A stretch of DNA of 39,834 nucleotides from Oscillospiraceae bacterium. GTDB taxonomy: Bacteria > Bacillota > Clostridia > Oscillospirales > Oscillospiraceae. Location: NCBI GenBank assembly GCA_017502285.1, contig JAFVVH010000008.1:1-39834 (forward strand), in the 5' to 3' direction. The notes below the pieces were generated by a model that did no database searches, was not told where the DNA came from, and saw only the letters and a program-made list of their open reading frames with translations. Below are positions 1 through 39,834 of the stretch, in pieces; position 1 is the first letter of the stretch; each line of letters starts with the position of its first letter. The translations under genes and the position numbers were made by a program.

Positions 1-1
1 C

Positions 2-493
2 AAGGCCAATGCCTGCGAGATCATCAAGCCCAACTTCTCCCTGACCGAGGCCGACATGAAGACCGAGGTCGTTGAGGTCGTCAAGGCCGCTAAGAAGCTG
101 GTTGACCTGATCGGTGCCGACGTGGTCGTTTCCGTGGGCCGCGGCATTTCCAAGGACGTTGAGGGCGGCATCAAGCTGGCCGAGGAGCTGGCTGAGGTTC
201 TGGGCGGCGTCGTTGGCGCTTCCCGTGCCGTGGTTGACTCCGGCTGGATCTCCGCTGACCACCAGGTCGGCCAGACCGGCAAGACCGTCCATCCCCGCAT
301 CTACGTTGCTCTGGGTATCTCCGGTGCCATCCAGCACAAGGCCGGCATGCAGGATTCCGAGTGCATCATCGCCGTCAACAAGAACGGCAACGCCCCCATC
401 TTTGAGTGCGCCGACTACGGCATCGAGGGTGACCTGTTCAAGGTCGTTCCCCAGCTCATCGAGGCCATTAAGGCCGCTAAGGCTGCCAAGTAA
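2..493 (+). CDS. etfA: Electron transfer flavoprotein alpha subunit, C-terminal part
   Basis: This is the 3' end of a gene that begins before the window; the frame is open from base 2 and 163 residues are visible. It matches the FAD-binding C-terminal domain of EtfA. Diagnostic stretches are SVGRGISKD, SRAVVDSGWISADHQVGQTG and ALGISGAIQHKAGM, which bind the FAD pyrophosphate and adenosine, followed by AVNKNGNAPIFECADYGI and the closing helix. EtfA pairs with EtfB to carry electrons between acyl-CoA dehydrogenases and other carriers, and in clostridia takes part in flavin-based bifurcation at butyryl-CoA dehydrogenase. The N-terminal domain and any partner genes lie outside the window, so the type of Etf cannot be settled. 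A strong terminator follows at once, so this is the last gene of its operon. Confidence 0.95.
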   Translation, partial: KANACEIIKPNFSLTEADMKTEVVEVVKAAKKLVDLIGADVVVSVGRGISKDVEGGIKLAEELAEVLGGVVGASRAVVDSGWISADHQVGQTGKTVHPRIYVALGISGAIQHKAGMQDSECIIAVNKNGNAPIFECADYGIEGDLFKVVPQLIEAIKAAKAAK

Positions 494-510
494 AACCCTT
501 TGCTTTCTAA

Positions 511-547
511 ACGCTCCCTGCCTTTCAAGGCAGGGAGCGTTTTCTTT
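511..547 (+). terminator. Intrinsic terminator after etfA
   Basis: A perfect 14-bp stem (511-524 with 527-540, ACGCTCCCTGCCTT and its complement) is followed by the T-rich run TTTCTTTT. It separates the etf unit from dpaAB. Confidence 0.93.
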
Positions 548-551
548 TCGC

Positions 552-579
552 ACCACCCTCCTCTTCTGCGCATAAGATA
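552..579 (+). promoter_or_regulatory. Possible sigma-K promoter for dpaAB
   Basis: CATAAGATA at 571-579 fits the sigma-K -10 consensus CATANNNTA exactly, and an AC dinucleotide 17 bp upstream (552-553) fits the short -35 element. In Bacillus subtilis the same operon (spoVF) is transcribed by sigma-K in the mother cell, which makes the match more believable. The -35 is too short to weigh by itself. Confidence 0.5.
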
Positions 580-608
580 GGCCAGAAACCAAATGGGAGG
601 CTTTTGCC

Positions 609-1484
609 ATGAAACAGGAATGCACCTTCTGGGTGGTGGGAGGCGATTTGCGCCAGGCCCATCTGGCCCAGCTGCTGGCCCGGGATGGACACACCGTATG
701 TACTTACGCGTTGGAACATGGGACACACGCTGCACCGGACGCCCGGGTCCAAGCGACACTGGAGGGCATTGGTCGGGCAGACTGCGTCATTTTCCCCCTG
801 CCCGTCTGCTCCGCTCCCGGCATGCTCAGCACCCCACTTTCCCAGTCAGAACACGCTTTGCCCCCCATTTTGGAGTCTGTCTCCCCCACCCAAATACTCT
901 GCGGAGGCCGACTTGATTTGGACACGCACAACGCGTTTGCCCAGCACGGCCTGACAGTCTACGACTACTTTCAGCGTGAGGAACTGGCTGTGGCCAATGC
1001 TGTCCCAACCGCAGAGGGGGCACTCCAAATTGCCATGGAAGAACTGCCCATCACCATACACGGCGCCCGGGCTCTGGTCATTGGCTTTGGCCGGGTGGGA
1101 AAGCTGACTGCCCAGCGTTTTGCCGCTCTGGGGGCAAAAGTCACCGTGGCCGCCCGCTCCTATGAGCAACTGTCATGGGCACAGGCCATGGGTCTGGGCA
1201 CCGAGCACACAGAGCATTTGTCCGGTCTGCTGTGCAGCTATGACCTGATCATCAACACCGTCCCAGCTCCGATGCTGGGTCGGGATGAGCTTGTCGAACT
1301 GAAGGAGGATGCGTTGGTCATCGACCTTGCCTCCAAGCCCGGTGGAGTCAACATGGACGCTGCCACCCAACTGGGCCGTAGAGTGATCTGGGCACTGTCT
1401 CTGCCCGGCAAGGTTGCCCCCATCACGGCAGGGGCCTGTATCCGTGACACCGTATATAACATCCTGCGTCAGGCAGGAATCTGA
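609..1484 (+). CDS. dpaA: Dipicolinate synthase subunit A
   Basis: This 291-residue protein is the dehydrogenase-like subunit of dipicolinate synthase (SpoVFA), which oxidises 4-hydroxy-tetrahydrodipicolinate to dipicolinic acid in the mother cell during sporulation; the product fills the spore core as its calcium chelate. The N-terminus carries a glycine-rich GGDLRQ stretch (residues 11-16) typical of the family. A Rossmann nucleotide-binding fold follows, with VIGFGRVGK (GxGxxG at 159-164) and the later segment LVIDLASKPGGV. Length and architecture match the family. The ATG is chosen because GGGAGG lies 9 bases upstream. dpaB follows 21 bases later, and the pair forms an operon that places the organism among spore formers with the classical synthase rather than the Etf-dependent route used by some clostridia. 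Confidence 0.95.
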   Translation: MKQECTFWVVGGDLRQAHLAQLLARDGHTVCTYALEHGTHAAPDARVQATLEGIGRADCVIFPLPVCSAPGMLSTPLSQSEHALPPILESVSPTQILCGGRLDLDTHNAFAQHGLTVYDYFQREELAVANAVPTAEGALQIAMEELPITIHGARALVIGFGRVGKLTAQRFAALGAKVTVAARSYEQLSWAQAMGLGTEHTEHLSGLLCSYDLIINTVPAPMLGRDELVELKEDALVIDLASKPGGVNMDAATQLGRRVIWALSLPGKVAPITAGACIRDTVYNILRQAGI

Positions 1485-1505
1485 ACCCCGGAAAGGAAGA
1501 TCTGT

Positions 1506-2078
1506 TTGGAACCGAAAACCATCGGCTTTGCCGTTTGCGGCTCCTTCTGCACCCACAGCCGCGCATTGGCGGCGCTGGAGCAGGTGGCCGCACAATACGA
1601 ACACGTTATCCCCATTGTATCCGAGATCACCGCCATCACCGACACCCGGTTTGGCACTGCCCGCGATCTGATACAAAAAATGGAAGACATCTGTGGTTGC
1701 AAGGTGATCAGCTCTGTGCTGGAGGCCGAACCCATCGGCCCGAAAAAGCTGCTTGACCTGCTGGTCATTGCCCCCTGCACCGGCAACACGCTAAGCAAAA
1801 TGGCCGCCGGCATTACCGACACCAGTGTGTCCATGGCTGCCAAGGCCCATCAGCGCAACGGCCGCCCCATGGTGGTATGCATTGCCTCTAACGATGGATT
1901 ATCCGGCTCTGCCCCCGCCATTGGACAGCTGCTCATGCGCAAGAACATCTTTTTCGTCCCCTTTGGTCAGGACGATGCCATCAACAAGCCTACCTCCCTG
2001 ATCGCCAACTTCGAGCAAATCCCCCAGACCATTCAGGCCGCCTTTGCAGGACGGCAAATCCAGCCGTTGCTTTTATGA
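1506..2078 (+). CDS. dpaB: Dipicolinate synthase subunit B
   Basis: This 190-residue flavoprotein-fold subunit of dipicolinate synthase (SpoVFB) works with DpaA. It belongs to the flavoprotein family that binds FMN in the lyase/decarboxylase relatives: CGSFCTHSR near the N-terminus, and VIAPCTGNTLSKMAAGI in the middle, which is the flavin-site loop. The start is a TTG preceded at good distance by AAGGAAG; no in-frame ATG gives a sensible length. It sits 21 bases after dpaA and ends just before a hairpin terminator, so dpaA-dpaB is a two-gene operon. Confidence 0.93.
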   Translation: MEPKTIGFAVCGSFCTHSRALAALEQVAAQYEHVIPIVSEITAITDTRFGTARDLIQKMEDICGCKVISSVLEAEPIGPKKLLDLLVIAPCTGNTLSKMAAGITDTSVSMAAKAHQRNGRPMVVCIASNDGLSGSAPAIGQLLMRKNIFFVPFGQDDAINKPTSLIANFEQIPQTIQAAFAGRQIQPLLL

Positions 2079-2081
2079 CCA

Positions 2082-2115
2082 CAAGGCCGTGTTTTCGACA
2101 CGGCCTTGCCTTTTT
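2082..2115 (+). terminator. Intrinsic terminator after dpaB
   Basis: The stem CAAGGCCGTG (2082-2091) pairs with CACGGCCTTG (2099-2108) and is followed by CC and five T. Its 3' arm overlaps the -35 of the next promoter. Confidence 0.88.
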
Positions 2116-2134
2116 GCAAAAATGCTGTTATACT
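2106..2134 (+). promoter_or_regulatory. Sigma-A promoter for the DUF554 gene
   Basis: TTGCCT (2106-2111) and TATACT (2129-2134) are separated by 17 bp, with a TG one base upstream of the -10 (extended -10). Confidence 0.6.
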
Positions 2135-2159
2135 CTGCCGAAGAAAGAGAGTGATGACT

Positions 2160-2879
2160 ATGATCGGACTTGGCACCATCGTCAACGTAGCCGCCATCGT
2201 TGTGGGCGGCTGTTTGGGCACCCTGTTTCGAGGGGGCCTGAAAGAGCGCTATCAGACTGCGCTGATCCGAACGCTGGGTGTGACCACCATGTTCATCGGC
2301 ATCGCCGGTGCCCTGCCCGGCATGCTGGAAGTGGCAGAGGGTCAGCTTGTGGGTAAGGATACGCTGTGCATGGTGCTGGCACTGGCGCTGGGCACGGTGG
2401 TCGGTGAATTTCTGGACTTTGACGGTCTGTTGGAGCGGTTGGGCCTCTGGCTGAAGGAAAAAGCTGCCCGCAGCGACGATGCCCGCTTTATCGAAGGCTT
2501 CGTCACCGCCTCACTGGTGGTGTGTGTAGGAGCCATGGCCATTGTAGGCTCCATTCAGGACGGTCTCATGGGCAATCCTACCACCCTGTATACCAAGTCC
2601 ATTCTGGACTTTACCATCGTCATGGTATTTGCCTCTACCTATGGCCGGGGCGCTATCTTCTCCGCCCTGCCCGTCGGTGTGCTGCAAGGCAGTGTGACCT
2701 TGCTTGCCGGACTGATTGCCCCCCTGTTCACCCCCGCAGTCATTGCCAACCTGTCCTTCCTTGGCTCTGTGCTCATCTTCTGCGTAGGTGTCAATCTGGC
2801 CTTTGACAACCGGTTCCGGGTGGCCAATATGCTCCCTGCGCTGGTCATCGGCGCGGTATACACTGTTCTATTGGGATAA
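2160..2879 (+). CDS. DUF554 family membrane protein
   Basis: This 239-residue polytopic membrane protein matches the DUF554 family (B. subtilis YdfK/YqgA-like, putative transporters of unknown substrate). It opens with MIGLGTIVNVAAIVVGG, the usual family start, and has about seven hydrophobic segments. The conserved patch VGAMAIVGSIQDGL is at about residues 125-138, and a glycine-rich terminal pair of helices ends in a short tail. A start six bases earlier (ATG at 2154) is possible; 2160 is preferred because it matches the family N-terminus and leaves about 8 bases to the purine-rich AAAGAGAG. It is a single-gene unit between its own promoter and a strong terminator. Substrate and function are not known. 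Confidence 0.9.
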   Translation: MIGLGTIVNVAAIVVGGCLGTLFRGGLKERYQTALIRTLGVTTMFIGIAGALPGMLEVAEGQLVGKDTLCMVLALALGTVVGEFLDFDGLLERLGLWLKEKAARSDDARFIEGFVTASLVVCVGAMAIVGSIQDGLMGNPTTLYTKSILDFTIVMVFASTYGRGAIFSALPVGVLQGSVTLLAGLIAPLFTPAVIANLSFLGSVLIFCVGVNLAFDNRFRVANMLPALVIGAVYTVLLG

Positions 2880-2880
2880 A

Positions 2881-2917
2881 AAACGGAGGTCTCACAGCTG
2901 TGAGACCTCCGTTTTTT
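2881..2917. terminator. Bidirectional terminator between convergent genes
   Basis: A near-perfect palindrome centred at 2897/2898 (ACGGAGGTCTCACAG and its complement) is flanked by A-rich DNA on the left and six T on the right. It can end both the DUF554 gene (plus) and the isomerase-like gene (minus, ending at 2931). Confidence 0.92.
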
Positions 2918-2930
2918 GCAGGATATGTAA

Positions 2931-4295
2931 TTACATGACCAGCTCGATGTCCATCATCTTGCAGAAGTCGCGGATCTCCTCCACAAAATCACCGTAGGCC
3001 AGAATGACGTGCTGGCAGGAGACGTTCTGGGCAAACTCCTCCACGGTGCAGCTGTCGGGGAAGACCTCCAGACTGGGCAGCTGGGGAGCGGGATCGTCCC
3101 AGCCAAACTCGTTCCAGGCGGGAGGAGTCTTGGCCTCGGCAGTGTAGACGTGCATCTTGTACTTGCCCTTCAGGAACACCAGACGGGCGCAGGTGACGTA
3201 GCCGGTCTTGACCTTGGACACGTTGAGCAGAGAAGCATTCAGCAGGCCGAAGGCGGCGGGCAGTACGGTCACATCGCCGTCGGTGACGCAGGCGGGCACA
3301 TAGTCGGGCACACCGATGAGCATGCTCTTCTCGAAGAACTCGTAGTACTCCATGTAAGGCACGGTCTGGCCGGACAGCCCCTTCATGATGATCTGGGTCA
3401 CAGCGCCCATTACGTCGTTTTCAGGCACAGTGGGAATGTTGTGGTAGCGCTCAATGAGCATGAACACCATGGCGGGAGGGAAGCCCATAAGCTTCTTCAT
3501 GCCGTCCACGTCGATCAGGGTGATGGCATCCCAGCCCCGCTCGGCGATCTTCATGCCAATAGCCAGCGCGTACTTGACGCCGTTCTCGATGACGCTGTCA
3601 TCACAGGCCTTCTTGAACACCCAGTTCTCCTTAACGAACTTCACACCCTCGGCCACCTGAGCGGGATCCAGCTTCTCCATGTTCTGGACCATTTCTAGCA
3701 TCTCGAAGGGCTCTACTTCGATACCGATCTGGCTGCGCATGGAGTTGCCCTCGTACTGGGTACCGTAGAGCAGCATGTCGCGGTAACCCATAGTACCCAC
3801 GCGAGCATCGCGCAGGGCGCGGCGGGTGGCGGCGGCACGCAGATAGGCATCGATCTTCTTCATGGGGAAGGGCTTGTCGATGATGTTGTAAACATACTTA
3901 AAGGTGTAATCCAGTGCCTCAAAAGCGGGACGCAAAGCGGTGGTACCGGCCTGCTCGGCGGTGGTGATGATGCGGCCGTTCTCCTTCCAGCCGCACAGGC
4001 CCCACAGCACCATGGGAATGTGACGGAAGTGGTCAGTAACGCGGATGACGGCATGGGTGGGCACCCAGCCGGCCACGCAGATCACCAGCGCGCTGAGATC
4101 CTCGCCCTGGATCTTGGCCAAAGCGGCATCCGCGGTCTCATAGGCGGGGTCGTCGATGACCAGACCGCCGTCTACAAAATCATAGTCCAGCGCCTTCAGG
4201 GCGGCCAGAGCCTCGTCATGCTTCATCTGCAGACGCTCGATGGGGGTGTTGACCTCACCGAAGCAGACATAACCGATGCGGGCTTTCTTGTTCAT
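2931..4295 (-). CDS. L-fucose/L-arabinose isomerase family protein
   Basis: This 454-residue protein has the overall form of the L-fucose/L-arabinose isomerase superfamily, ketol isomerases that interconvert aldoses and ketoses with a divalent metal. The N-terminal half has the family's stacked alpha/beta folds (RIGYVCFGEVNTP; WGLCGWKENGR near residue 100). The C-terminal half has PENDVMGAVTQIIM, which lines up with the conserved metal-ligand acidic segment. The family histidine-glycine motif near the C-terminus is not obvious: the comparable stretch is SMLIGVPDYVP. A changed active site or substrate is therefore likely, and I give no specific sugar. AAAGGAGA lies just upstream of the ATG. 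The gene stands alone, with its own promoter and a palindrome in the leader. Confidence 0.8.
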   Translation of the reverse strand: MNKKARIGYVCFGEVNTPIERLQMKHDEALAALKALDYDFVDGGLVIDDPAYETADAALAKIQGEDLSALVICVAGWVPTHAVIRVTDHFRHIPMVLWGLCGWKENGRIITTAEQAGTTALRPAFEALDYTFKYVYNIIDKPFPMKKIDAYLRAAATRRALRDARVGTMGYRDMLLYGTQYEGNSMRSQIGIEVEPFEMLEMVQNMEKLDPAQVAEGVKFVKENWVFKKACDDSVIENGVKYALAIGMKIAERGWDAITLIDVDGMKKLMGFPPAMVFMLIERYHNIPTVPENDVMGAVTQIIMKGLSGQTVPYMEYYEFFEKSMLIGVPDYVPACVTDGDVTVLPAAFGLLNASLLNVSKVKTGYVTCARLVFLKGKYKMHVYTAEAKTPPAWNEFGWDDPAPQLPSLEVFPDSCTVEEFAQNVSCQHVILAYGDFVEEIRDFCKMMDIELVM

Positions 4296-4331
4296 ACTAT
4301 CGTCTCCTTTACCTCAATAAGTCGTTGTCCA

Positions 4332-4345
4332 CCGGGCATGCCCGG
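4332..4345. promoter_or_regulatory. 14-bp perfect palindrome, possible operator
   Basis: CCGGGCATGCCCGG lies between the predicted minus-strand promoter and the isomerase-like gene, downstream of the likely start of transcription. Such a site could bind a dimeric repressor; there is no T run to make it a terminator. Confidence 0.4.
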
Positions 4346-4368
4346 AACGCGCAAATCAATACAAATTA

Positions 4369-4397
4369 AAGGTATCATAAATCCACATTTTGGTCAA
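4369..4397 (-). promoter_or_regulatory. Candidate promoter of the isomerase-like gene
   Basis: On the minus strand TTGACC (4397-4392) and TACCTT (4374-4369) are 17 bp apart. The -35 is good and the -10 poor, as in many regulated catabolic promoters. Confidence 0.45.
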
Positions 4398-4478
4398 GGT
4401 TGGCCGGAGATAAAATCTGCAAAAACCCCTCGTGTCACTTTTTGCGGCGAAAATTTCCAACGAAATCGTGCAAAAGAC

Positions 4479-4507
4479 TTGCGCAGTTTCTTTTTTTATG
4501 GTATAGT
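4479..4507 (+). promoter_or_regulatory. Promoter of the rimP-nusA-infB operon
   Basis: TTGCGC (4479-4484) and TATAGT (4502-4507) are spaced by 17 bp. The expected transcript starts near 4514 and has a leader of about 100 bases before rimP. Confidence 0.75.
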
Positions 4508-4534
4508 GACTTTGTAATTATGGAAGTATTAGTC

Positions 4535-4563
4535 AGAGTGGGGTTTCGGCTCCGCTCTTTTTG
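4535..4563 (+). terminator. Attenuator-like hairpin in the rimP leader
   Basis: AGAGTGGGG (4535-4543) pairs with CTCCGCTCT (4550-4558, two wobbles) around TTTCGG and runs directly into TTTTT. It sits between the promoter and rimP, so it should end part of the transcripts early. Rho-independent leaders of this kind before rimP are known from other bacteria, and NusA encoded downstream acts on such hairpins; autoregulation here is inference. Confidence 0.7.
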
Positions 4564-4616
4564 ATTGAAAAAATCCGGCCGCACTCCCCTTTTCGCGGCC
4601 CGACAGGAGGGTTCCC

Positions 4617-5075
4617 ATGGCAAAAGTCACCGACCTGACCGCTCAGCTGGCCCGTCCCATTGCCGAGTCTGTGGGCTGTTCCATCTGGGATGTGGAGTAT
4701 GTAAAAGAGGCCGGCACCTGGTTTCTGCGCGTTTATATCGACAAGCCGGGCGGCATCTCCATTGAGGACTGCGAGGCGGTCTCCCGCCCCCTGTCCGACA
4801 AGCTGGATGAGGCCGATCCCATCGAGGGAAGCTATACTTTGGAAGTGTCCTCTGCCGGTGCGGACCGAGCTCTGAAAAAGCCGGAGCACTTCCACCAGTT
4901 CATGGGCTCCGAGGTGGAGATCAAGCTCTACCGCCCCCGGGACGGACGTAAGGAACATGTGGGCATCCTCACCGACTATACCGAAGACGGCACCGTCACC
5001 ATCGACGCGTCCGGCACCCCCACCACATTTGAGAAAAAAGAGCTTGCACAGGTCCGCCTGTACGTGCGTTTTTAA
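4617..5075 (+). CDS. rimP: Ribosome maturation factor RimP
   Basis: This 152-residue protein is RimP, which binds the 30S subunit and helps it mature, mainly at the S12 and 3' domain steps. The N-terminal alpha/beta domain contains the family signature LEVSSAGADRAL at about residues 75-86 (usual form LEVSSPGLDRPL, so proline is replaced by alanine). The C-terminal SH3-like barrel runs from about residue 88 to the end. CAGGAGGG lies six bases before the ATG. It is the first gene of a nine-gene operon, as in most Firmicutes, with nusA starting 14 bases after its stop. Confidence 0.95.
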   Translation: MAKVTDLTAQLARPIAESVGCSIWDVEYVKEAGTWFLRVYIDKPGGISIEDCEAVSRPLSDKLDEADPIEGSYTLEVSSAGADRALKKPEHFHQFMGSEVEIKLYRPRDGRKEHVGILTDYTEDGTVTIDASGTPTTFEKKELAQVRLYVRF

Positions 5076-5089
5076 CGGAGGAAAAGAAA

Positions 5090-6214
5090 GTGGCTAAGAG
5101 AACGACTAAGAAAGCTGCCAACAGCGAAATGGACGGCAAGGAGTTTTTTGCCGCCATCGCTCAAATCGAAAAGGAAAAGGGCATCAAGCCCGGCTACATG
5201 ATGGAGAAGATCACCCAGGCGCTGCTGTCTGCCTACCGCCGTGATCACGAGGGTGTGGGTGATAATCTGTCCATCGAGACCGACGAGGAAAAGGGCACGG
5301 TACGCATGTTCCTGAAAAAGGACGTGGTGGAGACCGTGGACAATCCCGGCACCGAGATCAGCCTTGACGAGGCCCGCCTGTCTCTGCCCCGGGCCGAGCT
5401 GGGTGATGTGATCCGCATGGAGATCAAGCCCAAGAACTTTGGCCGCATCGCCGCCCAGACTGCCCGTCAGGTCATCATTCAGGGCATCCGCGAGGCCGAG
5501 CAGGGCATGGTCTATGACGAGTTCACCTCCAAGGAGCACGAGATCCTGACCGGTATCATCACCCGCATCGACCCCCGCTCCGGCGCCATCTCCCTGCGCA
5601 TTACCAGTGGCGGCGAGTACACCGATGCCTACCTGTCCGCCAACGAGCAGGTCAAGGGCGAGACCTATTCCGAGGGCACCCGTCTGAAGGTCTATGTCGT
5701 GGAAGTGCGCAAGGCCACCAAGGGGCCTCAGGTGCTCATCTCCCGCACCCACCCCGGTCTCGTCAAGCGCCTGTTCGAACTGGAAGTGCCCGAAATTTAC
5801 GACGGCACTGTGGAGGTCAAGTCCATCGCCCGCGAGGCCGGAAGCCGCACCAAGCTGGCCGTCTGGTCCGCTGACCCCAACGTGGATCCCATCGGCGCCT
5901 GTGTCGGCCCCCGTGGTACCCGCGTGAACAACATCGTAGAGGAGCTCAAGGGCGAAAAGGTGGACATCATCAAGTTCTCCGACGACCCCGCTGAGTACAT
6001 TGCCGCCGCCCTGTCCCCCGCCGACGTGATCAGCGTCACCGTGCTGGAGGAGGGTAAGAGCTGCCGGGTCATCGTCCCCGACGATCAGCTGTCTCTGGCC
6101 ATCGGCAAAGAAGGTCAGAACGCTCGACTGGCCGCCAAGCTCACCGGCTGGAAGATCGATATCAAGCCCGCCTCCGCTCCTGAGGAGGAGCCCGTGGCCG
6201 CTGAAGAAGAATAA
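5090..6214 (+). CDS. nusA: Transcription termination/antitermination factor NusA
   Basis: NusA binds RNA polymerase and nascent RNA and controls pausing, termination and antitermination. The 374-residue chain shows the N-terminal polymerase-binding domain (about 13-135), an S1 domain (about 148-215), KH1 with [15 protein letters not shown] near residue 268 and KH2 with [19 protein letters not shown] near 335. It ends in a short acidic tail without the C-terminal acidic repeats of enterobacterial NusA, as is normal for Firmicutes. The start is a GTG with GGAGG eight bases upstream. The first 15 residues are basic and look like an unstructured extension. Confidence 0.97.
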
Positions 6215-6247
6215 TTACCGCAATTCTGCATCTAAGGGGTGACTGAC

Positions 6248-6526
6248 GTGCCCAAAAAGATCCCTTTGCGCCAATGTCTTGGCTGCCGGGAGCATAAACC
6301 GAAAAAGGAACTGATCCGAGTGGTGCGTTCCCCCGAGGGTGAAGTTTCACTGGATTTCAAGGGCAAGCTGCCCGGCCGGGGCGCTTACGTCTGCCCTCAG
6401 GCCGCCTGCCTTGCCAAGGCCCGCAAGTCAAGAGCGCTGGAACGCGCCTTTGACACCGCCCTGCCCGCGGAGGTCTACGAGGCTCTGGAGCAGCAGATGG
6501 AGGAGGTGCCCGCAGATGGCCAATGA
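6248..6526 (+). CDS. rnpM: RNase P modulator RnpM (YlxR family)
   Basis: This 92-residue protein belongs to the YlxR/DUF448 family, recently shown in B. subtilis to bind the RNA of RNase P and to modulate it (RnpM). The family pattern is clear: PLRQCLGCREHKPKKELIRV at the start, then LPGRGAYVCPQAACL, giving two cysteine pairs. I choose the GTG at 6248 rather than the GTG at 6239, because the latter lies on top of the AAGGGG ribosome site and the shorter form has the usual family N-terminus. The gene overlaps ylxQ by 11 bases. Confidence 0.92.
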   Translation: MPKKIPLRQCLGCREHKPKKELIRVVRSPEGEVSLDFKGKLPGRGAYVCPQAACLAKARKSRALERAFDTALPAEVYEALEQQMEEVPADGQ

Positions 6527-7067
6527 TCCCATCCTGCATTTGCTTGGGCTGGCCCGCAAGGCCGCCCGGCTGGAGATCGGCGAGGAGCCGGTGGGTGCCG
6601 CATGCCGGGCCCGGCATGCCAAGCTGGTACTCATCGCAGGCAATGCCGCCCCCAACACCTTCCGCCGGGCTGCCCACTTCGGTGAGGCGGGCAACGTGCT
6701 CTGGCTGGCCCTGCCCCAAACCAAAGAAGAACTTGGCTTTGCCCTGGGCCGGGGCAGCGTGGCCATGCTGGCACTGACCGACATCGGCTTTGCCGCTTCC
6801 ATTGTGAAAAAGCTGGCCGCAATTGACCCGGAAAAATACGGTGCTGCCGCCGCCAGTCTGGACGTAAAGGCCGCCAAAGCCCTTCAGCGTCAAAAGGAAC
6901 AGCGTCAGCACGAAAAGAACCTGCGCGAAGGCAAGCGCAAACCGTGGGCCCCTCCACCCAAAAAGGCGGAAGACGCGCCCAAAACTCCCAAGACTCCCGC
7001 TGCCAAAAAGCCCGGCCCCACCGGCCGCAAGCTCACCGGCAGCTTCAAGCCCAAAAGCAAATCCTAA
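6516..7067 (+). CDS. ylxQ: L7Ae-family RNA-binding protein with basic tail (YlxQ-like)
   Basis: The first ~105 of 183 residues form an L7Ae/L30e-like domain of the YlxQ type that always follows ylxR in Firmicutes: LLGLARKAARLEIGEE at the start, then AKLVLIAGNAAPNT. Such proteins bind kink-turn RNA. From about residue 110 the chain turns into a long lysine-, proline- and alanine-rich tail (PPPKKAEDAP, KKPGPTGRKL) that the roughly 100-residue B. subtilis protein lacks; it probably adds unspecific RNA affinity. The ATG overlaps the end of rnpM, and GGAGGAGG inside rnpM serves as its ribosome site, so the two are translationally coupled. Confidence 0.85.
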   Translation: MANDPILHLLGLARKAARLEIGEEPVGAACRARHAKLVLIAGNAAPNTFRRAAHFGEAGNVLWLALPQTKEELGFALGRGSVAMLALTDIGFAASIVKKLAAIDPEKYGAAAASLDVKAAKALQRQKEQRQHEKNLREGKRKPWAPPPKKAEDAPKTPKTPAAKKPGPTGRKLTGSFKPKSKS

Positions 7068-7085
7068 GAATCGAGGTGGCTTCTT

Positions 7086-9410
7086 TTGATCAAATACCGT
7101 GTGCATGAAGTGGCCAAGGACTTCAAGCTGAATTCCAAGGACATCGCCGAGATCATGACCAAGTACTGCACCACACCCAAGAATCACATGCAGGTACTCA
7201 CCGATCTGGAACTGGCCATTATTTTCGAGCGCGTGACTCAGAGCAATCAGATCGACTCCATCGAGTCCGTCTTTGCCGACGTATACCATGAGCCCAAGGC
7301 CGAGCCCGCCCCCGTGCAGGAGGCCCCCAAAGCCGAACCTGCCGCCAAGCAGGACGCTCCCACGTCTGGGCCCGCCGCCAAGGAGGCATCCAAGGCCCAG
7401 CCCGCCGCTCCCGCCCAACCTACCACCCGCGTGCCCGAAAAGAAGGTGGTGGACACCCGCAAGGGCGGCAACGTCAACCTGGAGAAGTATGACGAGCGTC
7501 TGGAGAATTTCACCGACCAGCGTCAGCAGGACCGTGGCGGCAAGCAGAAGTTCCAAAACCGCAACAACAAGGGCCGTCAGCAGGGCAACTTCGGCAACAA
7601 GCGCAAGCAGGAAGAGGCTGAAAAGTTGCGCCGCCTGCAGCTTGAGATCGCCAAGAAGACCCCCCTCACCGTCAAGATCCCCGATGAGATTGCCGTGGGT
7701 GAGCTGGCCAGCCGCATGAAGAAGACCGGTGCCGAGGTGGTCAAGTGCCTGATGAAGAATGGCGTTATGGCCTCTCTGAGCCAGCTGATCGACTTTGACA
7801 CCGCCGCTTTCGTGGCCGAGGAACTGGGCTGCAAGGTGGAAAAGGAAGTCATCGTCACTATTGAGGAAAAGCTCATCGACGTATCCGAGGACAAGGAAGA
7901 GGACCTGGTCACCCGTGCCCCCGTGGTGGTGGTCATGGGCCACGTAGACCACGGCAAGACCTCTTTGCTGGACTATATCCGCAATGCCAACGTGGTCTCC
8001 GGCGAGGCCGGCGGCATCACCCAGCATATCGGTGCCTATCAGGTGGATGTGGGCGGCAAGCCTGTCACCTTCCTGGACACCCCCGGCCACGAGGCCTTTA
8101 CCGCCATGCGTGCCCGCGGTGCCATGATCACCGACGTTGCCATTCTGGTTGTGGCTGCTGACGACGGCATCATGCCTCAGACCGTGGAGTCCATCAACCA
8201 TGCCAAGGCCGCCGAGATCCCCATTATCGTAGCCATCAACAAGATGGATAAGCCCACCGCCAACCCCGACCGCATCATGCAGCAGCTCACCGAGTACGAG
8301 CTGGTGCCCGAGGAGTGGGGTGGCGAGACCATCATCTGCCCCATCTCTGCCAAGACCGGCATGGGCATTGACAACCTGCTGGACATGGTGGTGCTGACTG
8401 CCGAGATGCGCGAGCTGAAGGCCAATCCCAACCGCTCCGCCCACGGCGCCGTCATCGAGGCCCGCCTGGACAAGGGCCGCGGCCCTGTTGCCACCCTGCT
8501 GGTGCAGAACGGCACCCTGAAACAGGGCGATGTGATCATCGCCGGCACCGCGGTTGGCCGCGTGCGCGCCATGACCGACGCTAAGGGCAGAAAGCTGACC
8601 GAGGCCGGCCCCTCCGTCCCTGTGGAGATCATCGGTATGGGCGAGGTGCCCGGCGCAGGCGACGACTTCCATGCCGTTGCCGACGAGCGCATGGCCCGTG
8701 AGCTGGTGGAACAGCGCAAACATGAGCAGAAGTCCGCCGCCACCAATAACGTGGGCAAGGTCACTCTGGAGGATCTGTTCAGCCAGATCCAGGCCGGCGA
8801 GATGAAGAATCTGAACGTCATCGTCAAGGCCGACGTTCAGGGCTCCGCCGAAGCGGTGAAGGCCTCTCTGGAGAAACTGACCAACGAGGAAGTCCGTGTG
8901 CGCGTGATCCACTGCGCCGTTGGCGCCATCAACGAGTCCGACACCACTCTGGCCGCTACCGCCGGTGCCATCATCGTGGGCTTTAACGTGCGTCCCGACT
9001 CCAACGCCAAGGAGACTGCCGCCCGCCTGAACGTGGATATGCGCATGTATCGGGTCATCTACGATGCCATCAACGAGATCGAAGCCGCCATGAAGGGCAT
9101 GCTGGCTCCCAAGTTCAAGGAAGTGGAGCTGGGTCGCGCCGAGGTGCGCAACGTATTCCGCATCACCAACGTGGGCATGGTTGCCGGCTGCTACGTGGTG
9201 GACGGCAAGATGCAGCGCAACGCTCAGATGCGTCTGCTGCGTGACAACATTGTCATTTATGACGGTGCCATCGCCTCCCTCCAGCGCTTCAAGGACAGCG
9301 TGAAAGAGGTCGCCGCCGGCTACGAATGCGGCATTACCTTTGAGAAGTTCCAGGATATTAAAGAAGGCGATATCATTGAGGCCTTCATTATGGAGCAGAT
9401 CGAAGTATAA
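7086..9410 (+). CDS. infB: Translation initiation factor IF-2
   Basis: IF-2 is the GTPase that brings initiator tRNA to the 30S subunit and promotes 50S joining. The 774-residue chain has an IF2N domain at the start, an alanine/proline-rich linker (about 66-125), a basic stretch, and a second IF2N-like domain (about 195-245). The G domain has GHVDHGKT at 285-292, DTPGH near 330 and NKMD near 385. Beta-barrel domain II, domain III and the initiator-tRNA-binding domain IV make up the rest. The start is TTG with GAGGTGG seven bases upstream. Its long minus-strand shadow is a codon-bias artefact. Confidence 0.98.
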
Positions 9411-9429
9411 TTCACATTTTGCAACCACC

Positions 9430-9458
9430 GTTGGGGCGGGCGTTTCGCCCGCCCCAAC
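9430..9458 (+). other. Hairpin between infB and rbfA
   Basis: GTTGGGGCGGGC (9430-9441) pairs perfectly with 9447-9458 around a five-base loop. Only a broken T run (TTGCTTTT) follows, so it is a weak terminator or an RNA-processing/stability element inside the operon. Confidence 0.65.
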
Positions 9459-9480
9459 TTGCTTTTGAAGGAGAATCTAT

Positions 9481-9864
9481 ATGGCAAACAACCGAATCGG
9501 ACGCATCAACGAGGAGATCCAGCGTGAGCTGTCCACCCTCATCCGCAGCGTCAAGGATCCCCGGGTCACCGGCATGATCTCCGTCACCGCCGTGGACACC
9601 ACCCCCGACCTGAAGTTCGCCAAAATCTATATCAGCGTACTGGACAAAAGCGACTGCACCCAGGTGCTCAAGGGGCTCAAGTCCGCCTCCGGATGGCTGC
9701 GCCGTGAGCTGGGCCATTCCCTGAATCTGCGCTACACCCCGGAGCTGATCTTTGTCCGGGACGACTCCATTGATCAGGGTGCCCACATTCTGGACCTGCT
9801 GCGTGACCCCAACGTGGTCAAGCCCGCCAATCCCGCTAACGCGGACATCGTACTGGAGGAGTAA
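9481..9864 (+). CDS. rbfA: Ribosome-binding factor A
   Basis: RbfA is a small KH-fold protein that binds the 30S subunit near helix 1 of 16S rRNA and is needed for late maturation. The 127 residues begin RIGRINEEIQRELSTLI, contain VKDPRVTGMISVTAV and TPDLKFAKIYISVL, and end with the conserved RYTPELIFVRDDSIDQGAHI followed by a short tail. AAGGAG lies just before the ATG. The stop is followed after two bases by nrnA, whose ribosome site lies in the last rbfA codons. Confidence 0.96.
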   Translation: MANNRIGRINEEIQRELSTLIRSVKDPRVTGMISVTAVDTTPDLKFAKIYISVLDKSDCTQVLKGLKSASGWLRRELGHSLNLRYTPELIFVRDDSIDQGAHILDLLRDPNVVKPANPANADIVLEE

Positions 9865-9866
9865 CT

Positions 9867-10826
9867 ATGGCTTCCCTGACCTATGAGCAGACTGCCGCGT
9901 GGCTGTTGGAGCACGATCAGTTCCTCATTTTGACCCACGTGCGTCCGGACGGGGATACCGTGGGATGCGCCGCCGGTCTGTGCCGGGCTTTGCGGGAACA
10001 GGGCAAAACAGCCCACATCCTGCCCGACCCCAATACCAGCGGCATCTATGCGCCCTATCTGGAGGGTCTGCTGGCTCCCGACGGCTACACCCCTGCCACC
10101 GTAGTAGCCGTGGACATGGCCGCCCGCTCCATGTTCCATGAGGTTGCAAAACCCTATATGGACCGGGTGGATCTGACCATTGACCACCACCCCTCTCAGG
10201 AGTTTTATGCCCAAAACACCTGTCTGGACGCAGACCGCGCCGCCTGCGGCGAGCTGATCTACGACATCATTCGTCAGTGGGGTCCTGTCTCCAAAGAGGT
10301 CGCGCTCCCCCTGTATGTGGCAGTATCCACCGACTGCGGCTGTTTTGTATACAGCAACACCTCCGCCGCCTGTCACCGGGTTGCCGCCGCACTTTTGGAA
10401 ACAGGCATCGACTTCTACCCCATCAACCGCAAGCATTTCCGCTCCAAGTCCCTGAAGCGGCTGAAGCTGGAAAGCATGCTCACCGCCGGGATGCAGGTAT
10501 TTGACAACGGCACCATGGCCATGGTCACCCTGACACTGGACATGATCAACGACCTGCAGGCCACCGAGGAAGATCTGGACGATATTTCTGCCTTCGTGGG
10601 CCAGATCGAAGGGGTACGCACCGGCATCACCGTGCGTCAGCTTACACCTGAACGGTGCAAGATCTCCCTGCGCACCGAGCCGGGCGATTTGAATGCCAGC
10701 AAGGTCTGCGGTCTTTTAGGTGGCGGCGGTCACGCCGCAGCCGCCGGTGCTTCCGTGGACGGCTCCCCGGAGCAGACTCAGCAAGCCATCCTGACCGCCA
10801 TCCGTCAGGTGCAGAACGAAGGATAA
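9867..10826 (+). CDS. nrnA: DHH-family nanoRNase / pAp phosphatase NrnA
   Basis: This 319-residue DHH/DHHA1 phosphoesterase should degrade 2-5 nt RNAs and dephosphorylate 3'-phosphoadenosine 5'-phosphate. Motif I is HVRPDGDTVG (about 24-33), an aspartate follows in VAVDMAA, the DHH motif is TIDHHPS near residue 107, and DHHA1 ends with the substrate loop GGGGHAAAAG near 287-296. The catalytic metal ligands all appear present. GGAGGAG in the end of rbfA is its ribosome site. Placement between rbfA and truB is common in clostridia, while B. subtilis keeps the gene elsewhere. Confidence 0.93.
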   Translation: MASLTYEQTAAWLLEHDQFLILTHVRPDGDTVGCAAGLCRALREQGKTAHILPDPNTSGIYAPYLEGLLAPDGYTPATVVAVDMAARSMFHEVAKPYMDRVDLTIDHHPSQEFYAQNTCLDADRAACGELIYDIIRQWGPVSKEVALPLYVAVSTDCGCFVYSNTSAACHRVAAALLETGIDFYPINRKHFRSKSLKRLKLESMLTAGMQVFDNGTMAMVTLTLDMINDLQATEEDLDDISAFVGQIEGVRTGITVRQLTPERCKISLRTEPGDLNASKVCGLLGGGGHAAAAGASVDGSPEQTQQAILTAIRQVQNEG

Positions 10827-10838
10827 GGACGACCTCTT

Positions 10839-11711
10839 ATGCCTAACGGTATCATTATCATTGACAAACCACAGGAGTGGACCTCCATGGACGTATGCGC
10901 CAAGCTGCGTGGCATCCTGAAGGAAAAGCGCATCGGTCATGCCGGAACGTTGGACCCCATGGCCACCGGAGTATTGCCCATCTTTGTGGGCCGGGCCACC
11001 CGCGCGGTGGAATTTGCCGACAAGGGCGAAAAGGAATATGTGGCTGGGCTGAAGCTGGGCCTTGTGACCAATACGCAGGACACCTCTGGCGAAATACTGG
11101 AGCAGCAGCCGGTACAGGTCACCCCGGCGCAGCTGGAAGCCGTACTGGAACAGTTCCGCGGGGATATTTCCCAGATCCCGCCCATGTTTTCCGCCATCAA
11201 AATCAACGGAAAAAAGCTCTACGAACTGGCCCGCAAAGGCCGCGAGGTGGAGCGCCCCGCCCGCCCCGTCACCATCCACGCTCTGACCGTGGAGACCCAG
11301 ACCGCCCCGGACGAGTTCATCATACGGGTGCGCTGTTCCAAGGGCACCTACGTGCGTACCCTGTGCCATGACATTGGCGCGGCACTGGGCTGCGGCGGCT
11401 GCATGAGTTCCCTGCGGCGCACCATGGCCGCCGGTTTCACGCTGGAGCAGGCCGTCACATTGGAACAGGTCATGTCAGCCCATGACCCGGCAGCCATGCT
11501 TTTGCCCGTGGACACCTATTTTTCCCACCGACCCGACCACCGTTTGCCCGTCGACCTTGAGAAAAAAGTGCGCAACGGTATGACGGTGGTGGTGCCCGGC
11601 CTGCCCGACGGTGAATATCGGGTATACGGGGAGGAAAGCGGTGCATTTTTGGCTCTGTGCCGGTCAGAACAGGGCAAGCTGTCCACCATCAAAAGTTTTT
11701 TTGAAGTATAA
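10839..11711 (+). CDS. truB: tRNA pseudouridine-55 synthase TruB
   Basis: TruB makes pseudouridine 55 in the T-loop of tRNAs. The 290-residue protein has IIIIDKPQEWTSMDV at the start and the catalytic motif GHAGTLDPMATGVL with Asp39. Further on are the PPMFSAIKINGKKLYELAR segment and the RCSKGTYVRTL segment, all standard for the family. The C-terminal region is short. It lies 12 bases after nrnA and 24 bases before ribF in the same operon. Confidence 0.96.
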   Translation: MPNGIIIIDKPQEWTSMDVCAKLRGILKEKRIGHAGTLDPMATGVLPIFVGRATRAVEFADKGEKEYVAGLKLGLVTNTQDTSGEILEQQPVQVTPAQLEAVLEQFRGDISQIPPMFSAIKINGKKLYELARKGREVERPARPVTIHALTVETQTAPDEFIIRVRCSKGTYVRTLCHDIGAALGCGGCMSSLRRTMAAGFTLEQAVTLEQVMSAHDPAAMLLPVDTYFSHRPDHRLPVDLEKKVRNGMTVVVPGLPDGEYRVYGEESGAFLALCRSEQGKLSTIKSFFEV

Positions 11712-11735
11712 CCTGTGTTAGGGAGCGATTTTACT

Positions 11736-12641
11736 GTGAACACTCCGAAACGCGTGATTGCCCTCGGTTTTTTTGACGGCGTGCACAATGGTCATGCAGC
11801 CCTGCTGCGCCGGGTGACCGAGCGTGCCCGGGAGCTGAACGCTGTTCCTGCCGCCTTCACCTTTGACACCCACCCGGAAAGCCTTATCCTTGGCCGAGCC
11901 ACTCCTCTGCTGTCCACCACGGCGGACCGGGCCGACCTGATGCGCCGTTTGTACGGCATACAGGACGTGGTGGTGGCCCACTATGACCGGGAGATGATGA
12001 AGACTCCGTGGGAGGACTTTGTCACCGACTATCTGGTTCGGGACTGCGGCGCCATCCACATCGTAGCCGGGCATGATTTCCGATTCGGCTACCGGGGCGA
12101 AGGCAACCCGGAACGGCTCAAACTGAAGTGCCGTGAACTGGGTTTGGGCTGTGACATCATCCACCCGGTGGTGCAGGAGGGCATTATCGTCTCCTCCACC
12201 TACATCCGCACACTGATCGCTCAGGGTGAAATGGAGCGCGCCCACACCTTTTTGGGCCACCCCCACACACTGAGCGAAACGGTGGCCCACGGCAAAAAGC
12301 TGGGCAGTGCCCTCGGCTTTCCCACGGTCAACCTTTCCATCCCCGACGGTGTGGTCGTTCCCGCCCACGGAGTATATGCCACCCGCATTTGGGTGGACGG
12401 CCAGCCCCACATGGCAGTGACCAATGTGGGCAGCCGCCCCACTGTGGATGACGGTGACCGGCTGACCGTGGAGGGTTTTCTGCTGGACTTTACAGGAGAT
12501 TTGTACGACAAAACCGTCCGGGTGGAGTTTTACAAGTTCCTGCGCCCGGAGGAGAAGTTCCCCGACCTGAACGCGCTGCGGGATGAGATCGCCCGCAACG
12601 TGGAGCAGACCCGCACCTTTTTCCGCTTCGCCCAACTGTAA
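11736..12641 (+). CDS. ribF: Bifunctional riboflavin kinase / FAD synthetase
   Basis: RibF turns riboflavin into FMN and then FAD. The N-terminal nucleotidyltransferase domain has ALGFFDGVHNGH (residues 9-20, the HxGH motif), GHDFRFG and VSSTYIR, where the family usually has ISST(R/K)IR. The C-terminal flavokinase domain starts with LGFPTVNL near residue 193 and contains VTNVGSRPTV. I take the GTG at 11736, with AGGGAG ten bases upstream; the GTG at 11715 precedes that ribosome site and would add seven residues not seen in the family. It is the last of the nine operon genes. Confidence 0.95.
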   Translation: MNTPKRVIALGFFDGVHNGHAALLRRVTERARELNAVPAAFTFDTHPESLILGRATPLLSTTADRADLMRRLYGIQDVVVAHYDREMMKTPWEDFVTDYLVRDCGAIHIVAGHDFRFGYRGEGNPERLKLKCRELGLGCDIIHPVVQEGIIVSSTYIRTLIAQGEMERAHTFLGHPHTLSETVAHGKKLGSALGFPTVNLSIPDGVVVPAHGVYATRIWVDGQPHMAVTNVGSRPTVDDGDRLTVEGFLLDFTGDLYDKTVRVEFYKFLRPEEKFPDLNALRDEIARNVEQTRTFFRFAQL

Positions 12642-12674
12642 CCACCCATATCCGAGGAAAGGAAGACCCCGCCT

Positions 12675-14045
12675 ATGGATGTCCATCTGCACCATCATCA
12701 AACCCACTTCCGATACGAAAAGCTGTTCCCCGTCCTGTGGGTCTATGCTGCCCTGCTGGCACTGATAGGCTTCTTGCTGGACAGCCCAACAAACATTCTG
12801 AATGGTCTTGTGACCATAATTCTGTCCGAGGATGCCCTGATCACCGATTACATTCTCATCGCCGGTCCGGGTGCCGCATTGGTCAACTCCGCCATCGTCA
12901 CCGCCATCAGCCTGTGTGTGCTCTATGTGGCCGATGACATCCCCAACGGCATGACCCTTGTGGTGATCGGTCTGATGTCCGGCTTTTCCCTATTCGGAAA
13001 GAACTTTGTCAACATCTGGCCCATTCTGCTTGGCACATGGCTGTATACCAGATACCGCAAGGAGCCCTTTGGTGCCTTTGCCAACATCGGTCTGATGGCC
13101 ACCGCCCTGTCCCCTATCGTCAGCTACATAGCGCTTGACAACGGCTGGGGCCATCCTCTGCTGGGCATTGGAGCAGGCCTTGTGATCGGTTTTGTTATGC
13201 CCCCTCTGGCCGCTTACACTTACCGTATCCAGAACGGCATGAATCTCTACAACGTGGGCTTCGCCTGCGGACTGCTGGCCTTTATTTTCGTGCCGTTGAT
13301 GACCTCTCTGGGTGCCGACCCCACCACCTATTACCACTGGGCTTCCGGCTATAATCTTACCTTCTCCATACTGCTGTGCAGTCTGTCCGTGCTGCTTATC
13401 GCCGGCGGCCTGTTTCTGACCAAGAAGCCCGTTTGGGCGGTGTGGGCGGGCTATCGCCGCCTGCTCCAGACCAGCGGCCGTGCCGCCAGTGACTATTTTC
13501 GTATGTTTGGTCACAATGTTGTCATGGTCAATGCTGGCATCAATGGCCTTATCGGAACCTGCTTCATCCTTGCTGTGGGTGGTGACCTGAACGGCCCCAC
13601 CATTGGCGGTATCCTGACTATCATCGGTTTTTCCGCCTTTGGCAAACACGCCTTCAACATCCTGCCCATCATGGCAGGTGTGGCCCTTGGCGGCTTTGTG
13701 ATGCACTGGTCCCTGTCCGACCCGGCGGTTCAACTGGCCTGCCTGTTCTGTACCACTCTGGCTCCCGTATCCGGCTACTTCGGCTGGCCCTACGGTGTAC
13801 TGGCTGGCTTTCTGCACTCCTCGGTGGTGCTCTACTCCGGCTCCCCCGCGTCAGGCATGAACCTGTATAACAACGGTTTTTCCGGCGGTCTGATCGCCAT
13901 CGTCCTCTATCCCGCCATCATCGCCATCGCCCGCCGTCGCAAGCCTGTGCTGCAGGATGAAGACTATTTCGAGCAGTTGGAGCACGACGAACCCATTACT
14001 CCCCCTACTCCCCACCAGGTGGTGGCCGAGGAAAACGAGATTTGA
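12675..14045 (+). CDS. DUF1576 family membrane protein with two homologous halves
   Basis: This 456-residue polytopic membrane protein (about 12 hydrophobic segments) fits the DUF1576 family, of unknown function. It is built from two related halves. GFSLFGKNFVNIWPI at about 103 recurs as GFSAFGKHAFNILPI at about 318, and NGMNLYNVGFACGL at 187 recurs as SGMNLYNNGFSGGL at 393, so the offset is 206-215 residues. Two inverted or parallel repeats of this sort are typical of secondary transporters and channels. The N-terminus is histidine-rich (HLHHHQTHFR) and the C-terminus is acidic. AGGAAAGGAAG lies upstream of the ATG. It is 33 bases after ribF and may be read through from that operon. Confidence 0.85.
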   Translation: MDVHLHHHQTHFRYEKLFPVLWVYAALLALIGFLLDSPTNILNGLVTIILSEDALITDYILIAGPGAALVNSAIVTAISLCVLYVADDIPNGMTLVVIGLMSGFSLFGKNFVNIWPILLGTWLYTRYRKEPFGAFANIGLMATALSPIVSYIALDNGWGHPLLGIGAGLVIGFVMPPLAAYTYRIQNGMNLYNVGFACGLLAFIFVPLMTSLGADPTTYYHWASGYNLTFSILLCSLSVLLIAGGLFLTKKPVWAVWAGYRRLLQTSGRAASDYFRMFGHNVVMVNAGINGLIGTCFILAVGGDLNGPTIGGILTIIGFSAFGKHAFNILPIMAGVALGGFVMHWSLSDPAVQLACLFCTTLAPVSGYFGWPYGVLAGFLHSSVVLYSGSPASGMNLYNNGFSGGLIAIVLYPAIIAIARRRKPVLQDEDYFEQLEHDEPITPPTPHQVVAEENEI

Positions 14046-14060
14046 TTTTTTTACAAAGAA

Positions 14061-14092
14061 AACGGCCGCACCCATATGGGCGCGGCCGTTTC
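14061..14092 (-). terminator. Terminator for the glycosidase gene
   Basis: AACGGCCGC and its complement GCGGCCGTT close around an inner CCCATATGGG palindrome. On the minus strand it is followed by TTTTCTTTG, so it ends the glycosidase transcript. On the plus strand no T run follows, so DUF1576 transcripts may read on. Confidence 0.85.
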
Positions 14093-14101
14093 GTATGTCA
14101 C

Positions 14102-16123
14102 TTACTCTTTGACGATGATGAAGTACTGGGCGGGGAAGTGGTTGCCGCAGTGGATGGTCAGCCAGCCGTCCTTGTAATCGGTGGGGACCTTACCCACGTA
14201 GTAACCGTCGGAGTTGATGGCCCATACGGTCATGGTGTCGTGGGGGGTGCGGATGGAGATGTCGGCGGTGATGACCTCAGACATAATGGGTGCATGGCCC
14301 ACGTCGATCATCTTCTCACCGTCGAACTGAGCACCGGCATTGCGGGCACGGCCGATGGTGGACAGCAGCATATGCTCGGACTCGGTGATGGGATCGTCGT
14401 TCAGGGAGGACAGAGCGATGGTTGCAAAGTCGGTGTAGCAGTCCACCACCATGTCGTTCAACTCGATGGGAAGACCCAAGCCCTCGCGGCGGCGGGTATC
14501 CTCACCCTGGAAGCGGCCCAGGAAGCCGTAGGCGATCTTGGTCCGGGGGGAGTCGATCACACCGATGGAACGCTTCAGGTTGCGCCACATCTCGCCCGTA
14601 TCGGAGCGGATGATGTTGGGATCCTCGCGGGGGATCACGTCGCTGTCCATGATGATCTCGTCCACACCGGTCAGGTCGGTGTCGTCAAAGATGGTCTGGA
14701 CCTGGCTGCGCTCCACCAGAGAGGAGAAGGCCTGATGGTTCAGCAGAGGCAGCTGGGACATCTTACAGCCGTAGACCTTCTTGGCGGGCTGCACGTCACC
14801 GCGGCGCAGCATCAGAGCGGCATGATAGAACAGGCCGAACTTGGCAGGGTCGTTCCAGATGGAGAAGTAGCCGTCACGATAGGCCACGCTGCCGATGGTA
14901 GAGGAGGTGCTCTCCTTACCCAGCACGTCCACCTTGTCCAGATAGTTGGCATAGGAATAAGTATGGATGGTCATGCCGCCCCAGTTCTGCAGGCAGGCCA
15001 CACCGGCAAAGTGAGGCACAGCGGAGGCACGATAGGAGTTGGGCCAGGTCATATCCCACTCGGAGAAGAACACGGGCTTGCCGCGGATCTTCACGCGGGC
15101 CATGTTGCCCAGCTGGCTCTCGCCATCAGTAAGGGACTTGTGAGCGCTGATCTTCTCATGCTCCTGCCAATGCCAGTCGCAGACGTACTTGTGCATGTCG
15201 GTGAAGTCGCTGATCTGACCCAGCTTAACCTCGGCATTGGTGTGCAGCCAGTTAGACACGACAGCGGGAGTCTTCACGCCCTGAGCGCGGTAGAAGTCCA
15301 TCATCTCATGATAGTACTTCTCGCTCTGCTCCATCTTGAACTGAGTCATGACATCGTCGGTGGAGAACAGGTTGCAGCCGTAAGCGTCGTACTCAATTCC
15401 CTTCTCCTTCAGCCAGTCGTTGAACAGGTCGCGGAACATGTTGTCATAGTAGGGGATACGCACAAAGTTCTTGCGCACGCTGCTATCATAGAACAGGTTG
15501 TTCTCGTTCATCAGGCAGCACATGGCAAAGACAGGGTCATCCTTATGTACCAGCTTGGTATAGGGGTTGTAGTGGTTCCAGAACTTCTCGATGAACTCCT
15601 TCTGCAGCTCAATCATAGTGCGATCGTACATGGAGTAGAAGCGGGCTGCGTCACCCAGCTTCTCGGGGCACTGCACACCGTCACCGGACTTGAAGTTGCG
15701 GTAAGTGACCATGTCCACGGACACGTAGATGCCCTCTTCCTTCAGGGCGTAGATCAGGTAGTCCAGACGGTCAACGGCTTCCTCGTCCCACACGCGGGTG
15801 GTTTCCAGACGGGGGCCGGCATACATCTGATAGATGTTGGGCACGCACCATTCGGCATCCAGCTGATGCAGACGCACCATGTTCACGCCGGCCATGGCCA
15901 GACGGCGGGCAACCTTCTTGGCGTAGTCATGCTCGGGGAAGTTGGCGCCGCCGTTGAACATGACGCCCCAGAACTTTCCTAAGGTGCCGTCCTCAAAGCG
16001 GAAGTTGTCACCGTCCACCTGCAGGAAGCCGTGCTTGCCGGCAGGACGCTCGTTCTTGAACACAAACGAGATGTCCACAGGCATCTTGTCATAGTGGGCT
16101 GGAGTGGGAATGTAATTGGACAT
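14102..16123 (-). CDS. Clan GH-A-like glycoside hydrolase
   Basis: The 673-residue protein resembles (beta/alpha)8-barrel glycosidases of clan GH-A (cellulase-like). The N-terminal part runs KFWGVMFNGGANFPE and GVNMVRLHQLDAEWC, the usual strand 1-2 segment. The acid/base candidate is the NE pair in CCLMNENNLFY and the nucleophile candidate is the glutamate in VFFSEWDMTWPN, on strands 4 and 7. After the barrel (about residue 420) comes a beta-rich C-terminal region. No signal peptide is visible, so the enzyme is probably cytoplasmic and acts on imported oligosaccharides; the substrate is unknown. I place the start at the ATG before SNYIPTPAHYD, with AGAGAGGAA nine bases upstream. Confidence 0.82.
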   Translation of the reverse strand: MSNYIPTPAHYDKMPVDISFVFKNERPAGKHGFLQVDGDNFRFEDGTLGKFWGVMFNGGANFPEHDYAKKVARRLAMAGVNMVRLHQLDAEWCVPNIYQMYAGPRLETTRVWDEEAVDRLDYLIYALKEEGIYVSVDMVTYRNFKSGDGVQCPEKLGDAARFYSMYDRTMIELQKEFIEKFWNHYNPYTKLVHKDDPVFAMCCLMNENNLFYDSSVRKNFVRIPYYDNMFRDLFNDWLKEKGIEYDAYGCNLFSTDDVMTQFKMEQSEKYYHEMMDFYRAQGVKTPAVVSNWLHTNAEVKLGQISDFTDMHKYVCDWHWQEHEKISAHKSLTDGESQLGNMARVKIRGKPVFFSEWDMTWPNSYRASAVPHFAGVACLQNWGGMTIHTYSYANYLDKVDVLGKESTSSTIGSVAYRDGYFSIWNDPAKFGLFYHAALMLRRGDVQPAKKVYGCKMSQLPLLNHQAFSSLVERSQVQTIFDDTDLTGVDEIIMDSDVIPREDPNIIRSDTGEMWRNLKRSIGVIDSPRTKIAYGFLGRFQGEDTRRREGLGLPIELNDMVVDCYTDFATIALSSLNDDPITESEHMLLSTIGRARNAGAQFDGEKMIDVGHAPIMSEVITADISIRTPHDTMTVWAINSDGYYVGKVPTDYKDGWLTIHCGNHFPAQYFIIVKE

Positions 16124-16187
16124 AATAGGTTCCTCTCTTTCCTGTGTTTGATCTATATGCACACTTGCTCAGTTTAAGCTCCATAGT

Positions 16188-16216
16188 ATTATATAGCTAT
16201 TTCGCAATAAGGACAA
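16188..16216 (-). promoter_or_regulatory. Strong sigma-A promoter of the glycosidase gene
   Basis: On the minus strand TTGTCC (16216-16211) and a perfect TATAAT (16193-16188) are 17 bp apart. It lies directly after the MATE gene's stop, so the glycosidase has its own transcript. Confidence 0.8.
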
Positions 16217-16224
16217 ACGATTTT

Positions 16225-17649
16225 TCACATTTTATCAACAATTTTTTCCATTGCGTTCTCCTGCGTGTCCTGCTGTGCCTGCTTTACCTGCCGCAGGACC
16301 CGGAAAATGATGGGCACAGCCAGCGCCAAAGTCAGCACGTCTGCCACCGCCTGCACGGAAACAATGCCCAACTCACCCATAAAAATGGCCATAGGATACA
16401 AAATAGGCAGAAAACAGGTGCCCTGCCGGGCCGTGGCCAGCAGAAACGCCTTGCCCGCATAACCCAGCCCCGCACAGAACATGTTGACCACCGCCACCCA
16501 TGCGTGGATGGGCAGGGCGATACACTGCAGACGAATACACAGTGCACCCAGCCGCTGCATCTCCAAATCCGCTTCGGCATTGAACATGGTAATGACCTCA
16601 GGCGCGAAAATGCCCAATCCCAGTGCCATGATCGCCGCACCAACAAAAGCTGTTATGGCAGAGAAGCGGTAGCTTTCCGTCACACGGTCATAGCGCCGCG
16701 CTCCCCAGTTGAAGCCGGCCACCGGCTGGAACCCGCTGCCGAAGCCCAGAATGATGCTGAAGGGGAACATCATGATCTTGGTGGACACGCCGATGCCCGC
16801 CAGCACGGAATCGGAAATGTCGCCGGCGATGTTGTTGAGCAGGATGCCCGCAACCACTGCAAGACCGGAGCGCAGCATGGACGGCATACCCACGGTAATG
16901 ATTTGGTGGAGAATATCCCACTTGAAGGAAAAGCATCGGAAAGACAGCCGCAGCAGGCTGTGCTTGGCCAGATAGGGAAAAATCAGAATGATCCAGCTGA
17001 CCAGCTTGGAAATAGCGGTTGCAATAGACGCGCCGGCCACACCCATTGCCGGGATGGGTCCCCAGCCAAAAATAAAGATAGGGTCCAGAACGCAGTTGAG
17101 AATACCGCCAAAGCCCATGCCGATCATGGACAGAGTGGCACTGCCCTCCGCCCGCAGGCACTGGTTCATTACAAAGGTGGATGCCATGAAGGGAGCTGCC
17201 ATCAAAACGTAAGTAGCATAGTCAATGGAATATTGGCGGCAGGTATCGGTGGCGCCCAGCAGGTCCACCATGGGCACCATAAACACGCTTCCCAAAATCA
17301 TCAGCAAAAGTCCTGCGCCAAAGGCAAGGAAAAACGCGGTAGACAGCACCTTGTCCGCCTTTTCCTTCTGCCGTGCGCCCAGCAGTCGGGCCACAAAGCT
17401 GTTTGCACCCACCGCCAGCATGGAGCCACCCATCATGATGATCTGGTCCAGTGCGGAGTTGACACTGACCGCGGCGGTGGCATTGGTGCCCAGTTCACTG
17501 ACAAAGTAGGTGTCTGCCAGCGAATAGATGGAGTTGATCAGAAATGCAATAATGGTGGGAATAGCCATCTCCGGAATGATTTTGGAGATAGGTGCATTGA
17601 GCATTTTGTTTTCCCGGAGGCTTCGATCCGGGGCTTGCCGTTCTTTCAT
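16225..17649 (-). CDS. MATE family efflux transporter
   Basis: This 474-residue membrane protein with about 12 helices belongs to the MATE (multidrug and toxic compound extrusion) family of cation- or proton-coupled antiporters. The family opening is plain (ISKIIPEMAIPTIIAFLINS, then IYSLADTYFVSELG). The repeated half begins near DILHQIITVGMPSMLRSGLA, and GFQPVAGFNWGARRYDRV is the conserved loop of the second half. AAGGAGAG lies before the ATG. It is transcribed alone; the substrate cannot be told. Confidence 0.93.
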   Translation of the reverse strand: MKERQAPDRSLRENKMLNAPISKIIPEMAIPTIIAFLINSIYSLADTYFVSELGTNATAAVSVNSALDQIIMMGGSMLAVGANSFVARLLGARQKEKADKVLSTAFFLAFGAGLLLMILGSVFMVPMVDLLGATDTCRQYSIDYATYVLMAAPFMASTFVMNQCLRAEGSATLSMIGMGFGGILNCVLDPIFIFGWGPIPAMGVAGASIATAISKLVSWIILIFPYLAKHSLLRLSFRCFSFKWDILHQIITVGMPSMLRSGLAVVAGILLNNIAGDISDSVLAGIGVSTKIMMFPFSIILGFGSGFQPVAGFNWGARRYDRVTESYRFSAITAFVGAAIMALGLGIFAPEVITMFNAEADLEMQRLGALCIRLQCIALPIHAWVAVVNMFCAGLGYAGKAFLLATARQGTCFLPILYPMAIFMGELGIVSVQAVADVLTLALAVPIIFRVLRQVKQAQQDTQENAMEKIVDKM

Positions 17650-17718
17650 GGTCTCTCCTTGTCCGCCGCGGTCAGTGTTTGCCTCCGCGGCGCATACCGC
17701 CTCAGTATATTTACTGTT

Positions 17719-17747
17719 ATTTTAGCAGATTTGCGCACAAATGGAAA
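17719..17747 (-). promoter_or_regulatory. Candidate promoter of the MATE gene
   Basis: On the minus strand TTTCCA (17747-17742) and TAAAAT (17724-17719) are 17 bp apart. The leader of about 60 bases includes a GC-rich CCGCGG inverted repeat near 17665-17690. Confidence 0.45.
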
Positions 17748-17794
17748 GCCCTGCGGCATCTGAAAAGTTATTTGTAAAAATACGAATTTTGGTA

Positions 17795-17823
17795 TTGACA
17801 ATTTAAGTGTCGTCTGCTAAACT
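17795..17823 (+). promoter_or_regulatory. Promoter of the tRNA-Thr/tRNA-Tyr unit
   Basis: A perfect TTGACA (17795-17800) and TAAACT (17818-17823) are spaced by 17 bp, about 30 bases before tRNA-Thr. Confidence 0.85.
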
Positions 17824-17853
17824 AACTTTTGCTGTGGACAGACCGCAAGACAC

Positions 17854-17929
17854 GCTGGTATAGCTCAGCCGGTAGAGCAGCTGATTTGTAATCAGCAGGT
17901 CGGGGGTTCGAATCCGTCTACCAGCTCCA
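17854..17929 (+). tRNA. tRNA-Thr (anticodon TGT)
   Basis: The cloverleaf is complete. The acceptor GCTGGTA pairs with TACCAGC, the D arm is GCTC/GAGC, the anticodon stem GCTGA/TCAGC holds TTTGTAA, the T-loop is TTCGAAT, and CCA is encoded. The T stem GGGGG/CCGTC holds a G-G mismatch at its middle pair and one G-U. Confidence 0.96.
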
Positions 17930-17938
17930 ATTTAATAT

Positions 17939-18023
17939 GGAGGAGTTCCCGAGTGGCCAAAGGGGGCAGACTGTAAATCTGTTGCGTTTCGCTTCGGTGG
18001 TTCGAATCCACCCTCCTCCACCA
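17939..18023 (+). tRNA. tRNA-Tyr (anticodon GTA)
   Basis: A class II tRNA: acceptor GGAGGAG with CTCCTCC, anticodon loop CTGTAAA giving GTA, a long variable arm, a GGTTCGAATCC T arm and encoded CCA. It is nine bases after tRNA-Thr, in the same transcript. Confidence 0.96.
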
Positions 18024-18033
18024 GTAAGGAAAG

Positions 18034-18065
18034 CCCTTGCATCCCAAAGGATGCAGGGGTTTTTT
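18034..18065 (+). terminator. Terminator of the tRNA unit
   Basis: CCCTTGCATCC (18034-18044) pairs with GGATGCAGGGG (18049-18059, one wobble) and is followed by six T. Confidence 0.9.
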
Positions 18066-18240
18066 CATGTCCCAAAAACTAAACATAACACAACACGACG
18101 CAACACGAAAAAGCACAAATATTTGGGTCAATATTGGGGTCAAAAAAGCACCACGGCCACCGCCCTGATGTCGCAGCCCTCCCCTATTGCATTCCCGCAT
18201 CTCCTCTTGCGTTTCATCCACCTCGATGCTACAATCAAAA
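18066..18240 (-). pseudogene. Possible scar of an integrase 3' end beside tRNA-Tyr
   Basis: This stretch behind the tRNA terminator contains no intact gene. Read on the minus strand it resembles the C-terminal end of a tyrosine recombinase split over frames: ASRWMKRKRRCGNAIGEG in one frame, then FDPNIDPNICAF in another, broken by stops. A tandem 12-base repeat (GACCCCAATATT, GACCCAAATATT on the minus strand) lies at about 18122-18145. The A/C-rich piece around 18075-18110 is also unlike its surroundings. tRNA 3' ends are standard integration sites and phage genes follow 2 kb away, so a decayed integrase is plausible, but the similarity is short and judged by eye. Confidence 0.3.
18207..18235 (+). 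promoter_or_regulatory. Promoter of the AAC(3)-family gene
   Basis: TTGCGT (18207-18212) and TACAAT (18230-18235) are spaced by 17 bp, giving a leader of about 30 bases. Confidence 0.65.
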
Positions 18241-18272
18241 AAACAGATAACCCGATTGGAATGTGATACACT

Positions 18273-19070
18273 ATGGTTACAAAAGCAGATATTATTTCCC
18301 AACTGACCCAAATGCGCGCGCCTACGGACAAGATCGTGCTGATGCACTCCTCCCTTCGTGCCGTCGGCCCGATAGAGGGCGGAGCACAGGCTCTTCTGGA
18401 CGCGCTGGTGGATTATTTCACCCGGGACGGCGGTCTGTTCTGTGTACCCACCCACACTTGGCACAATCTGGACAAAGAAATCACGCTGAACATGTCCGAC
18501 AGCGACAACTGTCTGGGTGCTTTCTCCACCGTGGCCCTGGAGGATGGACGGGGCCTCCGCTCGGAAAGCCCCACCCACTCCATGGTTGTTTTTGGTGACC
18601 GAGCAAAGGCTGAAAAGCTCATTCAGGATGAACCCCTTGTCACTACACCAACCGCTCCCAACAGTTGCTACGGAAAGCTTGACTTTATTCTGTTGGTCGG
18701 TGTAGCCCAGAACCGAAACACCTATCTGCACTGTGTGGACGAAATGCTTTCTATCCCCAACCGAATGGAAGAAAAAACCATGCCGCTGACCATCCGCAGA
18801 ACAAACGGCGAAGTGGTCACCCGACCCACTGCCCTGTTTTATACAGATTACATCGAGGATATTTCCGACCGCTTTATCAAGTATGACACCCCTTTCCGTT
18901 ACCACAGGTGTATTACCGACGGTTTTATTGGCAATGCCCCCACCCAGCTGTGTAATGCCCGAAAAATGCGGGACACCATTGCCTTGATTTGGAACAACAG
19001 CGGTGGGATCGATCCCCTGTTCAGTGAAAACCCTATCCCACAGAAATGGTACTGTACCCACGACATTTGA
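18273..19070 (+). CDS. AAC(3) family N-acetyltransferase
   Basis: This 265-residue protein belongs to the aminoglycoside 3-N-acetyltransferase family (Antibiotic_NAT, also B. subtilis YokD). Markers are VLMHSSLRAVGPIEGG near residue 22, the PTHTW segment, ESPTHSMVVFGDRA with the conserved histidine region, and LLVGVAQNRNTYLHCVDE. Members acetylate aminoglycosides or other amines with acetyl-CoA. Chromosomal forms like this are often poor resistance enzymes, so resistance should not be assumed. The ribosome site is weak (TTGGAATG). It starts the accessory region behind the tRNAs and is followed 46 bases later by the metallo-hydrolase gene, perhaps in one transcript. Confidence 0.88.
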   Translation: MVTKADIISQLTQMRAPTDKIVLMHSSLRAVGPIEGGAQALLDALVDYFTRDGGLFCVPTHTWHNLDKEITLNMSDSDNCLGAFSTVALEDGRGLRSESPTHSMVVFGDRAKAEKLIQDEPLVTTPTAPNSCYGKLDFILLVGVAQNRNTYLHCVDEMLSIPNRMEEKTMPLTIRRTNGEVVTRPTALFYTDYIEDISDRFIKYDTPFRYHRCITDGFIGNAPTQLCNARKMRDTIALIWNNSGGIDPLFSENPIPQKWYCTHDI

Positions 19071-19116
19071 AATGACCGTATATGACAATCACCAATAATC
19101 GCTTGAGGTAATAAAT

Positions 19117-20022
19117 ATGGACAGAACGGAATTCTTAGCGCAGAAGTATCTTGAAGCCCGACAGAAGTGGCTGCCCAAGAAGGCGGAGTATTATGCCAAT
19201 CCGGCCATCTCCTACGTGGAACCTTTTAAGATCGCAGACAACCTGTACTACGTGGGCGACAAACAGGTGTGCATCCACCTGATCGACACCGGGGACGGGC
19301 TGATCCTGCTGGATTCCGGCTTCCCCTGCGCTACTTATCTGCTCATTGAGAGTATCTGGCGGGCGGGCTTCGATCCCAAAAACGTCAAGTGGATCCTCCA
19401 CACCCACGGTCATTTCGACCACTTTGGTGCGGCGGAGGCCTTCCGCACCTTGTACGGCACCAAGTCTGCCATCAGCCGGGTAGATGCCCGGGCACTGAAG
19501 GAACTGCCCCACCGGGCTCACCTGGATCTGTCCGCCCTGCCCTATGCCCGTATCCCCACTTTCGACCGGGAACTGGAAGACGGTGATATCTTTGAACTTG
19601 GCAATACCAAGATCCGCTGTGTGCTCACCCCCGGCCACACCCCCGGTGTGCTCAGTTTCTTCTTCAACGTGGCCTGGGAAGGCAAGACCTACCTTGCCGG
19701 TCTGTTCGGCGGTGCGGGTCGCAACGCTATGAGCCGCCCCTATACCTCCCATAATATGGAGCCTGAACATGCCGCCGATATGATGCTGGACTCCATCGCG
19801 CACATCTGGAACGAGCCGGTCATGGTGCATTTGGGCAACCACCCCGGCAACAACAAGACCATGCAGAAGCGGGCGAAGCAGCTGGAGGAGGGCGGCAACC
19901 CCTTCATCGCCCCCAACAGCTGGCATACGTTCCTGACTGAACTGAAAGAGGACACCCTGGCCGTCATGGAGAAAAACAAGGCCATGGACGCAGAGATGAC
20001 CGCCCTGTTCGGCGAAGAATAA
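19117..20022 (+). CDS. Metallo-beta-lactamase fold hydrolase
   Basis: The 301-residue protein has the metallo-beta-lactamase fold. The motif is HTHGHFDHFG, giving HxHxDH at His97, His99, Asp101 and His102. A third metal histidine lies in PGHTPG (His174) and another in LGNHPGNN (His242). The loop GLILLDSGFPCATYL precedes them. The spacing is closest to subclass B3-like and related cytoplasmic hydrolases. No signal peptide is visible, which argues against a secreted beta-lactamase. The substrate is not known. GAGG is nine bases upstream of the ATG. A strong terminator shared with the phage cassette follows. Confidence 0.88.
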   Translation: MDRTEFLAQKYLEARQKWLPKKAEYYANPAISYVEPFKIADNLYYVGDKQVCIHLIDTGDGLILLDSGFPCATYLLIESIWRAGFDPKNVKWILHTHGHFDHFGAAEAFRTLYGTKSAISRVDARALKELPHRAHLDLSALPYARIPTFDRELEDGDIFELGNTKIRCVLTPGHTPGVLSFFFNVAWEGKTYLAGLFGGAGRNAMSRPYTSHNMEPEHAADMMLDSIAHIWNEPVMVHLGNHPGNNKTMQKRAKQLEEGGNPFIAPNSWHTFLTELKEDTLAVMEKNKAMDAEMTALFGEE

Positions 20023-20034
20023 GAGTAAAGAAAG

Positions 20035-20070
20035 CCCGCCCCGTCGGCATAGCCGGTGGGGCGGGTCTTT
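20035..20070. terminator. Bidirectional terminator between hydrolase and lysis cassette
   Basis: CCCGCCCCGTCGGC (20035-20048) pairs with 20052-20065 (two wobbles) around ATA. TCTTTT follows on the right and, on the minus strand, CTTTCTTT on the left. It ends both convergent units and marks the left border of the phage-derived cassette. Confidence 0.88.
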
Positions 20071-20727
20071 TCACATCTTGGCTGACACGATCATAGTTGC
20101 CACTTCTTCTCTTGTGGCAAAGGACTGAGGGCGGGTTCCGTCGGTGATTCCCAAGCGCTTGGCCTCGGGCATTTTACCCCAGGGGCTCTCCGGGCGCTCA
20201 CTCTGGCGGGCCAGCCAATCTGCCATGAGATTATCAAACTGCAGTTGGGTCAAGATTTCTTCCTCCTCATAGGCGGGGCGGTACGCCCCAACGATGTACT
20301 TTTTGTGTCGTGTGCGGCGCATGACTGCACCGCCATTAGCCTCGTTGCCGCTGCCGGTATTTCCGTCAATGGTGGTGATATACTCACCGTCCCACTTTTC
20401 GCAGATACCCACATGAGCAGCGCTTGTCTTCCCGGAGAAATTGAAGAAAATCACATCCCCCGGGCGATAGTCCCCCCGCACTCCCTGCTTCTTGTGATAG
20501 GTCAGCAGGGTCGGGCAATAAGCCGTGCGGCCACCCCCATAGAAAAGCGCAGACGCACCCGCCTGTTGAAACAGCCACCACACAAAGGTGCAGCACCAGG
20601 GATAGCCTGCCCCGGACACCTCACGGCCATAGTAGGCGGTGTTGTATTTGACTTTGTTGCTCCCGGCAGGCCGCTCGGTCATACCAAGTTCCCCGCGGGC
20701 CAGTGTCAGCAGCATGTCAGCCGTCAC
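20071..20727 (-). CDS. Phage-type CHAP-domain endolysin
   Basis: This 218-residue protein has a CHAP (cysteine/histidine amidohydrolase) domain that cuts peptidoglycan. The catalytic cysteine is in GYPWCCTFVWW (Cys45 or Cys46), the histidine is His105 in AAHVGICE, and DGNTG follows. The C-terminal 60 residues (LMADWLARQSERPES, GITDGTRPQSFATREEVATM) form an SLH-like segment often found at the end of clostridial phage lysins, probably for wall binding. The start is a GTG with GGAGGGG eight bases upstream, inside the preceding holin gene, which it overlaps by 11 bases. It has no signal peptide, so release depends on the holin genes next to it. Confidence 0.92.
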   Translation of the reverse strand: MTADMLLTLARGELGMTERPAGSNKVKYNTAYYGREVSGAGYPWCCTFVWWLFQQAGASALFYGGGRTAYCPTLLTYHKKQGVRGDYRPGDVIFFNFSGKTSAAHVGICEKWDGEYITTIDGNTGSGNEANGGAVMRRTRHKKYIVGAYRPAYEEEEILTQLQFDNLMADWLARQSERPESPWGKMPEAKRLGITDGTRPQSFATREEVATMIVSAKM

Positions 20728-21028
20728 AGGCTGTCCCCTCCAGCTGCCGGTGCAGCTTCAGCACCGCCGCTTCCACCGCGTCCACTACCGCGCCGTTGTC
20801 CACATCAAAGCCCTTTTCCTCCAGCACCGACAGGGCATACTCCAGCCGCTGCTGCCCGGAGCACTGGTGGTACAGCTGCTGAGCCGCCGCTACGGCAATA
20901 TCCACCCAACCCAACAGTTCCTTGCGCTCCTCGGCCGTGGTCTTGCTGCTCAGCCAGGGCAGCAGGAACACAGTGACCACTGCCACCGCCAGCGCGATAA
21001 CCGCCTCAAGAATACTCGTAATGTCCAT
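20717..21028 (-). CDS. Phage holin, LLH-like
   Basis: The 103-residue protein starts with a single hydrophobic helix (ILEAVIALAVAVVTVFLLPW, about 6-25). A soluble helical part with a family-like pattern follows: ERKELLGWVDIAVAAAQQLY, then RLEYALSVLEEKGFDVD. This is the layout of LLH-type holins (Lactobacillus phage LL-H). The function would be to permeabilise the membrane and let the endolysin out. The ATG at 21028 follows AAAGGAAAAAACGGAAG. Its end overlaps the endolysin gene and its start overlaps the preceding membrane-protein gene by 23 bases. Confidence 0.82.
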   Translation of the reverse strand: MDITSILEAVIALAVAVVTVFLLPWLSSKTTAEERKELLGWVDIAVAAAQQLYHQCSGQQRLEYALSVLEEKGFDVDNGAVVDAVEAAVLKLHRQLEGTACDG

Positions 21029-21245
21029 CTTCCGTTTTTTCCTTTCTGTTTTGTTTTTGCAGGGCGTTGCGGCCAAACATCAGGGCCAGCTCGCCCCCGA
21101 AAAAGGCCAGCACGGGGGCCAACAGGCCTCCGGCATCCTGCCCCGTCCGGGACAGGATGCGCATAGCCCACAAACTGCACAGCGTACCCGCCGCCACACA
21201 CCAGACCACCATCACCTTGCCAAACAGGTGGGGTATGTTCCTCAT
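21006..21245 (-). CDS. Small holin-like membrane protein
   Basis: This 79-residue protein has two hydrophobic segments (about 10-28 and 38-58) and a charged C-terminal tail (KQNRKEKTEDGHYEYS), the plan of a class II holin. I take the ATG at 21245 because it overlaps the stop of the XhlA-like gene as ATGA, a usual coupling device. No specific family is recognised; its place between an XhlA-like protein and an LLH-like holin makes a role in lysis likely. It could also be an antiholin. Confidence 0.7.
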   Translation of the reverse strand: MRNIPHLFGKVMVVWCVAAGTLCSLWAMRILSRTGQDAGGLLAPVLAFFGGELALMFGRNALQKQNRKEKTEDGHYEYS

Positions 21246-21541
21246 ACTGCCAGCCCCGCCCGGCTCAACAGCCACGTCAATACAGCAGTGGCCGTCACCA
21301 GCACCAGCTTATTTACAAGCTCATCCCAGCGCTTTGCTGGTTTCGCCTCCAGCGCGGTGACTTTGCCGTCCAGCTCATCCACCGCGTCGGCTACCCGCTC
21401 CTGTTTTTCCGCCATGACCTCCATGGAGGTAGCTAGACGGGTGAGCACCTCGGTAGAAGTCTCCAGCTTTTCAATGCGGTGCTGGTTGGACTTGGCCCGT
21501 TCCTCCACCTCGGTCAGGCGGTGCTCAATGCTCAGCTCCAT
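21242..21541 (-). CDS. XhlA-like coiled-coil membrane protein of the lysis module
   Basis: The 99-residue protein has a long heptad-patterned helix (about 3-68, HRLTEVEERAKSNQHRIEKL and the following heptads) and one membrane segment at the C-terminus (VLVTATAVLTWLLSRAG). This is the form of XhlA, which in PBSX-type elements works with the holin and amidase in lysis. Its ATG follows the previous stop by one base, and GGTGGGGGTGA is the ribosome site. Confidence 0.75.
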   Translation of the reverse strand: MELSIEHRLTEVEERAKSNQHRIEKLETSTEVLTRLATSMEVMAEKQERVADAVDELDGKVTALEAKPAKRWDELVNKLVLVTATAVLTWLLSRAGLAV

Positions 21542-21542
21542 C

Positions 21543-21749
21543 TCATGTCACCCCCACCATCTCACCTGGGACCTCATCCTCCGCCACAGCGTTCTTGGCA
21601 CTGATGGCGCTCTGGATCTCGGCAAGGTCCTCCTCGGTCAGAACGCCCTTCTCATGCCAGCTTGCGGCATTGAGGATAACCTGATAGTCTGCCATCTTAC
21701 CCACGGCCTTCAAAAATCCGTCCTTCACAAAGTTTCTCATACTGAACAT
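21543..21749 (-). CDS. XkdX-like small phage tail-region protein
   Basis: This 68-residue protein has MRNFVKDGFLKAVGKMADYQ, then VILNAASWHEKGVLTEEDLA. Such short proteins with a tryptophan/lysine turn and an acidic end stand directly after tail-fibre genes in PBSX-like phages (XkdX-like); the function is unknown. The first ATG (21749) overlaps the fibre gene's stop (TAATG), with GGGAGGT eight bases upstream; a second ATG at 21740 is possible. Confidence 0.72.
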   Translation of the reverse strand: MFSMRNFVKDGFLKAVGKMADYQVILNAASWHEKGVLTEEDLAEIQSAISAKNAVAEDEVPGEMVGVT

Positions 21750-22987
21750 TAGATGTTACCTCCCATAGAAATAATGGCCTGAGTCAGCTGCTCAAAAGCC
21801 TTGTTGATGTCCCGGTTGTATTCGCAATCAATGACAACACCGGGAGTGTCTGTCAATAGTGTGGTGGCAAACGCATAAGACGTTACTCCTTTCACCTTCC
21901 CGTCCGCATCCGGGGTATAGGTTTCTGCCTTGTAATGCTCATACATGCCCTTGGTGCTCTCATCAAAGACGCTGATGCAGATGTCGTTACCGTACTCGGT
22001 AATGGCCGCATTGCCCGTACCAACCGAACCGCCAATCGCAAACTTGATATATCCGTCTTGTGCAGGAGTGACAGCGCCGCCGGGGGCGGGGTAGGAGCTG
22101 TTGTATACCGTTTTGTTTGTGTCGTAAAATACGACCCGCGGCATCTGTGGGCATTGAATACGCAGTCTTACTCCCGCTTTGACGGGAATGCAGTTCTTGG
22201 AACGAATGGTGTCTGTTGAGCCTGCAGCGTTTCCACTGTTGTAAACAGTTCCCAGCTCCCACTGCTCGTCCCATAAATTCAGCCCCGTTTTCGTCAGCGT
22301 AACCGCACTAATATCCACGTTGGGATCTTCACTGCTCACCTTCACGGACAGTTCATGCTCCAGCGGACTTGCATCTTCCAAGAAGACCACAGGACCGCTT
22401 GCAGTCCCTACCAGAGCATTTGCGTAGAGGGTGTTTCCCTGCCGCACAGTCAACTCGCCGGGGATGCCCTGCAATCCTTGTTCGCCTTGCGGACCTTGCT
22501 CACCACGGCTGGGCTTTCCGGCATCCGTGTAGGTCGTACCGTCCCACTCCCACCAGTTGCCATTCTCTCCGATTACAGGCGGATGGGAGGCGTAGCCCTC
22601 GGCCTGCTTCACCTTCTCCGTGACCCTGCGCTCCATCTCTGTAAACTCACTGGGGATTTCGGGCCACTGCTTGTCCCCGGACAGAGAGGCAGGGATGTAG
22701 ACGTTGACGGTGTTGGTGTGCCGCACACGCTCGCCCTGAGTGGCTTTGAGTTGCATCTGATAGTAACCGGCAACAGACAACTGCCCGGCAGTCAAAACGG
22801 TACTCAGACCCTCCTCCGTCACCGTCAGAGGCAGAATATCCATAGCCTCGCCCACTTGCACCAGCATGGTCCAATCCCATCCGTTGGGGATGTCACCGAC
22901 CACGGTCAGTGTGCCCGTCAGGTTGTCAAACTGCCGGGCGAAAATATCGCCGTCGGCTTGAACAGTCCAGTTTTCAAATCGAATCAT
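21749..22987 (-). CDS. Phage baseplate/tail-fibre protein with collagen-like segment
   Basis: The 412-residue protein looks like a phage receptor-binding or upper baseplate protein. Its N-terminal ~110 residues (IRFENWTVQADGDIFARQFD, PNGWDWTMLVQVG) form a beta-rich domain like those that attach fibres to baseplates. A short helical linker follows, then NGNWWEWDGTTYTDAGKPS, a collagen-like triplet stretch (residues 162-178), and a large beta-rich C-terminal part that could bind cell-surface sugars. Collagen-like triplets usually mark a trimer. AAGGAGG lies seven bases before the ATG. No other tail gene is present, which is odd for a fibre. Confidence 0.78.
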   Translation of the reverse strand: MIRFENWTVQADGDIFARQFDNLTGTLTVVGDIPNGWDWTMLVQVGEAMDILPLTVTEEGLSTVLTAGQLSVAGYYQMQLKATQGERVRHTNTVNVYIPASLSGDKQWPEIPSEFTEMERRVTEKVKQAEGYASHPPVIGENGNWWEWDGTTYTDAGKPSRGEQGPQGEQGLQGIPGELTVRQGNTLYANALVGTASGPVVFLEDASPLEHELSVKVSSEDPNVDISAVTLTKTGLNLWDEQWELGTVYNSGNAAGSTDTIRSKNCIPVKAGVRLRIQCPQMPRVVFYDTNKTVYNSSYPAPGGAVTPAQDGYIKFAIGGSVGTGNAAITEYGNDICISVFDESTKGMYEHYKAETYTPDADGKVKGVTSYAFATTLLTDTPGVVIDCEYNRDINKAFEQLTQAIISMGGNI

Positions 22988-23031
22988 CCGTACACCTCCT
23001 TTCCCATTTTGTTAAACTGTTTTTTCCTCAT
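22984..23031 (-). CDS. 15-residue peptide coupled to the fibre gene
   Basis: A short open frame, MRKKQFNKMGKEVYG, starts at an ATG with a strong ribosome site (AAAGGAG) six to seven bases upstream. It ends with a TGA that overlaps the fibre gene's ATG (ATGA). Its own 3' part contains the AAGGAGG of the fibre gene. It may be a basic micro-peptide or a leader frame whose translation controls the fibre start. No homology can be judged at this size. Confidence 0.45.
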   Translation of the reverse strand: MRKKQFNKMGKEVYG

Positions 23032-23049
23032 AACGTTTTCTCCTTTCCG

Positions 23050-23376
23050 TTATTCCTGCATGCTCATCAAATAGCGTTGCGCCCCGTAGCGCAGACACTG
23101 CCGCAACCGTTTCTCTCCGCGCTTGATGGTGCGGCATACGGTCGATTTATTCACGCCCAGCGATGCCGCGATTTGCGGCTGACTCACTCCTTTTCCGTAA
23201 TAGAGCAGCAACATCGTTCGCTGACGGGGGCTCACATCCTCCCGGATGCATCGGAGCAGATTTTGTATCAGCTGGCCACGCTCCTGCTCATCTCCGTTTT
23301 CCTGCTGGACTTGACGCATATACATGGCCATGTCAGCTCGATAAGGCTCTGCACATCTATATTTTGTATTTGGCAT
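23050..23376 (-). CDS. Sigma-region-4-like phage regulator
   Basis: The 108-residue protein ends in a helix-turn-helix like region 4 of sigma-70 factors (about 62-98: LLLYYGKGVSQPQIAASLGV then NKSTVCRTIKRGEKRLRQCL). No region 2 is present, so it is not a full sigma factor. Small proteins of this type (ArpU/late-gene activators) turn on late operons in many Firmicute phages. It lies directly upstream of the fibre-lysis genes. GAAAGGGGC precedes the ATG, and the gene overlaps the previous one by 20 bases. Confidence 0.8.
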   Translation of the reverse strand: MPNTKYRCAEPYRADMAMYMRQVQQENGDEQERGQLIQNLLRCIREDVSPRQRTMLLLYYGKGVSQPQIAASLGVNKSTVCRTIKRGEKRLRQCLRYGAQRYLMSMQE

Positions 23377-23590
23377 TGCGACAATAGCCCCTTTCGTAAT
23401 ATCGTTCGCACACCACTGCCACGTCCCGTGTCTCCCGATACATGGCCGTAAGCGTTTCGATGCGCAGCTCCAATCCGCGCCGCACCTGCGGGTCTTCAGT
23501 CTGTGCCCACTCCTGCTTCAGCCGGGCAATGCGCACCGCCAGAATATGGGCGCTGTTTCGGTAAGACACGGCCAGTTCCTTCAGTTTCAT
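23357..23590 (-). CDS. Small helical phage protein
   Basis: This 77-residue protein is predicted to be almost wholly helical (SYRNSAHILAVRIARLKQEW, then RGLELRIETLTAMYRETRDV) and ends with CERYYERGYCRNAKYKI, a tail I associate with small phage proteins coded just before sigma-like regulators in this bacterial group. It could be a partner of the regulator, since the genes overlap by 20 bases. AAGGAGGTGGATGG before the ATG is a strong ribosome site. Function unknown. Confidence 0.68.
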   Translation of the reverse strand: MKLKELAVSYRNSAHILAVRIARLKQEWAQTEDPQVRRGLELRIETLTAMYRETRDVAVVCERYYERGYCRNAKYKI

Positions 23591-23602
23591 CCATCCACCT
23601 CC

Positions 23603-23833
23603 TTACAACACCCGCATCTCCACGCCCAATGCCGCCGCCACCTCCCGGCTGGATTCTTCCAACCAGACTGTGACCACCCTTTTGAAGCAGTCCGGACAAA
23701 TTTGCCTGTCCTCCCACATATAACCCATTTCGCCCGGGTACAGCTCACCGCCGCACCGCATACACAGGCCCACGTCTCTCCCGTCCTGTTGGTCCGTCAG
23801 AGCCGGGTGCAGTCCCGGTGTTCCCCGCAACAT
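23603..23833 (-). CDS. Small zinc-ribbon phage protein
   Basis: This 76-residue protein carries two cysteine pairs, CMRCGGELYPGE and CPDCFKRV, separated by a short aromatic stretch (YMWEDRQI), which is a zinc-ribbon pattern. A helical part (VTVWLEESSREVAAALGVEM) ends the chain. It is the first sizeable gene of the minus-strand phage operon, 12 bases before the helical protein. A role as an early regulator or anti-repressor is possible, but nothing shows it. Confidence 0.65.
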   Translation of the reverse strand: MLRGTPGLHPALTDQQDGRDVGLCMRCGGELYPGEMGYMWEDRQICPDCFKRVVTVWLEESSREVAAALGVEMRVL

Positions 23834-23878
23834 AGCCTCACTTCCTCTCTCATCCCCTTTTATGGGACCGTTTTTCTG

Positions 23879-23974
23879 TTATCTTTTTCTTGCCAGTTTT
23901 GTTGCTCCAGAGTTCCTCTTCTTTTTGTTGACTTTGGCATTCACCCATGCTACAATGGTAACGGAGTTCATCAT
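23879..23974 (-). CDS. Possible 31-residue basic peptide
   Basis: An open frame (MMNSVTIVAWVNAKVNKKKR and eleven more residues, ending LARKR) lies on the minus strand between the operators and the zinc-ribbon gene, inside the leader of the phage operon. The ribosome site is poor (AACGAGAA) and the frame is antisense to the repressor promoter. Its hydrophobic-then-basic composition could be chance. Confidence 0.25.
   Translation of the reverse strand: MMNSVTIVAWVNAKVNKKKRNSGATKLARKR
23928..23956 (+). promoter_or_regulatory. Promoter of the Xre repressor-ImmA unit
   Basis: TTGACT (23928-23933) and TACAAT (23951-23956) are spaced by 17 bp. The transcript would have a leader of about 140 bases that crosses the operator-like repeats. 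Confidence 0.75.
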
Positions 23975-23987
23975 TTCTCGTTCATAT

Positions 23988-24067
23988 GATTACGTATTTC
24001 ATCTTTTGCATCATACTACCACAGCCCAACCGTAATCGTCAACCCCGTTTTGATTACTTTCGTAATC
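23988..24067. promoter_or_regulatory. Operator-like GATTAC/GTAATC repeats
   Basis: Half-sites occur at 23988-23994 (GATTACG), 24031-24037 (CGTAATC) and as a full inverted repeat at 24052-24067 (GATTAC-TTTC-GTAATC). They surround the predicted minus-strand promoter and precede the repressor gene, which is where a Xre-family repressor would bind. Confidence 0.65.
24013..24042 (-). promoter_or_regulatory. Predicted lytic-type promoter of the phage operon
   Basis: On the minus strand TTGACG (24042-24037) and TAGTAT (24018-24013) are 18 bp apart. The operator half-site 24031-24037 touches the -35 and the inverted repeat lies just upstream, so repressor bound there would block it. Confidence 0.5.
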
Positions 24068-24102
24068 TTCGTCTGTCTGCACAAAAACTGGAGGTTCGTT
24101 TT

Positions 24103-24438
24103 ATGTTTTCTGACCGCTTTGAATCACTGTGCCGGGAAAAGGGTGTCCGTCCGGGTAAGGCCTGTCAGGAGATGGGTGTTAGCCGTTCCCTTGCCGCAAA
24201 ATGGAAATCCACCGGAACGGAAAAGCCCAGCGCCGATGTTCTGGAGAAAATGTCTGCCTATTTTGGCATGAGCATTGATGAAATTCTGGGCAAGGAATCT
24301 GCCGCTCCTGTCACCTTCGACGACTTTACCTATGCCATGCACAACGAAACCCGAGACCTTCCCCCGGAAAAAAAGCAGATGCTGCTGGATATGGCCCGCT
24401 TTTTCAAGGAAGAGCTGCAAAAGGAGAAAGGACAGTAA
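24103..24438 (+). CDS. Xre-family phage-type repressor
   Basis: The 111-residue protein has an N-terminal Cro/CI-type helix-turn-helix: RFESLCREKGVRPGKACQEM, then GVSRSLAAKWKSTG, then LEKMSAYFGMSIDEILG by about residue 65. A short helical C-terminal region follows. The ATG is chosen for GGAGG seven bases upstream; longer upstream frames lack one. It is followed two bases after its stop by an ImmA/IrrE protease gene, the same pair as ImmR-ImmA of ICEBs1, in which the protease cuts the repressor after DNA damage. It should repress the divergent phage operon. Confidence 0.9.
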   Translation: MFSDRFESLCREKGVRPGKACQEMGVSRSLAAKWKSTGTEKPSADVLEKMSAYFGMSIDEILGKESAAPVTFDDFTYAMHNETRDLPPEKKQMLLDMARFFKEELQKEKGQ

Positions 24439-24440
24439 GC

Positions 24441-24869
24441 ATGGAGAAAATTCTGACCCTTTATGATGAACTGAACCGCGCCGGGGTCAGGTTCTACCAC
24501 TGGGATTTGGATGACGGTCAGGCCTGCACTGTGGAAATGAACGGACAGTACGGAGTGTTCATGGATTTTGGCAATATCCGCACTGCCGCGGAGGAACTGG
24601 TAGCGGTCGCTCACGAGGGCGGTCACGTATCCACCGGCTCTACCCACAAGGTGAGTAGCCCCTACGACCTTGTTGCAAAGCATGAATACAAGGCCGACAA
24701 GTGGGCGGTGCAGAAACTCATCTCTGCCGACGCGCTGGATGCGGCGGTAGCGGATGGCCACACGGACATCTATTCCTTGGCCGAGCACTTTAACGTCACG
24801 GTTCCTTTCATGAAAAAAGCCGTGTGTCTGCATACACACGGCAATCTTGCATCGGACCTGTATTTCTAA
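24441..24869 (+). CDS. ImmA/IrrE family metallopeptidase
   Basis: This 142-residue protein has the zinc protease motif HEGGH (58-62) and a downstream glutamate in HEYKADKWA (Glu82) as the likely third ligand, both hallmarks of the ImmA/IrrE (COG2856) family. Relatives cleave Xre-type repressors and so start induction of mobile elements. It lies two bases after the repressor gene, clearly co-translated. The protein is compact and ends with a helical region after FNVTVPFMKKAVC. The expected target is the neighbouring repressor (inference from ImmR/ImmA). Confidence 0.9.
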   Translation: MEKILTLYDELNRAGVRFYHWDLDDGQACTVEMNGQYGVFMDFGNIRTAAEELVAVAHEGGHVSTGSTHKVSSPYDLVAKHEYKADKWAVQKLISADALDAAVADGHTDIYSLAEHFNVTVPFMKKAVCLHTHGNLASDLYF

Positions 24870-24874
24870 ATAAA

Positions 24875-24908
24875 AAACGCGGGATGGAGCAAGCTCCATC
24901 CCGCGTTT
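24875..24908. terminator. Bidirectional terminator, right border of the phage cassette
   Basis: AAACGCGGGATGGAGC and its complement around AA form a 14-16 bp stem. TTTCTT follows on the right and TTTTTTA on the minus strand. It ends both immA (plus) and the GNAT gene (minus). Confidence 0.88.
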
Positions 24909-24910
24909 CT

Positions 24911-25747
24911 TCAATCAAAGGCCAGTCCCAAATAGGGGACTGTTTTTTTATTCCATTTAGGTTGCTGTGTCAGCCACTTAAGCATGGCGAAATCCCATCT
25001 TTCCCCCTGCACATAGGGTCCACGCACCCAATACCGTCTGGCCGGGAGCTCCTTTGCAATGGCACTCAGTGCAGCTTCCCGCTCCTGTGGGGGTGTGAGC
25101 AGTTCCTTGATGAACGCTTCCTCCCCCGCCAGCTCCACACAGGCACAGCCCTGCTCTCCTACCCGGTACAGTCCTCCCCCGGACAGGGCGCACACACCCG
25201 CCTGATATTCCAGCGCTTGCGGGGCATAGGCAACATGGTCCGTATGGTCCAGCAGCTGTTCACGCAGTATATGATACTGTTGTGCGTCCACCTGCTCCAG
25301 CTGAGTGGGCAGCACCTCCAACCGGGGTTGGTATTGCTCCTGCTGCAAGGCAAAGCACTCTTCAAACCCATTGCGCCCAAAAAAGACATGCAAGTCCTCA
25401 CGGGCAGGGACTGTGCTGACACAGGCAAAGCCCCGTTCCTTCAGCCAGTGGTCGGCAAAGGCCAGCAGCTGTCCGGCCAGTCCCCTGCCTCGGCAATCGG
25501 GGTGGGTGGCCACAGCATAGAGATAGGCGCAGGACCACTCTGTTCCATCCGCAAACACCACCGGCATGTCAAACCACGCGGTCATGGCCAGCACTATGCC
25601 TGCCTCCTCCAGCACCAACACCCGCTCCGGGGCATAGTAGCGGGTGAAAAAGTGGTCGATATAGGCATCTTCATCCCCAAAGGCCAGCTTCCACAGCTCC
25701 TTGAGCCGGGGTACATCTGTCCATTCAGAGGCTCTTAATTCAGCCAT
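24911..25747 (-). CDS. GNAT family N-acetyltransferase
   Basis: The 278-residue protein has an N-terminal GNAT domain with the acetyl-CoA-binding motif HPDCRGRGLAGQLL (from residue 82). FFGRNGFEECFALQQ is the usual closing strand of the fold. The second half (about 160-278) looks like the additional domain of Eis-type double-domain acetyltransferases. The ATG before AELRASEWTD follows AGGAGGAG. The substrate is unknown. It lies downstream of the PspC gene on the same strand but behind a terminator. Confidence 0.86.
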   Translation of the reverse strand: MAELRASEWTDVPRLKELWKLAFGDEDAYIDHFFTRYYAPERVLVLEEAGIVLAMTAWFDMPVVFADGTEWSCAYLYAVATHPDCRGRGLAGQLLAFADHWLKERGFACVSTVPAREDLHVFFGRNGFEECFALQQEQYQPRLEVLPTQLEQVDAQQYHILREQLLDHTDHVAYAPQALEYQAGVCALSGGGLYRVGEQGCACVELAGEEAFIKELLTPPQEREAALSAIAKELPARRYWVRGPYVQGERWDFAMLKWLTQQPKWNKKTVPYLGLAFD

Positions 25748-25760
25748 AGCTCCTCCTGTA

Positions 25761-25790
25761 AAAACTGCCTCCGCCAAAGCGGAGGCAGTT
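25761..25790 (-). terminator. Terminator after the PspC gene
   Basis: AACTGCCTCCGC and its complement (25763-25774 with 25779-25790) form a 12-bp stem. On the minus strand TTTTT follows. Confidence 0.85.
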
Positions 25791-25796
25791 TTGCTG

Positions 25797-25994
25797 TTAT
25801 AGAATGGTGCTCTTTTTCGGCATGATGAGGGCACAGATCAGATACCCCCAGAAGCCAAGGCTTCCGGCAAAGGCCAGAATGACCCAGCCTACACGCACCA
25901 GTGTGGGGTCGACCTCAAAATATTCTGCCACACCGCCGCACACACCAAACAGCTTGGCATCCGGCCCCTCTGTTCTGTAAAGTCTTTTCTTCAT
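25797..25994 (-). CDS. PspC domain protein
   Basis: This 65-residue protein is little more than a PspC domain: KRLYRTEGPDAKLFGVCGGV, then AEYFEVDPTLVRVGWVILAF and a second hydrophobic part ending ALIMPKK. PspC proteins are membrane-bound and take part in the envelope-stress phage-shock response in other bacteria. The ATG follows AAAGGATG. It is downstream of the DEAD-box gene with 47 bases between, which contain a TATAAT and the palindrome GACAATTGTC. Confidence 0.9.
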   Translation of the reverse strand: MKKRLYRTEGPDAKLFGVCGGVAEYFEVDPTLVRVGWVILAFAGSLGFWGYLICALIMPKKSTIL

Positions 25995-26024
25995 TGTCTG
26001 CACATCCTTTCTGTTCTCTTGTAT

Positions 26025-26041
26025 ATTATATGACAATTGTC
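26025..26041 (-). promoter_or_regulatory. TATAAT with adjacent palindrome before the PspC gene
   Basis: On the minus strand a perfect TATAAT (26030-26025) lies next to the 10-bp palindrome GACAATTGTC (26032-26041), where the promoter spacer would be. No good -35 is seen, so the palindrome may be a regulator site. Confidence 0.35.
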
Positions 26042-27223
26042 TTATTTCTTTTCCTCCACCGGCACAAGCTGTCCATCCGCGCCAAAGCAGACTCGCTTGA
26101 TATCGTTCCCGGTGTTTTTGCGAATGTCGTCCAGTCGGATCCCCTCGGTAATGGTGGCTACCAGCGTATAAGCCACACCATGACGCTTCGCCCGTCCGGT
26201 ACGGCCAACCCGGTGGATATAGTACTCGTTCTCATCGGGCACATCGTAGTTGAACACCACGTCCACATCATCAATGTCAAGGCCGCGGGCTGCCACATCG
26301 GTGGCTACCAGCACCCGCATTAGGCCCTGCCGGAACTTGTTCAGCGTCTTTTCCCGCACCCGTTGCTGGATATCTCCGTGGATGGCTTCGCAGGTAATGC
26401 CCCGCATGCGCAGCAGTCCCACCAGCCGGTCGGTCATATTCTTGGTGTTGCAGAAGGCAATGGCATGATCATAGCCCCCCAATTCCAGCAGCCGGGCCAC
26501 GGTGTCCGCCTTTTCATTGCGGTCCACATCCAGACGGTACTGGGCAATGTCGGGCTTGTTCTGCTCGTCTGCCCGGACGGTGATCTCCACCGGGTCGCGC
26601 TGGTACACCCAGGAGATGTCCATGACCTCTCGGGAGATGGTGGCGGAAAACATGCCCAGATTCTTTCTGCTCTTGATTTGATCCAGGATCCGGGTCACAT
26701 CCCTGACAAAGCCCATGTCCAGCATTCGGTCGGCCTCGTCCAACACCACGGTGAGCACCTTGTCTACCCGAACCGTGCGCCGCTTCATGTGATCCATAAG
26801 GCGGCCGGGGGTGGCCACCACGATCTGTGGCCGCTTTTTCAGCTGTGTGATCTGCTTGTCAATGGGCTGGCCTCCGTAGAGACAAACGGTACGCACCCCT
26901 TCTTTAAAAGCGCACAGATCCCGCAGTTCCTCCTGAATTTGAATGGCCAGTTCCCGGGTCGGGGCCAGCACCAATGCCTGCACCTCGTCCACTGCCGGGT
27001 CAATGTGCTCCACCATGGGGATACCGAAGGCAAAGGTCTTTCCGGTACCGGTGGGTGCCTTGGCGATCACATCCTTCCACTCCATGAAATAAGGAATGGC
27101 ACCCGCTTGAACGGGAGTGGCCTGCACATAGCCTTTCTTGTCGATTGCGCGCATGACCTCGGCAGACAGGCCAAGCTGGTCATAGCGCACGATGTCGTTT
27201 ACGATCTCGCCGTTGATTTCCAT
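26042..27223 (-). CDS. DEAD-box RNA helicase
   Basis: The 393-residue protein is a core DEAD-box ATP-dependent RNA helicase. Motif I is APTGTGKT, then PTREL (Ia), TPGR (Ib), LDEADRMLDMGF (II), SAT (III), DVAARGLD (V) and HRVGRTGR (VI). It lacks the long C-terminal RNA-binding tail of CshA/DbpA types, so it resembles RhlE-like minimal helicases used in RNA decay and ribosome assembly. I start it at the ATG with AGGAGG eight bases upstream, not at the far upstream ATG of the open frame. Confidence 0.95.
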   Translation of the reverse strand: MEINGEIVNDIVRYDQLGLSAEVMRAIDKKGYVQATPVQAGAIPYFMEWKDVIAKAPTGTGKTFAFGIPMVEHIDPAVDEVQALVLAPTRELAIQIQEELRDLCAFKEGVRTVCLYGGQPIDKQITQLKKRPQIVVATPGRLMDHMKRRTVRVDKVLTVVLDEADRMLDMGFVRDVTRILDQIKSRKNLGMFSATISREVMDISWVYQRDPVEITVRADEQNKPDIAQYRLDVDRNEKADTVARLLELGGYDHAIAFCNTKNMTDRLVGLLRMRGITCEAIHGDIQQRVREKTLNKFRQGLMRVLVATDVAARGLDIDDVDVVFNYDVPDENEYYIHRVGRTGRAKRHGVAYTLVATITEGIRLDDIRKNTGNDIKRVCFGADGQLVPVEEKK

Positions 27224-27337
27224 TTGCGTTCCTCCTATGTGTCCGATCCAAGGCCAACCACACTCAGACACACAGTCCGAAACGCCTTTTTCCGGCGCGG
27301 CCTCAAATCCCGTGAGTTCAAACACCCACTTTGTCAC

Positions 27338-27366
27338 ATTGTAGCATACCTTGTCCTACTTTGCAA
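27338..27366 (-). promoter_or_regulatory. Promoter of the DEAD-box helicase gene
   Basis: On the minus strand TTGCAA (27366-27361) and TACAAT (27343-27338) are 17 bp apart. The leader is about 110 bases long, as is common for cold-regulated helicase genes, though no cold-shock motif is shown. Confidence 0.65.
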
Positions 27367-27405
27367 TCACCACAGGGCCGTTCCCTTTCCCTACGGTTTC
27401 CGACC

Positions 27406-27432
27406 TTGTTTTTCCATATTTTGGAATATAAT
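27406..27432 (+). promoter_or_regulatory. Candidate spoIIE promoter
   Basis: A perfect TATAAT (27427-27432) has only a weak TTGTTT 15 bp upstream, which would fit an activated promoter. spoIIE is Spo0A-activated in B. subtilis; TTTGTCACA at about 27330 is a loose match to a 0A box. Activation is inference. Confidence 0.4.
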
Positions 27433-27483
27433 ACTTCCAATTCCGGGGGGCTGCTCCTCCGGATATACAAAGGAGGTACCTTC

Positions 27484-29820
27484 ATGGCGACCAATGAAAC
27501 TCTGCGAAGCCGGCTGGCCCGTGTTCAGGCACAGGCTGTCCGGTCCGGACGGGTAATTCTGGGAACGAGTCTGGTATCGCAGGCCGTTCAGTCCGTCAGT
27601 TATTTTATGCTTTGCGCCGTTCTTGCCGGAGGTGAGATTTTCGATGGCTGCGCTCCGTTTGCCCTGGCCCTTGTAGGAAGCGCAGGCTCCGGTCTCAATG
27701 CCGCGGCGGCCCTTTTTGGTGCCTGCTTTGGCTACCTCACTCTGCTGGGGCTGGTAAACGGTCTGCGCTATGTGTCCGCTACCATACTTACCTTTTCCCT
27801 GGCCTTTGCTTTTTATGACACCAAGCTGTACCGCACCCCATGGGCCATGCCTTTGGCCACAGCCGCCATGAACGGCTGCACGGGCTTTATCTACCTGTCC
27901 CAAAAGGGGTGGCAAAGCGAGGATATCATCTACTTCACGCTGGAGGTGGCGCTTACCGCCCTGTGTGCTTACGCCTTCCGCTGGGCACTGGTACCGGAAA
28001 AGCACAGCTCATGTGACCGCCGCCGCTGCTGCGTGCTTCTTTTGCTGGCCGCGGTGCTGGTCTCCCTGTCCGGTCTGCACCTGTTCGCCCACATCTCCGT
28101 GGGGCGGATCCTTGCCGCGGTGTTGGTCCTCTCCTGTGCTTGGCAGGGCGGGGCCGAGGCAGGTGCGGCCATCGGAGTGGGACTCGGTCTTGCAATGGAT
28201 CTGGCCGGCGGCAGTGTCCTTTATACTATGGCATTTGGCATCGCAGGCGCGACCGGCGGCTTGCTGCGCAGCAGCCGGCGTTTCTTCACCGGGCTCGTAT
28301 TCACTCTGACCGGAACTGCCGCGGTCATGTGGCTGTGGGGAAAGGGACTGCAACCCGCTATTCTGGTCGAATTACCCATCGCCTGTGTGTGCTTTTTATG
28401 CTTGCCCGCCGTCCTAGTTCGCCGGTTGGGCACACATCTGCTTCACGAACAGTCGGTTGGCACAGACGACCGCTCCGGAGAGCATATCCGCGCCAGACTG
28501 GAGCAGACAGCACAGGCTTTTCGCTCTTTGCACGAATGCATGCGTTCCTCCTTTGCCCGTCCAACCGCCCACGAGGACGACACCGCCTCTATCTTTGACC
28601 GTGCGGCAGACCGGGTGTGCCGTAAGTGTGAACTGCGAGGCACCTGCTGGGAACGGGATTACATGACCACCTTCAACGCATTGAACGATGCCTCCCAGAG
28701 CATGCTGGACCGGGGCCGTGGGGAGGCTTCTGACTTCCCAAGCTATTTTTCCAGCCGCTGCATCCACTTTCCCGCCTTTCTATCCGCAGTCAACGAGGAG
28801 CTGACCTCCCTGCTCTGCCGCCGCCAGTATGCAAACCGCATCCGTGACAGCCGGCAGGCAGTGTGCCGTCAATATGGTCAGCTGTCCGACATTCTTGCCG
28901 CTGCCGCCGCAGAACTTGGTCAGGAACTGACTCCGGACCCGGTTCGCCTGCGCAGAATGCGTCAGCACCTGGCTGTACTCGGGCTGGAGGCCGAGGTGGC
29001 TGTCTTTTACGACAGTGAGCATCACCTGCGCCTGCACATCAGCGGCCCGGCCTGCCACCAGCTGGACAAGCCGGAACAGCTGCGCAGCCTGAGCGACCTT
29101 ATGGGTATGCCCATGCGCCGGGAAGAAGAAAGCGGGCCTGACCGCCTCATTCTGGTGCAGAGCGAGCCTTTTATGGCGGTAGCCGGCATTGCCGCCCGGA
29201 AGAAGGACGGCGAAACGGTCAGCGGTGACGCAGGCACATGGTTCAAACGCCCGGACGGACGACTGTACGTTCTTCTGTGCGATGGCATGGGCAGCGGCCC
29301 GGCTGCCAACCGGGAGAGCGGTTTGGCCGTACGGCTGCTGGAGCAGTTTCTCAAGGCGGGAGTGGAAACGGAAAACGCTTTGGTCATCCTCAACTCCGCT
29401 CTTGCTCTGCGCAGTGAGGACGAGGGCGGCTTTACCACCGTAGATCTTCTGCAGCTGGACCTGTTTACCGGACAGGCCGAGATCTATAAGTTTGGCGCCG
29501 CCCCCACCTATATCAAAAAACGGGAGGGCATACAGCGAGTCACCGGCTGCTCGCTGCCGGCAGGCATGAGTACGCAAGGTCCCGTTCGCCCCGACTGCAC
29601 CCGTCTAAAGCTGGAGCCGGAGGATTGTGTGCTTATGGTCAGTGACGGCATCTGCGGCACCGATAATGATGGTTGGCTGCGCGCCAAATTGTCCGCCTTC
29701 TCCGGTAACAGCCCCAAGGATCTTGCCCGGGAACTTATCACTGACGGCCCGGAAGACGGGCCCACCGACGACCGCACCGCCCTGGTGGTCAAGGTAGTGC
29801 GACGCCCCCAAAAACCATAA
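27484..29820 (+). CDS. spoIIE: Stage II sporulation protein E (PP2C-type phosphatase)
   Basis: SpoIIE dephosphorylates SpoIIAA to release sigma-F in the forespore and helps asymmetric division. This 778-residue protein has an N-terminal membrane part of about ten helices (to about 330) and a central regulatory domain with a cysteine group CRKCELRGTCW near residue 380. A C-terminal PP2C phosphatase domain has LCDGMGSGPAANRESG near 598 and MVSDGICGTDND near 718, carrying metal-binding aspartates. The order matches SpoIIE throughout. AAGGAGGT lies before the ATG. It is a single-gene unit and, with dpaAB, shows a spore former. Confidence 0.96.
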   Translation: MATNETLRSRLARVQAQAVRSGRVILGTSLVSQAVQSVSYFMLCAVLAGGEIFDGCAPFALALVGSAGSGLNAAAALFGACFGYLTLLGLVNGLRYVSATILTFSLAFAFYDTKLYRTPWAMPLATAAMNGCTGFIYLSQKGWQSEDIIYFTLEVALTALCAYAFRWALVPEKHSSCDRRRCCVLLLLAAVLVSLSGLHLFAHISVGRILAAVLVLSCAWQGGAEAGAAIGVGLGLAMDLAGGSVLYTMAFGIAGATGGLLRSSRRFFTGLVFTLTGTAAVMWLWGKGLQPAILVELPIACVCFLCLPAVLVRRLGTHLLHEQSVGTDDRSGEHIRARLEQTAQAFRSLHECMRSSFARPTAHEDDTASIFDRAADRVCRKCELRGTCWERDYMTTFNALNDASQSMLDRGRGEASDFPSYFSSRCIHFPAFLSAVNEELTSLLCRRQYANRIRDSRQAVCRQYGQLSDILAAAAAELGQELTPDPVRLRRMRQHLAVLGLEAEVAVFYDSEHHLRLHISGPACHQLDKPEQLRSLSDLMGMPMRREEESGPDRLILVQSEPFMAVAGIAARKKDGETVSGDAGTWFKRPDGRLYVLLCDGMGSGPAANRESGLAVRLLEQFLKAGVETENALVILNSALALRSEDEGGFTTVDLLQLDLFTGQAEIYKFGAAPTYIKKREGIQRVTGCSLPAGMSTQGPVRPDCTRLKLEPEDCVLMVSDGICGTDNDGWLRAKLSAFSGNSPKDLARELITDGPEDGPTDDRTALVVKVVRRPQKP

Positions 29821-29875
29821 GTCTTTTGTTCTGTTCCCACCCAAAAACCTCTGCGCAGGATTTCTTGCATTTTTG

Positions 29876-29904
29876 TTGACTTTTCCCTTCCTTTCATGTA
29901 AAAT
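29876..29904 (+). promoter_or_regulatory. Promoter of the hydrogenase gene
   Basis: TTGACT (29876-29881) and TAAAAT (29899-29904) are spaced by 17 bp. The short leader holds a small TCGGC/GCCGA hairpin before the GGGAG ribosome site. Confidence 0.8.
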
Positions 29905-29956
29905 ACCTCAGATATGAAGGTCGGCCCATTGCCGAAGCACAAGGGAGATTTGTAAT

Positions 29957-31441
29957 ATGCATAAGTATGAAACAAAAATTCAGGAACTGAAAGTCAGCAT
30001 TCTGACCGAGGTGGCCCGAATGACCTGGGATAACTCTCTGGACAACCCCGCTCATCTTCTGGACATTCCCGAAAAAATCATTCCCGGCCCCGAAGCCAAC
30101 CTGCGCTGCTGTATTTATAAGGAGCGCGCCGTGGTCAACAGCCGGGTCAAACTGGCCATGGGCGGCGATAAGAGCAACCCCAACGTGGTGGAGGTACTGC
30201 CCATCGCCTGTGACGAGTGCCCGGTCACTGAGATGACCGTCAGCGCCTCCTGCCGCGGCTGCCTTGCCACCCGCTGCGTCCATGCCTGCCCCAAAGACGC
30301 TATCACCATCGTCAACCACCGCGCCCAGATCGACCACAAGAAGTGCGTTAACTGCGGCCGTTGCCTTACCGCCTGCCAGTACAGCGCTATTGTCAAGACT
30401 CAGCGTCCCTGTGAAAAGGGCTGCCCCGCCAACGCCATCTCCATGGGCCCTGACAAAAAGGCCTCTATCGATGTAAGCCAGTGTATTTCCTGCGGCATCT
30501 GCGTCAACCAGTGCCCCTTTGGTGCTATTCAGGACAAGTCCTGGATCACCGACACCATCCGCATGCTCCAGGGTGCCGCTCACTGGGGCTACAAGACCTA
30601 TGCCATCGTGGCTCCCTCCATCGCCGGTCAGTTTGCTCCCGCCACCTTCGGCCAGGTAGTTGCCGGCCTGAAGGAGCTGGGCTTTGACGGTGTGGCCGAA
30701 GTTGCCCTCGGCGGCGACATGGTAGCTCAGCAGGAAGGAGCGGAGCTGCTGGAAAAGGGCTTGCTGTCCACCTCCTGCTGCCCGGGCTACGTTGGTTTCA
30801 TCAAGAAGAAGCACCCGGAGCTGGAGCACCTGGTGTCCCACACCCCCTCCCCCATGGTGGTCACCGGCCTGTGGCTCAAGGAGAAGGAGCCGGATGCCAA
30901 AGTGGTCTTCATCGGCCCCTGCATTGCCAAGAAAAAGGAATTCCAGCTGGGCCGCACCCGCAACGCGGTGGACAGCGTGCTCACTTACGAGGAGCTGTGC
31001 GCCCTGTTCGACTCCCGTGACATCGAACTGACCGAGCTGCCCGAGGAGCAACTGGACGAGGCCAGCGGCCACGGCCGCAAGTTTGCTCACTCCGGCGGTG
31101 TGACCGCCGCGGTGGCACAGCTGCTGCAGGAGCAGGGCATCGGCCCCGACCAGTTCCAGCTCAAGCCCGTGGTGTGCAACGGTATTTCCGAGTGCAACAT
31201 GGCTCTGCTCAAGGCCAAGAAGGGTGTGCTGGACGGCAACTTCATCGAGGGCATGGCCTGCGAAGGCGGCTGTGTTCAGGGTGCCGGCTGTCTGGTGCGC
31301 AGCCCCAGAAACCGCATCGAAGTGGAAAACCACGCCAAACAGGCAGGCGAGCGCACCATCGGTGAGGCTGTTGCTGCCGCCAAAGGCACCGCCCCCGAAG
31401 CTGCCGAAAAAGCTGAAAAGCAGCCCGCCAAGGCAAAATAA
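29957..31441 (+). CDS. Monomeric [FeFe] hydrogenase, group B-like
   Basis: The 494-residue protein joins an N-terminal ferredoxin-like part to an H-cluster domain. The former has CDECPVTEMTVSASCRGC, CVNCGRCLTAC, CEKGCPANAI and CISCGICVNQCPFGAI. The latter has three cysteine motifs: TSCCPGYVGF (L1, with Tyr where the group A form has Trp), GPCIAKKKEF (L2) and EGMACEGGCVQGAG (L3). This set and the lack of other redox domains point to the group B enzymes of clostridia, with ferredoxin-linked proton reduction or hydrogen uptake. Its maturases are not in the window. The last 35 residues are a low-complexity Ala/Lys tail. It is transcribed alone from a strong promoter. Confidence 0.92.
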   Translation: MHKYETKIQELKVSILTEVARMTWDNSLDNPAHLLDIPEKIIPGPEANLRCCIYKERAVVNSRVKLAMGGDKSNPNVVEVLPIACDECPVTEMTVSASCRGCLATRCVHACPKDAITIVNHRAQIDHKKCVNCGRCLTACQYSAIVKTQRPCEKGCPANAISMGPDKKASIDVSQCISCGICVNQCPFGAIQDKSWITDTIRMLQGAAHWGYKTYAIVAPSIAGQFAPATFGQVVAGLKELGFDGVAEVALGGDMVAQQEGAELLEKGLLSTSCCPGYVGFIKKKHPELEHLVSHTPSPMVVTGLWLKEKEPDAKVVFIGPCIAKKKEFQLGRTRNAVDSVLTYEELCALFDSRDIELTELPEEQLDEASGHGRKFAHSGGVTAAVAQLLQEQGIGPDQFQLKPVVCNGISECNMALLKAKKGVLDGNFIEGMACEGGCVQGAGCLVRSPRNRIEVENHAKQAGERTIGEAVAAAKGTAPEAAEKAEKQPAKAK

Positions 31442-31444
31442 CAG

Positions 31445-31474
31445 TTGACAAATTCCGCATTTTCATGATATGGT
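31445..31474 (+). promoter_or_regulatory. Promoter of the riboswitch-fhs transcript
   Basis: TTGACA (31445-31450) and TATGGT (31469-31474) are 18 bp apart, with TG one base before the -10. It lies four bases after the hydrogenase stop. Confidence 0.75.
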
Positions 31475-31480
31475 AGCCAT

Positions 31481-31560
31481 GGTCATATGACTGACGGAAG
31501 TGGGTGGACCCACGGGGAGTGTGACCGGCGTAATGCCATGAATGCCGACCGTCTGGGCGC
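31481..31560 (+). ncRNA. ZTP riboswitch (pfl motif)
   Basis: The leader fits the ZTP/ZMP riboswitch. P1 pairs GGTCATA with TGTGACC, the P2 hairpin is GTGGGTGGACCCAC, the conserved GGGGAG follows, then CCGGC, and the 3' domain is CCGTCTGGGC. ZTP riboswitches sense 10-formyl-THF shortage through the purine intermediate ZMP/ZTP and usually turn on folate one-carbon genes such as fhs. The aptamer ends inside the terminator's 5' arm. Confidence 0.9.
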
Positions 31561-31590
31561 ACCAAGTATCTTGGTGCGCCCTTATTTTTT
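31555..31590 (+). terminator. Riboswitch-controlled terminator
   Basis: GGGCGCACCAAG (31555-31566) pairs perfectly with 31570-31581, followed by TTATTTTTT. Its 5' arm shares GGGC with the riboswitch 3' domain, so ligand binding should prevent it and let fhs be transcribed. Confidence 0.92.
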
Positions 31591-31614
31591 CTAATTCTAA
31601 GGAGGAATTGCCCT

Positions 31615-33282
31615 ATGATGACCGACATCGAAATCGCCCAGAGCACACAGATGCTGCCTATTGCCGCCGTTGCGGACAAGCTGGGTGTAAACGAGGAACA
31701 GATGGAGCTGTATGGCCGTTACAAGGCCAAGCTGGACATCACCGCCATGCGTGATATGCCCCGCAAGGGCAAGCTGATCCTGGTCACCGCCATCAACCCC
31801 ACCCCCGCCGGCGAGGGCAAAACCACCACCAGCGTGGGTCTGGCGGATGCCCTGTCCAAGCTGGGCAAAAAGGCCTGTCTTGCCCTGCGTGAGCCTTCTC
31901 TTGGCCCCGTGTTCGGCATCAAGGGCGGTGCCGCCGGCGGCGGCTGGGCTCAGGTCGTCCCCATGGAGGACATCAACCTGCACTTTACCGGTGATTTTCA
32001 CGCCATCGGCGCGGCCAACAACCTGCTGGCCGCCATGCTGGACAACCACATTCAGCAGGGCAACGAGCTGGGCATCGACGTTAAGCGCATCACCTGGAAG
32101 CGCTGCGTAGACATGAACGACCGCCAGCTGCGCAATATTATCAATGGTCTGGGTGGACGGATGCAGGGAGTACCCCGAGAGGACGGCTTTGATATCACCG
32201 TGGCCAGCGAGATCATGGCCGTTTTGTGTCTGGCTTCCGACCTGATGGATCTGAAGGAGCGGCTGGGCCGCATGGTGGTGGGCTATACCTTTGAGGACAA
32301 GCCTGTTCTGGCCCGCGACCTGAAGGCCGAGGGCGCAATGGCCGCTCTGCTCAAGGATGCCATCAAGCCCAACCTGGTCCAGACTCTGGAGCACACTCCC
32401 GCCCTGGTCCACGGCGGTCCTTTTGCCAACATTGCCCACGGCTGCAACTCCGTATCCGCCACCGACACCGCCTTGAAGTTGGCTGACTACGTGGTCACCG
32501 AGGCCGGATTCGGTGCCGATCTGGGTGCTGAGAAGTTCCTGGACATCAAGTGCCGTGCCGCCGGTCTGACCCCCGATGCCGTGGTCATCGTAGCCACCGT
32601 CCGCGCTCTGAAGTATAACGGCGGTGTGGCCAAGGCCGATCTGGGCGTGGAAAATCTGGCCGCTCTGGAGAAGGGCCTGCCCAACCTGCTCAAGCATGTG
32701 GAGAATATCACCAAGGTCTTTGGTTTGCCCGCAGTGGTGGCCATCAACCGTTTCGTGCAGGATACCGATGCCGAGCTGGCCCTCATCCGGGAAAAGTGCG
32801 CCGCCTACGGTGTCAATGTTGCCCTTTCCGAAGTGTGGGGCAAGGGCGGTGAAGGCGGTCTGGATCTGGGCCGCGAGGTACTGCGCATCATTGACGAGGA
32901 AAAGAGCAACTTCACCTTCTCCTATGGACTGGAGCAGGGCCTGAAGGAAAAGATCACCGCCATCGCTACCAAAATCTACGGTGCCGACGCAGTGGACTTC
33001 TCCGCCGCCGCCAGCAAGGAGATCGCCCGTCTGGAAGGACTGGGCTACGGCAATCTGCCCGTGTGCATGGCCAAGACCCAGTACTCCCTGTCTGACGATC
33101 CCACCAAACTGGGAGCCCCCAAAGGCTTTACTATCACCGTCAACAAGGTGAAGGTATCCGCCGGCGCCGGCTTCGTGGTGGCCCTGACCGGAGAGATCAT
33201 GACCATGCCCGGTCTGCCCAAGGTTCCTTCTGCTGAGAAGATCGACGTGGATGCCAATGGTAAGATCACCGGTCTGTTCTGA
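31615..33282 (+). CDS. fhs: Formate-tetrahydrofolate ligase
   Basis: This 555-residue enzyme makes 10-formyl-THF from formate, THF and ATP, for purines and for the methyl branch of one-carbon metabolism. The ATP loop is [18 protein letters not shown] (from about residue 63), followed by [36 protein letters not shown] and the terminal [15 protein letters not shown], all strongly conserved. GGAGG precedes the two ATGs (31615 and 31618); the second is equally possible. Expression should rise when ZTP builds up. Confidence 0.97.
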
Positions 33283-33294
33283 GCACAATTTGTT

Positions 33295-33327
33295 AAAAGC
33301 CGCTGTTCCAACGGAACAGCGGCTTTT
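33295..33327 (+). terminator. Terminator after fhs
   Basis: AAAAGCCGCTGTTCC (33295-33309) pairs perfectly with 33313-33327, whose last four bases are T. Confidence 0.88.
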
Positions 33328-33338
33328 AATTTACAAAT

Positions 33339-33373
33339 TTGACATGGACTTTTTTCCCAAATACGGGTACAAT
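33339..33373 (+). promoter_or_regulatory. Poorly spaced promoter elements before the rhomboid-like gene
   Basis: A perfect TTGACA (33339-33344) and TACAAT (33368-33373) are 23 bp apart, too far for ordinary sigma-A use. Either a regulator bends the spacer or the -35 is a different, weaker one. Confidence 0.35.
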
Positions 33374-33403
33374 ACAAAAAGACTGTGTCAAGGAGGCCTT
33401 TTT

Positions 33404-34270
33404 ATGAGCGCACTTTCCCGCTGGCTGAGCCGCTTTTCCTATAAGCATCCCAATTTCTCCATCCCGGGTCTGATGAAGTACATCGCCATGGGCAACGTGG
33501 CAGTCTGGCTTCTGACCATGCTCAGCAACGGCACCTTTTTGAATTTGGTCACCTTCATCCCCGAGCGCATCTTCCACGGCGAGGTATGGCGGCTTGTGAC
33601 CTTTGTGTTCGTGCCCATGGACTTCTCCCCCCTGTATTTCCTGCTGTCGGTGATCCTCTACTATTATCTGGGCACTCAGCTGGAAAACGTGTGGGGCAGT
33701 GCCCGGTTCACCGTGTACTATCTCTTTGGTGTGATCTTCACCGTACTGGGCGGCCTGTTGACCTTCCTGTCCCCCGCCCTGCGCGGCTTCGGCACGGTGA
33801 ATATGTATTATGTCAACCTCACGCTTTTGTTTGCCTTCGCCACCCTTTATCCCGACCTGCAGTTTCTGCTGTTCTATATCATCCCCATCAAGGCCAAGTG
33901 GCTGGCCTGGTTTGACGCGGCACTGTTCGCTTTTGACATCTTTTCCCGCATCAGCGCAGGACAGTTCCTGCTGGCTCTGCCCCCCGTACTGGCCGTCTTT
34001 AACTATCTGCTGTTCTTCTGGGACGATTTGATGGAAGCCGTTGGCCGTGGAAAGGCCGCCGCCAGACACCGCACCGTGGCCGCCCACCGCACCATCGACC
34101 TGAAAACTGCCCGCAAGCAGATGGAAAAGCAGGGCTATCTCCACAAGTGCTCCGTATGCGGCATCACCGACAAAGATAACCCCAACATGGAGTTCCGCTA
34201 CTGCTCCAAGTGCAACGGCTACTACTGCTACTGCGCGGAGCATATCAATTCTCACGTACACGTGCAATAA
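33404..34270 (+). CDS. Rhomboid-like pseudoprotease with C-terminal zinc ribbon
   Basis: The 288-residue protein has about six membrane helices with a rhomboid-like outline: GEVWRLVTFVFVPMDF near residue 60, then LGTQLENVWGSARFTVYYLF. The serine motif GxSG expected in helix 4 is missing; the place reads GTVNMYYVNLTLLFAFATLY, closer to the inactive rhomboid-like TMEM115/DUF1751 group. The last 40 residues carry six cysteines (249, 252, 267, 270, 275, 277) and histidines, a zinc-binding tail on the cytoplasmic side. So it is probably a membrane-bound binding or chaperone protein, not a protease. AGGAGG lies seven bases before the ATG. Confidence 0.8.
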   Translation: MSALSRWLSRFSYKHPNFSIPGLMKYIAMGNVAVWLLTMLSNGTFLNLVTFIPERIFHGEVWRLVTFVFVPMDFSPLYFLLSVILYYYLGTQLENVWGSARFTVYYLFGVIFTVLGGLLTFLSPALRGFGTVNMYYVNLTLLFAFATLYPDLQFLLFYIIPIKAKWLAWFDAALFAFDIFSRISAGQFLLALPPVLAVFNYLLFFWDDLMEAVGRGKAAARHRTVAAHRTIDLKTARKQMEKQGYLHKCSVCGITDKDNPNMEFRYCSKCNGYYCYCAEHINSHVHVQ

Positions 34271-34273
34271 ACA

Positions 34274-34306
34274 AACGGCCTGCGGCTATACCGCAGGCCG
34301 TTTTCT
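34274..34306. terminator. Bidirectional terminator between rhomboid-like gene and yeiH
   Basis: AACGGCCTGCGG and its complement (34274-34285 with 34291-34302) surround CTATA; TTTTCTT follows. The minus strand has TTTGTTT. Confidence 0.88.
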
Positions 34307-34313
34307 TGAATTT

Positions 34314-35336
34314 TTACACCAATCCAATGGCCATTTCCACCAGCAGGGCCACAATGACCACCAGGGCAGAAATGATAAACCCGTGGACCATTGGGCGAAT
34401 TCCCGACTTTTTCATGCTGGAAAAGGATGTATTCAGGCCAATGGCGGCCAGGGCACACACCATCAGGAATTTGCTGAGCGTTTTGGTCTGGGCCACCACA
34501 CCCGCAGGAATTGCAAATATGCTGGCCACCACAGACATGGCCAAAAAGCCCAGAATAAACCACGGGAAAATCTTTTTAATGCTGAATTTTGCCTTCAACC
34601 CGTCCCCCGTCCGTCCTGCCGCGGCGGCTTCCTTCTTCTTCAGCCGCAGCTGGATCAGAGCAAAGACGATCACGGTGGGGATGATGGACAGAGTGCGAGT
34701 CAGCTTCACCATGGTGGAGTAATCTCCGGCAGCCTCGGAAAAGGCATAGCCGGTGGCCACCACGGAGGAGGTGTCGTTTACCGCCGTGCCCGCCCAGATA
34801 CCGAAGGCCTCGTCTGTCATGCCCAGTGCCCGACCCATAATGGGAAAGAGCACGATCATTGCCATGTCGAAGAGGAATGTGGCCGAAATGGCATAGGCCA
34901 CATCGCTGTCCTCCGCATCAATGGTTGGGGCTATGGCAGCGATGGCGGAACCGCCGCAAATACCCGTTCCGGCGGAAATCAGGTTGGACAGCTTCCAGTT
35001 CAGTCCCAGGGCCTTCCCGATAAAGTAGCCGCCGCCAAAGCAGGTAGCCAGCGTGAAGATCATCACCAACAGGGACATCTTGCCCACCTGCAGGATGGTG
35101 GTAATGTTCAGGGACAGGCCCAGCAGGATAATAGCAAACTTCAGCACCTTTTTGGAGGCAAACTTCAGTCCGGGGGACAAAAGCTTTGCTTCACCCAAAA
35201 AATAGTTGATGAACATGCCAAGGAACATGGCAATAACCGCTCCGCCGATCAGGTGGACAGGAAGCAGGTTTTCGATCCATGTGGCGGCAAATGCGATCAT
35301 TACGGACAAGAGCAGTCCGGGCAACAGCTTTGTCAT
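34314..35336 (-). CDS. yeiH: YeiH family (UPF0324) membrane transporter
   Basis: The 340-residue protein has about ten helices and the YeiH/UPF0324 (Cons_hypoth698) pattern: IGGAVIAMFLGMFIN near the start, SAGTGICGGSAIAAIAPTI in the middle, and GTAVNDTSSVVATGYAFS. Family members are described as putative sulfate or sulfonate exporters, with weak direct proof. It starts 17 bases after the end of prfC on the same strand, so the two are probably co-transcribed. GAGAGGAG precedes the ATG at a rather long distance. Confidence 0.9.
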   Translation of the reverse strand: MTKLLPGLLLSVMIAFAATWIENLLPVHLIGGAVIAMFLGMFINYFLGEAKLLSPGLKFASKKVLKFAIILLGLSLNITTILQVGKMSLLVMIFTLATCFGGGYFIGKALGLNWKLSNLISAGTGICGGSAIAAIAPTIDAEDSDVAYAISATFLFDMAMIVLFPIMGRALGMTDEAFGIWAGTAVNDTSSVVATGYAFSEAAGDYSTMVKLTRTLSIIPTVIVFALIQLRLKKKEAAAAGRTGDGLKAKFSIKKIFPWFILGFLAMSVVASIFAIPAGVVAQTKTLSKFLMVCALAAIGLNTSFSSMKKSGIRPMVHGFIISALVVIVALLVEMAIGLV

Positions 35337-35353
35337 CTTTGTCTATACTCCTC

Positions 35354-36961
35354 TCAGAATTTCGCCCCGCCGAACTCGGCAAGGACAAGACCCTTATTGC
35401 GTTCGGTGACCCACTGGATAGACCACTGAGAGGCAAACAGGATGAGCTGGTTGCCCTTATAGTCCTCCACCAGCTTGGCATCGGCGGGCAGGAGCAGGTC
35501 CTCCTCCTTCAGGGGCTGGGCATTCTCGTCCTCACGAACTACCCAGCGCAGGTACTCATAGGGCAGACCCTCTTTATACAGCTCCACGTTATACTCACTG
35601 CGCAGGCGGTACTCCAGCACGTCAAACTGCAGAGTGCCCACCACGCCCACAATGACCTCCTCCATACCGGTATAGGGGGTCTTGAATATTTGGATGGCGC
35701 CTTCCTGAGCGATCTGCTCCACACCTTTCAGGAACTGCTTGCGCTTCATGGTGTCAATGGAACGGATACGTTGGAAGTGTTCCGGCGCAAAGGTGGGGAT
35801 GGGATCGAACTGGAACTTCTTGCTGGGGGCGCACAGGGTATCGCCGATAGAGAAGATGCCCGGGTCAAACACACCGATGATGTCGCCTGCATAGGCCTCC
35901 TCAATGATCTCGCGCTCGGCGGCCATAAGCTGTTGAGGCCGGGACAGGCGCATCTTCTTTCCGCCCTGCATGTGATAGACCTCTTTTTCCGCATCGAAGC
36001 GGCCGGACACCACGCGCATGAAGGCAATGCGGTCCCGGTGGGCCTTGTTCATGTTGGCCTGAATTTTGAACACGAAGGCAGAAAAATCCTCGTCAAAGCA
36101 GTCGATCACCTGCTCCCCAGCCTTGCGAGGCAAAGGCGCGGTGGTCATGCGCAGGAATTCCTCAAGAAACGGCTCCACACCAAAGTTGGTCAGCGCCGAG
36201 CCGAAGAACACCGGAGACAGCTTGCCGTGACGCACCCGCTCCATGTCGAAGTCGCAGGAAGCGCCGTCCAGCAGTTCGATCTCGTCCACCAGCTGGCTGT
36301 GCTTGGACTGACCGATCAGCTCGGCAAGGGCAGGGTCGTCCACTTCGATTTGGGTGGCGGTGGCCGCCTTGGCATTGGTGTTGGAGGTAAAGTGGATGAC
36401 CTTTCGGTTCTGGCGGTCATACACACCCTTAAACTCCTTGCCGCACCCGATGGGCCAGTTCATGGCATAGGTATCGATACCCAGTTCCTTCTCCAGCTCC
36501 TCACACAGCTCAAAGGGGTCCCGGGTCTCCCGGTCCATCTTGTTGATAAAGGTAAAGATGGGAATATCCCGCATGGCGCAGACCTTGAACAGCTTCCGGG
36601 TCTGGGCCTCCACGCCCTTGGCCGCATCGATGACCATGACGGCGCTGTCTGCCGCCATCAGGGTACGGTAGGTATCCTCGGAGAAGTCCTGATGTCCGGG
36701 TGTATCCAGAATATTGATACAAAATCCCTCGTACTGGAACTGCATCACGGAGGAGGTAACGGAAATGCCGCGCTGTTTCTCGATCTCCATCCAGTCGGAG
36801 GTGGCCGCGCGGGTATTCTTTTTACCCTTGACCTGACCGGCTTGGGCAATGGCTCCGCCGTACAGCAGGAACTTCTCCGTCAGGGTCGTTTTACCGGCAT
36901 CGGGGTGAGAAATAATAGCAAACGTACGTCGACGCTTGATCTCAGCTTCATACTGTGACAA
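35354..36961 (-). CDS. prfC: Peptide chain release factor 3
   Basis: RF3 is the GTPase that removes RF1 and RF2 from the ribosome after peptide release. The 535-residue chain has the G1 motif SHPDAGKTTLTEK near residue 18, the RF3-type segment SDWMEIEKQRGISVTSSVMQ, DTPGHQDFSEDTYRTL and NKMDRETRDP. Domain II/III parts include FFGSALTNFGVEPFLEEFL. The start is TTG, with GGGAG ten bases upstream. The protein is full length. B. subtilis lacks RF3, but many clostridia have it. Confidence 0.96.
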   Translation of the reverse strand: MSQYEAEIKRRRTFAIISHPDAGKTTLTEKFLLYGGAIAQAGQVKGKKNTRAATSDWMEIEKQRGISVTSSVMQFQYEGFCINILDTPGHQDFSEDTYRTLMAADSAVMVIDAAKGVEAQTRKLFKVCAMRDIPIFTFINKMDRETRDPFELCEELEKELGIDTYAMNWPIGCGKEFKGVYDRQNRKVIHFTSNTNAKAATATQIEVDDPALAELIGQSKHSQLVDEIELLDGASCDFDMERVRHGKLSPVFFGSALTNFGVEPFLEEFLRMTTAPLPRKAGEQVIDCFDEDFSAFVFKIQANMNKAHRDRIAFMRVVSGRFDAEKEVYHMQGGKKMRLSRPQQLMAAEREIIEEAYAGDIIGVFDPGIFSIGDTLCAPSKKFQFDPIPTFAPEHFQRIRSIDTMKRKQFLKGVEQIAQEGAIQIFKTPYTGMEEVIVGVVGTLQFDVLEYRLRSEYNVELYKEGLPYEYLRWVVREDENAQPLKEEDLLLPADAKLVEDYKGNQLILFASQWSIQWVTERNKGLVLAEFGGAKF

Positions 36962-36995
36962 AGGGCTTCAACTCCCATTTATGTTTTAACGAAGT

Positions 36996-37025
36996 ATTTT
37001 ACCATATCCTTCCCCCTATTCGCAA
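36996..37025 (-). promoter_or_regulatory. Promoter of prfC-yeiH
   Basis: On the minus strand TTGCGA (37025-37020) and TAAAAT (37001-36996) are 18 bp apart, about 35 bases before the start codon. Confidence 0.65.
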
Positions 37026-37095
37026 GAGCGCAGTCCCCATCCGGTAAATTTTTATAAAAAAGATTGTAATTTCTGCCCTCATCGTGTAAACTGGA

Positions 37096-37101
37096 TATAA
37101 T
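37096..37101 (+). promoter_or_regulatory. -10 element of the small membrane-protein gene
   Basis: A perfect TATAAT lies 24 bases before the ATG; the hexamer 17 bp upstream (CTGCCC) is a poor -35. Confidence 0.45.
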
Positions 37102-37125
37102 GAATCCAAAGGGAGGCTATACAAC

Positions 37126-37305
37126 ATGAAAGTTGCCCGTTTTGTATTGAAAGTAGTGGCGCTGTCCCTGACCGCCGCCGCCGTGATCTGCGCCATCATC
37201 GCCTACTGGGACAAAATCGTAGACGTGACTTTGGCCCTTTGCGGCAAGGTAAAGGAGAAAAAGGCCTGCATCTGCAAGTCCGAATACGACGATTACGTGG
37301 AATGA
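37126..37305 (+). CDS. 59-residue single-pass membrane protein
   Basis: This small gene encodes a basic start (MKVARFVLKVV), one membrane helix (ALSLTAAAVICAIIAYW, about 12-29) and a soluble tail with CGKVKEKKACICKSEYDDY. The tail holds three cysteines and an acidic end. A clear GGGAGG lies nine bases before the ATG, TATAAT lies just upstream of that, and a terminator follows directly, so it is a complete transcription unit. I do not recognise a family. The cysteines could bind metal or form a disulfide, depending on which side the tail lies. Confidence 0.75.
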   Translation: MKVARFVLKVVALSLTAAAVICAIIAYWDKIVDVTLALCGKVKEKKACICKSEYDDYVE

Positions 37306-37310
37306 GCAAA

Positions 37311-37341
37311 AACACCGCTGATTTTATCAGCGGTGTTTTTT
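37311..37341. terminator. Bidirectional terminator after the small membrane-protein gene
   Basis: AACACCGCTGAT (37311-37322) pairs perfectly with 37326-37337 around TTT and is followed by T. The minus strand has TTTTTGC, so it also serves the convergent permease-like gene. Confidence 0.88.
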
Positions 37342-37859
37342 CAACCCTTGCGATACCAACGCAGGCTGTCCGTATCCCCCGTTTCGCGAAGCAACGCAAT
37401 GGTATATACGCTGTCCGCCGCCAGCACTAACATCACCGATGGGACAAGAGCAGGTGGAATATGGGCTGTCAGCACTGCCACCCATGGATGCACCCTGTGC
37501 ACCAGCAAGGCGGCCAACACCCCCCAGAACATGGAAAACAGCGGACACACCCGCCCCCGGATGTGCACCCGCATGTGAGAGTAATCCCAAAAAGCCACCC
37601 CCGCCACCTTTTCATAGAACACCCCCATCAGGTACTCCACCCCGGTGGCTGCAAGACCGCCCAGCAGGATCAGTCCCAGCCCACGAGTCCATTGCGACAC
37701 AAACAGAATAGCCAGCGCCCCGAAGCCATATACCGGACACAGAGGCAAAAGTGCAAAGCACTTGCGATCCCGCTTTTGCGCCCCGACCAGTCGTGCAAAG
37801 GCCACCTCCAGCAAAAAGCCCAGAAAGCTGTAGATCATAAAATACCAGAACAGTTCCAT
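37341..37859 (-). CDS. Putative ABC transporter permease, CmpB type
   Basis: The 172-residue membrane protein (about four or five helices) fits the ABC_trans_CmpB family (putative ABC transporter type IV). It begins MELFWYFMIYSFLGFLLEVA, contains FALLPLCPVYGFGALAI and GVEYLMGVFYEKVAG, and then FWDYSHMRVHIRGRVCPLFS, the conserved WDYS...GR core. No ATPase gene is nearby, and the transport role of this family is unproven. GGGAGG precedes the ATG at 37859; the long upstream extension of the open frame runs into the pyrB promoter and is not coding. Confidence 0.87.
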   Translation of the reverse strand: MELFWYFMIYSFLGFLLEVAFARLVGAQKRDRKCFALLPLCPVYGFGALAILFVSQWTRGLGLILLGGLAATGVEYLMGVFYEKVAGVAFWDYSHMRVHIRGRVCPLFSMFWGVLAALLVHRVHPWVAVLTAHIPPALVPSVMLVLAADSVYTIALLRETGDTDSLRWYRKG

Positions 37860-37921
37860 GGCAAACCTCCCGAAATAGTTTGGCCTGCCATAAAAAAAGC
37901 ATGCAGAAAAACAATCACACC

Positions 37922-37950
37922 TTGCACGACCAAACGCATTGTGGTAAAAT
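37922..37950 (+). promoter_or_regulatory. Promoter of pyrB
   Basis: TTGCAC (37922-37927) and TAAAAT (37945-37950) are spaced by 17 bp. The leader is about 30 bases, with no PyrR-type attenuator visible. Confidence 0.7.
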
Positions 37951-37986
37951 ATCTGGAAAAACATCACTGTGGATAGGAGCGAGATT

Positions 37987-39048
37987 ATGCGGCATCTGAT
38001 CGATTTCGCAGACATGACGCGGGAAGAATGGGACGAACTGTACCAGCGCGCCAGCCGGATCATGGACGACCCCGACAAGTTCTTGGATGTGTGCCACGGC
38101 AAGGTTGCCTGCAACCTGTTTTACGAGCCGTCCACCCGCACTAATTTCTCTTTCCAGACCGCCATGATGCGGCTGGGCGGCAAGGTGTTCGGCTTCGCCG
38201 ACCCCAACTCCTCCTCCGTGGCCAAGGGCGAAACGCTGAAGGACACCGTAAAGATGGTGTCCGGCTATGCCGACGTCATCGTCATGCGCACCCCTTGGGA
38301 GGGTTCTGCCAAGGCCGCTTCTCTGTACTCCCACGTGCCGGTGGTCAATGCCGGTGACGGCGGACACATGCACCCCACCCAGACTATGGCCGACCTGACC
38401 ACCATTACCCGCCTTCACGGCGGTGTGGATGGGCTGTCCATCGGCCTGTGCGGTGACCTGAAAAATGGCCGCACTGTCCACTCCCTCATTAAGGCTATGG
38501 CCAAGTTCAAGGATGTAGCATTCTTCCTCATCTCTCCCCGGGAACTGGCCGTTCCCGAATATGTGCGCACCTTCATGCAGGAGCATAATATGCGGTTCAC
38601 CGAGGTCACCGGACTGGAGGCCGTTATTCCCCAGCTGGACGTGCTGTATATGACCCGCATCCAGCGCGAGCGCTTCGTTGACCCGCTGGAGTACGAACGC
38701 AACAAGGGCATCTATGTCCTCACCCGCCGCAAGCTGGACCGGGCTAAGCCCGACATGCTGGTGATGCACCCCCTGCCTCGTGTGGACGAGATCACCGTGG
38801 ACGTGGATGACGACCCCCGGGCGGCCTATTTCCAGCAGGCCCGCTACGGCATGTTTGCCCGAATGGCCCTGCTGGCCGACCTTGCCAACCAGCCCCGGGT
38901 GGAGCAGACCGACGTGGTGGAGATCGGCACAAAGCCTGTGTGCTCCAACCCCAACTGCATCACCCAGACCCAGCACTATCTGCCCCCGCTGGTCAAGAAA
39001 AACAGCGGCAAGGACTGCTGTGCCTTCTGCGACGCGGAACTGAAATAA
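37987..39048 (+). CDS. pyrB: Aspartate carbamoyltransferase with fused PyrI-like zinc domain
   Basis: The first 310 of 353 residues are the catalytic chain of aspartate carbamoyltransferase, the second step of pyrimidine synthesis. They contain FYEPSTRTNFSF (carbamoyl-phosphate loop, 45-56), the SSSVAKGETLKDT loop, HMHPTQTMADL, and HPLPRVDEI at 261. The C-terminus adds CSNPNC (319-324), a 20-residue spacer and CAFC (345-348). This is the C-x4-C...C-x2-C zinc site of the regulatory chain PyrI, where CPNPNC is typical, but the nucleotide-binding domain of PyrI is absent. The fused ribbon could hold catalytic trimers together. ATG 37987 with AGGAGC is preferred over GTG 37969. Confidence 0.93.
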   Translation: MRHLIDFADMTREEWDELYQRASRIMDDPDKFLDVCHGKVACNLFYEPSTRTNFSFQTAMMRLGGKVFGFADPNSSSVAKGETLKDTVKMVSGYADVIVMRTPWEGSAKAASLYSHVPVVNAGDGGHMHPTQTMADLTTITRLHGGVDGLSIGLCGDLKNGRTVHSLIKAMAKFKDVAFFLISPRELAVPEYVRTFMQEHNMRFTEVTGLEAVIPQLDVLYMTRIQRERFVDPLEYERNKGIYVLTRRKLDRAKPDMLVMHPLPRVDEITVDVDDDPRAAYFQQARYGMFARMALLADLANQPRVEQTDVVEIGTKPVCSNPNCITQTQHYLPPLVKKNSGKDCCAFCDAELK

Positions 39049-39052
39049 GAAC

Positions 39053-39088
39053 AAAAAACGGCTGTGTCGGTTGACACAGCCGTTTTTT
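39053..39088. terminator. Bidirectional terminator after pyrB
   Basis: AAACGGCTGTGTC and its complement surround GGTT, with A6 before and T7 after. It ends pyrB and the convergent glyoxalase-like gene. Confidence 0.92.
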
Positions 39089-39462
39089 TACCGTTTTGCG
39101 GGAATGATCTCGATCCAGTAACCGTCCGGATCGCTGATGAAGTAGATGCCCATGGCCTTGTTCTCATAACAGATACAGCCCATCTGTTCATGGAGGGCAT
39201 GAGCCGCATCCATATCATCCACAATAAAGGCCAGATGGATCTCGTTATCACCCAGATTATAGGGACGATCCCAATCCCGAAGCCAGGTCAGCTCCAGCTG
39301 ATGGGTGCTTCCCGCCTTGTCACCGAGAAAGACCAGCACAAAACTGCCGTCGGGCGCTTCCTTGCGGCGCACCGGCTCCAGTTCCAGCGCCTGCTTATAA
39401 AAGGCCAGAGACTTGTCAAGATCACGAACATTGAAATTGTTATGGGCAAAGGAAAAGGTCAT
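39088..39462 (-). CDS. Glyoxalase I-like VOC protein
   Basis: This 124-residue protein has the vicinal oxygen chelate fold of lactoylglutathione lyase. The start is FSFAHNNFNVRDLDKSLAFY, with a first metal ligand at His7 or near it. Glutamate follows in HQLELTWLRDWD, histidine in EIHLAFIVDDMD, and glutamate in DPDGYWIEIIP. With these four ligands and the overall size it is close to glyoxalase I, which detoxifies methylglyoxal, though substrate use is not proven. AAGGAGG lies eight bases before the ATG. Confidence 0.9.
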   Translation of the reverse strand: MTFSFAHNNFNVRDLDKSLAFYKQALELEPVRRKEAPDGSFVLVFLGDKAGSTHQLELTWLRDWDRPYNLGDNEIHLAFIVDDMDAAHALHEQMGCICYENKAMGIYFISDPDGYWIEIIPAKR

Positions 39463-39494
39463 AAAAAACAGCCTCCTTATGTCATGGTACATTC

Positions 39495-39523
39495 AGTATA
39501 GCAGGTCAGTTCGCCCATGGCAA
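39495..39523 (-). promoter_or_regulatory. Promoter of the glyoxalase-like gene
   Basis: On the minus strand TTGCCA (39523-39518) and TATACT (39500-39495) are 17 bp apart. Confidence 0.7.
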
Positions 39524-39554
39524 GAAAAACGCACCCTTCCCGCGAAAAACATGC

Positions 39555-39583
39555 TTGACAAAGGTCTTTGCGTGTGCTATTAT
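39555..39583 (+). promoter_or_regulatory. Promoter of the tRNA-Gly/tRNA-Arg unit
   Basis: TTGACA (39555-39560) and TATTAT (39578-39583) are spaced by 17 bp, about 30 bases before tRNA-Gly. Confidence 0.88.
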
Positions 39584-39614
39584 TTCATGGCTGACACGGA
39601 ACAGGGTCATCCAT

Positions 39615-39688
39615 GCGGGTGTAGTTCAATGGTAGAATCCCAGCCTTCCAAGCTGGTCGCGTGGGTTCGATTCCCATCACCCGCTCCA
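39615..39688 (+). tRNA. tRNA-Gly (anticodon TCC)
   Basis: The acceptor GCGGGTG pairs with CACCCGC, the anticodon loop CTTCCAA gives TCC, the T arm is TGGGTTCGATTCCCA, and CCA is encoded. Confidence 0.97.
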
Positions 39689-39696
39689 CACATGAG

Positions 39697-39737
39697 CCGC
39701 TTTGCTCGTGTGAGCCGAGCGAACACGAGCTTAGCGG
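39697..39737. repeat. Long hairpin between tRNA-Gly and tRNA-Arg
   Basis: CCGCT-TT-GCTCGTGT (39697-39711) faces ACACGAGC-TT-AGCGG (39723-39737) around an 11-base loop. That is a 13-pair inverted repeat with a symmetric TT/TT bulge and no T run. It may guide tRNA processing or be a REP-like element. Confidence 0.75.
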
Positions 39738-39758
39738 ATCAGCGTGCCTTGTGTATAC

Positions 39759-39834
<76 letters not shown>

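Follow-up and report, generated by a model that had tools for sequence, protein, structure and literature searches.

What does a phage-type switch control when the genes behind it encode only a fibre and a lysis module? The question is raised by a cassette at positions 20071-24869 of the window, by which we mean the whole stretch of DNA analysed (39,834 nt; contig JAFVVH010000008.1, from a MAG labelled G000). Our preferred reading, to which we assign a probability of roughly 0.8 from sequence comparisons, is that the cassette supplies regulation, receptor binding and lysis for a multi-locus, domesticated contractile phage particle, of the GTA/PBSX type, in Oscillospiraceae. The structural genes apparently served by the cassette are probably a core chromosomal cluster of the same genomes.

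Gene content of the cassette

The features of the cassette are as follows.

20071..20727, minus strand: CHAP-domain endolysin, 218 aa, final gene of the lysis arm (PF05257, 1.4e-11; phrog_21357, 1.9e-31)
20717..21076, minus strand: LLH-superfamily holin (PF09682, 7.5e-9; phrog_6918, 6.4e-25)
21006..21275, minus strand: small ORF of 79-89 aa, holin-like by position only
21242..21541, minus strand: XhlA-like coiled-coil protein (phrog_937 'hemolysin', 8.7e-16; Pfam XhlA only 0.028)
21543..21749, minus strand: 68-aa ORF at the fibre/lysis junction (homologues, no family)
21749..22987, minus strand: receptor-binding/fibre protein (N-terminal ~170 aa conserved, C-terminal part variable)
23050..23376, minus strand: sigma-70 region-4-like activator (PF08281, 2.6e-10)
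23357..23590, minus strand: 77-aa partner, overlapping the sigma gene and adjoining it in relatives
23603..23833, minus strand: 76-aa Zn-ribbon-like protein (CxxC..CxxC; weak matches)
23834..24102, no strand: divergent control region with a promoter-like site in each direction (promoter scan)
24103..24438, plus strand: Xre-family repressor (HTH_26, 1.1e-4; NCBIfam RstR-type, 1e-8, under cut-off)
24441..24869, plus strand: ImmA/IrrE metalloprotease with HExxH motif (HEGGH; phrog_87, 1.6e-15; PF06114, 5e-4, just under cut-off)

All frames were unbroken and at the positions given for them, as a sequence-only reading of this DNA had claimed. That reading also described full regulatory and lysis arms with one fibre gene. 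Xre, ImmA, the sigma-like protein, the endolysin, the LLH holin and the XhlA-like protein were all recognised; the holin-like gene is so named by its position, and family matches of the fibre were weak (tail-collar phrog_3449, 9e-6; collagen, 0.068). The cassette thus holds a PBSX-type set of Xre, ImmA-type protease, sigma-like activator and XhlA/holin/endolysin, in which the matches of XhlA (Pfam) and of the sigma-like protein (NCBIfam 'positive control sigma-like factor', 8.8e-7, far under cut-off) are weak. The true start of the LLH holin is probably at 21028, giving 103 aa. Profile searches (Pfam, PHROG) gave no convincing family for the 89-aa, 68-aa or 77-aa ORFs, and the 76-aa protein weakly matched an uncharacterised phage family (phrog_4331, 9.7e-5). 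Packaging, capsid, tail-tube, replication and integrase genes, also said to be missing, were indeed not recognised among the genes called in the window, where flanking genes were assigned from sequence and not all by HMM. Nor was a recombinase recognised in the cassette or among window genes. No sign of mobility was seen in the cassette, and PADLOC found no defence system.

Most of the proteins have homologues in other genomes. The endolysin has counterparts at 68-82% identity in G024, G029, G033, G052 and G053. The holin-like ORF is kept in G024, G033 and G053, and G041 and G021 have it in free-standing lysis operons. The XhlA-like protein is 84% identical to its G024 counterpart. The 68-aa protein is 98% identical to a protein behind the last fibre gene of G000:C52, which is a complete prophage of this genome and has lysis genes of its own; identity is 89% in G057. 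The fibre N-terminus shows 41-58% identity in six other cassette genomes and 78% in the same prophage, and the C-termini vary among species (for example, a GDSL esterase in G024). The fibre N-terminus and the 68-aa protein, both closest to G000:C52, could have been borrowed from that phage or could serve it. By eye, proteins of prophage G052:C38 resemble second fibre proteins of other cassettes. The 77-aa partner adjoins the sigma gene in five core loci, in 5/6 other cassette genomes and on phage contigs; it was not found in cassette genome G057. Homologues of the 76-aa protein (40-49% identity) occur in 6/6 other cassette genomes, the G057 copy being a match at E 4e-6 only and distant from the sigma gene. 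Xre is 83% identical to the G024 protein and 36-60% identical to those of the remaining five. ImmA is 72-81% identical across the 6 other genomes, and its HExxH motif is invariant (7/7).

The divergent promoters proposed for the control region are less certain. One promoter-like site points each way (23928-23956, plus; 24042-24013, minus), but such sites hardly exceed those in shuffled sequence (4 against a mean of 2.5). The region also contains an operator-like palindrome, GATTACTTTCGTAATC, at 24052-24067, and two operator types track two Xre types among cassette genomes. GC-rich hairpins with T tails are visible by eye past both cassette ends, where strong terminators had been claimed. Of these, the terminator scan listed only 24923-24942, and it gave 9 terminator-like sites where shuffled sequence averaged 5.0.

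The cassette recurs without structural genes

The Xre/ImmA part was found in 7/64 congeneric genomes, with the full gene order on a single contig in 5. Hence, the order recurs without structural genes in 5/7 ImmA-bearing genomes, as the sequence-only reading had suggested looking for. G057 has a different lysis arm. In G033 the arms lie on separate contigs; fibre and lysis genes are away from the sigma gene, and an unrelated chromosomal gene comes next after sigma. The fibre gene directly follows the sigma gene in 6/7 cassette genomes. A recent deletion would have been indicated by relatives with a prophage running from terminase to tail between activator and fibre; we rejected the idea of a complete phage at the site, as none of the 7 cassette genomes showed one, and the cassette does not look like the product of a recent deletion. 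DEAD/PspC/GNAT genes neighbour the cassette in G000 and G052, and DEAD/GNAT genes in G033 and, farther away, G053. Two of the four named members of the small-genome cassette clade come from goat caecum.

Median dN/dS among usable pairs was 0.10-0.35 for cassette genes and 0.09-0.22 for the structural cluster described below. These are NG86 values at high synonymous divergence, with saturated-dS pairs dropped; the fibre and XhlA genes left no usable pair, and TerL left 1/3 (stop-bearing pairs dropped). With its order found again in other species and its dN/dS medians this low, the cassette is a maintained unit beyond chance expectation and not a product of decay. The earlier reading had likewise thought random decay an unusual fit.

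The Xre/ImmA pair has relatives on viral contigs (Xre, 46-51%; ImmA, 65-70%), of which L265 and L266 bear an integrase-like gene, and ImmA relatives in IMG/VR (3 loci) include ordinary prophages. We rejected Xre/ImmA as part of the core system because strong ImmA matches occur in 7/64 genomes only.

A conserved structural cluster lies elsewhere in the genome

A single-copy core cluster of ~12.4 kb encodes terminase, portal, capsid, contractile tail and baseplate functions (TerS, TerL, portal, capsid, sheath, tube-like, LysM and baseplate-J proteins). It is present in 58/64 genus and 71/394 order genomes, with records titled Flavonifractor, Pseudoflavonifractor, Lawsonibacter, Intestinimonas, Flintibacter and Oscillibacter. 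Of the 58 genus capsids, that of G057 is a fragment and the others are 73-100% identical, with no internal stops; full-length capsid matches were free of stops in 94/94 cases. In the MAG itself, the cluster is on a separate contig (G000:C21) and its TerL gene carries an early in-frame stop codon downstream of the Walker A motif. In G029, cassette and cluster are ~67 kb apart on one 250-kb contig (G029:C6), so their pairing is not a binning artefact.

Read gene by gene, the MAG's own cluster and its neighbours contain no integrase or replication genes. The neighbours are what we take to be a DacF-type gene on one side and HemW- and RluD-like genes on the other. A divergent DacF neighbour is present at 36/60 cluster loci with room for one. 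Capsid and DacF distances correlate across 35 species (Spearman 0.65; 0/300 permutations as high). Judging from these comparisons, phage-derived head, tail and packaging genes are conserved and vertically inherited in the host lineage. Flanks of 46 cluster loci (at least 2 kb beyond) gave 0 matches to the fibre, sigma, ImmA, Xre and 77-aa proteins of the window, and few to the endolysin (1), LLH holin (1) and XhlA (2), a search that unrelated lysis or fibre families would escape. Species that lack the cassette have free-standing fibre/lysis operons.

A tail module on G000:C52 had prompted the idea of a bipartite tailocin. This was rejected because G000:C52 is a whole prophage that brings lysis genes of its own, and because capsid and terminase are part of the core cluster.

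The sigma-like gene and a palindromic promoter element probably connect the loci

The sigma-like gene has one strong homologue per genome in 54/64 genus genomes. Capsid was found in 20/22 sigma-positive genomes compared with 51/372 other genomes of the order (Fisher 2e-14). In five other congeners examined, sigma and its 77-aa partner occur without fibre or lysis genes. On two near-identical phage contigs (L322, L323), the pair precedes terminase genes (TerL 52-53% identity). G038 has the sigma gene and a fibre/lysis locus and lacks capsid and baseplate J.

Regions upstream of the terminase contain a palindrome. The score was at least 7 in 64/74 of them, a figure that is not independent because the matrix was derived from 43 such sites. 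The motif was also scored at 17 fibre/lysis loci, which protein similarity had turned up before the motif came to light, the list being fixed after a first look at motif matches. It leaves out contig-end copies (L039, L054, L074, L079), L064, prophage-like loci (L081-L083), the cassettes and G100. The palindrome was present at 10/17 fibre/lysis gene runs compared with 3/264 control runs (Fisher 7e-12), and column-permuted matrices (n=300) scored at most 4 of the 17 runs. Of the 3 control matches, one belongs to a fibre-like gene (G024, 168 aa). The control count was at first 38/264, inflated because a divergent gene has its intergenic region in common with the terminase; masking that region gave 3/264. 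Runs without a site of at least 7 were L052, L065, L068, L073, L076 and L077, and L078 scored 6.8. With a slightly longer matrix, L068 and L078 had sites of at least 7; L064, the fibre of cassette genome G033, had none. An earlier version of the analysis, using the first gene of each co-directional run, gave 2/17 (Fisher 0.11-0.18, not significant). Such runs often extended into unrelated chromosomal genes.

In the MAG, exact copies of the palindrome are confined to two sites: one precedes the structural cluster, the other a 174-aa 'fibre-like' gene, a label to which family searches gave no support. Genome-wide, exact matches show no enrichment over the reversed control (59 against 54), and 9/20 exact-site loci examined adjoin unrelated chromosomal genes. 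No copy of this palindrome was found in the cassette (best score 4.3). Hence, a link from cassette to structural cluster would run via the sigma protein.

Outside the genus, the palindrome was present in 17/17 genomes with sigma and capsid. Among 23 sigma-negative capsid genomes (22 of the 51 from the order draw, and G021 from the genus), 7 had a site of at least 7; within the family the count was 4/5, so there the palindrome does not separate sigma-positive from sigma-negative genomes. In the L322/L323 phage, where sigma lies before terminase, no palindrome was found (best score 2.3). The L325/L326 pair has a weak palindrome (8.7) right after sigma.

A model for the switch and its alternatives

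The structural cluster and many fibre/lysis loci share the palindrome, the cassette lacks it and binding of the sigma-like protein to it is putative. Control of only a fibre and lysis genes, as first proposed, is probably too narrow a description, because co-occurrence and the shared promoter element tie the sigma-like activator to the structural cluster. In our model, Xre would repress transcription in both directions from the control region until ImmA, activated by a stress signal (probably DNA damage, as the Xre/ImmA pair suggests), removes it. The leftward operon would then be transcribed, yielding the 76-aa and 77-aa proteins and the activator and, behind them, the receptor-binding protein, holins and endolysin. 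The activator would work in trans, switching on particle production from the palindrome upstream of terminase, and would also act before the small fibre-like gene. Delayed lysis would release the particles. We lean towards host-DNA packaging (GTA) as their role, over PBSX-like killing of kin.

The cassette might instead be a stand-alone domesticated lysis unit for suicide or release, its fibre a relic or released decoy and the structural cluster unrelated. It is self-contained and without the palindrome, and its Xre resembles CapH (PADLOC, 1.2e-7); CapH-type regulators are paired with a DNA-damage-activated protease. We nonetheless think this unlikely, given that fibre C-termini vary between species as in receptor-binding proteins, that fibre/lysis operons elsewhere share the promoter element of the structural cluster, and that sigma and capsid co-occur. 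The close matches of the fibre and 68-aa proteins to G000:C52, the G052:C38 proteins and the viral relatives of Xre and ImmA would also suit a temperate-prophage remnant left by structural-gene deletion, or a host-range and lysis reservoir swapping fibre genes with resident prophages. For a remnant, however, a compact order kept in five species at low dN/dS, a sigma/77-aa pair found apart from fibre and lysis genes, and sites free of any complete prophage are poorly explained, and we rate these possibilities as quite improbable.

A PICI-like phage satellite hijacking helper virions, also raised by the sequence-only reading, would likewise have regulatory and lysis genes without structural ones, and the MAG does contain a complete prophage of helper type. 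Integrase, replication and packaging-interference genes were not recognised in the cassette, though, and its DEAD, PspC and GNAT neighbours recur as described above. What survives of this proposal is that separate structural genes are apparently served; they lie in a core chromosomal cluster, not in a helper phage. We consider a satellite very improbable indeed.

The domesticated-particle reading can be extended, at what we judge to be even odds. There may be a contractile-tailed, scattered GTA family across Oscillospirales, a source of unassigned capsid-packaged gut bacterial DNA, in which one activator-palindrome regulon joins structural, receptor-binding and lysis loci. In the small-genome clade, an Xre/ImmA switch captured from a phage would have come to stand before fused lysis, binding and activator genes, leaving DNA damage, not a core regulator, to time bursting and DNA sharing.

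Comparison with known systems

Literature searches for this element with Flavonifractor, and for Oscillibacter with 'domesticated prophage', found nothing; in a broader search, 'gene transfer agent' was in none of the matches listed. The analysis offers a structural cluster and an activator as candidates, together with a promoter element and a naturally rewired lysis arm, which opens control, release and gene flow to testing in cultured isolates.

Contractile tailocins of Clostridia have a contractile tail, fibre, holin and endolysin, without capsid, portal or terminase. Conversely, capsid, portal, TerL and TerS are all present in the cluster described here.

PBSX of Bacillus subtilis has a contractile tail, an Xre repressor, the ImmA-like XkdA and XhlA lysis genes. 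It is a single contiguous locus, with structural genes between the activator and the lysis genes. A sigma-like factor, an Xre repressor and XhlA-type lysis genes are common to PBSX and the cassette. PBSX is contiguous, whereas here the functions are at separate loci, many sharing a promoter element; the structural genes are on G000:C21, or ~67 kb away in G029. PBSX is described as GTA-like, packaging evenly spread chromosomal pieces of 13.4 kb, and has the sigma-like positive factor Xpf (PMC12946183, PMC9836290).

Dedicated activators with accessory genes elsewhere are described for Caulobacter CcGTA (GafYZ) and Rhodobacter RcGTA (GafA) (PMC11150451, PMC13236601, PMC6363796, PMC9638019). In Caulobacter, the repressor RogA holds the activators off and lysis requires a separate locus, LypABC (PMC11150451, PMC13236601). 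The system here is alike in its dedicated activator and accessory loci elsewhere. It differs in that the activators of CcGTA and RcGTA are of other kinds and belong to Alphaproteobacteria. To our knowledge, neither has a sigma-region-4/ImmA switch before a lysis operon.

Very few GTAs are known outside Alphaproteobacteria, according to PMC12946183. The same text reports GTA-like packaging in Oscillospiraceae for Onthomonas (3/25 events), with no locus given there, and names a strong candidate operon in just one F. prausnitzii MAG. Of published systems, FpGTA of Faecalibacterium prausnitzii comes nearest (Borodovich et al., Nat Commun 2026, PMC12946183). Its structural operon (TerS, TerL, portal, capsid) occupies one part of the chromosome, and a second, ~5.5-kb operon elsewhere encodes the baseplate, the fibre and a receptor-binding protein as well as holin and endolysin. 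Like the cassette system, it is split between two separate places. The words 'regulator' and 'promoter' are absent from that paper; the system here adds an Xre/ImmA switch and a sigma-like activator. FpGTA particles are described as podovirus-like, with no tail seen (PMC12946183), whereas the genes of the cluster here, with sheath, tube-like, LysM and baseplate-J proteins, predict a contractile particle. In gene content, with sheath and baseplate J, the cluster differs from FpGTA.

The cassette recurs in a clade of small genomes

The source MAG of the window is 1.49 Mb in size and 78% complete. The cassette (window 20071-24869) consists of eleven intact ORFs, flanked by an MBL-fold gene on one side and a GNAT gene on the other, both labelled from sequence. 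The plus strand encodes Xre and ImmA/IrrE. The minus strand encodes 76-aa, 77-aa, sigma-region-4-like, fibre, 68-aa, XhlA-like, 79/89-aa, LLH holin and CHAP endolysin proteins. Between the divergent arms are one promoter-like site per direction and an operator-like palindrome. Inspection by eye also showed a 15-codon ORF, with a Shine-Dalgarno-like sequence of its own, between the sigma and fibre genes (window 22984-23031, minus strand), overlapping the fibre start via ATGA; it encodes a putative leader or coupling peptide. Close to the cassette, an aminoglycoside 3-N-acetyltransferase family gene (Antibiotic_NAT; window 18273-19070, plus strand) sits between a tRNA pair and an MBL-fold gene.

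The sequence-only reading had offered several options, among them a domesticated lysis unit, and had pointed to gene order in related genomes and to purifying selection as checks. The gene order recurs, and dN/dS values are low. A DNA search matched 56 of 99 relatives, mostly by single genes. Of the 64 genus genomes, just seven gave a strong ImmA match (the source MAG G000, G024, G029, G033, G052, G053 and G057), all of them small (1.5-1.9 Mb) and all with the ImmA HExxH motif preserved. Five (G000, G024, G029, G052 and G053) carry, on one contig and within 4.3-5.9 kb, ImmA-Xre divergent from 76-77-sigma-fibre, extra small or fibre ORFs in some, holin(s) and endolysin. In G057 the fibre gene adjoins sigma and the lysis arm is of amidase type. 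G033 has the regulatory arm alone, with fibre and lysis genes on separate contigs. Operator-like sequences are of two types, matching two Xre types: GATTAC/GTAATC half-sites (G000, G024) and exact or near ACTCAATTGAGT repeats (G029, G033, G052, G053, G057). Median dN/dS was low for regulatory (ImmA 0.10, Xre 0.26, 77-aa 0.35, sigma 0.20) and lysis genes (89-aa 0.17, LLH 0.21, endolysin 0.10), the fibre and XhlA genes giving no usable values; structural genes gave 0.09-0.22.

The fibre N-terminus is conserved. Its C-termini vary, comprising a GDSL esterase, repeats, or a short form accompanied by a second protein, as a receptor-binding protein would show. The source MAG also contains a complete prophage on contig C52 (L043 16033 to L041 11880), with serine recombinase, terminase, capsid-type genes, baseplate J and an amidase lysis gene. 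No closer relatives of the cassette fibre and 68-aa genes were found than its last fibre gene and the 69-aa gene after it. Judging by this similarity, receptor-binding genes could have been exchanged between prophage and cassette.

Structural genes form a separate, conserved cluster

Baseplate J was found in 63 of 64 genus genomes, and its surroundings showed one compact structural cluster. Gene order was identical in the loci compared: TerS, TerL, portal, protease-like, decoration-like, capsid, sheath, tube-like, LysM, hub, spike-like, gp25-like, baseplate J and tail-I. The median length from TerL to tail-I was 12.4 kb (n=62 loci). Capsid was present in 58 of 64 genomes (as a fragment in G057) and single copy, except for a second match in G099. 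Across the order, alignment searches found it in 71 of 394 genomes and 42 of 168 genera. A relative was encoded by 517 stretches of the species collection; titles among the best 80 of 517 included Flavonifractor, Pseudoflavonifractor, Lawsonibacter, Intestinimonas, Flintibacter and Oscillibacter. IMG/VR held 320 relatives and, among the best 80 of these, many were on ~13-kb contigs. Many such contigs (L184-L263) appear to be the domesticated structural cluster alone, cut at its edges.

Of 60 loci with room, 36 have a divergent DacF gene beside the cluster and 24 lack it, including the Oscillibacter-titled ones that had room. Capsid and DacF distances were correlated (0.65, 35 species; none of 300 permutations reached this value), consistent with vertical inheritance. 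Among 68 full-length TerL matches, an in-frame stop occurs early only in that of the source MAG, as a TGA after the Walker A motif (G000:C21, L084 ~3014-4243); L162 has a stop at the very end, and relatives have intact copies. No internal stops occurred in 94 of 94 capsids. DNA packaging may thus have been lost in the source MAG; alternatively, the stop could stem from misassembly.

One contig, in G029, bears both cassette and structural cluster. Beyond the cluster, in 46 loci with room, cassette lysis proteins were rarely matched (endolysin 1, LLH holin 1, XhlA 2), and the window's fibre, sigma, ImmA, Xre and 77-aa proteins had no match.

The sigma-like gene is a core gene and co-occurs with capsid

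Strong sigma matches, one per genome, were present in 54 of 64 genus genomes; the G030 match was partial. Scoring the latter as present, capsid and sigma agreed in 59 of 64 genomes (54 both, 5 neither; Fisher 9e-5). Across the order, 20 of the 22 genomes with a sigma match (E <= 1e-15) also had capsid, versus 51 of 372 others (Fisher 2e-14), two draws of 394 being taken as the same genomes. Because related genomes share ancestry, these p-values overstate independence. Among the genomes listed, genera g1, g34, g37 and g43 each include genomes of both states, and capsid and sigma covary in them; g39, g47 and g51 break this pattern.

The sigma gene is a core gene of the genus. In the five species examined outside the cassette clade its companions are the 77-aa gene and a 76-aa-like ORF, and a P-loop gene and, by eye, tRNA-like sequences lie next to it; no fibre or lysis genes lie beside it in these five. 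Upstream of the trio (L044 12660-13320, L046, L049, L050, L053) we noted by eye a promoter-like site (TTGACA) and, after it, a palindrome with LexA-box-like GAACN4GTTC at its centre, antisense to the tRNA-like sequences. SOS control of this core activator is possible. In IMG/VR contig L324, the 77-aa/sigma pair lies 1.7 kb away from a DEAD gene that shares 78% identity with the window's neighbour. Near-identical phage contigs L322 and L323 have the pair before terminase genes, their TerL being 52-53% identical to that of the core cluster.

A dyad is shared by structural and fibre/lysis operons

The dyad TGnACGnnnnCGTnCAACTTTT is a palindromic promoter element upstream of TerS. A matrix was built from 43 distinct TerS-upstream instances, gathered by pattern; 64 of 74 TerS-upstream loci scored at least 7, matrix and loci not being independent. 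The dyad preceded 10 of 17 stand-alone fibre/lysis gene runs, located by protein similarity; among control runs the figure was 3 of 264 (Fisher 7e-12). When the matrix columns were permuted 300 times, on average 0.63 and never more than 4 fibre/lysis runs were marked. G000 has the exact dyad twice, upstream of TerS and upstream of a 174-aa gene on contig C36; the latter gene is fibre-like by eye and had no match in a family search. This gene was one of 20 exact-dyad loci examined. Seven precede fibre/lysis-type operons (G009, G013, G025, G034, G035, G036, G059), three precede DUF6291-like genes and nine lie by unrelated chromosomal genes. The DUF6291-type proteins directly follow the dyad in three species (L303 357-773, L305 7914-8297, L315 7487-7879; family assignment tested for L303 only) and are candidate additional members of the proposed dyad regulon. 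The exact dyad was not enriched genome-wide (59 matches versus 54 in the control).

All 17 sigma-and-capsid genomes from outside the genus have the dyad, three of these being from other families, versus 7 of 23 sigma-negative capsid genomes fetched (Fisher 7e-6 overall); within the family the difference was not significant (14/14 versus 4/5). The cassette contains no dyad (best score 4.3). Thus, in most species examined, fibre and lysis genes are behind the dyad, whereas in the cassette clade they are behind the activator and Xre/ImmA.

A proposed mechanism and comparison with known systems

The sequence data establish the anatomy of the cassette, its recurrence, low dN/dS, the shared dyad and the co-occurrence; the steps that follow are proposed. 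Phage immunity and CapH/CapP-type pairs are models for DNA-damage de-repression by an ImmA-type protease. By analogy, Xre would repress the cassette promoters until DNA damage leads ImmA to lift repression. The sigma-like activator would then act in trans, and timed lysis would be followed by particle release.

Among the systems compared, PBSX is most alike in working. It is one locus, unlike the system here. PBSX has a sigma-like protein, Xpf (PMC9836290). The logic of CcGTA is the same as that proposed here, the repressor RogA standing over GafYZ, activators of main cluster and accessory genes (PMC11150451); its lysis is separately controlled (PMC13236601). FpGTA has the same two-operon split as here, but its particles showed no tails and the paper describes no regulator for it (PMC12946183). 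The paper also reports a strong candidate operon in one F. prausnitzii MAG, and GTA-like packaging in Onthomonas, one of the Oscillospiraceae (PMC12946183). On its gene content, the present system would work like a GTA or PBSX and is a candidate member of the GTAs.
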